Source of the DNA: an uncultured Halomicronema sp.
GTDB lineage: Bacteria; Cyanobacteriota; Cyanobacteriia; Phormidesmidales; Phormidesmidaceae
Length of the DNA stretch: 64,000 nucleotides
Assembly (NCBI GenBank): GCA_937899725.1
Contig: CALCCA010000065.1
Coordinates: forward strand, 1 to 64,000
Reading direction: 5' to 3'
This document shows positions 1 to 64,000 of this stretch, one piece after another (position 1 is the first letter of the stretch; every line of letters starts with the position of its first letter). Made by a program: the position numbers and the translations under genes. The notes under the pieces were generated by a model. It ran no database searches. It saw only the letters and a list, made by a program, of their open reading frames with translations, and had not been told where the DNA came from.

Positions 1-568
1 TGCTGAAATACAGCAACCGGCGCGATTTTTTATTCGTTAATGCAACGCCAGTTCGAGTTAAGCCAACCCACCCGAGAGGGGATTGTCGCCTCACCAGGCG
101 GGGCAGCGGGCCTGGTGCCCTGATCCCGAACTCAGATCTGATCCGAAGCCCTGAACAGTTACAGAACATCCCCTGCAGAATGTAGGTCCGGTAATGCCGC
201 TCCATAATAGAGTGGCGGTAGGGCATGCTTGCCCATTGCGAGTTTCTCAATAGCAGTCAGTTCCTTTCAGCAGGGTGCTCCGGGTTTCTTGCGCGGAGTC
301 GAGAGTCGCGCGGGGTCTGGTCATCAGCCTATCTTCTTGGCAGGCGAAACTCGCTTCAAGAAAGTACTAATGATTTAGTCGGCTCTCCACATCACATCTG
401 GTTCACCCTTGGAGCTCTCAAGCGGCAAGGCAATCTCGAGCCAAAAATTGTCTGTCTACTCAAAAAAATCTGCAGCGATCGCTGCAAAATGACTGGGCCA
501 GCATGAAGTTTAGTCAAGGGAGTACCCATTTCAATTAAAAATAGTAATAATAGAAACATACAGATTCA
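1..568. other. Intergenic leader region without a convincing gene
   Basis: No open frame here looks like a protein gene. A small hairpin (TGCTG/CAGCA, 1-15) is followed by a six-T run at 26-31. A second hairpin pairs CACCAGGC (92-99) with GCCTGGTG (110-117). A 93-codon frame at 225-506 has no Shine-Dalgarno sequence and resembles no family known to me. A -10-like TAATAAT at 545-551 lies about 20 nt before the glutamine riboswitch and may be its promoter (inference). Confidence 0.4.
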
Positions 569-673
569 CGTTCACTCTCGTTTTCATCGGCGTTTCGCCA
601 GTAACGAGGACGGAAGTAGGGAAATTTCCCGAAGGAACGCGCCCCCATTTAACTTTTCGGCATTTTGGAGGCG
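569..673 (+). promoter_or_regulatory. Glutamine-I (glnA-type) riboswitch with SD-sequestering stem
   Basis: Seen: CGTTC (569-573) pairs with GAACG (635-639) as P1. P2 is CTCGTT (577-582) with AACGAG (603-608), enclosing an inner GGCG/CGCC hairpin. The junction then reads ACGGAAGTAGG (610-620), followed by a GGGA/TCCC hairpin (619-630) and GAAGGAACGCG (631-641). These junction motifs match my memory of the cyanobacterial glnA RNA, which binds L-glutamine. Directly after P1, CGCCCCCA (640-647) can pair 7 of 8 bases with TGGAGGCG (666-673), which contains the GGAGG ribosome binding site of the next gene. Inference: glutamine controls translation of the small peptide at 679-804. The switching mechanism is not deduced, because P1 and the SD stem are adjacent and not mutually exclusive. 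Confidence 0.9.
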
Positions 674-678
674 GAAAC

Positions 679-804
679 ATGCTGAGTACTTCGTTAGTTC
701 AAGGTCTAGAAATCATTGGTGTGGTCAGCGTCATGGCGACCGTGCTATCTCCCGTTCTGTGTTGGGTATTGCTAAGCCCATTCAACGCAGAGACATCGGC
801 GTAG
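679..804 (+). CDS. 41-aa hydrophobic peptide under glutamine riboswitch
   Basis: ATG at 679 follows a full GGAGG (667-671) at 7-nt spacing, and TAG ends at 804. The product begins MLSTSLVQG and has one hydrophobic segment at about residues 10-33, so it is probably a single-pass membrane peptide. It is the only gene between the glutamine riboswitch and a strong intrinsic terminator, so the three form a monocistronic unit. Related glutamine riboswitches in marine cyanobacteria (downstream-peptide motif) also precede very short ORFs, and in Synechocystis a glutamine riboswitch controls the glutamine synthetase inactivating factor gifB. This product does not resemble IF7/IF17, which are soluble and basic. 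I do not recognise the family. A nitrogen-status role is inferred only from the riboswitch. Confidence 0.78.
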   Translation: MLSTSLVQGLEIIGVVSVMATVLSPVLCWVLLSPFNAETSA

Positions 805-857
805 CGAACTGTTTAGGTCACCGGGCGCAGTCGCTCATTCTCGAAAATACCTCGTAA

Positions 858-899
858 CAGTAGCGGTCAGGGAGATTTCTCTGGCCGCTACTGATTTTT
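858..899 (+). terminator. Strong intrinsic terminator of the riboswitch-peptide unit
   Basis: A 16-bp stem (858-873 with 878-893, two G-T pairs) has a 4-nt loop and is followed by five T at 895-899. It lies 53 nt after the stop codon of the 41-aa peptide. Confidence 0.9.
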
Positions 900-1130
900 G
901 AGGCGTGAGACTTGCCACTGCATCAGCTTTGTGGATTATTTGAGCAAACGCTGATCACCGTTGAGATTGAGCTGATTTCCGATGCTGATTTAAGGGTGAA
1001 CAATGACACCCCTTCCCGGTCTGTGGACGACATGGCTAGTTGAGGTTGCCGCTATTCATAATTTGGCCACTCTTCCATCGCGATCGGCCAGCTGCTGGAT
1101 GAGCCCTGGCAAATCATCGAGAAATTTAGC
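900..1130. other. Intergenic region, nothing recognised
   Basis: Short open frames exist on the plus strand (for example 44 codons from the ATG near 1001), but none has a ribosome binding site or protein-like composition. It could hold decayed coding sequence. No repeat or hairpin stands out. Confidence 0.3.
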
Positions 1131-1292
1131 CTAAACAGTACAGGTAGGACGCACACGGTAAGCCATGTGCATCGGATAACCATCTTGAGCATAAATGCGG
1201 TCTACACAATTCAAAGCCATCTCAAGGTCTTTGAAGACTTTCAGCACTTCTTCTGTGCCGTTGGCGTACAGAATGCATAACTCCCAAAACAT
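1131..1292 (-). CDS. Small conserved-looking hypothetical protein, 53 aa
   Basis: On the minus strand ATG at 1292 is preceded by TGGAGGTTCAC, a perfect GGAGG at 6-nt spacing, and the frame ends with TAG at 1131. The protein starts MFWELCILYANGTEEV and ends YRVRPTCTV. It is soluble, with aromatic and acidic residues spread evenly and no membrane segment, which reads like a compact folded domain. I believe similar short proteins exist in other cyanobacteria but cannot name a family. It stands alone, converging with the terminated riboswitch unit. Confidence 0.75.
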   Translation of the reverse strand: MFWELCILYANGTEEVLKVFKDLEMALNCVDRIYAQDGYPMHMAYRVRPTCTV

Positions 1293-1375
1293 GTGAACCT
1301 CCAGAAGCGAATCGCCTAAAGGCGTATGATTTTTAGTGAAGCTTTACGCTTCTAGGCTGTTTTAAGCTTATGGCT

Positions 1376-1576
1376 TTATCGATTCTTCGTAATCCGCAGG
1401 ACTATCTAACCTAAAAGCGGTTTCCGACTCGTGGTGTTTGCTTTACGCCGGTAATTTCTAGGAGTCCAGCTAGTTCATAGCGTTATCGGATTTTCGTAAT
1501 CCGCAGGACTATCTAAGCTAAAAGCGGTTCCGGGCCCGTGGTATTTGCTCTACGCCGGTGATTGCTGAGAGTCCAG
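1376..1576. repeat. Tandem duplication, two ~94-bp units, period 107
   Basis: Unit 1 spans 1376-1469 and unit 2 spans 1483-1576. Both contain CGTAATCCGCAGGACTATCTAA, then AAAAGCGG, a GTGGT-TTTGCT-TACGCCGG block and GAGTCCAG. In each, GGACT near the left end can pair with AGTCC near the right end, so each unit could fold separately. No reading frame stays open on either strand, so it is not protein coding. It lies just upstream of the reductase gene at 1670. Function unknown: it could be a duplicated structured RNA or a non-coding repeat. Confidence 0.7.
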
Positions 1577-1669
1577 TATTGGTTTGATGCAGAATTGCCT
1601 GAGACCTGGCGCTTGCGAGTGACGGGGGGAGCCATTGCAGCCTAACGTTTGTTGTATTAGGACTTAACT

Positions 1670-2794
1670 ATGTTCGACAGCATCGTGGTCGGTGGTGGGC
1701 CAGCGGGTAGCAGTGCGGCCTATCACCTCGCCCGGCAAGGCTGCTCAGTGTTGATATTAGAGAAGGCCACCTTTCCTCGTGACAAACCCTGCACCGGAGC
1801 CTTGTCGCCCTTGGTCGCCCAATGGTTCGACTTTGATTTTGCTCCCATCATCGCCCAGCGCGTCAGACGAGTCCGCTACACCTGGAAGTTGGGCGATCCG
1901 GTGGCCTCTGAGTTGCAAACCCAAGAGCCGATCTGGTTGGTCAAGCGCGATGCCTTCGATCAATTTTTGATCAATCACGCGATCGCCAAAGGGGCCGTCT
2001 TTCAGGATGGTACCCCCGTGATCAAAGTCGAATTTGCCGAGGGCTGCTGGCAGGTTCATACCCCCCAAGCAGTCTTCGAAGGACGCTACTTGATCGCAGC
2101 CGATGGGGCTGAGGGTCCCTTGTCACAGTGGCTAGGGTTGAAGATGCCGAAAGTGCGGCCAGCGGCTGTTTTTGCCATCCCGGCTGAGCGATCACCGCAC
2201 GATCCCACGCTCAACTTTGAATTTGGACTGCTCAAAAACGGCTGTTTGTGGTCTTTCCCCTACGATTCTGAGCGCCTGATGGGAGCCGTAACCTTTTTGG
2301 GCAGCGGTGAACCGGACTACCCGGCGGCCTTCAAATCCTATGCTGCCGGGTTCGACCTTAACGGTAGCGCCGGTCAACTCTCGCCTCATCTCGTCAAACT
2401 GTGGGATGGCAACCGATCGCTACACACTCGCCAGGCAGTGATTGTTGGAGAAGCCGCGGCGATCGTCGATCCGCTCTCAGCCGAGGGCATTCGCCATGGC
2501 ATGTACAGCGGCGTTGAGGCGGCCAAGGCAATTCATGCCGCATTACAGGGGCAGGACGAGGCGCTGGCAGCCTACACGACGACCATGCATCAGTGGGGCG
2601 ACAATATGCAGTGGGCTCAGCGCATTGCCGGGGTATTCTTCCGGTTTCCAGGTATCGGCTATCGCGTTGGCATCAAGCGCCCCACAATGACTAAACGCAT
2701 GGGGCAGCTATTGGCGGGTGAAATCGAATACAGCGATGTGGCGAGTCGAGTGATCAAGCGATTATCAACGGGATTGCTGCCGGGTCGCAAGTAG
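1670..2794 (+). CDS. Geranylgeranyl reductase family FAD-dependent oxidoreductase
   Basis: 374 aa. The N-terminus carries the dinucleotide-binding GGGPAGSSAAYHLAR with the following acidic residue in LILEKATF. A second FAD motif is AADGAEG (about 144-150), and the third is GEAAAIVDPLSAEGI (about 262-276). This order is typical of the ChlP/GGR group in the p-hydroxybenzoate hydroxylase superfamily, which reduces isoprenoid double bonds or hydroxylates lipids. It is shorter than ChlP (about 405 aa) and divergent, so I do not call it ChlP. The substrate is unknown. ATG at 1670 begins directly with the Rossmann strand, which supports the start. It is probably monocistronic. Confidence 0.85.
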   Translation: MFDSIVVGGGPAGSSAAYHLARQGCSVLILEKATFPRDKPCTGALSPLVAQWFDFDFAPIIAQRVRRVRYTWKLGDPVASELQTQEPIWLVKRDAFDQFLINHAIAKGAVFQDGTPVIKVEFAEGCWQVHTPQAVFEGRYLIAADGAEGPLSQWLGLKMPKVRPAAVFAIPAERSPHDPTLNFEFGLLKNGCLWSFPYDSERLMGAVTFLGSGEPDYPAAFKSYAAGFDLNGSAGQLSPHLVKLWDGNRSLHTRQAVIVGEAAAIVDPLSAEGIRHGMYSGVEAAKAIHAALQGQDEALAAYTTTMHQWGDNMQWAQRIAGVFFRFPGIGYRVGIKRPTMTKRMGQLLAGEIEYSDVASRVIKRLSTGLLPGRK

Positions 2795-2842
2795 CCATCG
2801 GCAATCCTGTAAGAGCAGCACACTGGCAGGGTAGTCACGCCC

Positions 2843-3343
2843 TCAGCTGCTGGCTAACTCGGTCAGAGCGCGGCCGGTTACTCGACAGAGCTGCCATTCG
2901 GGCTTAATCTCAGCCCCCATGCGTTCGTAAAAATCAATTGCTGGTTGGTTCCAGTCCAAAACGTTCCATTCCAAGCGGCCACAGTCTCGTTCAAGGGCGA
3001 GTTGCCCTAAGCGCTGCAGCAGCAACTTACCAATGCCCCGACCGCGATATTCCGGTGCTACAAAGAGATCTTCTAAGTAGATACCTGGTTTCATCAAAAA
3101 CGTTGAATAGTTGTGAAAGAAGAGCGCAAAGCCCACCGCAACGTCATCGACGCGAGCAATCAACGTCTCAATATGGGCGCGATCGCCAAACAAATGCTCA
3201 GTCAGATCGGCCACGTTGCCAGTCACTTCGTGGGCTAGCTTTTCGTAATCAGCCAGGGCATGAATCAGGCGAACAATCGCAGGCACATCTGCTGGAGTCG
3301 CGAAGCTGATGGTAATCGCAGACGAAGTCGAGAGATCTGACAT
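2843..3343 (-). CDS. GNAT family N-acetyltransferase (SSAT/thialysine acetyltransferase-like)
   Basis: 166 aa. The acetyl-CoA loop PEYRGRGIGKLLLQRL (residues about 98-113, R/Q-x-x-G-x-G/A) is intact, preceded by YLEDLFVAPEYRG. The C-terminal WNVLDWNQPAIDFYERMGAE is characteristic of the spermidine/spermine and thialysine acetyltransferase group, where the Asn and Tyr help bind CoA and act as general acid. The substrate is probably a small amine or amino acid, but this is inferred from the family only. It is convergent with the reductase gene and downstream of ftsE on the same strand, with a gap of nearly 100 nt. Confidence 0.88.
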   Translation of the reverse strand: MSDLSTSSAITISFATPADVPAIVRLIHALADYEKLAHEVTGNVADLTEHLFGDRAHIETLIARVDDVAVGFALFFHNYSTFLMKPGIYLEDLFVAPEYRGRGIGKLLLQRLGQLALERDCGRLEWNVLDWNQPAIDFYERMGAEIKPEWQLCRVTGRALTELASS

Positions 3344-3440
3344 GAAAGGGGGCTAATGGCGGTTTAGGTTAAGAGACCCACAGCAGGGAAATCGCGTTAC
3401 CTGGCCAGTATGCTGGCATCGTTAACAGGAGACAGAGCCA

Positions 3441-4325
3441 TTACTGCCGCAGTTGCCGGAGATGACCCTCTTTGAGTTGAACGACAGGATGGTTAGAAAC
3501 CCTGACCAGTTGCTCATTATGAGTCGTCACCACCACCGTGATGCCAATGGAGTTCAGCTTTTTGAGAATTTTGATCACCTGCAGAGCGTTTTCGGGATCA
3601 AGGTTGCCGGTGGGTTCGTCGGCCAAGAGTAGTGGCGGCGTACCGACGACGGCGCGAGCAATACTGACCCGCTGCTGCTCGCCACCCGATAGCTCATTAG
3701 GGAAAGATTCGGACTTATCCTGCAGCCCCACCATTTTGAGGGTAGGCCAGAGGCGACGGTGAATTTCTTTACGGCTGTAACCTTGAGCCCAGAGCACAAA
3801 GGCGACATTCTCAGCCACAGTGCGCCGCGGAATCAGCTTGTAATCTTGAAAGACGATGCCAATGCGGCGCCGCACTTTAGCCAACTGGTTGCCCCGAAGC
3901 TGGCCGATGGGCGTGCCCTCAATCATGACGTCGCCCGACGTGGGATGCTCTTGCCCGTACAGCAGCTTGAGGAGAGTGGACTTCCCAGCTCCAGAAGCCC
4001 CAGTGATAAAGAGAAAATCGCCTTTATGCATCTGCAAATTGACGTCTATCAGCGCCCGATTCCCTTTGGGATAGCTTTTAGAAACGTTTTGCAGAGCCAC
4101 CACGACATGGCGGTGAGGGGTCTGACGTGGAGCCGTTGTCTTCGGCTTAGATGGTTGACTGCGCCGCTGAGGATTTGGCTTGGTTGAGGCTCGAGGAGGC
4201 GCCGGGATCGCGTTATCTTTATCCGTGACTGAGGTTGCCCCCTGAAGACGATCGCTAAGCACCGAACGAACGTCTGCGGGCAGTCTTTCGTAGCTACTGC
4301 TGGGGCGGGTAACAACCGAGGTCAT
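3441..4325 (-). CDS. ftsE: Cell division ATP-binding protein FtsE, N-terminally extended
   Basis: ABC ATPase that with FtsX couples ATP hydrolysis to septal peptidoglycan hydrolase activation. Seen: Walker [11 protein letters not shown]-loop VFQDYKLI, signature LSGGEQQR, Walker [13 protein letters not shown] and the H-loop in TTHN. The FtsE core starts only at about residue 76 ([18 protein letters not shown]). Before it lies a Pro/Lys/Arg/Thr-rich, probably disordered segment, making 294 aa against about 220 in model bacteria. ATG at 4325 was chosen over the in-frame TTG at 4331. No ftsX is adjacent: the next gene downstream is a GNAT acetyltransferase. Confidence 0.9.
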
Positions 4326-4502
4326 AAGCAAAATCTCAAATAAGCTAGCAATCCAGGACGGATAGTAGACTCGCCGATTAAAGGCTATGACGCTGTATTG
4401 TACTGAACTTCGGTCAAAAGTCTACCCTTGAGGCCTAAATTATTAGCGGTTGCACAGAATATCTAGCGCTACATGTAGCGCTAGCGCTGAATTAGGAGAC
4501 CG

Positions 4503-5633
4503 TTACATCATCGACAGCTGCTGTTCATTATAAAAATCGGGGACGGCACTGACTTCATAGCCCAGATGACGACAGGCCGCCCGTGTGACCACCCGGCCAC
4601 GCGGCGTTCTCTGCAGATAGCCCAACTGCATCAAATAGGGTTCGTAGACTTCCTCAATGGTTTGAGCATCTTCCCCAGTGGCGGCGGCCATGGTATCTAG
4701 TCCGACCGGGCCCCCGTTAAAGTTTTCGATCATGACGGATAGCAAGCGACGATCGGTCCAGTCCAAACCGCAGGGATCGACATTGAACAGCTCCAACGCT
4801 TCAGCCGCGATCGCCTGATTGATCCGACCAGATTTCTTGACTTCGACATAGTCACGGACTCGTTTGAGCAAGCGGTTGGCAATGCGCGGCGTGCCTCGCG
4901 AGCGCCGGGCGATTTCTTCTGCCCCATCGGGTTGAATCGGCGTATTCAGCACCTGAGCGGTGCGAGTGACAATCTGCGTTAGCTCATCCACTTCGTAAAA
5001 CCGCAGCCGCTGAATCAAGCCAAAGCGATCGCGCAGAGGCGAGGTCAAGGCGCCGACCCGAGTCGTGGCCCCCACCAGCGTAAACGGGTTGAGCGGAATG
5101 CTACGCGTGCGGGCGCTCTGGCCCTTGCCGATGGTAATATCCAACCGCGAGTCTTCCATCGCGGGGTAGAGGATTTCTTCAGTGACGCGGGGCAATCGGT
5201 GAATCTCATCAATAAAGAGGATGTCGCCCGGTTTGAGGTTAACGAGCAAGCCGGCAATATCGCGGGGCCGCTCTAGCGCTGGAGCCGTCGTGATTTTGCA
5301 GTCCACCTGCATCTCTTGGGCCAAAATGAGCGCCATGGTCGTTTTACCCAGTCCGGGAGGGCCGTAGAGCAAAAGATGATCAAGGGGTTCTTCGCGCGAC
5401 TGAGCCGCTCGAATCGCAATATCCAGCACTTCTTTAAGCGATTTTTGGCCGATGTAGTCAGCGATTTTTTGCGGTCGCAACCCATCTTCTGGGGGGCTAG
5501 CCGGGCGATCGCGCGGCTCGCGCACGACGGAGGCCGGAGCGGCTGGTTCAGCAGCGTCTGACGGCTTGGCGCCCGCTTTCTGCTGACGCGGCGGCTGAGG
5601 CTCAGACTCAGACTTCGAAGAAATGATGGCCAT
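4503..5633 (-). CDS. ruvB: Holliday junction branch migration helicase RuvB
   Basis: Hexameric AAA+ motor that drives branch migration with RuvA. Seen: Walker [10 protein letters not shown], Walker [10 protein letters not shown], sensor-like [18 protein letters not shown], and the C-terminal winged helix ([29 protein letters not shown]). The N-terminal ~45 residues are Pro/Glu/Ala-rich and disordered before the core [12 protein letters not shown]. This extension explains the 376 aa against about 340 in E. coli. The start is ATG 5633; a GTG three codons earlier is possible. ruvA and ruvC are not in the window. Confidence 0.95.
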
Positions 5634-5719
5634 AGGGGTCACGGACGATAGGAGCTACGCACCGGCTCATGCCAACGCAGCAGGGTTGCCTTTGATTCTA
5701 AAGAGAACTAGCGTATTAC

Positions 5720-6739
5720 TCAACCTGGCATGACGCCACTAATGCGCATCAAGTCTGCCACAGTGGGGCAATAGGGCGATAAACCCAACTTTTCGGGGTA
5801 GACGGGATCGTGGTAAACAAAATGCCGATAGTTCAGACAAAACCGATCCCACTCTGCCATGCGAATGTTGAACCCATCAATGATGCGATCGGCGAGCCAC
5901 AGCGAGAGGGGAAGGCGGAAAAAGATGCGCAGTCCCAAATAGTGGCAGGCTTCTTCTACAGTGCGATTGAGGGTCAGGGCCGGATTGCCGATGACTACCT
6001 GTCGAGAGGCTTGAGGGCCAGGCGGATGATCAACCAGATGACTGACCACGAGGGCAATGTCTCGGCCATGGGCAAAGTGAAAGCTACCATCGGCTTTGAG
6101 AAAACGGATCAGCCCCATCCAGCGAGTGACGTCTTTGATGCCCGCCGAAATGTGGGAATAGGGTTTGTCTTTATCGCCCCCAAAGACCAAGGTAGGAAAA
6201 ACCGTGGTGATTTTCGGATAGATGGCCAGCTCCGGCAGCTGCAGGTAGCACTGATATTTGCTGCGAATGTAATCGGTGCCGATTTCCCCCGCTTCTGCCA
6301 AAGGCCGATTATCGCTGTCTAAAATGCTCGCGGTTGAAAAATAGAGCACTTGCCGACAGCGATCGCCGTCCAATAGGGCCATTAGCTGGTGATTGCCGGT
6401 GACATTGATGTCATAAATTTCAGGCGCACCGCCCCATGAAGTGGCCGCTAAGATAGCGGTATCCACCGTCGCGAGCCGGTCAGCGTAGGCCGCAATATGG
6501 CGAATGTCATCTTGGATAACCTCAATGCGGGGCTCATTCTGCCAGTTAAAGAGGAGCTTCGCCGGGTTGCGCACGAGTAACACTAGCTGATGGGGCGTAT
6601 CGGCCAGTAACTGCTCAACTAAATAATGACCAATACAGCCGCTGGCCCCAGTGACAAAGATTTTCTGCGGGGAACGACTTTCAAGAGATGTAATCGATTC
6701 AGACACGCTGGCAACACCGGGAAAACACAATACCCCCAT
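5720..6739 (-). CDS. NAD(P)-dependent epimerase/dehydratase (extended SDR)
   Basis: 339 aa. The Rossmann motif is GASGCIGHYL (about residues 31-40), with the SDR catalytic YxxxK as YIRSK and an upstream Ser in YFSTAS. The order fits nucleotide-sugar epimerases or dehydratases and related NAD-dependent reductases. The substrate cannot be told from sequence. About 30 residues precede the Rossmann strand, so initiation may occur further in, for instance at a GTG near residue 12. It lies between ruvB and hemE on the same strand with gaps of about 90 and 160 nt, and probably has its own promoter. Confidence 0.85.
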   Translation of the reverse strand: MGVLCFPGVASVSESITSLESRSPQKIFVTGASGCIGHYLVEQLLADTPHQLVLLVRNPAKLLFNWQNEPRIEVIQDDIRHIAAYADRLATVDTAILAATSWGGAPEIYDINVTGNHQLMALLDGDRCRQVLYFSTASILDSDNRPLAEAGEIGTDYIRSKYQCYLQLPELAIYPKITTVFPTLVFGGDKDKPYSHISAGIKDVTRWMGLIRFLKADGSFHFAHGRDIALVVSHLVDHPPGPQASRQVVIGNPALTLNRTVEEACHYLGLRIFFRLPLSLWLADRIIDGFNIRMAEWDRFCLNYRHFVYHDPVYPEKLGLSPYCPTVADLMRISGVMPG

Positions 6740-6896
6740 GATGACGGACGTTCTACCTCCGTTTGGGATCAGGAGACAGAACGCTCGTTGCCTGACAAAG
6801 GCTAGGGTTTAGGGTGCTCTCAGCGTATCATCTGCAGTGATGACGGCTCGGCCATGCTGGCCTCATCAGGCTTGGGGGATTAACCAACGAGGTGCC

Positions 6897-7982
6897 CTAA
6901 GCAGACACGGCCAGCAGCTGATCAAGGTTCTTACCCGTTTCAAAAAAGAAGGCCGCATTATCTTCTGGGGTTCCGGGCAAAATACCGTGACCCAAATTGA
7001 GAATATGACCGCGACGTCCGGCTTTTTGTACGGTGTCAAAAATGCGATCGCGAATAAAGCGCTTGGAGCCAAACAAGGCCGCTGGATCGACGTTACCTTG
7101 CACGGCCATGTTCGGCCCCAGGCGACGACGGGCTTCAGCCATATCCACCGTCCAATCGACGCTGATGATGTCTACCCCAGATTCGGCCATCAGTTCCAAT
7201 ACGCCAGCGCTGCCGCTGATGTAGAGAATCAAGGGCGTTTCCGGATGCTTTGCTTTGACCTGGCGAACCACCTGCTGCTGATAGGGCAGTGCAAAGGTGC
7301 GATAATCCATCGGGCTCAGTTGACCGGCCCAAGAGTCAAACAGTTGCACCACCTGCGCTCCACAATCAATCTGATGGCAAGCATAGGTCGCGATGTTATC
7401 GGCAAGCTTGCTGAGCAATTGATGCAGCATCGCCGGTTCCGAAAAGGCCATGCCTTTGATGTTGGCGTAGTTTTTCGAGGTCCGCCCTTCGACGGCGTAG
7501 GCGGCCAGCGTCCAGGGAGAGCCAACAAACCCTAGCACGGCTGCATCGTTGCCCACCTCAGCCCGCAGGGTGCTCAAAATCGTGCGAATGAAAGGGGTCG
7601 CCGTGTCAGGATCAAGGGCATGAACGGCATCCACCTGCGCCTGGCTGCGAATCGGCGGATCAATCATGGGGCCTTTACTTTCGATAATGTCGAAAGGAAT
7701 GCCCATACCGGTGAGCGGCGTCAAAATATCGGAGAAGAGAATGACGCCGTCGGGCCGAAAAGCCCGCCAAGGCTGCAGGGAAATTTCGATCGCCAGTTCA
7801 GGATTTTCGGAACGCTCTCTAAAAGACGGGTACTTTTCTCGCAGGTCGCGATAGATTTTCATATATCGACCGGCCTGGCGCATCATCCAAACTGGCGGTC
7901 GATCCACAGATTCTCCGCGCGCTGCCCGTAGCAATAAAGGTTCCTGATTCAAACCGGTCATTGAAACTTTACCCGTATTCAT
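6897..7982 (-). CDS. hemE: Uroporphyrinogen decarboxylase HemE
   Basis: Converts uroporphyrinogen III to coproporphyrinogen III, the branch leading to haem, chlorophyll and bilins. Seen: signature [12 protein letters not shown] near residue 31, [15 protein letters not shown] containing the catalytic Asp, [20 protein letters not shown], and the C-terminal [16 protein letters not shown]. 361 aa, near the usual 350-355. A second ATG seven codons in (7961) sits closer to the conserved [14 protein letters not shown] and may be the true start. It is divergent from the bilin lyase at 8136, so the two tetrapyrrole genes share an intergenic region of about 150 nt. Confidence 0.96.
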
Positions 7983-8135
7983 GAAAGTTCTTAAGCGTAG
8001 TCGCTAGCGTAACATCCTGTGAATACCGCCATTTCACGTTGTCTGAGCAGGTTTACATTTTTCTCCTGAGGGATGCGATCGCTTCAACGTAGAATGAAGG
8101 TCACAAGGTCATTTGAAGCCCCTGACAGCAACGGC

Positions 8136-8654
8136 ATGGATATCGTTAACTTTTTTGAAACAGTCGAAGGAACCTGGTTTTCGCAGCGCACTACGCATTT
8201 TGCCCCAGGCCAACCGTCCCAAACCGGACAAACTACCCTGCAAATCACCCGCGTCGAACTCGATGATGCTCGCGTTTTAGAACTCTGCCAGCAGTTCTCT
8301 ATAGAGGCCACTGCCGCTATATTCGCCTTTGTCATTCAACCAGCAGGAAAAACGAGTCTCTATAGCTCGGAAAACAGCCCCCCCTCAAGCACCACGATGA
8401 TGGTGGGCTGCCAATCGGAGGATGATGCGTCCGGCCAGTTTTTGAGCCAGACCGAGCAAGAAACTGCTGTTTCAGGCAAATATCAGCTCGAAGACGAAAT
8501 TCTCACGCTCAGCGTTCACAATGACGATTTCGAATCAGAAGAGCGCCTGTGGTATATGAACCCCAATCTGCGGATGCGCACCAGTTTAGTGAAACGCGCT
8601 GACGGCTTCCGGATGTCTTCATTCTGCTCAGAAGTTCGTCGTCTATCGACATAA
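8136..8654 (+). CDS. cpcS: Phycobiliprotein bilin lyase, CpcS/CpeS family
   Basis: Attaches phycocyanobilin or a related bilin to a cysteine of phycobiliproteins. Seen: MDIVNFFETVEGTWFSQRTTH at the N-terminus, then SSxx-like EERLWYMNPNLRMRTS and GFRMSSFCSEVRR at the C-terminus, the strongest family signatures. 172 aa as annotated. The frame extends upstream to 8073, but the family starts with MDI-FF, so ATG 8136 is preferred although no clear SD precedes it. Whether it is CpcS, CpcU or CpeS type cannot be settled here, and no phycobiliprotein structural genes lie in the window. It is divergent from hemE. Confidence 0.85.
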   Translation: MDIVNFFETVEGTWFSQRTTHFAPGQPSQTGQTTLQITRVELDDARVLELCQQFSIEATAAIFAFVIQPAGKTSLYSSENSPPSSTTMMVGCQSEDDASGQFLSQTEQETAVSGKYQLEDEILTLSVHNDDFESEERLWYMNPNLRMRTSLVKRADGFRMSSFCSEVRRLST

Positions 8655-8716
8655 CCGGCCTTAAATACAGATTTGCCACTTTATCGGCTCTGAGAACTGC
8701 TTCTATATAAATCAGT

Positions 8717-8737
8717 CAGCCTGAGTGACTCAGGCTG
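8717..8737. repeat. Perfect 9-bp hairpin after the bilin lyase gene
   Basis: CAGCCTGAG (8717-8725) pairs perfectly with CTCAGGCTG (8729-8737) around a 3-nt loop. There is no T-run, so it is either a factor-assisted terminator or an mRNA-stabilising end. The rest of 8655-9002 shows nothing else. Confidence 0.6.
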
Positions 8738-9002
8738 TGACATTAACGTCTGCAGCAACAATGAGGAGCTCTCATCAGGTGCCCTAGCCGCAGGCGTTTG
8801 CCACTACTCTGCTCGAAAGGCCACTAGCGTTTCATCCCAAAAGTCTCATCAACCCGTCATGCACGACTCCCTGAGAGGCATTTTCAAGGCATGGCAAACC
8901 AGCCAAGACGGTGTAGCCCTCGGCATTCTACTCAGATAGATAGGACCTATTTCTTTGTAGTGAGTACTTAGAGAAGAGCTGTTGAGCCATCTCTGAGAGA
9001 AG

Positions 9003-9076
9003 GGCGAACGAGGGGATTCGAACCCCCGAATGGCGGAATCACAATCCGCTGCCTTAACCCCTTGGCTACGCTCGCC
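9003..9076 (-). tRNA. tRNA-His (anticodon GTG)
   Basis: The minus strand folds as a full cloverleaf. The acceptor is GCGAGCG/CGTTCGC with an extra 5' G(-1) opposite discriminator C73, the histidine identity pair. T8-A9 and the D arm GCC/GGC follow. The anticodon arm has the loop around GTG (GGATTGTGATTCC), and the T arm is GGGGG-TTCGAAT-CCCCT. CCA is not encoded. Confidence 0.97.
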
Positions 9077-9395
9077 TTGCGCGTTTTTCAATATAGCATT
9101 TCCCTCCCAACTACTGACAAATAAACACAAATAATTTGCCCATCGCTCTATTGCCCTCTAAACTTTGGCTGTAGCCGGCTGAAGTCAGTCAAAGTTCTGT
9201 GATCTGGTCGCACCGATCTGGCTGCAGATGACAGACTGGCGTAAGCATCCAATGGTCTTGTGATGCCTCAAGATGTGGCTAAAAGCCGCTAGCTGAATTC
9301 TGAATCGCCAGCGATCTGGATGATTTTGCCAGGTCTCTGTTAATCTCCGTATGGCCATACGTAAGCTCCAACCGTAGTTCAGCGAGGGCATGACG
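9077..9395. other. Intergenic region, nothing recognised
   Basis: Between tRNA-His and the DUF4359 gene. No protein-like frame, strong hairpin or repeat was seen. Promoters of both flanking genes presumably lie here. Confidence 0.3.
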
Positions 9396-9776
9396 ATGAA
9401 ACCAGCGACTCTGTTGAGTATCGTGCTACTGGTGATAGCGATCGCGGGCTTAGTAGTCACGAACCCAGGGCCAACTGCCTACGCTCGTTACGTCAGTGTG
9501 CAAGCCGAAACGTATCTATCTGAAGAGATTTGCGCTGAACTTCCCCCTGGCCTCGGGAACCTGCTGGCGGACCAATGCGCCGAACTAGTGGAAACCCTGC
9601 AACCGCAGCTCGACAGTTTGATCCGCGATCGCACAAATCGGCTCAACCTAGGCGTCGCCAGCTTGTATCAAACTTCATTCGGGATTCCAGAGTTGCCAAT
9701 GCTGCCTGAATATAAAGTCGAAACCCTCGGCATTCTTCGCAGATTCTTTACCTACCGAGCGTCACAGCGGCCATAA
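9396..9776 (+). CDS. DUF4359 family protein
   Basis: 126 aa with an N-terminal membrane anchor or signal (LLSIVLLVIAIAGLVVTN, about residues 5-22) followed by NPGPTAYARYVSVQAETYL. Two cysteines in EEICAELP and ADQCAELVE could form a disulphide outside the cytoplasm. The C-terminal YKVETLGILRRFFTY block matches the cyanobacterial DUF4359 family as I know it. Function unknown. ATG 9396 is 7 nt after GAGGG, whereas the ATG at 9390 is too close to it, so 9396 is preferred. Confidence 0.8.
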   Translation: MKPATLLSIVLLVIAIAGLVVTNPGPTAYARYVSVQAETYLSEEICAELPPGLGNLLADQCAELVETLQPQLDSLIRDRTNRLNLGVASLYQTSFGIPELPMLPEYKVETLGILRRFFTYRASQRP

Positions 9777-9906
9777 CTTTGCGGGTAGCCTCTGAATGTC
9801 TGACAGGTTGCCGACTTTAAGATGCTGAGCGAGTCCCCCAACATCCTAGTGCAGAAACCATTAGCACCTTCCCAGTCGTCATGAAAGAGCCAGTTTAGGC
9901 GAATGC

Positions 9907-10701
9907 TTAGGCGCGCGATCGCCCGTTTTTAACCAGAGCGCCCAAAAATAGCAAAGACACAAAGCCCACAATGGCAGAGGGTTCTGTTACGCCAATCGGG
10001 GGCTCCGGCTCAGCTTCGACCAAAATGAGCTGTCCCGGAAACTCTAACTCTTGCAGCGGATCAGTGCTGCCGCCAGAAAATAGGATCCCTTCGGTTTGCC
10101 GTTGCACAGTCGTAAAGGAGTAGGGCGTATCGTCAATAGAAGACAACATAATCCCAATCGCAAAGTCTTCTGACTCGGCAACGGCTTGGTTAATCCCGTC
10201 AATAGCCGCCTGAGTCAGAACAACTTCAAAATACTCACCCACAAAGGTATCAAGGTCGTTTTGGGGCGGCTCAGCATTAATCGTCCCGGTGCCATACACT
10301 TCACCACTGCCCAAATCATCAAAAGCAGGGATTCCCTGCGTACTCACAAGCGTTGTCGTCGGGGTCGTCACGTCATATAGCGTGATGGTTTCAGTCGACA
10401 CTGATGAGTAATATCGTTTTTGATATAACTGCAGGGTGCCGCTAGCAATGGGCGACGTGATTGAGCCCACATCGAAAACAAAATAGGAACGAAACTCTAC
10501 CGAGTCTTGCACCCCAGTAAACGTATTAAAGATGGGACTTGACTGGTTACCAAACACCGCCAAGTTAAAGCCACCCTGGCTATACCAAGCCTGTGTACTG
10601 GCTCCCAACACTAGCGTTGCGGCCTCGACCGGACTGCTTACAAAGGTCGCAGCCACGATACTTAGAGAACCGATTATGCCTCTGAAGCGCGAAGCTTTCA
10701 T
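9907..10701 (-). CDS. Secreted PEP-CTERM-type protein, DNRLRE-like
   Basis: 264 aa. The signal peptide runs to about residue 27 (SSPVEAA). The mature part is beta-rich and low in charge, with SYFVFDVGSITSPIASGTLQL near residues 92-112, resembling DNRLRE/CBM-like beta-sandwich proteins. The C-terminus is VTEPSAIVGFVSLLFLGALV followed by basic residues. This is a VEP/PEP-CTERM sorting tail, normally recognised by exosortase for surface or matrix delivery. No exosortase gene is in the window. It is monocistronic. Confidence 0.75.
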   Translation of the reverse strand: MKASRFRGIIGSLSIVAATFVSSPVEAATLVLGASTQAWYSQGGFNLAVFGNQSSPIFNTFTGVQDSVEFRSYFVFDVGSITSPIASGTLQLYQKRYYSSVSTETITLYDVTTPTTTLVSTQGIPAFDDLGSGEVYGTGTINAEPPQNDLDTFVGEYFEVVLTQAAIDGINQAVAESEDFAIGIMLSSIDDTPYSFTTVQRQTEGILFSGGSTDPLQELEFPGQLILVEAEPEPPIGVTEPSAIVGFVSLLFLGALVKNGRSRA

Positions 10702-10970
10702 GCTATATCCTTAACGTCACAACTTGGTTGACGACCAAAGACTTCAACCGTTCCCGCTGTCAAAATGGCATTGCATTGCATGCATAAAGCATTGAAATCT
10801 TCTCGATCTGATTATCTCAGTAACACGCGAGATATCAGCCTCAACGCTGAATAGATGCAGGCACAACGATGTAATTGACAACTGTTCGGACTCAATGGTT
10901 GAAGACTAAAGCACCAATGTTAAAGACTCAATAAACTCAAAAGCACCCCGTTCAGTAAATGCACGAAGGT

Positions 10971-11278
10971 CTAGACAAGACAGACGTCTGTGACATTGAC
11001 CACGGCACTTAGATTAAATATGGACTTTCCATAAGGTTTTAACAACATCTCAGTGATATCTTCATCAAGTCTAAAAATTAGCTCCCAACATTTGAAGCTA
11101 ATTTCACTACTGACGTTATCAAATCTCAGCTTAGTCAAAGTGTCCGGATCAACCGTCAGCTCTCCTGAAATGCACAGTTAATTCCGTCAGAGCTAGAGCC
11201 GATCATCAACGTAATTGCGAAAATATTTAAAATTGGGCATTCCTGCATCCGCTCTATGTACTGCCAAGGGCTGAACAT
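10971..11278 (-). pseudogene. Possible frameshifted small gene remnant
   Basis: On the minus strand, ATG 11278 opens 40 codons (MFSPWQYIERM ... GINCAFQES, stop at 11156). An overlapping frame without an ATG then continues from about 11165 as ELTVDPDTLTKLRFDNV ... NVTDVCLV, ending at 10971. Both halves have natural amino-acid composition and join well if one frameshift is assumed near 11160, giving about 105 aa. No family is recognised. It could also be two independent chance frames. Confidence 0.35.
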
Positions 11279-11709
11279 GTTGTTTCCCGTTCATTTAATC
11301 GGTAATTGCTAACGGCTCCTTCGCATTTGCACAGATAAGAGAAAAGCTCAAAACTAAAAAGTCAAATTTGGCCAAAGGCTCATACCGGCCCTCAATCACC
11401 AGCCGTATCAGCAGGTAGAGCCTTCACGTTGGCCTCGCAGCGCAGCGCAGATCGGAATTTCCTGGTTAATCAAACGTCACTTCGTCACAGTTAATTCAAC
11501 AAAAATTAATTGCTTCGTCAAATGACTGCAAACAGCAACCTAAGAGACACTTTGCGGTAGAACGGTTAATTTCACTCTGCAGAGGATGAAACGCCCTCTC
11601 GAAATCAAAAAAAGTAGACCATCCACAGTTCATCATCAACTCCTTACTCCCAACCATGCACCAGAATTCTGGCCAAGGAAATCATTGTAACCAGCCGATT
11701 TTGGATTTC

Positions 11710-11753
11710 GTGGATTAAAAATCACCATTGAGTGGATTAAAAATCACCATTGA
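11710..11753. repeat. Perfect 22-bp tandem repeat, two copies
   Basis: Units at 11710-11731 and 11732-11753 are identical and start GTGGATTAAAAATCACC. They are non-coding and may be replication slippage or paired operator sites. Confidence 0.8.
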
Positions 11754-11917
11754 AACGATGTTGCACAATCGCTTTCAAGAGCAAGAATTCAAATATTTTT
11801 GTTTTGAGAACATGAATAATCTAGCCTAAGCGACTATTGATATCGGCGGGTAGAGCCTACACATTTTTCCTGACGCAGTCGTGATCGTGCCCCCTCAGGA
11901 CGAAGATTTTTCGCCCA

Positions 11918-11945
11918 ACAAAAAGCCGACTCCGTAGAAGTCGGC
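11918..11945 (-). terminator. Intrinsic terminator, minus strand
   Basis: A 7-bp GC-rich stem (GCCGACT/AGTCGGC, 11925-11945) is followed on the minus strand by TTTTTGTT. It probably ends the rqcH transcript, whose stop is about 230 nt upstream, or a short RNA from that 3' region. Confidence 0.75.
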
Positions 11946-12177
11946 CAAATAAAACTTAGTTGCTCTCTCAAGTTGGAAGAAACGACGTGCCAAAAGGCGA
12001 CGCCTGTGAAGCGGAATTGACCGTTTCATCTCTCCACAACGCATTGTATCAAGCCACACAGATTTTCTGTTATAAATCTTGAGAATTTTCCCTCCATTTC
12101 CATAGAGAGTTTTGAGTAGAGAGTCTATAAACCATGTTGTTTGCTTATATTGCCGACTAAAGTTGGCAACAGTCTGT

Positions 12178-13944
12178 CTAAAAACTGACTAGCGTAAGGG
12201 CTGGCGTCTGATTTTGCTCGAAGCGATCGCGTAGTTTCGCGGGTTGTCCCCAGATCACCGTTTCATGAGTGTAAGTCACCATGCCTGGCAAGGCGCCTTT
12301 GGGTTTAAACACGTGACGTGGCTGGGTGAACACAACTGGAACTTGATCGGCTTGCTGCGCCCGACTAAAGTAGGCGGCGACATCGGCTGTGAAATGCAAA
12401 TCGGCATCAGACGGCTGTTGACCGGCATCGAGCCGCAGTAAGACATGACTCCCCGGAATTTCTTGAGTGTGAAACCATAGGTCGTAGTCGGTCGCCGCTT
12501 TAGAGATGAGCAAATCATTTTGGCGATTGTTGCGCCCCACCCAAACCTCGATACCGCCAGGAGTCTGGAACTTGCGGACGTTGAGGGTGGCGTGGGAGTG
12601 ATTTGGGTGGGGACGATAGGTGGGGTCTTCTAGATAGCTTTCTTGAATCAGCTCAGCGTGAATCTCTTGGATGGCGCTCAGATCAGCGCTAGTTTCATAA
12701 CGCTCAATCTGCCTGAGCGCCGCCTCAACCTGTTCTAAATAGGCAATTTGGGCTTGCACTTCGTTTAGCAGGGGCGCGATCGCATGGCGCGATCGCTGCA
12801 GTTTTTGGTGACGCTTGTAAAGAGCTTGGGCGTTTTGAATAGCATTTTTCTCCGGCTCCAACGAGATGTTGATAGTTTCCCCGGTCTCAAAATCCGCAAG
12901 CGGCATTTGGCGCATGCCGGGTTGCCATTGATAGCTGTAGGCCATGAGTAAATCCGCTTGTTGCTTGCAATCATCGGCAGAGGCGGCTTTTTGCAAACGA
13001 CGGAGGAAGATGGCCTCCTTCTGCTTCAACTTATTTAAAAGCGTTTTTAACCGCTGGATGAGCCGATTTTTTAGTTGCTCAAACACTTGGTGATTCAACG
13101 CATCGGTGTAGTACTCGCACAACAGCGATTGCACATCCGTGGCTGCAGTGCCACCCGCTCGCAAAACGGAGTAGCCACCATCGATGAAGTGGGCTTGAAA
13201 GGTTTCGGTTTGCAAGCACCGTAGCCAAGCTTGCCAGGCGTCAAACAAGCGACACGAGTCGGTGGGGCTCAAATCGGTCGTTGATTGCCCTGGCGACAGG
13301 TTGGCTTGGGCCGCCAGATCTCTGATCAACGATGAACTGAGACCGCTATAGGCTGCAAATAGGGCTTTTTTGAGCGATGCCGGCACTAATGCCACCCGTT
13401 CTTGCCACCGCGCCTGGGGTTCATCGATAGCGGGAAATGGCCCGGTAATGGCCGGAGGCGGTGTGTAAGGAGCCCCGGTCAGAATCGGGCGCACGCTCGA
13501 CTGCTTTTCAGACACCTGATGGGCGGCAGTGACAATTTGCCCACGGGCGTTGGCCAAAATCACATTGCTATATTTGCCCATTACCTCGACATACAGGTGC
13601 CATTGAATGGGCTCACCAGGCCGCTGGGCAAATCCCAAATCGAATGCCCGCTCCCAAGCGGCCACCGGCGCGATGCTGACCAAGGCGTAACCGTTGAGCT
13701 GATGCTTCAGCTGTTGGCTAAACGTGAACGTGTCGGGAACCTTGGGCGGGGGCGCATCCATATGCAGACGCGCCGCTTGCGGATGCCACGAAATTGTCAG
13801 CCAGCCCCGTTGATTGAGCGTTCTTAAAGCAATACAGAGGGTGGTGCGATCGCGCTGCACCACTTGCTCGCAGCGAGCCGGTAGCCAACCTGATCGGAGT
13901 TCGGCACAGACGGCCATTAAAGTTGTGAAATCCACTGGCTGCAT
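12178..13944 (-). CDS. rqcH: NFACT protein RqcH (ribosome quality control)
   Basis: 588 aa. Family role: binds stalled 50S-peptidyl-tRNA complexes and directs C-terminal alanine tailing for degradation. Domains: NFACT-N at about 1-200 (VDFTTLMAVCAELRSGW, WHLYVEVMGKYSNVIL), a helical/coiled-coil middle at about 280-430 (NRLIQRLKTLLNKLKQKEA), then NFACT-R/DUF814 at about 460-560 (WVGRNNRQNDLLISKAATDYDLWFH). The latter includes GSHVLLRL and KPKGALPGMVTY. The length is normal for the family. The older name fibronectin-binding protein is misleading here. Confidence 0.92.
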   Translation of the reverse strand: MQPVDFTTLMAVCAELRSGWLPARCEQVVQRDRTTLCIALRTLNQRGWLTISWHPQAARLHMDAPPPKVPDTFTFSQQLKHQLNGYALVSIAPVAAWERAFDLGFAQRPGEPIQWHLYVEVMGKYSNVILANARGQIVTAAHQVSEKQSSVRPILTGAPYTPPPAITGPFPAIDEPQARWQERVALVPASLKKALFAAYSGLSSSLIRDLAAQANLSPGQSTTDLSPTDSCRLFDAWQAWLRCLQTETFQAHFIDGGYSVLRAGGTAATDVQSLLCEYYTDALNHQVFEQLKNRLIQRLKTLLNKLKQKEAIFLRRLQKAASADDCKQQADLLMAYSYQWQPGMRQMPLADFETGETINISLEPEKNAIQNAQALYKRHQKLQRSRHAIAPLLNEVQAQIAYLEQVEAALRQIERYETSADLSAIQEIHAELIQESYLEDPTYRPHPNHSHATLNVRKFQTPGGIEVWVGRNNRQNDLLISKAATDYDLWFHTQEIPGSHVLLRLDAGQQPSDADLHFTADVAAYFSRAQQADQVPVVFTQPRHVFKPKGALPGMVTYTHETVIWGQPAKLRDRFEQNQTPALTLVSF

Positions 13945-14274
13945 GGATTTGTTCTCCTGTTGCTGCGACCTTTACCTTAACTCGACGAGCGATTAGAGAG
14001 AGGTCTGCTGAGCCCCTCTGGCCGCATAACGGGCGTTCCTCAAAATGCTCCAGCTCTTGGCTAAGGCAGGTTTGCGGCAGTTTCCTGCCTTGTCGGTCAG
14101 ATTTTTTTCGCTAACATAGACCTAACTAACATTTCCGCGCATTTGCCCGCATTTTCCGTCCTAGTGGCCATCATTCATCGCGAGTGAACTGAGGACTTGG
14201 CATCTTCGTAATTATTTTGATAGCACTAAGCCGGTACCTTGAGCTTGGCGGGTGTTGATCAAGGCAGGTCTTTA

Positions 14275-14304
14275 CTGAGCAATTCGTCACTGAGCAATTC
14301 GTCG
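14275..14304. repeat. 15-bp tandem repeat in the remA leader
   Basis: CTGAGCAATTCGTCA is followed at once by CTGAGCAATTCGTCG, 31 nt upstream of the remA ATG. It falls in an in-frame upstream extension that is not conserved in the family and may be a regulatory duplication. Confidence 0.7.
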
Positions 14305-14334
14305 CCTCTGCCGAGTCCTACCCAAGGGTTTCCT

Positions 14335-14595
14335 ATGGATATCAAGCTGATCAACATTGGTTTTGGCAACATTGTTTCGGCAAACCGCGTCGTAGCTATT
14401 GTCAGTCCGGAATCCGCCCCCATCAAGCGCGTCATTTCCGATGCTCGCGATCGCGGCCAGTTAGTCGATGCGACCTATGGCCGTCGCACACGAGCCGTCC
14501 TGATTATGGATTCTGGGCATATTATTCTCTCCGCGATTCAGCCAGAAACGGTGGCTCATCGCTTCATCGCCCATAAGGAGCCGCAAAGCGCCTAG
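14335..14595 (+). CDS. remA: RemA/DUF370 family DNA-binding regulator
   Basis: 86 aa. It begins [20 protein letters not shown], the RemA start, with the conserved [33 protein letters not shown]. In Bacillus, RemA activates extracellular matrix and osmoprotection genes. In cyanobacteria the role is unproven. The frame extends upstream to 14239, but the family start and the non-conserved Ser-rich extension favour ATG 14335. It is separated by about 115 nt from the MpaB-family gene and probably transcribed alone. Confidence 0.9.
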
Positions 14596-14712
14596 GCGAG
14601 AGTGAGGATAAATTTACGTGAGCGCTCCGTAAAGCTTCTATAGCTTTCCGGAGAGTTTTGTTGCGATTGCGGAAGAAGAAGCAGAGTCTACTGGCTGCGA
14701 TCGCTCCCCCCT

Positions 14713-15621
14713 ATGAATCAAGATTATTTACCCTCATCAGCAGAGCCCAGCCGCGCTGCCACCGACTGGGTGGCCATTTGTCACCGGCTAGCTGGCTACG
14801 ACTTTCCGTGGGAACTGAATCGCTCGTTAGAGTTAGCGGTGCTCAAGACCTTCTGTATTCCTCGCATCGCGAACCTGTTGCATCAGACCGGAGAGTTTGA
14901 AAAGCGCCCGCAAAAGCGCTACGACGATACCAGCTTGGTATTAGGCCATATTCTGAAATGGGGCTATGACAGCCCGCAGGGTCAAGCTGCGATCACCCAG
15001 ATGAATCGAATTCATCAGCGGTTTGACATTAGCAACGAAGACTTTCTCTATGTGCTGTCGCTGATTATTTATGAGCCCATCCGGTGGAACCAACACTTTG
15101 GCTGGCGACTCTTTACGCCCACCGAACGGCAGGCTCTGTTTCACTTTTGGTACACCGTCGGTCAACGGATGGGACTTGAGAACATGCCTCAGACTGATGA
15201 GGCGTTTGAGGCATTTAATCAAGCCTACGAAGCGCAGCATTGCCGATATCATCCTGACAATGCTGCCGTGGGTAACGCGGTCGTCATCCTCATGCAAAGA
15301 TGGTTTCCCAAAATCATCTCGCCCGCCGTGCCCTTTGTGGTTAAAACAGTTGCTGATGATGCCACTAGAACCGCTTTAGGCTGGGCTCAGCCGCTTCCCA
15401 TTGTGCAGTTAATCGTGCTCGGTGGCTTGCGGCTGCGGCGATCGCTCGTTCTGCACAGCCCTCGTCGCCAACGTTCGAGCTTCATTACCGATGCGACTAA
15501 CAAAACCTATCCCAGGGGCTATCAGTTAGAGTCCCTCGGCCCAGAAATGGCCGTTGCTCCGCCATCCGTGCCCGCCACGACCTCGCGCTGCCCTTTTGCC
15601 AGAATGCGGTCGCTGCTGTGA
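14713..15621 (+). CDS. Oxygenase MpaB family protein (DUF2236-like)
   Basis: 302 aa. It contains KRPQKRYDDTSLVLGHIL (about 64-81), HQRFDISNEDFLYVLSLIIYEP (about 100-121) and EAFNQAYEAQHCRYHPDN (about 166-183). These match the Arg, His and Asp pattern of MpaB/rubber-oxygenase-like haem proteins as I recall it. No clear membrane anchor is seen. The C-terminal ~60 residues after VLGGLRLRRSLVLHS are Pro/Thr/Arg-rich and probably disordered. The substrate is unknown. Confidence 0.75.
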   Translation: MNQDYLPSSAEPSRAATDWVAICHRLAGYDFPWELNRSLELAVLKTFCIPRIANLLHQTGEFEKRPQKRYDDTSLVLGHILKWGYDSPQGQAAITQMNRIHQRFDISNEDFLYVLSLIIYEPIRWNQHFGWRLFTPTERQALFHFWYTVGQRMGLENMPQTDEAFEAFNQAYEAQHCRYHPDNAAVGNAVVILMQRWFPKIISPAVPFVVKTVADDATRTALGWAQPLPIVQLIVLGGLRLRRSLVLHSPRRQRSSFITDATNKTYPRGYQLESLGPEMAVAPPSVPATTSRCPFARMRSLL

Positions 15622-15705
15622 TCAGGAGTTTTTCCGGCTAATCGCTCTCTACAATATGAAGAGACCGCATCCGGTCACTGTTGTTGTCTGTTGCGATTTT
15701 TTGTG

Positions 15706-16137
15706 ATGTCTGCATCTTCAACCCGACCCGCTTCTATCGATAAGCTGGTTCAACGTTTTCAAAAGGTAGCTGAGCCTAAACGCCGCTACGAGCAACTGCT
15801 GTGGTTAGCCAAAAAATTAGATCCCTTCCCGGCAGATGCCAAAATCGAAGCGAACAAAGTCCAAGGATGCGTTTCGCAGGTCTATGTGATTGCCTCTCTG
15901 GAAGATGGCAAGCTGCAATACCGAGGCGACTCTGATGCACAAATCACGAAGGGACTCGTGGCCTTCTTGATTCGCGGCATGAACGGTTTAACGCCGGAAG
16001 AAATTGTCGCCTTATCGCCAGATTTTATTAAAGAGACGCAGCTAGATGTGAGTCTTACTCCTTCACGGGCCAATGGATTTTTCAACATCTTTAAGATGAT
16101 GCAGCAAAAGGCTGCCGGATTTGCCGACAACGCCTAG
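15706..16137 (+). CDS. sufE: SufE family sulphur acceptor protein
   Basis: 143 aa. Accepts sulphur from the cysteine desulphurase SufS and passes it to the SufBCD Fe-S scaffold. Seen: LVQRFQKVAEPKRRYEQLLWLAKKL at the N-terminus, and the active cysteine C55 in EANKVQGCVSQVYV. The C-terminal LSPDFIKETQLDVSLTPSRANGF is also diagnostic. ATG 15706 is preferred to the in-frame TTG at 15691. sufS and sufBCD are not in the window. A double-hairpin repeat begins right at the stop codon. Confidence 0.93.
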   Translation: MSASSTRPASIDKLVQRFQKVAEPKRRYEQLLWLAKKLDPFPADAKIEANKVQGCVSQVYVIASLEDGKLQYRGDSDAQITKGLVAFLIRGMNGLTPEEIVALSPDFIKETQLDVSLTPSRANGFFNIFKMMQQKAAGFADNA

Positions 16138-16262
16138 GGCGCATCATCAATTAAGCTAGAAAACCTGATGGGATAGGCATTACCGCGCCCGCTCCGTAAA
16201 ACTAGCTAGAGGCTGAACCGCTGTCAATATAAGGACTCAGCCGCTAAATCATGACAGCCTCT
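16135..16262. repeat. Double-hairpin dispersed repeat, copy A (degenerate)
   Basis: Starts at the sufE stop codon and aligns over its length with 53727-53865 downstream of the sigma-factor gene. Shared blocks are AGGGCGC-TCATCAAT, GGCATTACCG, GGCTGAAC and CTCAGCCGCTAAAT. In this copy the first hairpin is largely decayed while GGCTGA/TCAGCC of the second remains. Confidence 0.75.
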
Positions 16263-16305
16263 AGAACTGCTGGGAGAATTCGCTGGGGAAGCCGGTTGAG
16301 AAACC

Positions 16306-17637
16306 TTAGAGAGGTAATTTGTTGGCTAACGTCGGCCCCGCTCGCCATGAGTGTGGCACTTTGACCGCCAGGGTGATGGCTCGAATGGCCATAAAGCTCA
16401 CCAGTGCCAGCCAGAGGAGGTGAGGGGTCCCGAGTCGGTGAGCGATCCAGCCGATGGGCAAAAATCCTGCGGTGGCCAATATCGTCGAGTTTCTCAACCA
16501 TTTACCAGCGGTGATACCTAAAAAGTAACCGTCTAATAAAAAGGCGATCGCCCCAAATCCCAGCGTCGGTACTAACCACCACACGTACGTTTTCACTTGA
16601 TCAATCACTGACTGATGCTGAGTCATGATTTGAAACAGCGGCTGCGGAAACAGTGCGAAGATCAACGCCATTGTGAGACCGAGAAAAACACTAAAACTCC
16701 CCCCACCCAGCACTAAACCCCTGAGCTGACGGTGGTTACTGGAGCCATACAACTGCCCCGCAAAACTCTCAGTGGCAAAGGCGATACCGTCGATCAAGTA
16801 GGACGCTAAGGTTACCACCTGCAGCAGCAGCGTATTCGCCGCCAACACGCGGCTCCCCATCGCTGAGCTCCAGTTGGTAAATAGGGCAAAGCTCATCAGC
16901 AGAGAAAACGTCCGCACTAAGATATCGCGATTGAGACGCCAGATGGAGTGAAAGGTGCCTCTGTGCCAAAGGCGTGTCCTCAACTGCCAGGCCTCAGCCA
17001 TCGAGCAATCTCGCCGCACAAAGGCGATGCCTACTAACAACATCATCCCCTGACTCATCGCCGTTGCGGCCCCTGCCCCTGCGCTAGCCCAGCCCAACTG
17101 CCGAATGAACCAATAATCCAGCAAGATGTTGCCGCCGTTACCGACGAGGGACAATACGACCACCCGTTTGCCTTGGCCACAACCTAAGAACCAGCCGAGC
17201 AAGACATAATTGATCAGAACTGCCGGAGCACCCCAAATCCGAGCATTGTAGAATGCCTCGCCAGATAATCTGACGTCGGTCTCAGTTTCGAGCAGCCAGA
17301 ACCCCAATTCTCGAATCGGGGTTTGCAAGAGCAAAATGCTGCAGCTGAGTACAACAGCTAGCAAGCAGTTTCGCAACAAGACCAACCGTATTTCCGCCGC
17401 GTCATGGCGGCCGTAGGCTTGTGCCGTTAGCCCCGTTGTGCCCATTCGCAAAAAGCCAAAGCTCCAGTACACCAAGTTAAAAATCACGGTCGCGATCGCC
17501 ACGCCACCGAGATGATGGATGTCTGCTAAATGACCCAGAAATGCCGTGTCAATGATGCCTGCTAGCGGCACCATGAGATTTGAAAGTACGTTGGCGATCG
17601 CGAGTGCACCGAAGCGCTTGACCAAAGAGTTAGGCAA
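16306..17637 (-). CDS. MATE family efflux transporter (DinF-like)
   Basis: 443 aa polytopic membrane protein with about 12 hydrophobic segments. The N-terminal LAIANVLSNLMVPLAGIIDTAFLGHL is the MATE/DinF signature, with the second half repeating the fold around TFSLLMSFALFTNWSSAMGSRVLAANTLLLQ. Members export drugs or organic cations using Na+ or H+. The DinF branch is inferred from the N-terminus. The start is TTG 17637, with no ATG nearby in frame. It is convergent with sufE. Confidence 0.88.
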   Translation of the reverse strand: MPNSLVKRFGALAIANVLSNLMVPLAGIIDTAFLGHLADIHHLGGVAIATVIFNLVYWSFGFLRMGTTGLTAQAYGRHDAAEIRLVLLRNCLLAVVLSCSILLLQTPIRELGFWLLETETDVRLSGEAFYNARIWGAPAVLINYVLLGWFLGCGQGKRVVVLSLVGNGGNILLDYWFIRQLGWASAGAGAATAMSQGMMLLVGIAFVRRDCSMAEAWQLRTRLWHRGTFHSIWRLNRDILVRTFSLLMSFALFTNWSSAMGSRVLAANTLLLQVVTLASYLIDGIAFATESFAGQLYGSSNHRQLRGLVLGGGSFSVFLGLTMALIFALFPQPLFQIMTQHQSVIDQVKTYVWWLVPTLGFGAIAFLLDGYFLGITAGKWLRNSTILATAGFLPIGWIAHRLGTPHLLWLALVSFMAIRAITLAVKVPHSWRAGPTLANKLPL

Positions 17638-17798
17638 AAGGGATATCAGTCTGATGTGAATGGCTTGGGATGTTAGGCATTTATCTCTTTATCCTAGGTT
17701 GATCTGGGCTAGGACTCCAACGGTGAAGACGCGAACCAGACTTCGAGCCTCCCAACCCGCTGAGAGGGATGAAGGCGATCGCTGGCAGCCAAATGCCA

Positions 17799-17830
17799 AA
17801 AACCTCTGTCAGTTACCTGACAGAGGTTTT
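17799..17830. terminator. Bidirectional intrinsic terminator
   Basis: A perfect 14-bp stem (AAAACCTCTGTCAG with CTGACAGAGGTTTT) has a 4-nt loop and A/T tracts on both sides. It is 41 nt past the stop of the minus-strand PEP-CTERM gene at 17871. Confidence 0.88.
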
Positions 17831-17870
17831 GGAGAATATCTTCAAGCGATGACTGACATGGTAACCGTCG

Positions 17871-18815
17871 CTAAACGGTTTGAGAGCGCTTCAACCGGAC
17901 GCCCAAGCCGGCGACAACCAATAACCCTAGAACTGCAGTAGGTTCAGGAATGGTGGGCGGAGCCTGATTTTGCTCCCAACGTAAAGCGGCGATCGCGCCA
18001 CTGCCAGGATAAAGAACATCTAAGCGTTTGACCCCAGCACTGTCGAAGTTAAAGCGGTACAACGAATTGTCACCGGTCTTTTCACTCAGCTGTTCGGCAG
18101 TACCATCATTTATGGCTGCTTCATCAAACTTCCAAGTTGCAATTTCTTCGTCGTTTTCGCCATAGGCAGCAAAGACAATATGTTTGCCGCGCGCGCCAAA
18201 ATCATCAATGTCAAGCAAATCGATTGATGTCAGGTCAATCATCTCTTCAAAAGAAAATGAGATCAGACCTCCGTTAGCGTTGTCATCTGGCTTGAAGTTC
18301 TTGTTGTTCTCCTGAAGAATCAACACGTTGCCTAAGTTGATCGGCGTATCGGAGTTGTCATCCTTAGCCACCAAAAAGGTTTGATTCGTCAGATCGTCAT
18401 GCCCGGTTAGCAAATCTTTGTCGAACGTGCCACCGCTTTTGAAATCGTTATTCCGCTTTCGAGCCTTACTATCTTCAGAATAGTAATTGGGATCAGTGTT
18501 AAACAACACAAGATCACGAGACTTGAGCTGAGAGAGGTCGGAGGGGATTTCACCATTGTTTGGCTTGTTGTAGCCGTCAATGCTGATGCCAAAATCTAAC
18601 AGCCACTGATCAGAGACAGTATAATCTTCGTTCGAACCGGCATTTTCCCAGTCGCCAACACTCAAACCCAAGTCGTTGACGTCGAGCTGATTACCGTTAG
18701 CGTCAGTATCGAAATCGAAAACATAGGTTGCGGCATGAGCAGCACTAGAAAGCGTTTGAGCCAGCCCTAAGCTGCCAAGACACGCGACGAGTAAAAGTAT
18801 TTTATTACGAGCCAT
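17871..18815 (-). CDS. Secreted PEP-CTERM protein
   Basis: 314 aa. The signal peptide ends near AHAATYVFDF (about residue 29). The mature region is acidic, rich in Asp/Asn and beta-prone, with no known enzymatic motif. The tail is IPEPTAVLGLLVVAGLGV followed by RLKRSQ, a textbook PEP-CTERM sorting signal. It is probably surface-exposed or in the extracellular matrix. Monocistronic, with its own terminator. Confidence 0.85.
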   Translation of the reverse strand: MARNKILLLVACLGSLGLAQTLSSAAHAATYVFDFDTDANGNQLDVNDLGLSVGDWENAGSNEDYTVSDQWLLDFGISIDGYNKPNNGEIPSDLSQLKSRDLVLFNTDPNYYSEDSKARKRNNDFKSGGTFDKDLLTGHDDLTNQTFLVAKDDNSDTPINLGNVLILQENNKNFKPDDNANGGLISFSFEEMIDLTSIDLLDIDDFGARGKHIVFAAYGENDEEIATWKFDEAAINDGTAEQLSEKTGDNSLYRFNFDSAGVKRLDVLYPGSGAIAALRWEQNQAPPTIPEPTAVLGLLVVAGLGVRLKRSQTV

Positions 18816-19388
18816 AGAGCTTCAGTATTGAGGACGATCGGGAGAGCTTAAAGATGCACTAGCCCGGCAAGAGCAGTGAGCACTCCTTACCTGTGACTAT
18901 AGTTACACGATAAAAAGTAGAAATGGCAGAGGCATCAGTAGGATTGATGCTTTTTTCATAGAACACCCGAGCTAAAACATCTCAACTTTAAAGTTCTCCG
19001 AATCCTTAGAACCCAATCCTTCTACGCTAGGGTGAGGAAGACCTGGGCTTGGGAAACTCTATTACTGTCTAGAGAGCGCCTTTCCTAGATATCGGCGCTA
19101 GGCATATAGGATGTAAAACGCTCAACACCTACGTGATAATACTTAAGAACGAGATTTTCTACGGCGCCTAACCTTCAGGAGTTGCCATGAAATCGCAAGC
19201 GTTTCTAAAGCTCTGATAAATCGCTTGAATTTACCGAGTCCTCCAGCCAGAGAAGGTCGTGACACTCAGCGATACATCGGCTGTTGGCCCAACAGTTTGA
19301 GCCTACAGCCGGTCAGGGGGGCAGACGACATCAGGCAACAACTGGACTTGATCTTGATCGCTGCTAGCCAGGGTGATCGCGCTCTTGT
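18816..19388. other. Intergenic region, nothing recognised
   Basis: Lies between the 3' end of the squalene/phytoene synthase-like gene and the start of the PEP-CTERM gene, both on the minus strand. Only very short frames occur, such as eight codons from the ATG near 19188. The promoter of the PEP-CTERM gene should lie near 18820-18960. Confidence 0.3.
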
Positions 19389-20294
19389 CTAGGGTTGACG
19401 TCTGGTGCCACGGTAATGTGCCAAGTCCTGCGCCACAACTGGCCAATAGTGCTCGGCGAATTCCACAAAATCATATTGGCAGTCTCGCAACACGCTTTCG
19501 ATCCGGGTATATCGATGGATGAACCATTGAGTCAGCGCTTGCCAGGCAGGGTGTAAATCGTTTGCTTGTATGAGAGAGAGATTTTGCCGGCGCCACTGGG
19601 GTAAATATTGCTCGACCCAAAATTGCATGAGGGGGCGATAGCCAGAGTGATTTAGGCAGCTCAGATCGAGCATGTTTTGTCGAGTCAAACCAAAGTGGGT
19701 CAAAAGCTCGCTGGGGAAGTAACACACTCCCTGCTGCGCATCTTCATACAAATCGCGCAGATTGTTATAAAACTGGTCGACCATGCCAAATTGACGGGAG
19801 ATTGTGCGTTGATGGTCGGCCAACTGTGGCAAAAGCTGAAAGCAAGAACCAGCGAGCCGATCAAGCATCGTTTCATACCCTTTGAGGGTTTTAATCGTGA
19901 GCTGTGGCTGATGGTATTCAGCGATCGCTTCGATGTAGCAGTCCCAAGCCAAGATCTGGGCCTGATAACGCGGAGCGGTAGTGGGTTGAAACCAAGCTGA
20001 CTCAATTTGCTGTAGCACCTCCCATTGTTGGTGCTGAGCAGACAAGAAACGCTGCTGCTGCAAATCTTTCCAGGCTCGGTAAAAGGCTGGGAACCGCTGC
20101 CCGCCTGGTTGGACAACTTGGTCTTGCTCGGCCAGTCGATCAACCCAACGAATCCAATAAAATCGTTGTTGCCACAAAGCCTGAGTTTGAGAGGAGAGAC
20201 CCACCAACCACACGCCGTTGTCTTCGTCTTTGAGGGCATCATCAGCGATGCCGTTGCCGACCGAAGAAGCAACTGCTTCAGAAATCTTCATCAT
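19389..20294 (-). CDS. Divergent squalene/phytoene synthase-like protein
   Basis: 301 aa. Head-to-head prenyl synthases have two Asp-rich motifs. The second is recognisable as DQFYNNLRDLYEDAQQG followed by YFPSELLTHFGL (about residues 173-203). The first is degenerate: the expected R-x-x-DD-x-x-D region reads WIRWVDRLAEQD. This suggests altered chemistry or a non-catalytic role (inference). ATG 20294 was chosen over the GTG at 20315. It is divergent from accD across about 310 nt. Confidence 0.7.
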   Translation of the reverse strand: MMKISEAVASSVGNGIADDALKDEDNGVWLVGLSSQTQALWQQRFYWIRWVDRLAEQDQVVQPGGQRFPAFYRAWKDLQQQRFLSAQHQQWEVLQQIESAWFQPTTAPRYQAQILAWDCYIEAIAEYHQPQLTIKTLKGYETMLDRLAGSCFQLLPQLADHQRTISRQFGMVDQFYNNLRDLYEDAQQGVCYFPSELLTHFGLTRQNMLDLSCLNHSGYRPLMQFWVEQYLPQWRRQNLSLIQANDLHPAWQALTQWFIHRYTRIESVLRDCQYDFVEFAEHYWPVVAQDLAHYRGTRRQP

Positions 20295-20607
20295 TTTTAG
20301 TAGAGCACCCTGCACTTGTACTCGCAGGATAGTGAATTGTCGGCCTCAATGCCCTCGCCACAATTACAGTCTTAACCCGATGGAAGGAGGCGCGGGGGTG
20401 AGTTTTGAAAGTCCTATCCATTGCGACTTTGGGCGATAGTATACCGCTTGCCACCCTGAAATTTTGAGGGCAATTGGGGTTGCTGAGAGCCGGGTGAAGA
20501 TTAGTGCTAACGAGAGGCGATCGCTGGGGTGCCACCAAACCCGATAGGATAAGTTGCAGCCCCACCTGTGGGTGATGTGTTCCCCTCGCGTGTGATTTTT
20601 CAGAAGC
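20295..20607. promoter_or_regulatory. Divergent promoter region, prenyl-synthase-like gene and accD
   Basis: No gene. Both genes start outward from this region, so it must hold both promoters. I could not place confident -10/-35 boxes. Confidence 0.4.
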
Positions 20608-21525
20608 ATGTCACTGTTTGATTGGTTTGCAAATCGTCGCAAGGCCGGCCCCATTAGCCAAGAGCGACAAGAACGTGAAATTGCCGATGGTCTTTGGTCC
20701 AAGTGTGACGCTTGTGGCGTCATGACCTACACCAAAGACTTGGTGGCAAATCAGCTGGTTTGTGCCGAGTGTGGTCATCACCATCGCGTCTTTAGTGATG
20801 ATCGAATTCAACAACTGATTGATGAAGGCTCTTGGCAACCGTTGGACATTCAGATTCGGCCCCAAGACCCGCTCAAGTTTCGCGATCGCAAAGCCTATGC
20901 TGATCGTTTGCGTGACATGCAATCTCGGACTGAGCTAACCGATGCCGTTCAAACGGGCATTGGTCAGCTAGAGGGTCTAACCATCGGGCTCGGCGTGATG
21001 GATTTTCGGTTTATGGGTGGCAGCATGGGTTCCGTCGTGGGGGAAAAATTAACCCGCATGATTGAACACAGCACTGATTTGGGGTACCCGGTCATCATTG
21101 TTTGCGCCTCGGGCGGCGCGCGCATGCAAGAAGGCATGTTGAGTTTGATGCAGATGGCCAAAATTTCGGGGGCGTTAGAACGCCATCGTGAGGCGCGTCT
21201 CCTATACCTGCCAGTGCTGTCGCACCCAACCACCGGTGGCGTAACAGCCAGCTTTGCGATGTTAGGTGACGTCATTTTGGCAGAACCCCAGGCCACCATT
21301 GCATTTGCCGGACGTCGCGTGGTGGAACAAACCCTGCGCGAAAAACTGCCGGATGATTTTCAAACGGCGGAATATTTGCTGAAGCACGGTTTTGTCGATG
21401 CGATCGTGCCTCGCACTGAACTAAAAACGACGCTGGGCAAGCTCATTCGTCTACATCAACCCGTGCCATCATCGCCAATTCAGCCAATGCGAGTTGCCGT
21501 CAAGCCCCAAGTCGCTCTTTCATAA
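20608..21525 (+). CDS. accD: Acetyl-CoA carboxylase carboxyltransferase subunit beta
   Basis: 305 aa. With AccA it transfers the carboxyl group from biotin carrier protein to acetyl-CoA, the first committed step of fatty acid synthesis. Seen: an N-terminal zinc ribbon with C33/C36 and C52/C55 (CDAC ... CAEC), then the crotonase-like core [39 protein letters not shown] and [10 protein letters not shown]. The length is typical. Downstream is psbV after about 250 nt, probably a separate transcript. Confidence 0.97.
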
Positions 21526-21772
21526 CGACCACATCCAACAACGTTAAGGTTGCTGTCATCCGTTGAAACGTTTGGGAATAGCCCCATTCGGTGGCATGAT
21601 AAAGATTATGAGAATGACTTAACACTCATTGGTAATTGGGTTGGAGTGCTGATGTTGGCTTGACGACAAACCAGCTTTTTGAGACTTGAACCGTCTCAAA
21701 TCAACTTTTAAGTGAGTGGCTAAGTTTGCTGTGTTGTGTAATGGCTAGCCATAAATACATTTGAGGAGAACC

Positions 21773-22291
21773 ATGTTTAAGAGATGCATTTGGCTAGCTG
21801 CGATGGCGGTGCTGGTCGTGAGCCAGTTTTTTTCCAGTCCCGCTGTCGCAGCAGAGCTAGATGAGGCGACGCGCACCATCAAGCTCAATGATCAGGGCGA
21901 TACCCTGGTGCTTTCCCTGGGGCAAGTCGCTCGAGGACGTAAGCAATTTAACTACGCTTGCGGCTCTTGTCACACTGCCGGAGTCACGAAGACTAACCCC
22001 ACTGTGGGCCTAGATCCCGAAAGTTTAGCTGGGGCGCTGCCGCAACGAAATAATCTGGAAGCCCTCGTCGATTATTTCAAAAATCCAACCACCTATGATG
22101 GTTTGACCGAAATCTCTCAGCTTCATCCCAGTACCAAGAGTGCTGATATCTATCCCAAAATGCGGAGTTTAACTGAGGATGACTTGGTTGCCATCGCCGG
22201 TCACATCTTGCTGCAACCTAACGTGATTGGCCCGCTTTGGGGGGGTGGCAAGAGCACTTATTCAGCGCCTGGTTTAGGCGAACTAATGTAG
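21773..22291 (+). CDS. psbV: Photosystem II cytochrome c550, PsbV
   Basis: 172 aa precursor, lumenal extrinsic PSII subunit that stabilises the Mn cluster. The signal peptide ends at PAVAA (about 27). The mature protein begins ELDEATRTIKLND. The haem site is C63-GS-C66-H67 in NYACGSCHTAG, and the second axial His is likely that in SQLHPSTKSADIYPKMR. The C-terminus GPLWGGGKSTYSAPGLGELM is characteristic. TTG 21761 is in frame, but GAGGAG overlaps it and points to ATG 21773. Confidence 0.97.
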   Translation: MFKRCIWLAAMAVLVVSQFFSSPAVAAELDEATRTIKLNDQGDTLVLSLGQVARGRKQFNYACGSCHTAGVTKTNPTVGLDPESLAGALPQRNNLEALVDYFKNPTTYDGLTEISQLHPSTKSADIYPKMRSLTEDDLVAIAGHILLQPNVIGPLWGGGKSTYSAPGLGELM

Positions 22292-22347
22292 TTGACAACC
22301 GCCTCAAGTGCTTGAACACTTAGACACTGAGTTGTCGTAGCTTCCTT

Positions 22348-22385
22348 AAAATCCTCTGGTACCTAGTTGGGTATCAGAGGATTTT
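22348..22385 (+). terminator. psbV terminator
   Basis: A 16-bp stem, 22348-22363 with 22370-22385, carries one G-T pair. A-tract and T-tract form its base, with a further T-rich stretch downstream. It is 57 nt past the psbV stop. Confidence 0.85.
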
Positions 22386-22483
22386 CAACTATTTTTCTGT
22401 CCACAGAGCCATACATAGAGAAGTTGTATAGTTCACCCAAATTCACAGTATTGGGCTAAGCCGGGCCTCTCGCAACCATGGAG

Positions 22484-22590
22484 ATATAGCAGAATGCGGA
22501 ATGCAGAGTTCGTAATGCGGAATTAAAATGCTTGCCAGATATCGGACTCAGCCATCCAGGTTGACCTGATCAAACTGCGGCTTGCTATAT
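22484..22590 (+). repeat. MITE-like element, copy 1 (107 bp)
   Basis: Ends are perfect 8-bp inverted repeats, ATATAGCA ... TGCTATAT. The right half (GACCTGATCAAACTGCGGCTTGCTATAT region) is nearly identical to the copies at 40880-40980 and 48205-48315. The left half begins AGCAGAATGCGGAATGC, like copy 2. It is non-coding, between psbV and msrA. A transposase elsewhere would be needed for mobility. Confidence 0.8.
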
Positions 22591-22824
22591 CGGCTAACAC
22601 AGCCAGCCCTGGCGGAAACCTGATCGGCCACCTCGCCAGCCTCAGCACCGAGAACTGGCGATCTGACGGTCAAAAAGCCAGGGTTTTCCCGCAGCTAACG
22701 CTCCCTTGCTCAGAGACAGTTCACGGCCCTCGAGATTAAGCCTCAGGCCCCTTCTGCATGAACTAAGCCATGATCGTCTGACTATCTGGCCAAGATGACT
22801 TAAAACTCTAGGAAAAAATGTGTC

Positions 22825-23496
22825 ATGGTTTTAAAAGAAACTCATGCTCACCGCTTTAGAGCCGGCTCAACTATGAATCGACGTTGGATCAATGTGTTGT
22901 TTGGGGTGGTCATTTTATGGTTCGGATTCACCGCTCCCGTCGATGCTGCGACTGAAGACACCACTGCCACTGCGGTCTTTGCAGGAGGCTGCTTTTGGTG
23001 CATGGAACAGCCATTTGATGAGCTGCCTGGCGTGATTGACACGACCTCGGGCTATACAGGCGGTACGGTAGAAAATCCCAGTTATTATCAAGTCTCAGCC
23101 GGGAGAACTGGGCATGTCGAAGCCGTTCAAGTGACCTATGAGCCCAGTCAGGTTAGCTACGAAACCCTGCTGGATGTGTTTTGGCACAATGTTGACCCGG
23201 TTGATCGCCGAGGACAGTTTTGCGATAAGGGCAGTCAGTATCAGTCAGCGATCTTTTATCAAAATGAGGCGCAACGAGCAGCCGCGATCGCCTCAAAAGC
23301 CACCTTGTCTGACGCCGGCCAGTTGGCTGCAGAAGTGGCGACTGAGATCCGAGCCGCTGCAACGTTTTACCCCGCCGAAGGGTATCACCAAAACTATTAC
23401 AAGACTCACCCCGTGCGCTACAAGGTCTATCGCTTTGGCTGCGGTCGCGACCAGCGGCTCAGCGAAATTTGGGGTAAAGACGCCGGACACTCGTAA
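22825..23496 (+). CDS. msrA: Peptide methionine sulfoxide reductase MsrA, exported form
   Basis: 223 aa. Reduces methionine-S-sulfoxide. The active motif is GGCFWCMEQ (C56 nucleophile, C59), followed by GYTGGTVENPSYYQVSAGRTGHVEAV. WHNVDP and FYPAEGYHQNYYKTHP also match the family. A hydrophobic segment (about 22-36) ending at PVDAA indicates a signal peptide, so this is a periplasmic or lumenal isoform. ATG 22825 has an upstream AGGAAA. ATG 22873 would give a shorter, more usual signal peptide and is a real alternative. Confidence 0.94.
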   Translation: MVLKETHAHRFRAGSTMNRRWINVLFGVVILWFGFTAPVDAATEDTTATAVFAGGCFWCMEQPFDELPGVIDTTSGYTGGTVENPSYYQVSAGRTGHVEAVQVTYEPSQVSYETLLDVFWHNVDPVDRRGQFCDKGSQYQSAIFYQNEAQRAAAIASKATLSDAGQLAAEVATEIRAAATFYPAEGYHQNYYKTHPVRYKVYRFGCGRDQRLSEIWGKDAGHS

Positions 23497-23536
23497 GCCA
23501 AGCCAGGATGACGCAGACGGCGGGCCGGGAGTAGGA

Positions 23537-23567
23537 AAGCTGGAGCCAGCATTGGTGGCTCCAGCTT
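23537..23567. terminator. Hairpin between convergent msrA and SGNH hydrolase
   Basis: A 12-bp perfect stem (AAGCTGGAGCCA with TGGCTCCAGCTT) has a 7-nt loop and sits between two convergent stop codons. T-runs are weak, so termination is inferred from position. Confidence 0.65.
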
Positions 23568-23579
23568 CAACTGACTAAC

Positions 23580-24641
23580 TCAACGGCGGAGTAAACGAGT
23601 GCCACCTACCGCCGCCATCAGCACCAGCATGCCCCCGACCATTCCCGGTTCAGGAATCGAGACCGCTTTAGGGTCGGAATCACGTTCATGCAACTGACTC
23701 AACGCTGCTTGCGCAACGAACTTGTGCCCCTGAGTGGTGGGATGAAAATCGTCCCAAAATAAAAATTGATCGGGAGCATCACACACAGTAAAGCCATCCA
23801 AATCAACCGGAAAGCTGTAATCAGTCAGGCAAGCGTCGGTCACATTGGCAAAGTCAAACTTATCGGGATTAGCGATCGCGTTCAGCAATTCGCCATTCAG
23901 ATCAAAGTCAATGAAATTGACCTCCGGTGTGGCTGAGACAAAATCTTCAACCAAAGCAGACAGGGCAGTGTTGTAGTCAATCACACGGCTGCTGAGCGTT
24001 GGCGCTTCAGGCGTTCCTGAGAAGCGCGGCGTCAGGCTCAGGTCAGGCAGGCCACTGACGAGGATGTTTTTGGCCCCACTGCCGACTAAAGTTTGCAGCG
24101 CTGTGGAGGTATTTTGCAGCGGCACGGTAATGTCAGTTTCCGCAGGTATGGCCTCACTACCGGCAAAATCGTTGCCGCCCGCCAGATAAACAAACAGCGC
24201 ATCCTCGGCAGGCGGCACCCCAGAGAAGTTAACAAAGCTGCTGAAGGCAGTGACTTGAGCTAGAGCGCCCGTATCGAGTGGAAAGTTGGGGACCACCGTG
24301 TTGTCAGTGCCGGTACTAGCCCCGCCCACCCCAAAGTGGATGCCTTCACTCACGTCGGTTGCGAGCGGGTTCAGTAGCAGATCGGCAAATAAAGCCGGTT
24401 CTAATTCAAAGGAGTCGGCTAAATACTCGACCCAGACAGGCCCGTTGGATAAGCGCTGAGCGTAGGGTGGCGATTGAGGAATACCGAGGGGTGATAGTGC
24501 CGAAGATGCGCGAAAGATATTGCCCGCATCCACCAGGCTGTCGCCAAAGACATATAACTGTCTAAAAGAGGCCGCCCGTGCTTCTAACGGGGTGATCGCC
24601 GCCATAACAGCAATACCAGTAGAAACAAAGACTGATTTCAT
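23580..24641 (-). CDS. Secreted SGNH/GDSL hydrolase with PEP-CTERM tail
   Basis: 353 aa. Signal peptide to about residue 24, then block I FGDSLVDAGN (catalytic Ser), block III-type GGNDFAGS (oxyanion Asn) and block V DDFHPTTQGH (catalytic Asp/His). This is the plant-type GDSL lipase/esterase arrangement. The C-terminus IPEPGMVGGMLVLMAAVGG followed by TRLLRR is a PEP-CTERM sorting signal, so the enzyme is probably delivered to the cell surface. GGGAG 9 nt before ATG 24641 fixes the start. Confidence 0.9.
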   Translation of the reverse strand: MKSVFVSTGIAVMAAITPLEARAASFRQLYVFGDSLVDAGNIFRASSALSPLGIPQSPPYAQRLSNGPVWVEYLADSFELEPALFADLLLNPLATDVSEGIHFGVGGASTGTDNTVVPNFPLDTGALAQVTAFSSFVNFSGVPPAEDALFVYLAGGNDFAGSEAIPAETDITVPLQNTSTALQTLVGSGAKNILVSGLPDLSLTPRFSGTPEAPTLSSRVIDYNTALSALVEDFVSATPEVNFIDFDLNGELLNAIANPDKFDFANVTDACLTDYSFPVDLDGFTVCDAPDQFLFWDDFHPTTQGHKFVAQAALSQLHERDSDPKAVSIPEPGMVGGMLVLMAAVGGTRLLRR

Positions 24642-25092
24642 TGCGTCCACTCCCAGATCACAGCGTTATGCAAGTCAGCGATCGCTCGACCAGCCTGCCA
24701 TCACGCGACTCAATTCACTAACACCATAGAGGATAGGGTTTGGGCAGCGTCAACACTATCTCCGTAGTTTTACGACAACTTTATACAAACCTTGTGAAGT
24801 TTCGATGAGTTCGGATGAAGACGGAGTTCGGAAGGTGAGATTCGGAATTCGGAGTTCGGAAGGTGGAGTGCGGCGGGAGGCGGTTGTTGAGAGAGGCGGC
24901 TGGAAACGGTTTGAGTGGTACTCTATCTCGGCGGCTCTGGTGCCAAGAAAGTTGGCTGAATTCACGATATTGGTTAATTCTCCCAAGGGGAGCAAGAGAA
25001 TTGTGCAGCCCGGTCGTAGGATGCCCCACATACATCCCGAGTTCGGCGATAACGGGCTGAACTCGGAAGGGCACAGAGTTAGCACTGGGTCA
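24642..25092. repeat. Intergenic region with GTTCGGAA-type short repeats
   Basis: GGAGTTCGGAAGGTG occurs at 24823-24837 and again at 24851-24865, with ATTCGGAATTCGG between them. Further GTTCGG and AACTCGG words lie near 25030-25070. Open frames here on both strands (about 97-109 codons) arise from this repetitive sequence and look non-genic. Confidence 0.6.
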
Positions 25093-25962
25093 TCAAGTTT
25101 CTGAAGTAGACGAGGGGTCGCCGCCTAAACCAGGGCTGAGAAAGGCCACCAGGAAACCGATCGCGAATCCGGTCACGTTGCGGGTGAGAGGAATCCAGTC
25201 ACTGGTGCGCGTGACGACAGGACCGAGCCCAAAGGCGAAAAAGAGGATGCCCCATAGGGGAGAGAAAATTAGCACCCATTGCCAGGCAATGATTTGACCC
25301 GGCTTGCGGGGATGACCGGCGAATCCGGCAATGACGCCACCGACGACTGATGTAATCAATGTCAAAATCCACTGCTCTTGGGGCAAGCCAGGCACGACAA
25401 CGCAGCCATCTTTACGCAGGCAGGTTTCGATCGCTCCCAACGCTTCAATAATGGCCAGATTTTCCCCATTATCGCGGACAAAAAACTGGTTGCCGTAGCG
25501 CGTTTGCAGCTCAATCCAAAAGGTGCGGGGTAGCAGGTCAAACAGAGCATCGCCCACGCTGAAGTTGAGCAAGTTGCCGCCCCGAGGGTCAGCGATCAGT
25601 AGCACACTGCGCTCGTCTAACCCCCAGTACTCCTTCACAGCGCGACCAGGGGTGCGATCGTACTGGGTTAAGACCCTGAGCTTCCAGCCGCTCTCCTCTT
25701 CAAAGTTTTGTAGCCGGTCGTTAAGTCGTGCTTCCTCGGCACCACTGAGCGACTTCGCTAGATCAATGATGAGGGTGGGCTCTTCGGGCAAGAGTTCGGG
25801 ATTGTCATAGGCAGCGGCAGGGGCGGCAGCAAACGACCAGCAGGCCACACTCACCCAAACCGCCAGCAGCCACCGGAGCGGCTGTCCCTTCACCCAATAA
25901 CCCATCGAAATGCCCATATATTCCACGCGTAAATTAGCTGACTGTTTGAGAGTCTGACTCAT
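25093..25962 (-). CDS. TPM-domain membrane protein
   Basis: 289 aa. A hydrophobic signal or anchor ends near AAAPAAAYDNPELL (about residue 50). The TPM/TLP18.3-Psb32-type domain follows at about 60-190 (IIDLAKSLSGAEEARL, WKLRVLTQYDRTPGRAVKEYWGLDERSVLLIADPRGGNLLNF). Three or four C-terminal membrane segments (about 205-280) follow. TPM domains occur in photosystem II repair factors, but the C-terminal membrane domain separates it from Psb32. Cyanobacterial orthologues of this layout are familiar to me, though without a function. Confidence 0.85.
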   Translation of the reverse strand: MSQTLKQSANLRVEYMGISMGYWVKGQPLRWLLAVWVSVACWSFAAAPAAAYDNPELLPEEPTLIIDLAKSLSGAEEARLNDRLQNFEEESGWKLRVLTQYDRTPGRAVKEYWGLDERSVLLIADPRGGNLLNFSVGDALFDLLPRTFWIELQTRYGNQFFVRDNGENLAIIEALGAIETCLRKDGCVVVPGLPQEQWILTLITSVVGGVIAGFAGHPRKPGQIIAWQWVLIFSPLWGILFFAFGLGPVVTRTSDWIPLTRNVTGFAIGFLVAFLSPGLGGDPSSTSET

Positions 25963-26043
25963 TTCGACTCTCGTTTGTTACAGATGTTTAACTTATTCTA
26001 AGGGATCAGTCTACAGATTCTCAGAAAATCCCGGTGAGAGCGT

Positions 26044-26643
26044 CTAGAGAGTCTCGTTATTTCCCGGTGCGTCCGTCGCGGTTTGGGGGTGAGCAGCGAG
26101 TTGCTGAGCCTCAGTCGATGGCGCTGAGGAGGGAGGCACAGGGCGGCTGTCAGGCGCTGGGGCTGGCGGCGGTGAGACTGATGATGAGGGCTCGACCACA
26201 GGCTGAGCGTCCTGATGGGGCGTCGGGTTGTTGAGGGTTGGTTTAGCTGACTGGCCAGTTGAGCGATCGCCATTGGTTACCGGTTGGGTAAAGGTTGTCC
26301 AAGCCGTACTGAGGCCAGCGACCAGGGTACGGGTGCCAATCTGCGCTCGTTTGGCCTGCACGCGCATCGTGCTGACACTTTCATCGACACGCTGAACCAC
26401 TCGGCCCGCATTTTGCACGCCTTCGTTCACATCGTCGGTGAGGCTGTTGATTTCAACACTGGTGAGGCGAATGGCTTCTAGCGTCGGCGGCAAATCGTGG
26501 TTAAGCGTATCGCACAGCTTTTCGACGCTGCGAGCGGCGCGGCTAAGCTCTCGGACGGCGGGCACTAGCACCACCAGCACTGCTGTCAAACTCACCGACA
26601 CCAGCACCAACGAGAGCACTAACCAAAAAACAGGATCAATCAC
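26044..26643 (-). CDS. DUF948-like membrane protein
   Basis: 199 aa. One N-terminal membrane helix (VFWLVLSLVLVSVSLTAVLVVLV), a helical region resembling DUF948 (RSVEKLCDTLNHDLPPTLEAIRLTSVEINSLTDDVNEGV) and a long Pro/Ser/Thr tail from about residue 120. GTG start at 26643, 25 nt after the YtxH gene on the same strand, so probably in the same operon. Function unknown; an envelope or stress role is suggested by the neighbour. Confidence 0.75.
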   Translation of the reverse strand: MIDPVFWLVLSLVLVSVSLTAVLVVLVPAVRELSRAARSVEKLCDTLNHDLPPTLEAIRLTSVEINSLTDDVNEGVQNAGRVVQRVDESVSTMRVQAKRAQIGTRTLVAGLSTAWTTFTQPVTNGDRSTGQSAKPTLNNPTPHQDAQPVVEPSSSVSPPPAPAPDSRPVPPSSAPSTEAQQLAAHPQTATDAPGNNETL

Positions 26644-26668
26644 AGCGGCGTTCTAAAACCATTTGGCA

Positions 26669-27001
26669 TTAGTCTTCGTAACCGTTTGAGGGAGCGGCAT
26701 CGGGGCCAACCAAATCGGCATACTCGCGTTGAGACGCTGCCTGACCTGCCGCGATCGCTTCGCGTAGGCGGATCAGCGTGGCTTCCCAGCGCCGCAGCGA
26801 CGTTTCTGACAGGCGATCGGTCTGTAACTGTAGGGAGGTGGCCAGATCTTCAACCATTTCAGGCAGGGCATCGGCTGATTTGCGCAAAAATTGTCGGGTC
26901 TCTCGGCCTGGGCGCGGCGCGACCAGTAGGCCCGTTACAGTGCCAATGGCCGTCCCGATGATGACACCACCTAAAAATGCTCCAGATTTATTGTCTGCCA
27001 T
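26669..27001 (-). CDS. YtxH-domain protein
   Basis: 110 aa. Starts MADNKSGAFLGGVIIGTAIGTVTGLLVAPRPGRETR. This glycine-rich membrane helix followed by APRPG-E-R is the YtxH (general stress/gas-vesicle-like GvpP-related) signature. The rest is amphipathic helix. AAGGAG 8 nt before ATG 27001 fixes the start inside a longer frame. Middle gene of a three-gene minus-strand cluster. Confidence 0.85.
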   Translation of the reverse strand: MADNKSGAFLGGVIIGTAIGTVTGLLVAPRPGRETRQFLRKSADALPEMVEDLATSLQLQTDRLSETSLRRWEATLIRLREAIAAGQAASQREYADLVGPDAAPSNGYED

Positions 27002-27090
27002 GGGTTGCAACTCCTTGTTAAGCCACTGCGATGGGGGTTCGGTCTGAGCGCTGCGAGGCCGTCGCAATGGGCCTCCCGTTGAGTCACTGA

Positions 27091-27411
27091 TTACGGTCTG
27101 TGCTGCGGTCGGCGAGAGCCTTGCGGCCAAAACCGTAAAATCATCAAGGCGATCGCAAAAATCCTTTGTAGCTGCTGTAGCTGCCGCTGTAACTGGAAAT
27201 ATCGCTGACGGGTAGAAGCTGTTGCCCGTTGCCCTTGCAAAATCAAAGCAGGCGTGGTTTGGGAATCGAGCAAGCCATGGACATGGCGTTCCCACGCGGC
27301 AATGACGACAGTTGCTGACGTCAGTGTGCGTTTTAGCCGCCAGATGCGCCAGGCTAAACCAAACCCAAGCAGGGCGATTACTACATTCAACCCAATCACC
27401 AGCTGAATCAC
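27091..27411 (-). CDS. Small membrane-anchored hypothetical protein, 106 aa
   Basis: GTG start with AGGA upstream. The N-terminal membrane helix is VIGLNVVIALLGFGLAWRIW, then a basic, Gln-rich helical tail (RQRYFQLQRQLQQLQRIFAIALMILRFW). First gene of the cluster with YtxH and the DUF948-like protein (gaps of 89 and 25 nt). The shared architecture, one helix plus amphipathic tail, suggests that the three act together at the membrane. Confidence 0.65.
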   Translation of the reverse strand: MIQLVIGLNVVIALLGFGLAWRIWRLKRTLTSATVVIAAWERHVHGLLDSQTTPALILQGQRATASTRQRYFQLQRQLQQLQRIFAIALMILRFWPQGSRRPQHRP

Positions 27412-28227
27412 TAATCAATCCTGAGCCGTATGCTTCAAGTCTACCGCTTGCAGTTTACTCCGATCTCACCGTTTGAGACGTCTTTCTGGGCACCAATCTC
27501 TCAGCGGCAGCGCCCTGGTGAACTGTCGCGATCGCCCCCAATAAAATCGGCAGAGGCCACTCGCCCGCCCGCCATCCGCCGCTGATGTGACGTGTCTGTG
27601 CCAGCAAGTGGGACAAACACGTCACATCAGTTCTACAAATTACAGCGACACAGACAAGTCGGCTTTCTCCCAGTCGGAGACACTGCGGGTTGGCCTGGCC
27701 TGCCCGTCGGGCTTACGACTCCGCTCAGCCGACGTTCCTTGAGCGGAGTCGCAAGGAAGAGAAGATCTGTAGTCCAGTTTCAGAGCATTGGTATCAGTGG
27801 GGCGGGCAATTCTAGGCAATAAGGCAAAAATGGCTTCCTTGCTCAGAATCAGCACCGCTTGATGTTAACTAGAGCGACAAACCGCTTTACCGCCAGTGCA
27901 ACCGAGTCGCCACCGATGGCAGCAAGGCTGAGAATGAGAGTCACCGAGCGGCAAGCGGTTTTAGTCGAGCTTTTGGGTTCCCGCCATCGGCTTGCTGTCC
28001 TCTTGCTCGCTGAAACGTGGTTTTGAAAAACCTTTGCCAAACTCATTCAAAGCCCACCAAGAGTGCTCTCAATACCTGCCGTTGAATCCTGGTAAGCTTT
28101 GCAAAACTCGTAGTCTATTGCGCAGTTCTGCATCATTTCACTATGTCGTGACGATATTACTGAACCGCTCTTCAACTGAGTTCTCAACGCTTAATTTCGA
28201 TAAACTTGCCGAAAATCCTCGCCGTTT
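27412..28227. other. Divergent intergenic region with two large inverted repeats
   Basis: A perfect 14-bp inverted repeat, 27582-27595 with 27617-27630 (CTGATGTGACGTGT), has a 21-nt spacer. A perfect 12-bp one, 27716-27727 with 27740-27751 (CGACTCCGCTCA), has a 12-nt loop. No protein-like frame occurs. Promoters for the membrane-protein cluster and recO should lie at its ends. Confidence 0.7.
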
Positions 28228-29118
28228 ATGAGTCGCTCATACAAAGCCACCGGAATCAATCTCAAGGGCATGCCCATGGGCGAAACCGATCGCCTCGTCA
28301 CGATTTTGACGATTGAGCAAGGCCTTGTGCGGGTAATCGTACCCGGTGCGCGCAAACACAAATCGCGCTTGGGGGGACGTAGCAGTCAGTTTGTGGTCAA
28401 TGAGCTGTTTATCGTTCAGGGCAAAAGCTTAGACAAACTGGTGCAGGCAGAAACAATCCGCTCCTTTCCTGGCCTATCGGCTGACCTAGCGCGGCTGACC
28501 GCGAGTCAGTATTTGGCAGAGTTAGTGCTGTGTCAGGCACTCAGCGAACAACCTCAGGAAGAACTCTTTGGGCTGCTGGTAGCACAACTCCAGCAGCTAG
28601 AGCAGGCTAAGGGAAACGACATTCTGGCGGCCCTGACACAGGGGATTGTGCAACTTTTGATTGCCGCTGGGGTAGCGCCAGACCTCGATCGCTGCAGCGT
28701 CAGCCAGGTTGACATTGCCCCCGACCCGACCCAGCCTGATTGGCAAGTGGGGTTTAGTGCCGTGTCTGGCGGGTTAGTCAGCCTTGAACAGATGGCCCAG
28801 CTACCAAGGGCGTCGCCCCGAGCGAGAATGCCCGTCGGACGGTACGCTAGAAGTAACTCGCGAGTCGGGCAAGGGCGATCGTCTCGTCATGTCCCGCCCA
28901 CGCTGATCACCGCTCAAGAGCTGAGTTTGTTACAGCAGTTGAGTTACTCAACCGTTGAGGCCCCGATGCCCTGGCTTCCTGCCGTTGAGGAAGTGGCCGC
29001 CAGAGTCACCTGGCTCAAACTCGAACGGCTGCTGCGTCAGTATGCCGAATATCACTTTGACCGTCCGATTCGATCAGCGGCGCTGATTGATGCTTGCTTT
29101 CCTATTGCGGCCCCTTGA
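28228..29118 (+). CDS. recO: DNA repair protein RecO
   Basis: 296 aa. Anneals SSB-coated ssDNA and loads RecA with RecR. Seen: an N-terminal OB fold (YKATGINLKGMPMGETDRLVTILT, GLVRVIVPGARKHKSR), a helical middle (ASQYLAELVLCQALSEQ) and the C-terminal LRQYAEYHFDRPIRSA. Residues about 191-222 (ASPRARMPVGRYARSNSRVGQGRSS) are Arg/Ser-rich and encoded by a palindrome-containing stretch unlike the rest. It looks like an in-frame repeat insertion. The Cys-based zinc site seen in some RecO proteins is absent. Confidence 0.9.
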   Translation: MSRSYKATGINLKGMPMGETDRLVTILTIEQGLVRVIVPGARKHKSRLGGRSSQFVVNELFIVQGKSLDKLVQAETIRSFPGLSADLARLTASQYLAELVLCQALSEQPQEELFGLLVAQLQQLEQAKGNDILAALTQGIVQLLIAAGVAPDLDRCSVSQVDIAPDPTQPDWQVGFSAVSGGLVSLEQMAQLPRASPRARMPVGRYARSNSRVGQGRSSRHVPPTLITAQELSLLQQLSYSTVEAPMPWLPAVEEVAARVTWLKLERLLRQYAEYHFDRPIRSAALIDACFPIAAP

Positions 29119-29127
29119 GATAGTTGA

Positions 29128-30576
29128 ATGTTGCGCGACTCTGAATCCCCGCTCTCGAACAATGACTCGGCCGCAGCAACGCCTGCGCCCGGTCTGGCTG
29201 CAGCGACTGAAGGGGATGCCTCCGCGTTTTCAGAAGCGGCCACGTCAGCCGATAGTGGATTTTGGCCAGTGCTCCAAAACCGCAGCTTTTTAGTGCTGTG
29301 GAGTGGTCAAATCTTTTCGCAACTGGCCGATAAGGTCTATCTGGTGTTGATGATTGCCATCATTGGCAGTCGCTTTGAGGCCCCGGGCCAAGCCATTAGT
29401 GGTTGGGTGTCAGCGGTGATGGTGGCCTTTACGATTCCGGCGGTGCTGTTTGGGTCACTAGCTGGGGTCTATGTGGATCGGTGGAACAAGCAGAGCGTTT
29501 TAGTCTTCACGAATCTATTGCGGGGGTCGCTAGTCATCGCTTTGCCCCTGGGCCTGTGGCTGGCGCAAGATTGGGGTCAAATTGGGCCGGTGCCGGTGGG
29601 GTTTGGGCTGCTCTTGGCAATTACGTTCGCGGTGTCAACGCTGACGCAGTTTTTTGCCCCAGCCGAGCAGGCGCTCATTCCCCTCATTGTCAAAAAGTCG
29701 CGATTGCTCTCTGCCAACTCGCTGTACACCACCACCATGATGGCGTCGGTGATTGTGGGCTTTGCCATTGGGGAGCCGCTGCTGCGTTTGGCTGATGCTG
29801 CTTTGGCCGCGATCGATGGCGGTGCCGGCTGGGGCAAATCAGTGCTAGTAGGAGGCGGCTATGCCGTGGCGGGCCTCCTCTTACTATTTGTTAATCCGCC
29901 GACAGAAAATCTGACGCCCCACGATGCCCCTCACCCCTGGGAAGACATTAAAGAAGGAGTGCGGTATCTGGGGCAGAAGCCAGTGGTACGCAATGCCATT
30001 CTGCAGCTGGTCTTACTGTTTTCTGTGTTTGCGGCCCTGGCTGTGTTAGCCGTGCGCTTAGCCGAAGTGATGCCCGCAATCAAGTCATCACAGTTTGGCT
30101 TTTTACTCGCGGCGGCGGGGGCCGGCATGGCAGTGGGCGCAGCGGTGATTGGACAGTTTGGGCAGCGGCTTAATCGAGGACGACTCAGCCTTTTCGGTTC
30201 TCTGGGCATGGCGGGGGTGTTAGCGGCCATGGCGGGGGTGACACAGCAACTCTGGCCGATCCTGGCGCTCATTGCCCTATTGGGATTCTTTGCGGCCTCC
30301 ATTGGGATTCCCATGCAGACGACGATTCAAGAAGAAACGCCAGCCGCCATGCGAGGCAAGGTGTTTGGCTTACAAAATAACGTGGTCAACATTGCCCTGA
30401 GTCTCCCCTTGGCCCTCGCCAGCATTGCCGAAAGCTGGCTCGGGCTACCGCTGGTTCTGCTGCTCCTGGGTGGGGCCACCGCCACGGGGGGTCTGCTGAC
30501 CTGGTATAGTGCCGGTACGGGTGATGACAGCACGGTAGACGCCTCTCTGGCTGAGCAAGAGGGCGATCGCGCCTAG
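29128..30576 (+). CDS. MFS transporter
   Basis: 482 aa, about 12 membrane segments. A disordered 45-residue N-terminus precedes NRSFLVLWSGQIFSQLADKVYLV. The MFS loop 2-3 motif is GSLAGVYVDRWNKQSV, and a second-half equivalent is QFGQRLNRGRLSL. This is closest to the MFS_3/LplT-like group (lysophospholipid or siderophore export), and the substrate is unknown. It starts 9 nt after the recO stop, so the two are very likely co-transcribed. Confidence 0.85.
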   Translation: MLRDSESPLSNNDSAAATPAPGLAAATEGDASAFSEAATSADSGFWPVLQNRSFLVLWSGQIFSQLADKVYLVLMIAIIGSRFEAPGQAISGWVSAVMVAFTIPAVLFGSLAGVYVDRWNKQSVLVFTNLLRGSLVIALPLGLWLAQDWGQIGPVPVGFGLLLAITFAVSTLTQFFAPAEQALIPLIVKKSRLLSANSLYTTTMMASVIVGFAIGEPLLRLADAALAAIDGGAGWGKSVLVGGGYAVAGLLLLFVNPPTENLTPHDAPHPWEDIKEGVRYLGQKPVVRNAILQLVLLFSVFAALAVLAVRLAEVMPAIKSSQFGFLLAAAGAGMAVGAAVIGQFGQRLNRGRLSLFGSLGMAGVLAAMAGVTQQLWPILALIALLGFFAASIGIPMQTTIQEETPAAMRGKVFGLQNNVVNIALSLPLALASIAESWLGLPLVLLLLGGATATGGLLTWYSAGTGDDSTVDASLAEQEGDRA

Positions 30577-30639
30577 TTTTTAGGTGATTGTTGGTCAACT
30601 GCCCGCAATCAGCGGATAAAAAGGCTTCTTCCCTGTTAG

Positions 30640-31821
30640 ATGCATGTAGCATGGCTTGGCAAAAAATCACCGTTTTGTGGAAATGTCACCTACAGCCGAG
30701 AAATTACTCAAGCGTTGCTAGAGCGCGGTTACCAGGTCACCTTTCTACACTTTGATCACGGTCAGCCGCAGCCTGACGCCGCTGGTGCTTGGGGGCGCTC
30801 CACATCTGCACCCCTTTGCCAGGAAGTGGCTCTGCCGTTTCTGTTCAAGTCGCAAATTCTGACGGTGCCAGCCTGGAAATCCGGCAGGCTGCTGCACAAT
30901 ACTTTAGAACGGGTAAAGCCCGATGTCGTTCATGCTTCGCTGACGCTGTCGCCCTTAGACTTTCGACTGCCCGAAATCTGTGCGTCTTTGCAATTGCCCT
31001 TGGTAGTGACGTTCCACCCTGCCTTTGATCGCAAGCTTAGAACCTTGAGTTCGGGTGCTCAGCACGTCACCTATCAGGTCTACGCCCCAATGCTGGCCCG
31101 CTGTGATCGCGTGATTGTTTTTTCTAAACTGCAGCGCGATTTATTGATCCGTTTGGGGGTGCCCCCAGAGACGCTAGCCGTGATTCCAAACGGCGTCGAT
31201 GTGGGGAAGTATTCGCCTGGCCCATCGGCGATCAAATCGACTTTGCAAGTGCGCCAACTGCTGGTCTACCAGGGCCGTCTCTCTCCGGAGAAAAACGTTG
31301 AGGCCTTGCTGCGGGCGTGGCGACAAGCTCAGATGGGGCCTGATTGCCTGCTGGCGATCGTGGGGAATGGCCCTTTAGAGTCATCCTTGAAACTATTTTA
31401 TGGTCACGATGCTTCAATTCATTGGCTCGGGTTTGTCAAAGATGAAGCCCGCCGCATCGATATTCTGCGCGGGGCTGATGCCTTTTTGCTGCCCTCTCTG
31501 GTGGAAGGATTGTCGCTGTCGCTGCTAGAAGCAATGGCCTGCGGCACGGCCTGCATTGCCACCGATGCGGGAGCCGACGGAGAAGTCTTGGAAGATGGCG
31601 CGGGCATCGTGATTGATACTCAGCGAGTGAGCCATCAGCTGCAAACCATTTTGCCGATCTTTCGCGACCATCCCGAAATGACGCGCTTATTAGGTCAAAA
31701 GGCCCGACAGCGGGTACTCGAACGCTATACCCTGACCAAAAACGTCTCTCAGGTGGAAGCGATTTACCACGAGTTGACGCCGCCGACGCTGGCCTCTGAG
31801 TCCTCTTACATGATGCTGTAG
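30640..31821 (+). CDS. GT4 family glycosyltransferase
   Basis: 393 aa, GT-B fold. The N-terminal domain starts MHVAWLGKKSPFCGNVTYSRE. The donor-binding C-terminal domain has VIPNGVDVGKYSPGP, YQGRLSPEKNVEALLRA and the E-x7-E motif in LPSLVEGLSLSLLEAMACG (about 285-303). It is closely similar to a conserved cyanobacterial protein. The Synechocystis digalactosyldiacylglycerol synthase DgdA is a GT4 enzyme of about this size and is a candidate identity, but I cannot confirm it. A weak hairpin (GGTCAGA/TCTGACC, near 31830-31858) follows. Confidence 0.82.
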   Translation: MHVAWLGKKSPFCGNVTYSREITQALLERGYQVTFLHFDHGQPQPDAAGAWGRSTSAPLCQEVALPFLFKSQILTVPAWKSGRLLHNTLERVKPDVVHASLTLSPLDFRLPEICASLQLPLVVTFHPAFDRKLRTLSSGAQHVTYQVYAPMLARCDRVIVFSKLQRDLLIRLGVPPETLAVIPNGVDVGKYSPGPSAIKSTLQVRQLLVYQGRLSPEKNVEALLRAWRQAQMGPDCLLAIVGNGPLESSLKLFYGHDASIHWLGFVKDEARRIDILRGADAFLLPSLVEGLSLSLLEAMACGTACIATDAGADGEVLEDGAGIVIDTQRVSHQLQTILPIFRDHPEMTRLLGQKARQRVLERYTLTKNVSQVEAIYHELTPPTLASESSYMML

Positions 31822-31910
31822 CAGCGGGCCGGTCAGAGTCTGAATCGAGGTCTGACCCTGCCCACAGAACTTTTGCCATTATCGCTCGACGGGGGCTTGT
31901 AAATGACGAT

Positions 31911-32453
31911 TTACCAGACTTCAGGACTCGGCTTTTGGCTGGGTAGCGCTGTGGTTGTCGCCTCTTCAGCGGCGCGGGCGATCGCTGCGGCCATCCTAGA
32001 GGCAAAGGGTCTGAGCACTGACCAAGCCACCGGCGACAGCCAGCCACGCAGACTGATGGAATAGGAAATCCGAGTGCCCCACACCGTCGAGTCCAGCCGA
32101 TAGACAACGCGCTCCTCAAGTCCTGGCACCGGAAACAACCGAACGCTAATTAGCTCGTGGGGAGAGACGCGCTCGATAAAAATGCGAATAGGGATGGGTA
32201 ACCAGCGGGGAAACACCCGATAAATCAAACCGGGTTTGGCCATCAGGCCGCGAGGGGCATTGGTACTCTCAATCAGCGGATGCCAAGAGGCTAGGTCAGC
32301 CAGGTTAATCAGGGTTTGCCAAAGCGTTTCGACTGGGGCGGAGCTGAGTGCCTGATAGGTCTGATAAAAAGACTGCTTAGCGTCAGCGTTAGGGGCCTGA
32401 GGCGAGTGAATTGAACGAGGGGGTTGCCGTCTCAAAAAACGAAAAACTTTCAT
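31911..32453 (-). CDS. SRPBCC (START-like) family protein
   Basis: 180 aa. The polyketide cyclase/START-like fold begins after a 30-residue basic N-terminus: SSAPVETLWQTLINLADLASWHPLIESTNAPRG, then PGLIYRVFP, and GWLSPVAWSVLRPFASRMAAAIARA as the long C-terminal helix. The fold usually binds a hydrophobic ligand. Ligand unknown. It is convergent with the glycosyltransferase and divergent from hemF. Confidence 0.8.
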   Translation of the reverse strand: MKVFRFLRRQPPRSIHSPQAPNADAKQSFYQTYQALSSAPVETLWQTLINLADLASWHPLIESTNAPRGLMAKPGLIYRVFPRWLPIPIRIFIERVSPHELISVRLFPVPGLEERVVYRLDSTVWGTRISYSISLRGWLSPVAWSVLRPFASRMAAAIARAAEEATTTALPSQKPSPEVW

Positions 32454-32952
32454 GGTGAGGAAATGTGACGATGGTCTTAATAGAAAGAACGTTTTCTAGC
32501 CTGCGGTAATAGACTGGCATCGTCTCCCAGCGACGTTTTAGAGTCGTATTGCCAAAATATTTGAGTCTGGGGAATTGTAAGCGTTAATACATTGACGTCA
32601 ATGTCTTGCTAATGTTCAATCACTAGCGGTGCTGATTCGGGTTCCCGTCTCAAAAATTTAGGCTTCTCAATATTGAGAAATGTTTTTGAGCAGCCATTCA
32701 ACCCTCGATTCACGGTAGGGTAAAAATCGTTCAATTCCTGCTAGGTCAAGGGATTGGTTGTATTTGAGCGGCGGCTTCCATGGGTTCTTCCAGGTCGTCA
32801 GTATCCCGTTTCAAAACATCCTTGCCAGCCATCAAAAGTGTGGCATACCTAGGGGGGATTTGCAGCTAATGAGGTCTCGCTTGACGCGATTTTCGGCCCG
32901 ACCTTAACGCTGCGATTCACTACATCACCCTGCTGATTAGGATTGTCACCCT
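32454..32952. promoter_or_regulatory. Divergent control region with 16-bp palindrome, SRPBCC gene/hemF
   Basis: A perfect palindrome ACATTGACGTCAATGT lies at 32589-32604, 136 nt from the SRPBCC start and about 350 nt from hemF. It has the size and symmetry of a dimeric regulator site. TTGAC inside it could also serve as a -35 element. No gene in the region. Confidence 0.55.
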
Positions 32953-33999
32953 ATGACGACTTTTTCTGCGCCTCAGCGCTCTCAATCGACCTCGCCTACA
33001 CCGGCTGCCCCTCCGGCTGATTCTCGCGATCGCGTCAGTCAGTTTATGCAGGGTATTCAAGATGAGATTTGTCAGGGGCTAGAGGCGTTAGACGGGGGGG
33101 GCACCTTTCAACAAGATCAGTGGGAACGCCCCGAGGGCGGCGGCGGTCGCTCGCGCGTGATCAAGCAGGGCGCCGTGTTTGAGCAGGGCGGCGTCAACTT
33201 CTCAGAGGTGTGGGGCGAGCAGTTACCCCCCTCAATTTTGGTGCAGCGTCCCGAAGCGGCGGGTCACGGCTTTTATGCCACCGGCACGTCCATGGTGTTA
33301 CATCCCCATAATCCCTACATTCCCACCGTTCACCTCAACTACCGCTATTTTGAAGCCGGGCCGGTCTGGTGGTTTGGCGGCGGTATTGACCTCACGCCTT
33401 ACTATCCCAACTTGGCGGATGTCCAGCATTTTCACCGGACGCTGAAGGCCACCTGCGATCGCCACCAGGCCAACTACTATCCCGGCTTTAAGCAGTGGTG
33501 TGACGAATATTTTTACCTCAAGCACCGCAACGAAACGCGCGGGGTAGGGGGTATTTTCTTTGACTATCAAGATGGCTTAGGCCAGCTCTATCGGGGGCCG
33601 AATGAGACCGGTGAGGCGGCTCAGTACAGCCAGCAAGTGGGTGACCTGCCCCAGCGCAGTTGGGAAGAGCTGTTTGCCTTTGTGAGTGACTGCGGCCAAG
33701 CCTTTTTGCCCGCCTATGTACCAATTGCAGAGCAGTCTAAAGACCGCCCCTATAGCGATCACGAGCGTAATTTTCAGCTTTATCGCCGGGGCCGCTATGT
33801 AGAATTCAACCTGGTTTATGACCGGGGTACGATTTTTGGGCTGCAAACCAATGGCCGAACGGAATCGATCTTGATGTCGCTGCCGCCCCTCGTGCGCTGG
33901 GAATACAGCTATCAGCCTGAGCCCGATACGCCGGAGCAGCAGCTGTACGATGTGTTTCTCAAACCACAGGACTGGCTATCCGACGGCTTTAAGCTGTAG
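32953..33999 (+). CDS. hemF: Coproporphyrinogen III oxidase, oxygen-dependent (HemF)
   Basis: 348 aa. Oxidatively decarboxylates coproporphyrinogen III to protoporphyrinogen IX using O2. Seen: [44 protein letters not shown] with the catalytic His region, [27 protein letters not shown] and [36 protein letters not shown] Pro/Ser/Thr-rich ~28-residue N-terminus precedes the core. It is a separate locus from hemE, 25 kb away. A hairpin follows the stop. Confidence 0.97.
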
Positions 34000-34008
34000 T
34001 CCAGGTCG

Positions 34009-34037
34009 CGCTTAGCAAACTGCCTGCTTGCTAAGCG
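34009..34037 (+). terminator. hemF downstream hairpin
   Basis: A 10-bp stem CGCTTAGCAA/TTGCTAAGCG, 9-nt loop, 10 nt after the hemF stop. No T-run follows, so this is a likely but not certain terminator. The rest of 34038-34355 shows no gene. Confidence 0.6.
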
Positions 34038-34355
34038 TGATTCGTCGAGGATTCATTAATCTCTGCCTTCTTTGGGAGGGTAGTTTCATGACAGTCAGGA
34101 AACCGGAAACCCTCGATATTGTGGGGCGAGAACTCTTTCATCCAGATCCGGCGCGTTAAATTTCCAGCACAGAATGTTCTTTTGCAAGGATGAAATAGCC
34201 CTGCTGTTCCAGTAGGAAAACGGGTTAGGAAGATAAGGGCGATCGCCAAAGGGCTCCGACGAGTCGCGTTTCCGCCCTAGGATGAAATGAGGCAGATTCT
34301 CTGCGTGGAGTAATTGATCTGGTTCTGTGACTGCAATGAGATAGGCAGTTGAGGC

Positions 34356-35339
34356 TTAGCGAGCAACGGTTTGCCGAGGCTGCAGCAGAGCCGTGCGAGG
34401 GTTGAAGGATTCAATCTCTCTCAGCTCTTGGTAAAGAGCCCGTTCGCGATCGCTCACCGTCGGCGGCACGACAATTTCAACCTCAACGATTTGATCCCCT
34501 CGGCGATCGCGCCCCACTAAATAGCCACGTCCAGCGAGTCGCAGGCGCTTACCGGTCTGCACGCCAGCGGGCATCGTGAGCTGCACTGGCCCATCCAGCG
34601 TGGGCACCGTGATAGTGTCCCCCAGGGTCGCCTCACTGGGCGTCACCGGAATGCGACAGAACACATCATTGCCCGTGAGCTTAAACAGCGGATGGGGTTC
34701 CACCTCAATGCGCAGATAGAGGTTACCGCCGCCAATACCTTGCCCCTTGAGGCGAATGCGCTGGCCGGTGACCATGCCGGGCGGCATCTCGACCTCGATC
34801 GCCCGACCATCTTCGAGCCGAATCCGTTCTTGTCCTCCGGCATAGGCGCGCTCTAGCGGCACGGTGAGTGTCGCCTCCGCATCCCGACGCAGGTTAGGGC
34901 GAGCTGTTGCCGTTCGGGGCTCACTCCCGGAGCGCGGTGACGAGGCCGGTTCGCGGCGATAGCGCGGAGCCTCTGCGGAGCGTCCATTGCCATTAGGAGA
35001 CGATTCACCTCGGCGGTTGAGCAGCTGATCCACAAAGGAGTTGAAGTCACCCAGATCGCCAAACTCTAGGTTGTTGAAGGAAAACTGACTAACCCGCTGG
35101 CGAAAGCCCTTTTGCTTCCAAAAGCTGCTGTACTCTTCGTATTGCGATCGCTTTTCAGGGTCAGAGAGAATTTCGTAAGCCTCACCCAGCAGTTTGAACT
35201 GTTCCTCAGCGGCCTGATCGCCAGGGTTGAGGTCAGGGTGATACTTCCGGGCCAGCTGACGATAGGCCTGCTTCACCTCAGCGGACGAAGCGGTTTGAGT
35301 GACCCCTAAAATTTCAAAGTAGTTGCGAAAGTTTTGCAT
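34356..35339 (-). CDS. dnaJ3: J-domain protein (DnaJ3/CbpA type)
   Basis: 327 aa. J domain at about 1-66 with the HPD motif in ARKYHPDLNPGD. A variable Gly/Ser/Arg linker follows, then two C-terminal beta domains (AEATLTVPLERAYAGGQERI; FCRIPVTPSEATLGDTITVPTLDG). There is no zinc-finger repeat, so it is a type II co-chaperone. It lies 90 nt downstream of the DnaK with a long tail, matching the dnaK3-dnaJ3 pairing known in Synechocystis and Synechococcus elongatus. ATG 35339 was chosen over a TTG upstream. Confidence 0.85.
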   Translation of the reverse strand: MQNFRNYFEILGVTQTASSAEVKQAYRQLARKYHPDLNPGDQAAEEQFKLLGEAYEILSDPEKRSQYEEYSSFWKQKGFRQRVSQFSFNNLEFGDLGDFNSFVDQLLNRRGESSPNGNGRSAEAPRYRREPASSPRSGSEPRTATARPNLRRDAEATLTVPLERAYAGGQERIRLEDGRAIEVEMPPGMVTGQRIRLKGQGIGGGNLYLRIEVEPHPLFKLTGNDVFCRIPVTPSEATLGDTITVPTLDGPVQLTMPAGVQTGKRLRLAGRGYLVGRDRRGDQIVEVEIVVPPTVSDRERALYQELREIESFNPRTALLQPRQTVAR

Positions 35340-35429
35340 AAACGCAGTTTCAGCATTGATCCATCCCAATGGATCAAGTCTTGAGTGTTCTCAGCTAGCG
35401 ACGGGGGCATAGACTGCCGGAAGGGGCGG

Positions 35430-37931
35430 CTACAGCCACTCATCCTCATCGCCCCAATCGTCATCATAGCCGTTGTTGTAGCCCGCAGGCGGGGCACTGC
35501 TGGGGCGATCGCGACCCGCCGAGGCCGAATCACGGGGGGGCAGATCACGCGGCGATCGCGACGCTGGCGGCGGGCCTGGGGGACGGTTCCAATCGCGCTC
35601 ATTGCGATTACCAACGGGCGGGCGGGGCGCGCCATAGGGCTCCGGCTCACCCCAGGGATCGGCGGCAGGACGCGCGTCTGGATTCGGGGCGCGGCCCCGA
35701 CCGGCATCACCATAGCCGCTGACATCGGCACCGTAGCGCTCGGGCGGATAGTTCTGAGCGGGGGGCGGGCTCGGATTAGTCGGGGGACGACCATAGCCGG
35801 GGTCGCGGGGGCGATCATTGCCGTAGATCGGCGGTTCATTCCAACTGGAGCGAGCGGGGGCTCGATAGGGGTCACTGCTGCCCGGTGAGCCATAGGCATT
35901 GGGCTGATAGCGCGGCGGGGGCGGGGCGCTGTAATAGTCGTTGGCGGGGGGCGTTCCGGTGAGGCGGGGGCGATCGTAGTTCCAGGCGTCATCGTCCCAA
36001 GCGGGCCGCCGTGACCAGCTATCTTCGTAGCGATCGTACTCGTTATCATCGCCCAGAAAGGTGCTCTTCAGGGTGCCCCCAATTTGGCCGAGCAGGCCGG
36101 TTTCTTCGGTGTCGTCTTCGTAGAGGTAGGCTTCGCGATTCAGCTCGTAGACCTCATCCTGCAGTTCGGCTTGGGTGATGTCGATGCCCCGTTCGTCGTT
36201 ATTGGTGAGGCATTCCCGCAGCTCTTGAATCAGGCGCTCAACCCGCCGGCGACGATCGCGGGCAAACTGCATACCAAAGTCCAGTACAACTTCCCGCAGC
36301 ACCCGCTCGGCTTGGTAAGTCAGGGCCTCGGCCCGGTTACGCTTTTCAACCTGTTCACGCTTGAGGCGATCAGTGTCTGAAAACTCCTCCGCATCTTTGA
36401 TCATCTGCTGCACCTCTTCTTCACTGAGGGTGGCAGAACCTTGAATGGTGAGGCTTTGTTCGCGCCCGGTGGTGCGATCCATCGCGGAGACTTGCAAAAT
36501 GCCGTTAGCGTCGATGTCAAAGGCTACCTGCACCTGGGGCACGCCGCGCGGGGCCGGGGGAATGCCCATTAGCTTGAAGCGGCCCAGGGCTTTATTGTCA
36601 GCCGCCATTTCGCGCTCGCCCTGCAGCACATGCACTTCCACCATCGTCTGATTATTTTCTGAGGTGGAGAAGATGTCTGAGCGCCGCACCGGAATCGTCG
36701 TATTGCGGGGAATCACCTTTTTCATCACGCCGCCAATGGTTTCGAGGCCCAAGGATAAGGGCGTGACGTCGAGCAGCAATATGTCCTGTACTTCTTGGGT
36801 GAGAATGCCCGCTTGAATGGCCGCTCCGACCGCTACCACTTCGTCCGGATTGACGTTTTGGTTGGGCGGTCGCCGAATCAGCGATCGCACCATGTCGTGC
36901 ACCATGGGCATGCGACTACCGCCGCCCACCAGCACCACCTCATCAATCTGGTCGGGGGTGAGCCCGGCGTCGGTCAGGGCCTGCTTCAGCGGCCCCCGCA
37001 ACCGACTCATCAGATCGCCACATAAACCTTCAAACTGCGATCTCGACAGGGTCGTCTCTAAATGCTTCGGTCCGTCAGCGGTGGCGGTGATAAAGGGCAG
37101 GTTGATTTCCGTGACATTCACGCCAGAAAGCTCAATTTTGGCTTTCTCAGCGGCTTCGGTTAGGCGCTGCAATGATTGGCGATCGCGGCGCAGATCCACG
37201 CCTTCCGCTGCCAAAAAATCATCCGCCAGCCAATCCACAATCTTCTTATCAAAGTTGGTGCCGCCGAGCTGTGTATCCCCCGCGGTTGAGCGCACCTCAA
37301 AGACGCCGTCACCCACATCAAGAATCGACACGTCGAAGGTGCCGCCCCCCAGATCAAACACCAGCACCGTTTGGCTGTACTGCTGGTCGAGGCCATAGGC
37401 GAGCGCCGCCGCCGTCGGCTCGTTCAAAATCCGCTTCACTTCCAGTCCGGCGATGCGACCGGCATTGCGCGTGGCCTGTCGCTGCGCATCGTTGAAATAA
37501 GCGGGTACGGTAATTACGGCCCCGGTCACCGGCTGACCCAGGTAGCGACTCGCCTCTTCCGCCAGCTTCCGCAGAATCATCGACGAGATCTCTTCGGGAG
37601 CAAACTCTTTTTCTAATCGGGGACACTGGATGCGCACTTCATTGTTGTCACCCCGACGAATGGTGTAAGGCACGCGCTTCGAGTCAGCTGACAGCTCGCC
37701 GTACTTACGGCCCATGTACCGCTTCACCCCAGCAAACGTGTTTTGGGGATTCAGGACTGCCTGCCGCCGCGCCATTTGCCCCACTAGGCGCTCGCCGTCT
37801 TTGCTAAACGCCACGACCGAAGGGGTTGTCCGCATGCTTTCTGCATTGGCAATGACGATAGGCTTGCCGCCCTCCATCACCGAGACCACTGAGTTGGTTG
37901 TACCCAGGTCAATCCCCACAACTTTGCCCAT
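35430..37931 (-). CDS. dnaK3: Hsp70 chaperone DnaK with long disordered C-terminal tail
   Basis: 833 aa. Begins [22 protein letters not shown] after GAGGAG at ATG 37931; the longer frame upstream is rejected. The ATPase domain has [12 protein letters not shown] and [13 protein letters not shown], and the substrate domain has [16 protein letters not shown]. From about residue 605 the tail is rich in Pro, Asp, Arg, Tyr and Gly and ends acidic ([11 protein letters not shown]). DnaK2 is about 635 aa. An extended tail plus an adjacent type II J-protein is typical of DnaK3, which is thylakoid-associated in model strains. Identity as DnaK3 is inferred from this. Confidence 0.88.
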
Positions 37932-38304
37932 TCGTCTCGTGTCTCCTCGTTCGTCCCGTATCCCTAACTGTGCGCTCGAACTGTTTGCTCGTCTCTCAGC
38001 TTGTCGTGCCAGCGCCGACCCTGCTGTATGAAACGCCACCGATGGCTGTCGTCGATCCTGACTATCTGCTAACGGCTGTTGCCTCAATTGTCGTGATCAG
38101 CAGCGGTCATCAGAACCAGGATTGCTCCTATTACATCATCAATATATATGGTAGACCTTTGCTTTCGTCGCTCGAGGGATATCCGCACTCAGACCCAGAG
38201 TGAAATTCATAATTCAAAAGATTTTTCGGTCTCAACATTTTGTTACCGCGATCGCGCCGCTGCGGAGCAGGCCTCACACCGAAATTTTGCGGTTGGGCCG
38301 GGCG
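37932..38304. promoter_or_regulatory. Upstream region of the dnaK gene
   Basis: No gene. The SD GAGGAG precedes ATG 37931. I could not find a clear CIRCE element (TTAGCACTC-N9-GAGTGCTAA), so heat control through HrcA is not evident. Confidence 0.4.
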
Positions 38305-38502
38305 CTAGACATCATGCTGCCGTTCAATAAAGGAACGCCCCGCCATGAGCGCGGCACTGCTGGTGGTGTAGCGATATCCATCGTTCAACACGTCTAAAGC
38401 TGAATTGATGATCCAGCACTGGTAACCCTGTTCGTGGCTATGGCTGACGCCAATGATCCAGCCCGGCATCGCCGAAAGTTGAACAAACTGAGTGCTTTCC
38501 AT
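38305..38502 (-). CDS. Small hypothetical protein, 65 aa
   Basis: Starts MESTQFVQLSAMPGWIIGVSHS and continues with QCWIINSALDVLNDGYRYTTSSAALMAGRSF. Even composition and aromatic core residues suggest a folded domain. I believe it is conserved in cyanobacteria but cannot name a family. ATG 38502 is preferred to the TTG at 38514, and no strong SD is seen. Confidence 0.6.
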   Translation of the reverse strand: MESTQFVQLSAMPGWIIGVSHSHEQGYQCWIINSALDVLNDGYRYTTSSAALMAGRSFIERQHDV

Positions 38503-39004
38503 AGGACTGCCCAATTGTTAATTTAATCTTAAGCTAAGACTGGGCAGAAAACGAATCTGCACAGCCAGCGAAATCCGATGGAAGCGTTTCCCGCTGGCTG
38601 CTGTCCGCCATGAGTGGCTTGGCGCCTAAGTCGTTGGCGGGCAGCGAACCACCGCGATCGCCACAGGTGAATGCCGAATCTCAATGATTGAATTCCTGAT
38701 GCCCGCTTAAGATTCCAGCAAGACAGGGGCACCGGACAAATCTGTCCTCTCGTTTCACCGCATGGGCAGATTTCCGTCAGCATGGCTGAACCGCAGTATG
38801 AGTGCGGTGTTCGAGACCACGGGCAAGATGCCCGCTCTCCGCAGTAAATGGTGCATCAATTCGTATCATTCTTCTGGCTGGCGATTCAATTCATACTTGA
38901 AATCAGCAACGCCCAGATTTCCGTCTGAGCTCATTGGTCGCATGCAACTCGCCATCACGTGGTAGTTTGCAAGAGATTTCTGCAACGGTAGGCAATACGG
39001 GCCC
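38503..39004. other. Intergenic region with short palindrome
   Basis: CGGGCAAGATGCCCG (38820-38834) is a small palindrome of a type common in cyanobacterial genomes. It gives the spurious frame at 38762-38965 its GKMPALRSK segment. Nothing else is recognised. Confidence 0.5.
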
Positions 39005-39667
39005 ATGTCTAACCGCTCAATTGGGCTAGCGCCCGAGCTTTACGACTATCTGCTGTCAGCGTCGCTGCGAGAGTCGCCGGTGCTGGCAGAGCTGCGCCAA
39101 TACACGGCCAGCCATACCATGAGCCAAATGCAAATCTCCCCCGAGCAGGGTCAGTTTATGGCGCTGTTGGTCAAGCTGGCCAATGTGCATCGGGCCTTAG
39201 AGGTTGGGGTGTTTACCGGCTATAGTGCGCTGGCGGTGGCCCTGGCGCTGCCGCCGACCGGCCAGCTGGTGGCCTGCGACGTGAGTGAAGACTACACTGC
39301 GATCGCCCGACAGTTTTGGCAAAAAGCGGGCGTCACCGATAAAATCGACCTCCGCCTTGGGCCGGCCCTGGACACGCTGCAGCAGCTGATCGACACCGGC
39401 GAAGCGAATACCTTTGACTTTGCCTTTATCGACGCCGACAAAAGCAACTACGACCTGTACTACGAGCAAGCGCTCGTTCTAGTGCGATCAGGCGGTCTGA
39501 TTGTGATCGACAATGTGTTGTGGTCAGGTCGCGTAGCCGCCGCCACCGTCACCGACAATCGCACTCGGCGCATGCGAGCTTTGAATCAAAAGCTCCACGG
39601 CGACGATCGCATTGATTTGAGTTTGCTACCCGTCGGCGACGGCCTGACCCTGGCACTCAAGCGTTAG
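39005..39667 (+). CDS. Class I SAM-dependent O-methyltransferase (CCoAOMT-like)
   Basis: 220 aa. SAM motif I is ALEVGVFTGYSALAVALALP (about 64-83). The metal/catechol motif is FDFAFIDADKSNYDLYYEQAL, with IVIDNVLWSGRV next, as in Mg-dependent caffeoyl-CoA/catechol O-methyltransferases. The family methylates hydroxyls of phenolics. The natural substrate here is unknown. ATG 39005 directly begins the conserved N-terminal helix. Monocistronic and convergent with the M23 peptidase gene. Confidence 0.9.
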   Translation: MSNRSIGLAPELYDYLLSASLRESPVLAELRQYTASHTMSQMQISPEQGQFMALLVKLANVHRALEVGVFTGYSALAVALALPPTGQLVACDVSEDYTAIARQFWQKAGVTDKIDLRLGPALDTLQQLIDTGEANTFDFAFIDADKSNYDLYYEQALVLVRSGGLIVIDNVLWSGRVAAATVTDNRTRRMRALNQKLHGDDRIDLSLLPVGDGLTLALKR

Positions 39668-39757
39668 TCATGCTGGGCTCAAACCACACTCTAGAACAGA
39701 CAGTTTTCTATCAGGGTTCAGCCGTTGCTGTCGGGGTTTTGCAGTGCCACCCCCCGA

Positions 39758-40444
39758 CTAATTGGCGCGTACCGATACCTGCTGGCTGCTGTACATCGCA
39801 TGCAAAACAAGCGCCGGATCAACCCAATTGTCGTCATACTTCATGCCCCAGTGCAGGTGAGGGCCGGTCGTGCGCCCGGTCATGCCAATGCGCCCAATGC
39901 GTGTACCCGTGCCCACGGCTTGCCCTTCCCGAATGCGGAGATTGCCGCCGCTATCGACCATATAACGCCCCCCGCCCTCCGTCACGACATGGCCTTGCAT
40001 ATGACAGTAAATATGCATCCAGTTACCCGACTGCACCACCACCGACGTACCGCAGGTGCTGTCGTCAGAGACTTCGATCACCTGTCCGTCCCACCAGTTG
40101 CGAATATAGCTGCCCATCGGAGCGGCCAAATCTAACCCATAGTGAAAGCGCTGGCTGCCCCCGTAGGGATCGGAGCGGTAGCCAAACGGCGAGGTATAAG
40201 CCTGAAAATTTTCTACCGGGAAGGAGGCTTCGTGCCAGAGATGGCCTACGGCCACATCAGCCGTCGCTAAAGGCTCAACAGCTTGCCCGATCGCGGGCTG
40301 ATAGCCAAAGTGCACCAGCATCGTGACCAAGGCTGCAGCTAATACCCAGACCAGCGTCGAAACGCGACGCGCGAGGGCCGACTTTGAGGGGGTAGACAGG
40401 CCTCGACCAGATGCAAGACGCCCAAGATGAAACCAACGCTTCAT
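39758..40444 (-). CDS. M23 family peptidase (LytM-like endopeptidase)
   Basis: 228 aa. Membrane anchor at about 27-46. The LytM domain has zinc ligands H101 and D105 in HYGLDLA, H198 in HLHWG, and H148 in HIYCHMQ. All active-site positions are kept, so it is probably an active peptidoglycan endopeptidase outside the membrane, involved in envelope remodelling. The sequence before the domain is short, with no LysM repeats. Confidence 0.9.
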   Translation of the reverse strand: MKRWFHLGRLASGRGLSTPSKSALARRVSTLVWVLAAALVTMLVHFGYQPAIGQAVEPLATADVAVGHLWHEASFPVENFQAYTSPFGYRSDPYGGSQRFHYGLDLAAPMGSYIRNWWDGQVIEVSDDSTCGTSVVVQSGNWMHIYCHMQGHVVTEGGGRYMVDSGGNLRIREGQAVGTGTRIGRIGMTGRTTGPHLHWGMKYDDNWVDPALVLHAMYSSQQVSVRAN

Positions 40445-41089
40445 GATTAAGAACTTAGCCGGTAGAGATGATCAGGGAAGGATTGAATTGATCCGGTGAC
40501 GTACAATCCAACGACGATTAAGAGTACCGCAGTTTTCAGAAAAGTCTCACTTCAGCCATCGACTGATCGGCGCAAAGAACGCTCCAGATCTGCGCTCGGC
40601 AGCGTTCTTTGCGATCAGCAGAAAACACTGCGAAATCAAGGCATTGGCCAGATCGTGTCGGGTTCTCACCAGACGGTTTACCCCAGCCATGAGGGCAACA
40701 GTGTCGAAAAAATTTACACGGCGATCGCGCGATCGCTCCCCTGATCAGCACCCAGCAAGTTGCCCCAGCTAAAGCCACTCAAAATCAACCTTGCTCACGG
40801 CGACAAAAAGTCACTAACGACAGCAGCATCTGCTTCGCGAAGGGCAATTCCCGGCGCCATGCCGCGATCGGCATGCAAAATTACAGCAGAATTCGGAATG
40901 CCGAAGTCGGGATTTAAAGGCCGATCAGATGGCGATTTCAGCCATCTGTGGTGACCTCATCAAACTGCGGCTTGCTATATATGGAGCGGGTCAAAACACG
41001 CCTGCAGAAACCTGGAGTCCCTTGACCTGACTCGGTTACCGATACTGCTTGCCCGCGCCAACATCGGCATGCATCGACCTCAGCCCAAT
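40445..41089. other. Intergenic region with large hairpin and MITE-like copy
   Basis: 40563-40618 folds as an 18-bp hairpin: CTGATC/GATCAG, a 3-nt bulge, then a perfect 12-bp stem GCAAAGAACGCT/AGCGTTCTTTGC. A MITE-like copy is at 40880-40980. No protein-like frame occurs. Confidence 0.65.
40880..40980 (+). repeat. MITE-like element, copy 2 (101 bp)
   Basis: Starts ATTACAGCAGAATTCGGAATGC and ends with the shared CTGCGGCTTGCTATAT. The interior GATTTCAGCCATCTG and TGACCT-ATCAAACTGCGG match copy 3 and copy 1. Its left terminal repeat is imperfect compared with copy 1. Confidence 0.75.
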
Positions 41090-43399
41090 CTAAAACGTAG
41101 TCGTCCAAATCAGTGCGTTCACTTTTTCCAGTAACCATTCTGGCTCTAACGGCAAGGTAATCGAGGCATCGACGTCGTGGGGCGGTTCTTGCGGTTCTTG
41201 GCGGCTGCGCAAGGCCAAGATTTTTACCTTAGAGGTAATCAAGGCTTCCCGCAGCGCTTCGACGACTCGTCTGCCGTTGATGCTGCCCAGATCCATATTG
41301 ATAATCACGACGGCAGGCTGCAAGAGCGCAACTTGCTCAACCACCCGCGAGCCTTCGATCATCCAAATGACCTGATAGTCAGCTGCCGTTAGCAGATCAC
41401 AAATCACGCCAGCAGTATCTTCTTGATCTTCAACCAGTACGATGCGACCGGTTACCGGCGCTGTCTTGGGGGCTGGCACCGCAGGCAGCTTGGGTTGGGG
41501 GTGAACCTCAGCCGCCAACCGCTGCAGCGGCAGCCGGGCCGTAAACACTGAGCCGACGCCCACCCGCGAGTTAACAGTGATCGAGCCCCCATGCAGTTCG
41601 ATCAGCTGCTTGGTCAGGGCGAGGCCTAACCCCGTGCCCGGATATTGGCGCTGTCGACTGGGTTCGAGTTGCTGAAAGGTTTCAAATAGCCGAGAGATTT
41701 GATGTTCGGGAATGCCGATACCGGTATCTTCGACCTGGAAAATCGCCATCTGCTGCTCGCGGCGCAGTCGCAGGTTGACCTGGCCACCGTCGTGGGTAAA
41801 TTTGAGGGCATTGCTCAGCAAGTTACTCAAGATTTGTTGAATCCGCCGGGGGTCACCGGTAAACGTATCTTGATCGGGCAACAGCGTCGATTCAAAATTC
41901 AGGAACATGCTGCGATCGCGCGCCAGTTTGCGAAAGGGTTCGATCGCCTGTTGCGACAGACTCGTCAGCGAAAACGTGCGGACTTCGAGCACGATGCGCC
42001 CCGACTCGATCTTCGACATTTCTAAAATGTTGTTGATCACCACGAGCAGCCGTTCACCGCTATCGTGAATCGTCTGCAAATAGGTGCGCTGCCGGGCATT
42101 CAGCTCACCTAAAGACCAGCGCAGCAGCGTGGCCGACATGCCAATGATGCAGGTCAGTGGGGTGCGCAGCTCATGGCTCATGGTGGCCAAAAATTCACTT
42201 TTGGTGAAGTTAGCCGACTGGGCCGCCGCCAAGGCGTCCTTCAAATCCTGGGTGCGGTTAATCACGCAGGTTTCGAGCGACTGAGTTTGCGATCGCAGCT
42301 GCGTATACAGCTCGGCCTGCTGAATGGCGATCGCCAGATGCTGGGCAATCTGCCGCAAAAACGTGAGTTCGGAGGGGTGCCAAGAGCGCGGTGTGTGGCA
42401 CTGGTGGGCAATGAGTAACCCCCACAGCTCGTTTTGGACGATGATTGGCACAATCACCTTGGCACGCACCTGAGCCTTTTGGAGAAAGTTCAACAGACAG
42501 GGCGTGTCGTGATAGTGAGCCTGCACATCACTAACCGCTAAGGGCACACCATCCTGATACTTTTGGCGGCATTGGGCCGCATCGTCAAAGCAGCGTTCTT
42601 CCGTAAATTGCAGCACGGACTCAATCGCAGCAGACGATAACGATTCGTAGGTCACATAGCCTTGGGGTTTGGGCGTTGACTCGGTCGAGTCTAGGGATGA
42701 CTGCCCCCAGGGCGACGGTGACGCCGCCGTGACGGACTGAAACTGATAGATCAACAGCCGATCCGTCGCCAAATGTTGCTGTACTTCAGCCACCGTGGTC
42801 GAAAGCACGGCCTGCAGATCGAGGCTGTCACGAATTTTAGCGATGATCTGGTTAATCAGTAGCTCTTGTTCATGCTTTTGGTCGAGTTGAGCTTGGGCGG
42901 TCCTCACTGGGGTGGTCTCTTGCCAAGATTCCTCCAAGAAGGTTTCGAGGCTTAAATTACCCGGTTCGATCAACTGGGGCAGCAGGGTCATCATCAACTC
43001 AGCGCAGGAGTCGGCTGAGCGATCGCTCAACAGTTGCTGCGCCTCATCCAGTCGTTGCCGCACTTCAGCCGTGGCAGCAATGGTGACGAGGCTATTGAGT
43101 GCTTGTTTGAGGCAGTCCGGCCCCGTGGCTAGGCCAACGGAGAAAAGTTCAAGGGAATTAGCCAACGCTGAGACCGGCAGGCTGTTTTGGACGAGCAATC
43201 CTTGCGTGGTCGGCGTCACCACCAACGCCACGGTTTGCCAGCCCGTCACCGTTGCCCAGGCGGCGCTCAAATCGGCCTCCGTCACGCCAATCGCGCCCAC
43301 CTGCTGGGCCTGACTCAGCAACGAACGCCGTAAGCGATGGTAAGTGCCAAACGACAGCTGTCGAACCGCGAAGGCCGAATTGTCGGGAAATAGAGTCAT
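41090..43399 (-). CDS. Hybrid sensor histidine kinase, GAF-HisKA-HATPase-degenerate receiver
   Basis: 769 aa, soluble. An unassigned N-terminal region (about 1-170) is followed by a GAF domain at about 185-365 ([27 protein letters not shown]). HisKA has H409 in [15 protein letters not shown]. HATPase boxes are N at NLLSNALKF and G1/G2 at [10 protein letters not shown] and [18 protein letters not shown]. The C-terminal receiver-like domain (about 650-765) has N701 where the phospho-Asp should be, R731 for the conserved Thr/Ser and Leu for the conserved Lys, so it probably cannot be phosphorylated. No partner regulator is adjacent. The GAF lacks a convincing bilin-binding Cys-His pair. Confidence 0.9.
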
Positions 43400-43603
43400 G
43401 ACTTGCGAAAGCCAGGGTCGTAGGCCCTAACCCAGTGTTTACTCAAATTTGTCAGATGGCTCAAACTGCTGACACTACCCTGCTTCTTGCAAGCCTGATC
43501 GAGCTTTAAAGCACATTGCCGCCGCTCCTAGCTCTACTCACCCAGGGCAAAGAAACATGACAGCCAGCAACCATGGCATCGGTGCCCTCAGCCTTAACCA
43601 GAT

Positions 43604-43703
43604 CGACGGGGCGATCGCCCTGACGCCCCATCGCCCCGTCGTTCAAAACATGGAACTCATGGTAGCTTTCGATGGGGTTTCCTCCGCGAGACACCAGAGT
43701 TCC
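43604..43703 (+). promoter_or_regulatory. Structured leader upstream of cobN
   Basis: Hairpin 1: CGACGGGGCGAT (43604-43615) with ATCGCCCCGTCG (43630-43641), perfect 12 bp. Hairpin 2: GGAACTC-TGGT (43652-43663, one bulged A) with ACCAGAGTTCC (43693-43703). Both lie between an earlier in-frame ATG (43557) and the likely cobN ATG (43737). No AdoCbl riboswitch consensus was found. Either a regulatory leader or chance structure in a translated extension. Confidence 0.5.
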
Positions 43704-43736
43704 TTCAGATTTCACTCGCCGCTGCGGATTTTAACG

Positions 43737-46700
43737 ATGCATCGATTGGCCGCAACCCCTGGTGGCTGGACACCGGACACTGACGGGGTCATTTTTGTCG
43801 AGCAGAGCCCCGCCCCGCTCATTTTCATGACGACTGCCGATACCGACATTCAGTGTTTGGCGCGGGTGGCAGCCCAGTGGCCCTCCGCTGCGCCGGAATT
43901 ACGGGTGGTGAATTTGCTGCAGCTGCAGCAAGAACTGGCGATCGATGCCTATGGCGACAGGGTGCTGGCCCAGGCGCAGGTGATTGTTTTGCGTCTGCTG
44001 GGCGGACGAGCTTACTGGTCTTACGGTCTAGAGGTGACGCGGGCGATCGCGCAAACCCACGGCATATCGCTGATCGTGCTGCCAGGGGACGATCGCCCCG
44101 ACCCCGACTTAATGAGCCATTCCACGGTGCCGTTAGCGGTGGCCCATGGCCTCTGGCGCTATCTGATTGAAGGCGGGGTGGCCAATCTGCGCCACGGGCT
44201 GATGGCCCTGTGCGATCGCACCCTGCAGACCCAATTCGCCCCACCGGCCCCACAGCCGGTGGCGAAAACCGGCATTTATACCCCGCCCCAGCCCTCCGGC
44301 TCCGCCGCCTCGCCGTCCTCTGACCAGCCCTGGCCCCAGGTGGGTGTGCTGTTCTATCGCGCCCATTACCTGGCGGGCAACACTGCGCCGATTGATGCTC
44401 TCTGTCAGACCCTACAGCAGCGGCAACTGACCGCCATCCCCATCTACGTCGCCTCGCTACAAGACCCCGAGGTGCAGGCAGGGCTGATCGCGTTACTCCA
44501 ATCTCCAGACGGGGTAGGTAGTCAGAAAAACGCTGACGGCATTGACCTGTTGCTCAACACCACCAGTTTTGCGGTCGCCAAACTAAATTCCGCTGAGCCC
44601 CAACTCGACCTGTGGCAGCGGTTGAACGTCCCCGTGCTGCAGGTGATTCTCAGCGGCGGCACGTTAGCGAGCTGGCAGCAAAATCCGATGGGGTTGAGCC
44701 CCCGCGACATCGCGATGAATGTGGCCCTGCCCGAGGTGGATGGCCGCATCATCACCCGCGCCGTGTCGTTCAAGACTGCCGCTACCCGCAGTGAGCGGCT
44801 CGAAACCGATGTCGTCACCTATGAGCCGGTGAGCGATCGCATCGCCTTTGTCGCCGAGCTAGCGGCCAACTGGGTGCAGCTCCGTCGAACGCCGCCCGCT
44901 CAGCGGCGAGTGGCGTTGATCTTGGCCAATTATCCCAATCGCGATGGGCGGTTGGCCAACGGCGTCGGCCTGGATACACCCCAGAGCTGTGTCGAGCTGC
45001 TGCAGGCGCTGCGGCTCGCGGGCTATCGGGTAGAGAATCTGCCGAAAACGGGGGACGAGCTGATCCAGCGTCTGACCGCAACGGTGACGAACGACCCCGA
45101 AAGTCAGGGAATGCGCCCCGTATTGCAGACCCTGAGCAACGCGGACTATGACGCCTTTTTTGCCCAGCTGCCCGAGACCGTGCAGCAAAGCATTGGGCAG
45201 CGCTGGGGGTCGCCTGCACAGGAACGATCACGTCCAGAAAACCCCCATCCTGAATCCTGGCCCGTCGCAGGCCTGCAGCTGGGCCAGATCTTTGTCGGCG
45301 TGCAGCCTAGTCGCGGCTATGATCGCGACCCCACCTTGAACTATCACGCTCCCGACTTAGAGCCAACCCATGCCTATCTGGCGTTTTATGCCTGGGTGCG
45401 GCAGCAGTTTGGCGCTCAGGCCATCCTTCACGTCGGCAAGCACGGTAATTTGGAATGGCTACCGGGCAAGGGCATTGGGCTCTCAGCGACCTGTTACCCT
45501 GAAGCGGCGCTGGGGGCACTACCTCACCTTTATCCCTTCATTGTGAATGACCCCGGTGAGGGCGCTCAGGCCAAGCGGCGCGCCCAGGCCGTGATTGTCG
45601 ATCACCTGACGCCCCCCCTGACCCGAGCCGAACTGTACGGACCACTGCAGCAGTTAGAAGGCTTGGTGGATGAATATTACGAAGCCCAAAGCCTCGACCC
45701 GACGCGCCTCTCGCCCCTGCGTGATCGTCTGCTGACGCTGCTGCAGGACACGCAACTGCTGGCCGATCTGGGCACGCCCGCGACCCGTCTGGGGCCAACG
45801 GCGGATGAAGCCTTCGCCACTCTGCTGCCAACGGTAGACGGCTATTTGTGCGAACTCAAGGAAGCGCAAATCCGCGATGGCCTGCATATTTTGGGGCGCT
45901 GTCCTACCGGGCGACAGCTGCGCGATTTGACGATTGCGATCGCGCGTCACCCCGCTCAAGGGCGGCTGGGCCTGACTCGGGCGATCGCTCAGGATTGGTA
46001 CCTCGCGATCGATCCACTTACAGATGAATTAGGCCAGCCTTGGCATTACCCGCCGCCATCTCAAGTTCCGGTTGGGGCCGTCCCCCTCTTTCAGCACTGC
46101 CGCACCGTGGGCGATGCAGTAGAAGTACTGGAGCAGCAGGCCCACCGCTGGATCGACGCCATGATTGCAGAAACGCCCTCAGACGCCGCAGTAGCCCCCT
46201 CTCCTGGCCCGCTCACAACTATTGAACTCCAGTGGATCGAGCACCAGCTGTTGCCTCAGCTCCGCCAGACCCCCCGCGAAATTGCGGCGGTGCTGGCCGG
46301 GTTAGACGGCCACTACATTCCCAGTGGCCCGGCGGGCGCACCGACCCGCAACCGTCCCGACGTGTTGCCCACCGGGCGCAACTTTTACTCGGTGGATATT
46401 CGCGCGATTCCGACCGAAAGCGCTTGGGATGTGGGCCGCAAAGCGGCTGAGGTGCTGATAGAACAGTACACCCAAGAAAACGGCGAGTATCCCCAGTCGA
46501 TTGGCCTCTCAGTTTGGGGCACGGCCACCATGCGCACTGGCGGCGATGACCTGGCAGAGGCGCTGGCGCTGCTGGGCGTGCGTCCCGTTTGGGATGGGCC
46601 GTCGCGGCGGGTGGTCGATTTTGAGATTTTGCCGGTGACTCTACTGGGCCGCCCTCGGGTAGATGTGACACTGCGCATCTCCGGCTTCTTTCGCGATGCC

Positions 46701-47597
46701 TTTCCCAACCTGATTGATTTGTTTGACCAGGCAGTGACCGCCGTGGCGCAATTGGCGGAGTCCCCCGACGACAATCCGCTGGCGGCGAAGGTAGCGAGTG
46801 AAACCCAGTACTGGCAAGCTCAAGGACTCGATGTGGAACGCGCCACTGAGCGATCGCGCTATCGCGTGTTTGGCTCGAAGCCAGGCGCCTATGGCGCGGG
46901 ACTGCAGGGGCTGATCGAAGCGCAAAACTGGACAGATGATCGTGATTTAGCTCAGGCTTATATCAACTGGAGCAGCTACGCCTACGGTCAACAGGCCCGA
47001 GGTCGTTCTGCCCCAGAGGCGTTTCAAGCGCGATTGCGTCAGCTGCAGGTGGTTTTGCAGAATCAAGACAACCGCGAACATGACCTATTGGACTCCGACG
47101 ACTATTACCAGTTTCAGGGTGGGCTAACGGCAGCGGTCAGAGCCATGTCCGGGCGATCGCCGCAAACCTACTTTGGTGACCATGCCGTTGCTGAAAATCC
47201 TAAGGTGCGATCGCTGCAGCAAGAGATTGCCCGCGTCTATCGTTCTCGCGTGATCAACCCCAAATGGATTGCCGGCGTGAAGCGCCACGGGTACAAGGGC
47301 GCATTTGAGATGGCTGCCACCGTGGACTATCTGTTTGCCTACGACGCCACCACCCACTGCGTCACCGATTACATGTATCAAGGGGTAGCTGAAGCCTATC
47401 TGCTGGATGACTCGACCCGCGCCTTTATTCAACAGGTCAATCCTTGGACTCTGCGCGATATGGCCGAACGCCTGCTCGAAGCCCACCAGCGCCAGCTCTG
47501 GAAAACCGCGCCGCCAGCGCTGCTTGACCAGCTGAGGAACTTGGCCCACGCCGCTGAAGCGGAGATCGAATCACATCAAGATTCGGTATACGAGTAG
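43737..47597 (+). CDS. cobN: Cobaltochelatase subunit CobN
   Basis: 1286 aa. Large ATP-dependent chelatase subunit that inserts Co2+ into a corrinoid ring. It is related to ChlH, but this sequence fits CobN better. Seen: the metal/porphyrin motif [73 protein letters not shown] and [29 protein letters not shown]. ATG 43737 ([11 protein letters not shown]) fits the family start; the frame is open to 43557 but that part is not family-like. cobS/cobT are not in the window; in cyanobacteria ChlI/ChlD may substitute (inference). An ArsR gene follows 80 nt later. Confidence 0.92.
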   Translation: [1286 protein letters not shown]

Positions 47598-47677
47598 GCC
47601 GTTTTCTTGTCATCCTGTTTTTGATTGCTAAAATGGCGGGGATCGTTACTTTCACACACAGTTTGGAGTCAAATCCC

Positions 47678-48052
47678 ATGGAACCTGTGTCCACGGATGT
47701 GGTTCAACAGGTGGCAGCATACTTCAGTATTCTGAGCGAACCCATGCGTCTAAAGATTTTAAATCTGCTGCGTGATGGCGAAAAGTGCGTTCAGGATTTG
47801 GTGGAAGCAACTGCTACCAGTCAGGCCAATGTCTCAAAGCATCTGAAGGTGATGATGCAGGCCGGCATGTTGGCACGACGCGCTGAGGGCACCGCCGCCT
47901 ATTACCGCGTCACCGATGATCTGTCCTACGAATTGTGTACTCTCGTGTGCGATCGCCTTGCCGCCCGCATCGAACAGCAGGCTCAGAGCTTCCGAGCCTT
48001 TAGCCTCGCGCCTTCATCTAGCAACAGCTATCAAAATGGGCATGTGAGATAA
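47678..48052 (+). CDS. ArsR/SmtB family transcriptional regulator
   Basis: 124 aa. The winged helix covers about 10-85: YFSILSEPMRLKILNLLRDGEKCVQDLVEATATSQANVSKHLKVMMQAGMLARR, with the HTH at TSQANVSKHLKVM and wing GTAAYYRV. Cys in EKCVQ, and two in ELCTLVCDRL at the C-terminal helix, could bind metal or sense redox. This is not the classical ELCVCD motif. GGAG 10 nt before ATG 47678 favours this start. It is just downstream of cobN, so a cobalt or metal link is possible but unproven. Confidence 0.88.
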   Translation: MEPVSTDVVQQVAAYFSILSEPMRLKILNLLRDGEKCVQDLVEATATSQANVSKHLKVMMQAGMLARRAEGTAAYYRVTDDLSYELCTLVCDRLAARIEQQAQSFRAFSLAPSSSNSYQNGHVR

Positions 48053-48204
48053 GAGGCTTTCGCGGCTTTATATGCCAGCCACTCATAAGCGATGCACCGA
48101 AGCCTTGCTATGCTGCCTGCCAACCGCCGCAGGCTGAATTGGGCTAACCCATCCAGGCCACACCAGGGTTCCGAGGATGCTTGTTAGGCGTAGGCTCTGG
48201 ACTG

Positions 48205-48315
48205 GATACAGCAAGCCGCAGTCTGATTAGGTCATTCCAGATGGCTGAAATCATTATCTGGCATGGTTCCTAACTCTGTAGGGCTTACCCTTTCCTTCGG
48301 ATATTTTGCTGTATC
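48205..48315 (-). repeat. MITE-like element, copy 3 (111 bp)
   Basis: Perfect 10-bp terminal inverted repeats GATACAGCAA ... TTGCTGTATC. On the minus strand its right half matches copies 1 and 2 (GATTTCAGCCATCTGGAATGACCT, then CTGCGGCTTGCTGTATC). Its left half differs, so the family shares mainly one end. It sits between the ArsR and tautomerase stop codons; the rest of 48053-48322 shows nothing else. Confidence 0.82.
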
Positions 48316-48322
48316 AAGCCGT

Positions 48323-48529
48323 TCAGGCGGAATCTTGCTGTCGCTTCCAGTCATCCGTCAGCAGACCCGCAAAGCCCCAATCTTCTTCCTCAATTTCCTG
48401 CAGCACGATGTGAATGTGTTCTGGGCGCTTGCCGAGCACGCGCACTAGCGATGCGGTCACTTCCTGCACGAGCTGAGCCTTTTGCGTTCGAGAAGCGCCC
48501 TTCGTGATTTGAATATTGACGTACGGCAT
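48323..48529 (-). CDS. 4-oxalocrotonate tautomerase family protein
   Basis: 68 aa. MPYVNIQITKG gives the catalytic N-terminal Pro after Met removal. TQKAQLVQEVTASLVRVLGKRPEHIHIVLQEIEEEDWGFAG matches the beta-alpha-beta tautomerase subunit. Such proteins form hexamers or similar oligomers. The physiological substrate in cyanobacteria is unknown. Confidence 0.9.
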   Translation of the reverse strand: MPYVNIQITKGASRTQKAQLVQEVTASLVRVLGKRPEHIHIVLQEIEEEDWGFAGLLTDDWKRQQDSA

Positions 48530-48602
48530 GGTCTTGCTTGTTTAGAATCTCAATCAGCCCAGCCGGGTAGGCCTTCCTTCGCAAAAAAAGAACGAGAGAG
48601 CG

Positions 48603-49295
48603 TTAATCCGTCGGAGCCACGACTCCAAAATCCGTTTCTACATCAGCGCGGGTCATCGGCTGACGCACCTCTAGACCTTCCCCTCCGAGCAGGGTTAGCG
48701 GTTCACCTTCCACCTCAATCCACACTGGCACATCAGGCTCTAACGCCGTCGCAGTGTAGACGACCTGGGCCAACCGCCCGATCATTGAGGCACTGCCACC
48801 ACCCACGGTAAAGTCTGCTGATAAGTCAACATGAACGCCGTCAGATTCTACCGAAAGCGCTATCAGTTCCGTCTCGGGCGGAATACCGGTGGCGATACCG
48901 GCTCCCTCTGGCCCACTCATCAGGTCAGCAAACGCGAGCCCCAGCGCATCGGTCGAGGAAGACGCCGCTGGCAGGTCAACGGTCGCGGGATTGAGTGCCA
49001 CCGTTTCGCCATCGGCTGATAGCCAATAGAGCGTACTCTCACTGACAGCGGGTGTCTGAGCCACGTCCGCGTCGGGCAGATCAGGCACTTCAATGGGCTC
49101 AGCCGTCGGGGCCTCGAACCCTTCCGGCACGGCCTCACCTTCGATTTCAAGCTCAGGAAAATCGGCCAGGGGTTCAGGCGGAGAGATGGCCCGCCAGGTG
49201 AACCAAGCCGTGGCGCTACCGGCACTAAGGACGATCGCGGCGAACGCCAGCACAATACCAAGGGGCGGTCGACGCCGGGGTGATTTGTCTTCCAT
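48603..49295 (-). CDS. GerMN-domain membrane-anchored protein
   Basis: 230 aa. Membrane anchor at about 13-35 (GIVLAFAAIVLSAGSATAWF), an acidic Pro/Glu linker (about 38-85), then a GerMN domain at about 86-210 (STLYWLSADGETVALNP, VHVDLSADFTVGGGSASMIGRLAQVVYT, VWIEVEGEPLTLLGGEG). GerMN occurs in spore germination proteins and in cyanobacterial extracytoplasmic proteins of unknown role. It is about 100 nt upstream of the DUF2993 gene on the same strand orientation, with no overlap. Confidence 0.85.
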   Translation of the reverse strand: MEDKSPRRRPPLGIVLAFAAIVLSAGSATAWFTWRAISPPEPLADFPELEIEGEAVPEGFEAPTAEPIEVPDLPDADVAQTPAVSESTLYWLSADGETVALNPATVDLPAASSSTDALGLAFADLMSGPEGAGIATGIPPETELIALSVESDGVHVDLSADFTVGGGSASMIGRLAQVVYTATALEPDVPVWIEVEGEPLTLLGGEGLEVRQPMTRADVETDFGVVAPTD

Positions 49296-49396
49296 AGCTC
49301 AAGCCCTAACACTACTGACAGAATGACACAGCGCCTTGCCAATCGGGGGAACGCCCTATGACACTTCCTCCCGGAGATTAAGGTCAACTCTGCTCT

Positions 49397-50194
49397 CTAA
49401 TCTCCGTCTAAGAGGGGCGAGTCTGGATCAATCCGGACAAAAAAAACCAAATCCAGGGCTTGGGGCTGCAGTTCAAAGTTCAGCACGCGGGCGACAACAT
49501 TCACCTCTTCAAACTGTTTGAGGGTGAGTTCAGAGTCGATGCCCGTCAAAAAAGCATCCAACAACTGATTGGGGACAGGTTGATCGTCAATCACCACAGT
49601 GGGTTCGACCAAAACTAACTGGTGACCATCCACAATTTCTAAGCCAGTTTCGACCAAGGCTTCAACCTGTTCTTCTAAAACCCGATCTTCTAAATCAATC
49701 GTCACCTGCACCCGATTACCGGTGAGAAATTGAATGCGAGGATTGCCCAACCCATAGCGATTCTTTTCGCGGTCAGAGGCGCCGGGCAGGTTGAAGCGCA
49801 GAGTATCGAGCAGATCCTGCACTCGCGGTGACTGCAGCAGCAAGTTCAGGTCGGCGGTATCGAGGATGATGTGGCTCGCCGCTTGCACCGGTTCATCGAG
49901 GGCAAATTTACCCGACTGCAGAGCGCGTAGATCGACATCAATCGGATCCGTCTCGACATCGAGTGTATCAATCCGCAGCTCAGGAATGGGATAGATCCCC
50001 CGGCCAGCGAAACGAACGCGATCAATCCGACCGCCCCCCAGCTGAAAGTTGGAGGCATTGTCAATGCGGACATCAATCAAGTCGGCCTTGTCAATGCGAT
50101 CACGAATCAAGCCCTCGGCCACCTGGTCAGCCACTAAGCCTACGGGAGAAATGAGCGTAAACAGGCTCGACAGAATAATCGTGATCCATTCCAT
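49397..50194 (-). CDS. DUF2993 (LmeA-like) protein, first copy
   Basis: 265 aa. An N-terminal hydrophobic segment (ITIILSSLFTLISPVGLVA) is followed by beta-rich DUF2993: VAEGLIRDRIDKADLIDVRIDNASNFQLGGGRIDRVRFAGRGI, with TLDVETDPIDVDLRAL. Family members bind or translocate phospholipids in actinobacteria (LmeA); the cyanobacterial role is unknown. ATG 50194 begins MEWITIIL; the 53-residue upstream extension of the frame is rejected as basic junk. A second DUF2993 gene is at 60229. Confidence 0.85.
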   Translation of the reverse strand: MEWITIILSSLFTLISPVGLVADQVAEGLIRDRIDKADLIDVRIDNASNFQLGGGRIDRVRFAGRGIYPIPELRIDTLDVETDPIDVDLRALQSGKFALDEPVQAASHIILDTADLNLLLQSPRVQDLLDTLRFNLPGASDREKNRYGLGNPRIQFLTGNRVQVTIDLEDRVLEEQVEALVETGLEIVDGHQLVLVEPTVVIDDQPVPNQLLDAFLTGIDSELTLKQFEEVNVVARVLNFELQPQALDLVFFVRIDPDSPLLDGD

Positions 50195-50250
50195 CTCATT
50201 TTCTCTCTCGTTGATAGGTCTTGAAGCCAGGCGCTTTGGGGGATGGTCAC

Positions 50251-50290
50251 GGTTACAATGCGCCGATCCTCGGAGCGCCGCATTGTAACC
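50251..50290. terminator. Hairpin downstream of proS
   Basis: GGTTACAATGCG (50251-50262) pairs perfectly with CGCATTGTAACC (50279-50290). It lies 45 nt past the proS stop and upstream of the DUF2993 start. No T-run on either strand, so its termination function is inferred from position only. Confidence 0.6.
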
Positions 50291-50334
50291 ACGGTGGATA
50301 AGAACTGGAAAATTTGGGCTGCCCGACCTCGCCC

Positions 50335-52137
50335 CTAGGCGTTGGCCACCCATGATTTTATCGTCGAAACCACTTCCGACAACGCCATTTCTTCAGCGGT
50401 TTGAGTCGCTCGCTGCACGACTTCGACCTTGCCCTCTTTGAGCGATCGCCCCGTCACAATCCGAAACGGAATCCCCACCAAATCGGCATCTTTAAACTTT
50501 ACGCCCGCCCGCTCTTTGCGGTCATCCAAAAGTGTTTCCACGCCTGCGGCATTCAGTTCGGCATAGAGGGTTTCAGCAGCGCTCATCTGGGCTTCGTCAT
50601 TGATATTAGGCACCACGACAATCGCGTGATAGGGCGCGATCGCGACCGGCCAAATAATGCCATTTTTATCGTAGGACTGCTCCACCGCAGCTTGGGCTAA
50701 GCGCGATACGCCCACCCCATAGCAGCCCATCCACAGCGGCACTTCGTCACCAGACTCGGCAGTGCAGGTCGCGCCCATGGCCTGGGAATATTTTTGGCCC
50801 AGCTGAAAGATATGACCGATTTCAATGCCCCGCGCGACTTGCAGCGTTTGCGCTGGATCATGAACGGCGCGATCGCCGGCTTGCGCTGCCCGCACATCTA
50901 CCGTCAGCGCGGGCAACGGATACTCTTGGTTCCAGTTACCGCCCACCGTGTGGTGCCCGGCCTCGTTGGAGCCGGTGACAAAATTCTTCAGGGCGATCGC
51001 CGTTTCATCCACCATCCTTAAAAATTTGGCCTCCAATCCCTGCACGTCTGACTTCACATAATCATCGGTAAGATCAGGGGCAATGTACCCCAGGGGCAAG
51101 GACTGGGCGGCCCATTTACCCTGGGCCTCAGCGTCAGGCACGACCAGGGCAATCACGGTACTCGCACCATAGTTGCCTGCCAGCTTCGACAGTTCGTTTT
51201 GCAGCTTGGTCTCGTTCACGTCTTGATCGCCGCGAATGCTGACCAACACCAACACTCCATGGCCGTTGTCATAGGTAACCTGATACAGCACGTTCTTGAC
51301 AATTTGGGTCGGCGAGCAGTCGAGGAACTTCGCCAAGGAATCAATGGTTGGGGTATTCGGCGTTTCTAGCTTTTGATACGTGTCGAACGGGGACGGCACC
51401 GCATCCAGCGGCAGCGAAACGGCCTTTTCCACATTGGCCGCGTACTGGCCATCGGCGGTGTATAGCACCTCGTCTTCGCCGGCTTCGGCCAGCACCATAA
51501 ATTCCGTTGACCCCGAGCCGCCGATCGCCCCAGAATCCGCATCCACCGCGCGAAATTCGAGCCCGCACCGCTGCAAAATATTGGTGTAGGCGGTGTACGT
51601 ATCCTGATAGGTCTGCTTCAGACTCTCCTCAGTTACATGAAAGGAGTAAGCGTCTTTCATAATGAATTCGCGACCGCGCATCAACCCAAAGCGGGAGCGA
51701 ATCTCATCGCGAAATTTGGTTTGAATCTGATATAGATTCAGCGGTAGCTGACGATAGGACCGGATCATGTCGCGGGCGATCGTGGTAATGACTTCTTCAT
51801 GAGTCGGCCCGAGGGCCATTTGACGCTGACGCCGATCAACCAGCGAAAACATAATGCCCTCAGCCTTGGTGTAGGTGTCCCACCGGCCCGACTCCTGCCA
51901 CAATTCCGCCGGCTGCAGCTGCGGCAGCAAACATTCTTGCGCGCCGATGGCGTTCATCTCATCGCGCACGATGTCCGACACTTTGGTGAGCACGCGCCAG
52001 AGCAGCGGTAGATAGGCGTAGACTCCAGCGTCAATGCGCCGCATATAACCGGCCCGCAACAATAGCTTGTGACTAGGAATTTCGGCCTCTGCCGGGTCTT
52101 CTCGCAGGGTTACAAACAGCATCTGAGAGAGGCGCAT
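50335..52137 (-). CDS. proS: Prolyl-tRNA synthetase
   Basis: 600 aa class II synthetase of the bacterial (ProS1) type, with an editing (INS) domain between motifs 2 and 3. Seen: motif 1 region [23 protein letters not shown], motif 2 [35 protein letters not shown] at about 225-390, motif 3 [18 protein letters not shown], and the anticodon domain with [30 protein letters not shown] 8 nt before ATG 52137 fixes the start; 21 upstream residues are excluded. Confidence 0.97.
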
Positions 52138-52712
52138 GGAAAGTCTCCTGCCAACGGTGCAAAATATCTCACAGCATTGTAGAGACTTTTGGCCCTGCAC
52201 TGAACGTTCAATTTCATCCGCCGACGGGGCATCTTGCTAATAGCGCATCGATTCATCACCGGTGACTGCCTCACCCCCCCAGCGGTGCTCAGCCATCGCC
52301 CGTTGCCAACGCCGAATACTCTAGATTTTCAGGAAAAACTTGCGCAGTATTGCGATGTGAGCGGCTATTTCCGCCCCTACCGGCTGTTCTCAAGCGCTAG
52401 CGAAACGTCGCGCAAGATTAACATTCTTAACAAACTCTCACGATCCGCCTTAAGGCGATCGCCATTTTGTCAACCAGGATGCAGTTTAGCAAAGGCAGAG
52501 ATCGCTATGATGCAGCTACTTTCAGTGATATCGCCCCAAGATCCTTTTATTAAAAAATAGTGATCAAAAGATCGCCGTTCTCTCTCATAAATGTTACGAT
52601 AGTTTACAGAAAGCATGTTTTGGCTGAGTTGCTCTCATCTGGCAATCGAGAGTGACCTTCGTAACTACTTGGCCTTCATCCTTCATAGCGGTTTTACTGG
52701 TATCTCTGTTCC
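52138..52712. promoter_or_regulatory. Divergent promoter region, proS and sigma factor
   Basis: A 108-codon frame at 52234-52560 is not protein-like. TTACGATAGTTTACAG (about 52593-52608) resembles part of a sigma70-type promoter for the sigma gene. Nothing more definite is seen. Confidence 0.35.
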
Positions 52713-53666
52713 ATGAAAACATCCCAAAGCACCGACCTCGTACGCACTTACCTCAAAGAGATTGGGCGGGTGCCGCTGCTCACCCACGAAGAGGAAATTC
52801 TTTTGGGTAAGCAGGTGCAGCAGTTAACTGCATTGGAGAAGCACCGAGCCGCCTTGAGTGACGAATTAGAGCGAGAACCCACTAAAGAAGAGTGGGCTGC
52901 TGCTGCTGATCTCTCAGTGGCTGAACTCATCAACACGGTTCGCGTGGGCAAGCAGGCCAAGCGCAAGATGGTCGAGGCCAACCTGCGTCTAGTGGTTTCT
53001 GTTGCGAAGAAGTACATCAAGCGCAACGTCGATCTGCTGGATTTGATTCAAGAAGGCACCATTGGCATGCAGCGGGGCGTTGAGAAGTTTGACCCAACCA
53101 AGGGCTACCGCTTTTCGACCTATGCTTACTGGTGGATTCGTCAGGCCATCACGCGGGCGATCGCTGAAAAGAGTCGCACCATCCGCCTGCCAATTCACAT
53201 TACTGAGAAGCTGAACAAAATTAAGAAGGTTCAGCGGCAGTTATCGCAGCAGCACGGTCGCGCCGCTTCTATCGCCGAAATCTCCGAAGCCTTAGAACTC
53301 TCTCCTCAACAAGTACGTGACTATCTTGAGAAATCCCGACAGCCGCTATCGCTTGATCTGCGCGTTGGCGACAATCAAGACACCGAGCTGAGTGAACTGC
53401 TCGAAGACGACGGCATCTCGCCTGAAGAGTTCGCCACCCAGTCATCGCTCCGCAGTGACTTAGACAAGCTCATGATTGAGCTGACCCCGCAACAGCGTCA
53501 GGTCTTGACGCTGCGGTTTGGGCTTACTGATGGCAAGACCATGACCCTAGCTAAGATCGGCGAGATTCTTAGCGTTTCTCGTGAACGCGTGCGCCAAATC
53601 GAACGCGAGGCCCTAACCTCATTGCGCAAGCGCCGGGGCGACGTTCGAGAATATCTAGCCAGCTAA
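52713..53666 (+). CDS. Group 2 sigma70 factor (SigB/SigD-like)
   Basis: 317 aa. Region 1.2 [22 protein letters not shown]; region 2 [38 protein letters not shown], then [20 protein letters not shown] for -10 recognition. Region 3 follows, and region 4.2 is [24 protein letters not shown]. It lacks the long region 1.1 and non-conserved insert of SigA, so it is a non-essential group 2 factor that responds to stress or light. The length is close to Synechocystis SigD, but I cannot choose between SigB and SigD with certainty. Confidence 0.93.
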
Positions 53667-53726
53667 CGTCAGTTTCGGCTTAAGACTGTTTTCGAATCTC
53701 CTCTAAAATTAATTTGCACCCTGAAT

Positions 53727-53865
53727 TAGGGCGCGTCATCAATCAAACTCGAAAGCCTGACGGTATGGGCATTACCGTGCCCATACCGTCAAACCATTTA
53801 GCGGCTGAACTCCTTCAGTATCAGAGCTCAGCCGCTAAATGAGAACAGGATGACAGTCTCTAATT
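53727..53865. repeat. Double-hairpin dispersed repeat, copy B (intact)
   Basis: Hairpin 1: perfect 14 bp, 53758-53771 with 53778-53791 (TGACGGTATGGGCA), 6-nt loop. Hairpin 2: perfect 14 bp, 53795-53808 with 53828-53841 (CATTTAGCGGCTGA), 19-nt loop. Flanks match copy A at 16135-16262. It lies downstream of the sigma gene and ends at the Ycf49-like stop codon, so it may act as a bidirectional terminator. Confidence 0.85.
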
Positions 53866-54173
53866 CAAGAAGGATTTGCCAGCCGCGCTTGTCGCCAGAT
53901 CCACCAGGCCGCTAAGCAAACAGTGCAGTTGCCAACGACCGTCATCGCCGCTTGCAGAGTGACCAACCAGGCTAGAGCGTCAGCGTTATCGAAAAAGTGC
54001 CAGGTGCAGGCACACATCGCGCTGACTAAGGCGGGCAACATTGCAAACGACAACGTGCGCCATGCGGTCAGCCCACTGACGGCGGCATACTGCCAGATAA
54101 ACCAGATAGCGGCGATCCATTCCACCACGCTGGTAATGTGAACGACCCAGGTTGGAATAGAGAGCGCATGCAT
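53865..54173 (-). CDS. Ycf49-like membrane protein (DUF2499)
   Basis: 102 aa with three hydrophobic segments. MHALSIPTWVVHITSVVEWIAAIWFIWQYA and SFAMLPALVSAMCACTWHFFDNADALAWLVTLQAAMTVVGN match the Ycf49/DUF2499 family of cyanobacteria and plastids as I know it. Function unknown, presumably thylakoid or plasma membrane. The ATG start fits the family exactly. Confidence 0.88.
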   Translation of the reverse strand: MHALSIPTWVVHITSVVEWIAAIWFIWQYAAVSGLTAWRTLSFAMLPALVSAMCACTWHFFDNADALAWLVTLQAAMTVVGNCTVCLAAWWIWRQARLANPS

Positions 54174-54337
54174 GGCTTGAGGTCAAGTCAGAAAGAATAA
54201 ACCGCTCGGAGAAGCCTGTAGAAAGCCCATGGCTTTTCCCAGTTGGGTTCTCTGCAGTCTACAAAAGTCTGGGGCAGAAGATCAGCCGGAGAACTATTGT
54301 TGATTATTGTGAGAGGCACTTTTTGATTGAGGCCAGG

Positions 54338-55420
54338 ATGAGAGTTGTATTGTGCGGCTATTACGGCATGGGCAACGGGGGCGATGAGGCCTTACTGGCG
54401 GCGCTCTTGCAGATGCTACCCGCTCATGCCGTTCCGGTTGTGCTGTCGGGCAATCCCGCTGAGACGGCGGAGCGGTACCAGGTCGAGGCCTATTCTCGCC
54501 AGTCTTTGAGCGGTCTGTGGGCCGCCTTCAAGGGGGCGCAGGCATTTGTTTGGGGCGGAGGCAGCTTGATGCAGGACGCCACTAGCGCCGCGAATCCGGT
54601 TTACTACGGCGGGCTCATGTTGTTGGCTCAGATGATGGGGCTCAAGACGGTGGCTTGGGCCCAGGGCATTGGCCCCCTCAAGCGTGGCTGGACCCGGCAC
54701 CTGACCCGTAAAACGCTGCTGCAATGTACCGGTGTCACCCTGAGAGATCGAGCCTCAGCGGCTCAAGCGGCAAACTGGCGGGTGCGGGCCTGGTTGGCAC
54801 CTGACCCGGTGTGGGCACTAGCCTCAAAGCCGGTCGAGGGCTTAGCTGACTTTCCGGCCCCTCGGGTGGCTGTGGCGCTGCGATCGCATCCGTGGCTAAC
54901 CGCGTCTCGACTCAGCCAGTTGGGCGAAGCATTGGCAAACTTTCAGACAGCGACGAGCACCAGCATTTGGTTGGTGCCGTTTCAAGCGAGTAAGGATTTG
55001 CCCGTGGCTGAAGCGATTCAGCCTTATCTCAAGGGGCCGAATCAAATTCTATCTGTCAGTAATCCGAAGCAGCTTAAAGGCATCTTTCGCGGAGTTGAAA
55101 TGGCGATCGCCATGCGGTTGCATGCGCTCATTATGGCGGCAGCAGAAGGATGTCGATGCTTTGCCCTGAGTTATGACCCTAAAGTGACCTACGTCGCCGA
55201 AGATCTCGACATTCCTGGCTGGGAGATGGCCCCGACCACTGCCGCCACTGACGCTGACTTCGCCTTAGCCTCCTGGCCAGAGACGGTTGCTCAAATGACC
55301 CAAACGCTATTGCGCCAATACGCGGATGGGTTACCCGCCTCACCCGATCAAATTCAATCGCGCGTCGACCGGGCCTTGATGCATCAAGAACTCCTCAACC
55401 AATTTTTGGTCAATTCCTAG
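54338..55420 (+). CDS. csaB: Polysaccharide pyruvyl transferase CsaB
   Basis: 360 aa. Adds ketal-linked pyruvate to a cell-wall polysaccharide, which in other bacteria is needed to anchor SLH-domain proteins. Seen: MRVVLCGYYGMGNGGDEALLAALLQML, the FVWGGGSLMQDATS donor-site region, WAQGIGPLKRGWTR and the C-terminal MAIAMRLHALIMAAAEGCRCFALSYDPKV with the conserved RLHALI. ATG 54338 is preferred over 54323 because the conserved strand starts at once. A dispersed repeat follows the stop. Confidence 0.92.
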   Translation: MRVVLCGYYGMGNGGDEALLAALLQMLPAHAVPVVLSGNPAETAERYQVEAYSRQSLSGLWAAFKGAQAFVWGGGSLMQDATSAANPVYYGGLMLLAQMMGLKTVAWAQGIGPLKRGWTRHLTRKTLLQCTGVTLRDRASAAQAANWRVRAWLAPDPVWALASKPVEGLADFPAPRVAVALRSHPWLTASRLSQLGEALANFQTATSTSIWLVPFQASKDLPVAEAIQPYLKGPNQILSVSNPKQLKGIFRGVEMAIAMRLHALIMAAAEGCRCFALSYDPKVTYVAEDLDIPGWEMAPTTAATDADFALASWPETVAQMTQTLLRQYADGLPASPDQIQSRVDRALMHQELLNQFLVNS

Positions 55421-55442
55421 CGCCGTCCATTGTGCCTACTGT

Positions 55443-55540
55443 TATGGCAGTCACCAATTCGGTTAGGACCAGACTTTGGAGCCACTTTGCTGATGCGCTA
55501 AGAATTAGAGCGCTTCTAGGTGGCCTCAACAAAGTGGCCA
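55443..55540 (+). repeat. Gene-3'-end dispersed repeat, copy 1
   Basis: GCAGTCACCAATTCGG-TAGGACCAGACTT-GGAGCCACTTTGCTG aligns with 62841-62903 after pgi. In this copy GCCACTTTG (55481-55489) pairs with CAAAGTGGC (55530-55538) and an inner GCGCT/AGCGC hairpin nests inside. It lies 20 nt past the csaB stop. Confidence 0.7.
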
Positions 55541-55887
55541 GCGCCATACTATTGCACCTGTTTGAGATTGCTTAAAAACAGAAAACCTGAGTGCCCAGCG
55601 AGCCAGCCCTGCTTGCGTAGCAAACAAATCTGGCCTCACTGGCGTTCTCAGGCTTTCAAAACACACTGATGGTAGGGGAAATCACTGAGGACAGCGATTT
55701 CTATGTCAATAAATTAACTTGAGAGCAATAGGCGACGGAAGAGGGCTCTACCCCCTCATTAGAGATAATTTCTTGACAATTAGGTTTGAGATCGGAATTT
55801 CTGTGTTACACCATAGGAATTAATCAAGTCAGTACGCTATATATGCCGTTCGCCCTCTTTGAAAACTGCTAACAGTTCCCTAAGGAT
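55541..55887. other. Intergenic region with long imperfect hairpin
   Basis: 55581-55657 folds on itself: GAAA-CCTGAG at the left end pairs with CTCAGG-TTTC at the right, then CCAG/CTGG and GAG/CTC continue inward with bulges. No T-run follows. The rest, up to the coiled-coil gene, is AT-rich and presumably its promoter. Confidence 0.55.
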
Positions 55888-57393
55888 ATGAGTGAAGGAA
55901 ACGTGCCATCCCACTCCAACGACGCCAACTCGATCGACGCCTCTGCCCCAGCCACTCCACGCCGAGCGCCAACACCACCCAGGTCTGATGACTGGGAAGT
56001 GGTTCCTCTTGCCGGTAAGCCTCCCGTAGCTGCGAATCCTGCGGCTGCCTCCCCTTCAGCGGCGCAGAGTTCAACGAATCGAGTCACTGAGCTGCAGTCG
56101 CGGGTGCTCGACCTCAATCAGTGTAATGAGGTGCTGTTAGCCCGGGTCAATCAATTAGAAGAGGCTCTCGAACGATCGCAGCAAACGCTGCAGCAAGAGG
56201 TCGAGCGATCGCAGCGGCTCACCCATGACGACAAAGTAACGACTGCCCAAACCCAGTCCGTGGCTCAGCTATTGAGCGAATTGGAGCAGACCCACGGAGC
56301 GCTAGAGCGCCAAACTATTTTGGCTGAGACCTTGAGTACTCAGCTGCAAACCCATCAGGCCCGCAGTCAGCAACTCGAACAAGACTGTGTCATCTTGCGT
56401 CAAGAAAAGATCGAGCGGGCGCAGCAGTTGCAGACCGCCGAAGCGACCTGTGCTGATTTGCGATCGCGCCTGCAGCGTCAGCAGCGCTACACGCTGCAGT
56501 TCAAAGCGGCTCTAGAAAAATGTCTCGACACCTCAGCGTTTGGGCATACGGCTCATAGTATCGAGCAGGAAGACATCACTGATAACGTAGCGGCCAGCCA
56601 GTCAGCGGCAATCTTAGATCCCGCCATCATGCCGCGCTCTGAACGCATTCAACCTTGGTCGGCAGGCACCACTCCCGCCCAAGCTGATCCTCAACTGCTT
56701 TCCTTAATGCGGGGCAAATCGACGCCCACGGCGGAGCCGACGCTACTCGCTAACACTGATACCTCACCTGCTGTCACCGATTTTTCGCCACCGTTGCCGA
56801 CAGCGTCTGAGCCAACGGCTCCCCTCGAACCCGCGATCGCGACTACCAGCGACGCCGAAAACAAGCTCTGGCAAGACGTTGAGCGCGTTATCAATAATCC
56901 CACTCCGGGCTCGGAGGGGGACAGATCGCCAACCGCAGACACCGTTGCACCCACCGTCGCTGCCGATTCACCGCCGTCTGCGACACCGGCCCCCCCTAAA
57001 ACCGTTCAGTTTACGGAGCCGATTCCGTGGGGAAGTCCCGCACCAGCAGCAACTCCGACAGAGCTTGAGCCAGCAGCTACCACCCTGACGCCGCGTGAGG
57101 TCGCTGAAAATCTAAAAGCGGCGCTCGAAAACACCTCGGCAGCCAGCAACGCTGAATCATCTTTTTCCTCACGAACGGCAGGCCAATCGTCAGCGCCTGC
57201 ACCTCGGGCTTCAGTTCCTCCCCAACCTTCAGCATTTGCCACCACGATTCCGGCGTTAGAGGCCATGAATAGTCCTCAGGCTTCGCCTTCGCCGATTGTG
57301 CATCCGCTGCGTCCTACTCAGCGCAAACGCAAATCTTTATCCGCGGTTGAGCTGCCGAGTTTCCCCCCGTTGCCTAAGGTTAAGCAAGATTAA
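55888..57393 (+). CDS. Coiled-coil and disordered hypothetical protein
   Basis: 501 aa. Residues 1-65 are Pro/Ala/Ser-rich. Residues about 66-215 form a long coiled coil (VTELQSRVLDLNQCNEVLLARVNQLEEALERSQQ onward) ending in LRQEKIERAQQL and LQFKAALEKCLD. Residues about 225-470 are low complexity, rich in Pro, Thr, Ala and Ser. The C-terminus is basic and hydrophobic, QRKRKSLSAVELPSFPPLPK. No enzymatic or membrane domain. This layout suits a scaffold or segregation-type protein, but no family was recognised. TAAGGA precedes the ATG. Confidence 0.8.
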   Translation: MSEGNVPSHSNDANSIDASAPATPRRAPTPPRSDDWEVVPLAGKPPVAANPAAASPSAAQSSTNRVTELQSRVLDLNQCNEVLLARVNQLEEALERSQQTLQQEVERSQRLTHDDKVTTAQTQSVAQLLSELEQTHGALERQTILAETLSTQLQTHQARSQQLEQDCVILRQEKIERAQQLQTAEATCADLRSRLQRQQRYTLQFKAALEKCLDTSAFGHTAHSIEQEDITDNVAASQSAAILDPAIMPRSERIQPWSAGTTPAQADPQLLSLMRGKSTPTAEPTLLANTDTSPAVTDFSPPLPTASEPTAPLEPAIATTSDAENKLWQDVERVINNPTPGSEGDRSPTADTVAPTVAADSPPSATPAPPKTVQFTEPIPWGSPAPAATPTELEPAATTLTPREVAENLKAALENTSAASNAESSFSSRTAGQSSAPAPRASVPPQPSAFATTIPALEAMNSPQASPSPIVHPLRPTQRKRKSLSAVELPSFPPLPKVKQD

Positions 57394-57485
57394 CGTCTGG
57401 CCTAACCCCCTGGATTTGTGATCGCCTTTACGATTGCCGCCATCCTACAGCGAACTCAACTGGAGATGAGGCTGCGCACTGCAGG

Positions 57486-57531
57486 CGTGGAGTCCACCCT
57501 AGATTAGACGTGGAGTCCGCCTTAGATTCAT
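57486..57531. repeat. Imperfect 23-bp tandem repeat
   Basis: CGTGGAGTCCACCCTAGATT (57486 on) is repeated from 57509 as CGTGGAGTCCGCCTTAGATT. It is non-coding, between two convergent genes. Confidence 0.75.
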
Positions 57532-57582
57532 TACAATCAGGCAGATCAATGTCTGGATCGATAGGTTGGGGTGGCTAAAGTA

Positions 57583-57978
57583 TCAGTCGCTGAAGCGCAA
57601 AACTTGCCCCAAGACGGCCAGGCGTGAGCAGTTCCAATGATCAATGTGGGAAACAATCTCACCAGCTGCATTAAGGCGATACTCGGTCCAACCCGAAATT
57701 GCGACGGGCGGTCGCCAAGGCAGTGGGGTAATCCAACTCAACGTCCAATAGGTGTGAAAGGTCATTGCATCAACGGACTCAAGTCTATGCAATTTCAGAC
57801 AGGGTTCGCGAAACCAGCGAGCAATAAAGCCAATCATTTGGCGATAGCGCTCTACCCCGCAAAAGCGATTGAGCGGATCTTGAAAATACACGTCTGGCGC
57901 ATACAGGTCGTAGCTCTGCTCGGCCGGAAAACGTGCATAGTCTTGGCGGATGCGATCGCAAATCGTCTCAATATCCAT
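57583..57978 (-). CDS. DUF2358-family protein
   Basis: 131 aa. NTF2-like fold pattern: IRQDYARFPAEQSYDLYAPDVYFQDPLNRFCGVERYRQMIGFIARWF and TYWTLSWITPLPWRPPVAISGWTEYRLNAAGEIVSHIDHWN, as in cyanobacterial and plant DUF2358 proteins. Function unknown. ATG 57978 overlaps the TGA of the upstream gene as TGATG, indicating translational coupling; the GTG one codon earlier is less likely. Confidence 0.88.
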   Translation of the reverse strand: MDIETICDRIRQDYARFPAEQSYDLYAPDVYFQDPLNRFCGVERYRQMIGFIARWFREPCLKLHRLESVDAMTFHTYWTLSWITPLPWRPPVAISGWTEYRLNAAGEIVSHIDHWNCSRLAVLGQVLRFSD

Positions 57979-58538
57979 CACGTCTCCTCAGTCCACAGTC
58001 GTTCTAGCTGTCGCCGCCAAGCCTCTAACGCCTGCCCCTGATAGTCACTATCGGCCATATCGCCCATCATGCCCTCGCTGTAGAAGCGATCGAGGGTTTG
58101 CAGAGTGGTTTCTAAAGATTGCCCTTGCTGCTTAGCCGCAGCAATGATTTGTCGAATCTGCTGCTCAATTAAAGTACTGAAGAAAGGATCAACGCCTGCC
58201 TGTTTCATCACCAGTAACCGATTAATCGCCGACTCCAAGCACGGTTCTGTCAGGCTCGCTAGCTCATCTTGAAACACGCCCCACAAAACGTTTTGATGCA
58301 AGGCATAGCGAGCCTCTTGAGTCAGGTCAAAATTAGCGCTGAGGATTGCGGTGAGATAGGGTTGAGCGTCTGGCGCTGGGACGATGGGCACCAGCAGACG
58401 CAACCAGCTTTGATTGGCCGAGAGCAGCACCAGCAAGCGAAAGTCGGCAGCTTCTACCTGCCAAGCATCCGGCGGGTTCACTTGCGTTTGCTCCCCAAAG
58501 CGCCCCTGCAGGTAGGTTGTGATGTCTTTGATTTCCAT
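57978..58538 (-). CDS. Conserved-looking hypothetical protein coupled to DUF2358
   Basis: 186 aa, soluble. The N-terminal alpha-beta part (about 1-105, LVLLSANQSWLRLLVPIVP and ILSANFDLTQEARYALHQNVLWGVF) is reminiscent of YbjN/CesT-type chaperone folds. A helical C-terminal part follows (LLVMKQAGVDPFFSTLIEQQIRQIIAAAKQQGQSLETTLQ). The fold guess is weak. It forms a two-gene operon with the DUF2358 gene through the TGATG overlap. GGTGAGG precedes ATG 58538. Confidence 0.75.
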   Translation of the reverse strand: MEIKDITTYLQGRFGEQTQVNPPDAWQVEAADFRLLVLLSANQSWLRLLVPIVPAPDAQPYLTAILSANFDLTQEARYALHQNVLWGVFQDELASLTEPCLESAINRLLVMKQAGVDPFFSTLIEQQIRQIIAAAKQQGQSLETTLQTLDRFYSEGMMGDMADSDYQGQALEAWRRQLERLWTEET

Positions 58539-58583
58539 ATCCTCACCTTAGCAAGGAGTTTGTTTGACAGAATAGTTTTCATT

Positions 58584-58618
58584 AAAAAAGAGCGCCGCCG
58601 GTCGGGCAACGCTCTTTT
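58584..58618 (-). terminator. Intrinsic terminator of the DUF4912 gene
   Basis: A 9-bp stem AAAAGAGCG/CGCTCTTTT (58586-58594 with 58610-58618) is followed on the minus strand by additional T. It is 25 nt past the DUF4912 stop codon. Confidence 0.82.
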
Positions 58619-58642
58619 GATTCACCTTTGGATATTAGGCGG

Positions 58643-59884
58643 TTAGACGAGCCACTCTTCAACCGCGTCTTCTTTCGTATTGGTTCGACGGTAAGGCGTT
58701 TCACGGTTGAACTTCATGTGAATAGCCCGATTTTGTTCACCGTCAGCCGCGACTGCAAAGATCGGATAGTCAATGAGCCCATCTTGGAAAGACATTTGGA
58801 ACCGGAAAGTGCCATCCGAGTTGAGCTTAATGGGCTTGCCACCAACTGTCACGGTTGCATCAGGCTCGGTTGCGCCATAAACAATCAGTTCAGCATCGGC
58901 CACTAGCCAAAACTCACGGGGGCGAACTGGCGGTGCCGATGCCGAGAAGCCCGCACCTGACATGGTGAGCCCCGACATCGTCGGCACTTCGCCCGCCCAC
59001 ATGCCAACGCCCGAAGGGAAAACATAGGAACTCACTGGCATGGCGAAAGAGCTGACCGCCGAACTCGGAACCTGCTGCATTGAGCCGAACAGCGAGCCCG
59101 CAATCCGCTGAGCCTCAGCAGATTCAGCCATACCGAAGATTTCTTCGTAAAGCTCGTTGCTGCCGTAGGCGGTTTCCACTCGCTTGGTGGGGTGAGTGAG
59201 CGTTTTAATCGTGGTGCCGCGCAGGTCTTGATCCCAACCAACGGTCATGAAGTGATCTTCAATCCAATCGGAGGGGTAGACGGGGGGAATGTGTACCTGA
59301 GCCGAACGGGCCAACAACAGCCAGCGGCCATCGTTGCACAGATAGCCTATCTCGATCGCATAGTCGCGATCGCTAACAGGAATTGGTAAGTACCATTCCC
59401 GAGCCAGCTCATCACATTCGTACTGCTGCAAGCTATGGGGGGCCTGATAGTTCATATCGATGTCAGTGACATCGTAAAAACGCAGGGCTAAACGAGCCCC
59501 GCCCTGACGGCGCAGCTCTTCTTTATGGCTGTTAGGAATATCCCAGTAGGTGTATGCCCACTGCGGGTCACGGGGCATCAAAACAATTCGGCTCTCGCCA
59601 TAGCCACTGGGCAAATCAGGCAAGCCTTCATCAACTGACGCTAAGACTTCAGCGGGAATCGGCTCAGTCGAGGGAATAAACTTAGACGCTTCAACTTCAG
59701 TTTGCCCCTCAACACTGGCAGCAGGGGCCGGGACAGAAGCGGTGCGACGAGTCTGAGCCGCCTTAATGGCATCAATCAACTCCGATTTGCGCATGCGACT
59801 GTAGCGCGAGACCTCATACTCGCTGGCAACTCGACGCAGTTGCCGTAGCGTCATGTCATTAAGAGACGGGATCGATGGGGACAT
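58643..59884 (-). CDS. DUF4912 protein with N-terminal Rho-N/SAP-like domain
   Basis: 413 aa. The N-terminus SLNDMTLRQLRRVASEYEVSRYSRMRKSELIDAI (about 8-42) is a Rho-N/SAP-type helix-extended-helix that often binds nucleic acid. DUF4912 follows at about 90-215 (RIVLMPRDPQWAYTYWDIPNSHKEELRRQGG, WYLPIPVSDRDYAIEIGYLCNDGRWLLLARS). A Ser/Gly/Met-rich linker leads to a C-terminal beta domain (FWLVADAELIVYGATEPDATVTVGGKPI). The combination is common in cyanobacteria; function unknown. AGGAG 9 nt before ATG 59884 fixes the start. Confidence 0.88.
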   Translation of the reverse strand: MSPSIPSLNDMTLRQLRRVASEYEVSRYSRMRKSELIDAIKAAQTRRTASVPAPAASVEGQTEVEASKFIPSTEPIPAEVLASVDEGLPDLPSGYGESRIVLMPRDPQWAYTYWDIPNSHKEELRRQGGARLALRFYDVTDIDMNYQAPHSLQQYECDELAREWYLPIPVSDRDYAIEIGYLCNDGRWLLLARSAQVHIPPVYPSDWIEDHFMTVGWDQDLRGTTIKTLTHPTKRVETAYGSNELYEEIFGMAESAEAQRIAGSLFGSMQQVPSSAVSSFAMPVSSYVFPSGVGMWAGEVPTMSGLTMSGAGFSASAPPVRPREFWLVADAELIVYGATEPDATVTVGGKPIKLNSDGTFRFQMSFQDGLIDYPIFAVAADGEQNRAIHMKFNRETPYRRTNTKEDAVEEWLV

Positions 59885-60228
59885 AAAATTCACTCCTAAC
59901 GCGGTGAGATAGCCATAAAAAATACCGGGGATCGAAATCCACAACTTGGGGATCACGAGTTGGCCACACTATGACAGATCTACATCAATTCCAGCAACCC
60001 CTATGACGCATACACTTAAAGGCTTTCAACGGTAAAACAAGCTTTTTGGGGATCGCAATGTCTTGTTTTCATGACACAAAGATCTTGGACTGTATGAATG
60101 TTGTGTTTCTATGACTTTTTGATCTCCGCTCACTTTTAGTCAGTTGTGAAGGCGTCTACAGACCTGGAATAGCGGGTGAGTGGCGTGGTTGAATAGCGAA
60201 TGAAAAAGTGTGTGCGAGGAGTGCGTGA

Positions 60229-61005
60229 GTGAGTGAGTTTTCTCCAAGCCAGGCGGGGGGAAGTCGAGTAATCAGCCGGATTCTGCCGCCGGCCATTCGA
60301 TTTTGGTTGTCCACCCAACTCGACCATGTGGAAAATTTGAACTTCCAGATTGAGGGGCGTGATCGCGACTTACTCTCAGGTCACATTCCGGAAGTCGTTC
60401 TGTCCGCCCAGAAAGCTATCTACCAGGGCATTCACTTGAGCCAAGCGGACGTCAAAGCCAGCGGCATCCGCGTCAATTTAGGTCAGGTGCTGCGTCGCAA
60501 GCCTTTACGTTTGCTGGCGGCCTTTCCCATCAGTGGTCAGGTGTTTCTCACCACGGCTGATTTCAATCAATCCTTGCAATCACCGCTCTTAGGTACGGGT
60601 CTCTATGACCTGCTGCGCCTGCTCAGCCAAGCGCAATCAGAGGCTTCGCACCTACAGGCGGTCTTGCAAGCCCTGCCCAACCACACGGTGTTGCCCCACT
60701 ACCGCCCCACCGCCAGCATCGAAGCAGAGCAGATCATTTTGCGGCTCATGCCCGATCAGCAAGCCGATTTGCCACCGATCGCGATCGCCACGCAATTGAT
60801 GGTTCAAGATGGGCATCAGCTCTGCCTCAAAGATCCCCACTGGCTGATAGATACGATCTCAGAAGAATCAACCCCGCTGCCCAGCCTGCAGGGATTTGCT
60901 ATCGATTTGGGCTCTCAGGTGCAGTTGACAACCTGTGAAATTCAGGCCGAGCAGCTTTCCCTAGCTGGAACTGTGCAGGTTTTGCCCACGCCTGACGGAC
61001 ATTGA
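60229..61005 (+). CDS. DUF2993 (LmeA-like) protein, second copy
   Basis: 258 aa. LDHVENLNFQIEGRDRDLLSGHIPEVVLSAQKAIYQGIHLSQADVKASGIRVNLGQVLRRKPLRLL is the DUF2993 core. It has no N-terminal signal, unlike the copy at 49397, so it may act from the cytoplasmic side (inference). GTG start at 60229, 7 nt after GAGGAG. Divergent from the DUF4912 gene and upstream of pgi. Confidence 0.85.
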   Translation: MSEFSPSQAGGSRVISRILPPAIRFWLSTQLDHVENLNFQIEGRDRDLLSGHIPEVVLSAQKAIYQGIHLSQADVKASGIRVNLGQVLRRKPLRLLAAFPISGQVFLTTADFNQSLQSPLLGTGLYDLLRLLSQAQSEASHLQAVLQALPNHTVLPHYRPTASIEAEQIILRLMPDQQADLPPIAIATQLMVQDGHQLCLKDPHWLIDTISEESTPLPSLQGFAIDLGSQVQLTTCEIQAEQLSLAGTVQVLPTPDGH

Positions 61006-61250
61006 GACCATCAAGTTCACGTCAGCGACGGCAATCAGGCCCCATGCGCACTGCCTCGCACTGCTGCGCCAAGCCATCAGCCCATCCCGAGCCTTGAACG
61101 CCGGTTCCCAACGATTCCCCGCTATTCACCCACCTAGCAATCAACAACTTTCAATAAAAGTGGTCGGGAAGCTCTGCCCGCTGTAACCGTGTTTCCTTAA
61201 ACTGAGTTGGAATACTTTTGACTGTCCCCATACATCCCCGGAAAACTGTT

Positions 61251-62837
61251 ATGGACGAGATTGCACTTTGGCAACGTTATCAGGACTGGCTCTATCACCA
61301 CGAGGAGCTCAATCTCTATCTCGACATCAGCCGCATCAGATTTGATGCGGCTTTCATACAGCAGATACAGCCGAAATTTGCCGCAGCTTTTGCTGCCATG
61401 ACAGCGTTGGAACAAGGGGCGATCGCCAACCCTGACGAAAACCGCATGGTGGGCCATTATTGGCTACGGGACCCAGACCGGGCACCGTCTCCGGCTCTCA
61501 AACAAGATATTCTGTCTACCATTCAAGACATCAAAATATTCACCGAGCAGGTGCACACGGGTAAGTTGTGTCCCCCCGGCCAAGACAAGTTCACCGATCT
61601 GCTGTGTATTGGCATCGGCGGCTCAGCCCTTGGTCCTCAGTTTGTATCCGAAGCGCTCACGGCTGATCAGCCACCCCTTAAAGCGCATTTCATTGACAAC
61701 ACCGATCCGGCGGGGATCGATCGCATCCTGCATCGATTGGGCGATCGCCTCGCAACCACGCTCGTGATCGTCACCTCTAAATCCGGTGGCACGCCTGAAA
61801 CCCGCAATGCCATGGTTGAAGTTCAGCACCGCTTTAACCAGTTGGGCCTGAACTTTGCGAAACAGGCCGTCGCCGTAACCGGCATTGACAGCAACCTCGA
61901 AAAAGTCGCCCTCCAACAGGGGTGGTTAGGCACCTTTCCCATGCATGGCTGGGTCGGTGGCCGCACCTCAGAACTCTCTTCCGTAGGACTATTACCGGCC
62001 GCACTCGAAGGCATCGACATGATCGCCATCTTAAACGGCGCTAAAGTCATGGACGCGGCGACTCGCGTGGCGGAGCTGCGCCAAAATCCGGCAGCCATGC
62101 TCGCCATGAGCTGGTACTTTGTCGGCGAAGGCCAGGGACTGAAGGATATGGTGCTATTGCCCTACAAAGATAGTCTGGCCCTGTTTAGCCGCTATTTACA
62201 GCAGTTAGTGATGGAGTCCCTCGGCAAAGAACAAGACCTCAATGGTCAGGTGGTCAACCAAGGCATCGCCGTCTATGGCAACAAGGGTTCAACCGACCAA
62301 CATGCCTACGTTCAGCAACTGCGCGAAGGGGTCAACAACTTCTTTGTCACCTTTATTGAAGTGTTGAAAGATCGAGAAGGTGATTCCATCGCCATTGATG
62401 AGGGGGCAACGGCTGGCGACTTTCTCTGTGGGTTTTTGTTAGGTACCCGACAGGCACTTTACGACAATCAGCGAGATTCCATCACCATTACCGTCCCCCA
62501 GGTGACTCCTGAAATTGTGGGAGCACTAATCGCTCTATATGAAAGAGCTGTGGGTCTTTATGCAGCGCTGGTCAATATCAACGCTTATCACCAGCCAGGG
62601 GTTGAGGCAGGCAAAAAAGCCGCGGCTGGCATCTTACAACTGCAGACTGATGCCCTAGACGCCGTTAAAGCCGCCTCTGGTGCGATGACGATCGCTGACT
62701 TGGCGGCCCACATCAACGCTGCCGCCCAGATCGAGACCCTCTATAAAATCTTGCGCCACCTCAACGCGAATGAACGACACATCAAACTTTCAGGTACCCC
62801 GACTGATTTGAGCCATCTGCAGGTCGAGAGCCGTTAA
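61251..62837 (+). CDS. pgi: Glucose-6-phosphate isomerase
   Basis: 528 aa. Interconverts glucose-6-phosphate and fructose-6-phosphate. Seen: [35 protein letters not shown] for phosphate binding, [20 protein letters not shown], the catalytic Glu region [13 protein letters not shown], and [18 protein letters not shown] with the ring-opening His. ATG 61251 gives the typical cyanobacterial start [14 protein letters not shown]; the 11-codon upstream extension is dropped. Confidence 0.97.
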
Positions 62838-62840
62838 TAG

Positions 62841-62903
62841 CCGTCACCAGTTCGATGAGGCCAAGACTGCGGCCACTTTGCTGCGGCGCGAAGATTGAGA
62901 AGA
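62841..62903 (+). repeat. Gene-3'-end dispersed repeat, copy 2
   Basis: Begins 4 nt after the pgi stop. GCCGTCACCAGTTCGATGAGGCCAAGACT and GGCCACTTTGCTG-GGCGC align with the copy after csaB at 55443. This copy lacks the right half that forms the outer hairpin there. Confidence 0.65.
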
Positions 62904-62920
62904 CTCCTTGGTATCCTCAC

Positions 62921-63283
62921 TTACTCAGGAATTGAGACAGTGACGGCGGCGATCGCCACATACATATCGTCATTTTTATCATTTAACTCCGGAATCGCCT
63001 TGCCCGGTACGACCATGCCCCCCGACTCTAGAGTGAGCGTTTTCTGACCAAAGGGTAGAACCGCCAAGACCTCATCCTGTCTAACGGTTTCGGGAAAGGG
63101 GACAGCCACCTGCACCGCGACTAACATCTCGCTGGGATGATCTAAACCAGCGACTTCCCACACGCCCGGTAGCGCGTTGTGGGCGATCGCATTGCGCACC
63201 GCACGAGCGGCTGCCACCGTGGGGTCTTGACCATGCTGATCAACCCCCATCCCCATTTCAATGACCAGCCGTTTCTGCATCAT
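62921..63283 (-). CDS. Lin0512 family protein
   Basis: 120 aa. MMQKRLVIEMGMGVDQHGQDPTVAAARAVRNAIAHNALPGV and VAVQVAVPFPETVRQDEVLAVLPFG match the Lin0512 family of small alpha-beta proteins, which has no established function. The frame is open to 63376, but AAGGA lies just before ATG 63283, which begins at the conserved strand. It may be in one transcript with the gene at 63414-63932. Confidence 0.85.
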   Translation of the reverse strand: MMQKRLVIEMGMGVDQHGQDPTVAAARAVRNAIAHNALPGVWEVAGLDHPSEMLVAVQVAVPFPETVRQDEVLAVLPFGQKTLTLESGGMVVPGKAIPELNDKNDDMYVAIAAVTVSIPE

Positions 63284-63413
63284 CTGTTTTTCCTTAAACA
63301 CCGGATTCTCAAAGCTCTGGCCTGCCCCGCCGGAGAGTACACCCCAGCGTCTAAATCGCGAGAGGTGCTCAACCATTATGCGAGAGTCACCCGCTCATCC
63401 CATCGCTGGCGGC

Positions 63414-63932
63414 TCAAACATTTGCCGGTGGAGCCGTATAGCCCTGAATATTTTCCGGGCGAAAGCGGCGGATGATCGGCGTGGCGAGTCGAATCTCCGC
63501 ATCGGACCCTCGCACCACTAGCAAATACTTGCCCGCTTCTAAGCGGTTGCGATAGGACAGAGCATCGCCACTGCCAAAGGCCGCTCCCGCCCCACCACCA
63601 ACAAAAAAGGCTCCCATTGCCCCTGACCCGGCCCCCAGCAGCCCGCCGATGATCTGGTTGCCCCCAGCACCGGCCCAAGGGAATGTATCCAGACCCGTGA
63701 CCGCATTAAAGCCAAAACCGGCAATAAACCCAAAGGGCACTAACCAAACCATCATCAGTCGCATTTGCTTCCAGGCTTCATTGGCCGGGTCGATGAGACC
63801 ATATTCATCAGCAGTTTTGTACCCCTTACCCAAGATTGCCACTTCCCCCATCGCGAACTTAGCCTCTTCCAAAGCGGAATAGGCCCCTTCGACTTGGATG
63901 CGATCGCTCAAAACAGCTATCAAATAATTCAT
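63414..63932 (-). CDS. Glycine-rich membrane protein, hypothetical
   Basis: 172 aa. An N-terminal soluble part (about 1-58, IAVLSDRIQVEGAYSALEEAKFAMGEVAILGKG) resembles stress-protein 17M/YflT-like domains that precede membrane segments. Two glycine-rich membrane helices follow (LMMVWLVPFGFIAGFGFNAV and IIGGLLGAGSGAMGAFFVGGG), then a C-terminal part with YLLVVRGSDAEIRLATPIIRRF. I believe similar cyanobacterial proteins exist. Function unknown. Confidence 0.75.
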   Translation of the reverse strand: MNYLIAVLSDRIQVEGAYSALEEAKFAMGEVAILGKGYKTADEYGLIDPANEAWKQMRLMMVWLVPFGFIAGFGFNAVTGLDTFPWAGAGGNQIIGGLLGAGSGAMGAFFVGGGAGAAFGSGDALSYRNRLEAGKYLLVVRGSDAEIRLATPIIRRFRPENIQGYTAPPANV

Positions 63933-64000
63933 GGGGCTCTAGCACACCGTTCCATTACATCAGAGTCACTAGGCTTCATTATTACGTGTCAGCGCGATCG

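Follow-up and report, generated by a model that had tools for sequence, protein, structure and literature searches.

What does a glutamine riboswitch control when the RNA that it leads appears to encode nothing but a hydrophobic peptide of 41 amino acids? The question is raised by a locus near the beginning of the window, by which we mean the entire 64,000-nucleotide stretch of DNA from an uncultured Halomicronema sp. that was analyzed. The original prediction described a glnA-type aptamer, a Shine-Dalgarno (SD) sequence, a short open reading frame (ORF) and a terminator, and all four elements were recovered at the coordinates and in the arrangement proposed. The aptamer, the ORF, the conservation, the pairing, the NtcA-type boxes and the terminator described below were all computed in this analysis.

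A glutamine-I aptamer followed by a single ORF

When the whole window was compared with all of Rfam 15 by using cmscan, a glutamine-I (glnA, RF01739) riboswitch aptamer was found on the forward strand at positions 567 to 643, with a score of 43.4 bits (E = 3.7e-6) relative to a gathering score of 35. The match is full length (model positions 1 to 53), and an identical match is obtained with the whole genome as the search space. This Infernal result confirms the glnA-type assignment. Only RF01739 and one tRNA scored above threshold in the window, and a match to the downstream-peptide family (RF01704) is absent. The hallmarks of RF01739 can also be read in the sequence. The P1 stem is formed by CGTTC (569–573) and GAACG (635–639), or CGUUC/GAACG in the RNA, and is followed directly by C640, at the position of C60; the core, CGGAAGTA at 611 to 618, carries the invariant CGGAAGUA and leads into a P3 arm at about 619 to 630. 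Other members of RF01739 are known to bind L-glutamine (PMC6316151). The aptamer scores below those of most relatives, which counts against the interpretation that we favor, and the predicted fold of the whole leader is not significant relative to shuffled sequences (z = 0.44), so that the argument is based on the covariance model and on comparison among species.

The start codon (ATG at 679) lies 39 nt beyond the end of P1 and is preceded by the SD region TGGAGGCG (666–673, with GGAGG at 667–671). It opens a 41-codon ORF (679–804, forward strand) that is followed by an intrinsic terminator at 858 to 899, comprising the 16-bp stem that had been proposed (858–893; −29.1 kcal/mol, z = −7.3 relative to shuffles) and the T tract ATTTTTG. 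Terminators were called in 26 of 28 relatives, a weak statistic because the same lax criteria match 52% of shuffled sequences. As was originally suggested, the peptide is the only evident product of the predicted transcript, and the succession of aptamer, one ORF and terminator fits this view.

Two other features were observed farther downstream. A 53-aa ORF on the reverse strand (1131–1292) shares about 70% identity with an equivalently placed ORF in Leptolyngbya sp. SIOISBB (L055), and thus is probably a real small gene. The downstream intergenic region (1379–1560) holds two near-identical copies of a sequence of roughly 70 bases (ATTCTTCGTAATCCGCAGGACTATCTAA...AAAGCGGTT...).

A family of one-helix microproteins and its association with the riboswitch

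The encoded peptide, MLSTSLVQGLEIIGVVSVMATVLSPVLCWVLLSPFNAETSA, is modeled by AlphaFold2 as one helix spanning residues 4 to 32 (mean pLDDT 83). A search of 65 genomes from the same taxonomic family yielded 46 credible loci in 43 genomes, which were sorted by locus-by-locus reading. Orthologs of the window peptide, which we call group 1, make up 42 of these loci (42 of the 65 genomes) and conform to the consensus MxxTSLxxGLEIIxVVSVMxxVVSPILCWVLPDR. Three loci belong to a sister group (group 2; ELIAVISLYCxxFCPILCW), and the remaining one is a more distant paralog. Residues P25 and W29 are invariant in 39 members of the wider family, to which we refer as the PxxxW family, and members are present on GTDB contigs of Leptolyngbya sp. 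PCC 6406, Halomicronema sp. CCY15110, Nodosilinea sp. LEGE 07088 and Oscillatoria sp. CS-180, suggesting that the window belongs within or close to the Nodosilineaceae. Among group 1 sequences the median pN is 0.25 and the median pS is 0.65, the median pN/pS for the closer pairs is 0.33, and variability at the three codon positions is 0.20, 0.105 and 0.378. These values show that the ORF is under purifying selection. It is a gene, and the one-helix microproteins to which its product belongs form a genuine family that has no name. One feature of the locus under study counts against the interpretation that we favor: in the window peptide and in its nearest relative, L004, the sequence ends in LLSPFNAETSA (770–804 in the window) at the place where other group 1 members have LPDR or LPNR, and the otherwise near-invariant P32 and R34 are lost.

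The peptide alone has no match in Pfam or NCBIfam at E values up to 10, and it carries neither the DUF4278 domain (YRG repeats) nor the IF C-terminal helix in those searches, in keeping with the earlier statement that it is unlike IF7 and IF17. Searches with the wider family against Pfam, NCBIfam and PHROGs gave nothing credible. A plasmid or phage origin was considered and rejected, as neither set of records contains a match to the peptide.

The association of this peptide with the riboswitch extends well beyond the window. With a riboswitch counted at E < 0.01, RF01739 matches end 30 to 42 nt before the start codon at 34 of the 42 group 1 loci, which indicates that the pairing is no accident of one genome. 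A riboswitch also is present at seven of eight group 2 loci, and a peptide of the same kind from another cyanobacterial family (L082) likewise lies behind an RF01739 match. The expectation that orthologs always follow the riboswitch therefore holds for most loci but not for all: two group 1 loci retain visible remnants (L017 and L020), and six have lost the riboswitch (L014, L018, L097, L114, L116 and L117). The fact that these six relatives manage without the switch counts against our interpretation, and the tie between peptide and riboswitch is not absolute. We looked specifically for a failure of the covariance model and for absence of the ORF behind orthologous riboswitches, and encountered neither.

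As many as seven RF01739 copies occur in one genome of the taxonomic family examined, and almost all of the other copies retrieved precede DUF4278 genes, whose products range from 56-aa to IF17-like proteins. Thus, the peptide represents a second class of target rather than the main one. No operon partner of the riboswitch-linked peptide is conserved across genera; shared neighbors occur only within a genus.

Predicted control by NtcA and by glutamine

Upstream of the aptamer, at positions 544 to 557, the window contains the NtcA-type box GTAATAATAGAAAC, which agrees with GTAN8TAC at five of six positions and overlaps the sequence TAATAAT. The latter could be a −10 element, although a strict sigma-70 scan called no promoter at this box. 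The incomplete match counts against our interpretation. Most of the related loci carry GTAN8TAC in the equivalent position, about 15 to 30 nt upstream of P1. Of 38 riboswitch leaders, 21 have a complete (6/6) box no more than 250 nt from the ATG (at another position in one of them), where shuffled leaders give an expectation of 3% per leader. Among eight leaders without a recognized riboswitch, four have the complete box and four a 5/6 version. The six group 1 loci that have lost the riboswitch all retain a 6/6 or 5/6 box and constitute a natural series of riboswitch loss. Persistence of the box where the riboswitch is gone is what would be expected for a gene that is repressed by NtcA and activated by glutamine, and the NtcA sites of repressed gif genes are located at the core promoter (PMC6316151).

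The same genome offers a direct comparison. Its second RF01739 riboswitch (L001, contig C207:1363-1448) precedes a gifB/IF17-like gene that carries DUF4278, a same-genus homolog of which matches PF14105, and a complete NtcA box, GTAAAATTGAATAC, is located upstream of this riboswitch. The occurrence of GTAN8TAC upstream of P1 in both settings suggests that the peptide gene is wired like gifB. DUF4278 corresponds to the N-terminal part of IF17. A riboswitch-free paralog of the peptide, MTPEQLQGLWICLTISVSTAVICPAVLWVLPDRSAV, is encoded in the same genome (contig C41:78770-78877, L093/L268) between two small DUF4278 genes; this arrangement recurs in a near relative (G006, L267), and a DUF4278-peptide pair is found in another genus (G049, L280). 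Three genomes, representing two genera, have a paralog adjacent to either one or two DUF4278 genes. The NtcA boxes and these neighboring genes strengthen the link to nitrogen control, and shared regulation together with DUF4278 adjacency, seen in two genera only, is the best clue to function.

Two known systems thus far resemble this arrangement. The glutamine-I riboswitch of gifB/IF17 (Klahn et al. 2018, as reviewed in PMC6316151) shares the aptamer class, an NtcA-type site at the putative promoter and a small product, and the gifB-type gene of the same genome is arranged alike; the product here differs in being a one-helix membrane peptide that lacks DUF4278 and is not similar to IF7 or IF17. 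The downstream-peptide (glutamine-II, RF01704) RNAs of marine picocyanobacteria also are glutamine-sensing leaders before short ORFs, but they have another aptamer fold, belong to a different Rfam family and, as reviewed, control DUF4278 proteins (PMC6316151).

How might glutamine govern translation? In the predicted ligand-free fold, the segment CGCCCCCA (640–647), located just after P1, is complementary to and pairs with the SD region TGGAGGCG (666–673), which agrees with the sequestration originally envisaged. The pairing of CGCC(U/C)C with GAGGCG is kept in most of 34 distinct leaders, but the helix in the window includes one C·A mismatch, which counts against our interpretation, and in a subclade with CGCCAACC the helix is reduced to four base-pairs. 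Because the positions are mostly invariant, or partly lost as in this subclade, covariation supports the helix but falls short of proof, and we rejected its use as such.

Published structures place glutamine at the base of P1, whereupon G23 joins the P1 helix and pairs with C60, which immediately follows P1 (PMC11477058). By position mapping, C640 would be the equivalent of C60, and the predicted anti-SD helix begins with the same nucleotide. The involvement of this nucleotide in both interactions suggests how glutamine binding could free the ribosome site: the ligand would take the base from the blocking helix, and the site would open. Type 1 glutamine riboswitches are described as activating, like those of type 2 (PMC6316151), and glutamine-II was found to be an ON switch by GFP fusion (PMC6698751). 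By analogy with this published work on gifB and glutamine-II, the switch examined here is expected to turn translation ON with glutamine.

Candidate functions of the peptide

We consider it probable, taking the evidence as a whole, that the locus is a self-contained gene whose product is a one-helix membrane microprotein, that NtcA represses this gene and glutamine activates it, and that the peptide most plausibly acts to damp nitrogen uptake or assimilation; the regulatory part of this reading is strong. When nitrogen is short, NtcA would occupy the promoter and the gene would be repressed. When nitrogen is plentiful, the RNA would be made with its ribosome site blocked by the segment directly after P1. 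Glutamine would then stabilize P1 and draw C640 into a pair with the equivalent of G23 in J2/3, the blocking helix would loosen, and translation would start. The peptide would insert into the membrane and damp nitrogen uptake or assimilation beside the soluble IF17/DUF4278 proteins that are under the same switch. The original prediction of a small membrane regulator stands insofar as the peptide appears to be a genuine small membrane protein; its nitrogen-regulator or transport aspect was not borne out by homology, as our searches found no relationship to known regulators and an ammonium-transporter (Amt) helix match is at the level of chance. Among the functional options, the likeliest guess is a brake in the membrane that slows nitrogen uptake or assimilation under nitrogen excess, and we would assign it about an even chance.

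The main rival keeps the same regulatory unit but sees the peptide as part of a photosynthetic or respiratory membrane complex, where it would serve as a structural or assembly subunit adjusted to nitrogen status and not as a regulator of nitrogen assimilation. Many one-helix subunits occur in cyanobacterial complexes, and the peptide is of similar size and shape; riboswitch-free homologs in several other cyanobacterial families also speak for such a role. However, when all PDB chains, among them those of many cyanobacterial complexes, were searched with a profile, nothing credible was found (best E = 0.96), and the family occurs only patchily across the phylum, in 18 of 386 genomes, an unusual distribution for a core subunit. 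We regard a subunit role as rather unlikely.

The sole PDB profile match, to a Mep2 ammonium-transporter helix (MTIVYCPIACWVW), could, together with the fit to nitrogen control, be taken to mean that the peptide regulates an ammonium transporter directly, either by imitating one of the transporter's helices or by packing against it. This similarity was rejected, given that an E value of 0.96 is at chance level and that the four ammonium-transporter-family proteins of the same genome score negative, and direct regulation of this kind is improbable. Still less probable is a toxin-like role, in which the peptide would act on membranes and the switch would restrain its translation. That the peptide is short and hydrophobic and that its gene has a separate terminator would suit such an element, but no antisense RNA or partner was seen, phage and plasmid records hold no match, and the conserved motif, the NtcA-type box and the paralog beside DUF4278 genes are better suited to a regulon member. 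Finally, the idea that the ORF is incidental and the leader a decayed riboswitch left over from a lost DUF4278 gene, for which one might cite the usual place of this riboswitch before DUF4278 genes and an aptamer score below those of relatives, is already contradicted by the comparative data, in that dozens of genomes have the peptide behind the switch, with a pN/pS of about 0.33 and a fixed SD spacing.

The favored reading, a glutamine-activated membrane protein gene, may have a parallel elsewhere in the phylum. In about seven other cyanobacterial families, a two-helix membrane protein family of about 72 aa, with the motif SLxFAPWxxKL and no Pfam match, is encoded right behind RF01739 riboswitches (L212, L224, L229, L238, L239, L241, L242, L245, L246, L250, L256, L257 and L264). 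Both are small membrane proteins behind RF01739, but they differ in helix number and motif (FAPWxxKL), and homology between them was rejected (profile comparison probability 0.4%). Tentatively, and at somewhat less than even odds in our view, cyanobacterial glutamine riboswitches would control, in addition to soluble glutamine synthetase inhibitors, at least two unrelated small integral membrane families. These would make up a membrane arm of the response to nitrogen excess, with a transporter or a membrane-bound assimilation complex as the target and perhaps with DUF4278 proteins as partners.

In these other families RF01739 also precedes IF7-like proteins, as well as small soluble proteins from a few families without a name. 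Three further unnamed small-protein families were observed behind glutamine riboswitches: an 89-aa family beginning MATITEQLL (L145 and L165), a family of 78 to 94 aa containing YKELELVPD (L213, L216 and L223), and one of about 60 aa containing FDFDLWATKVKRQL (L210, L226, L236, L237 and L253).

The review literature ties glutamine riboswitches mainly to DUF4278/IF17 genes, and RNA-based glutamine sensing has therefore been read as a means of switching off glutamine synthetase. In the literature that we searched, we found no report of a membrane peptide under a glutamine riboswitch. Conservation of the pairing across dozens of related species suggests that nitrogen sensing controls a membrane component besides the known soluble enzyme inhibitors. 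Riboswitch context can reveal genes that are too short for standard annotation, and the conserved membrane microprotein found in this manner, under the same switch and with NtcA-type promoter boxes and a paralog next to DUF4278 genes, points to a putative membrane branch of cyanobacterial nitrogen control.
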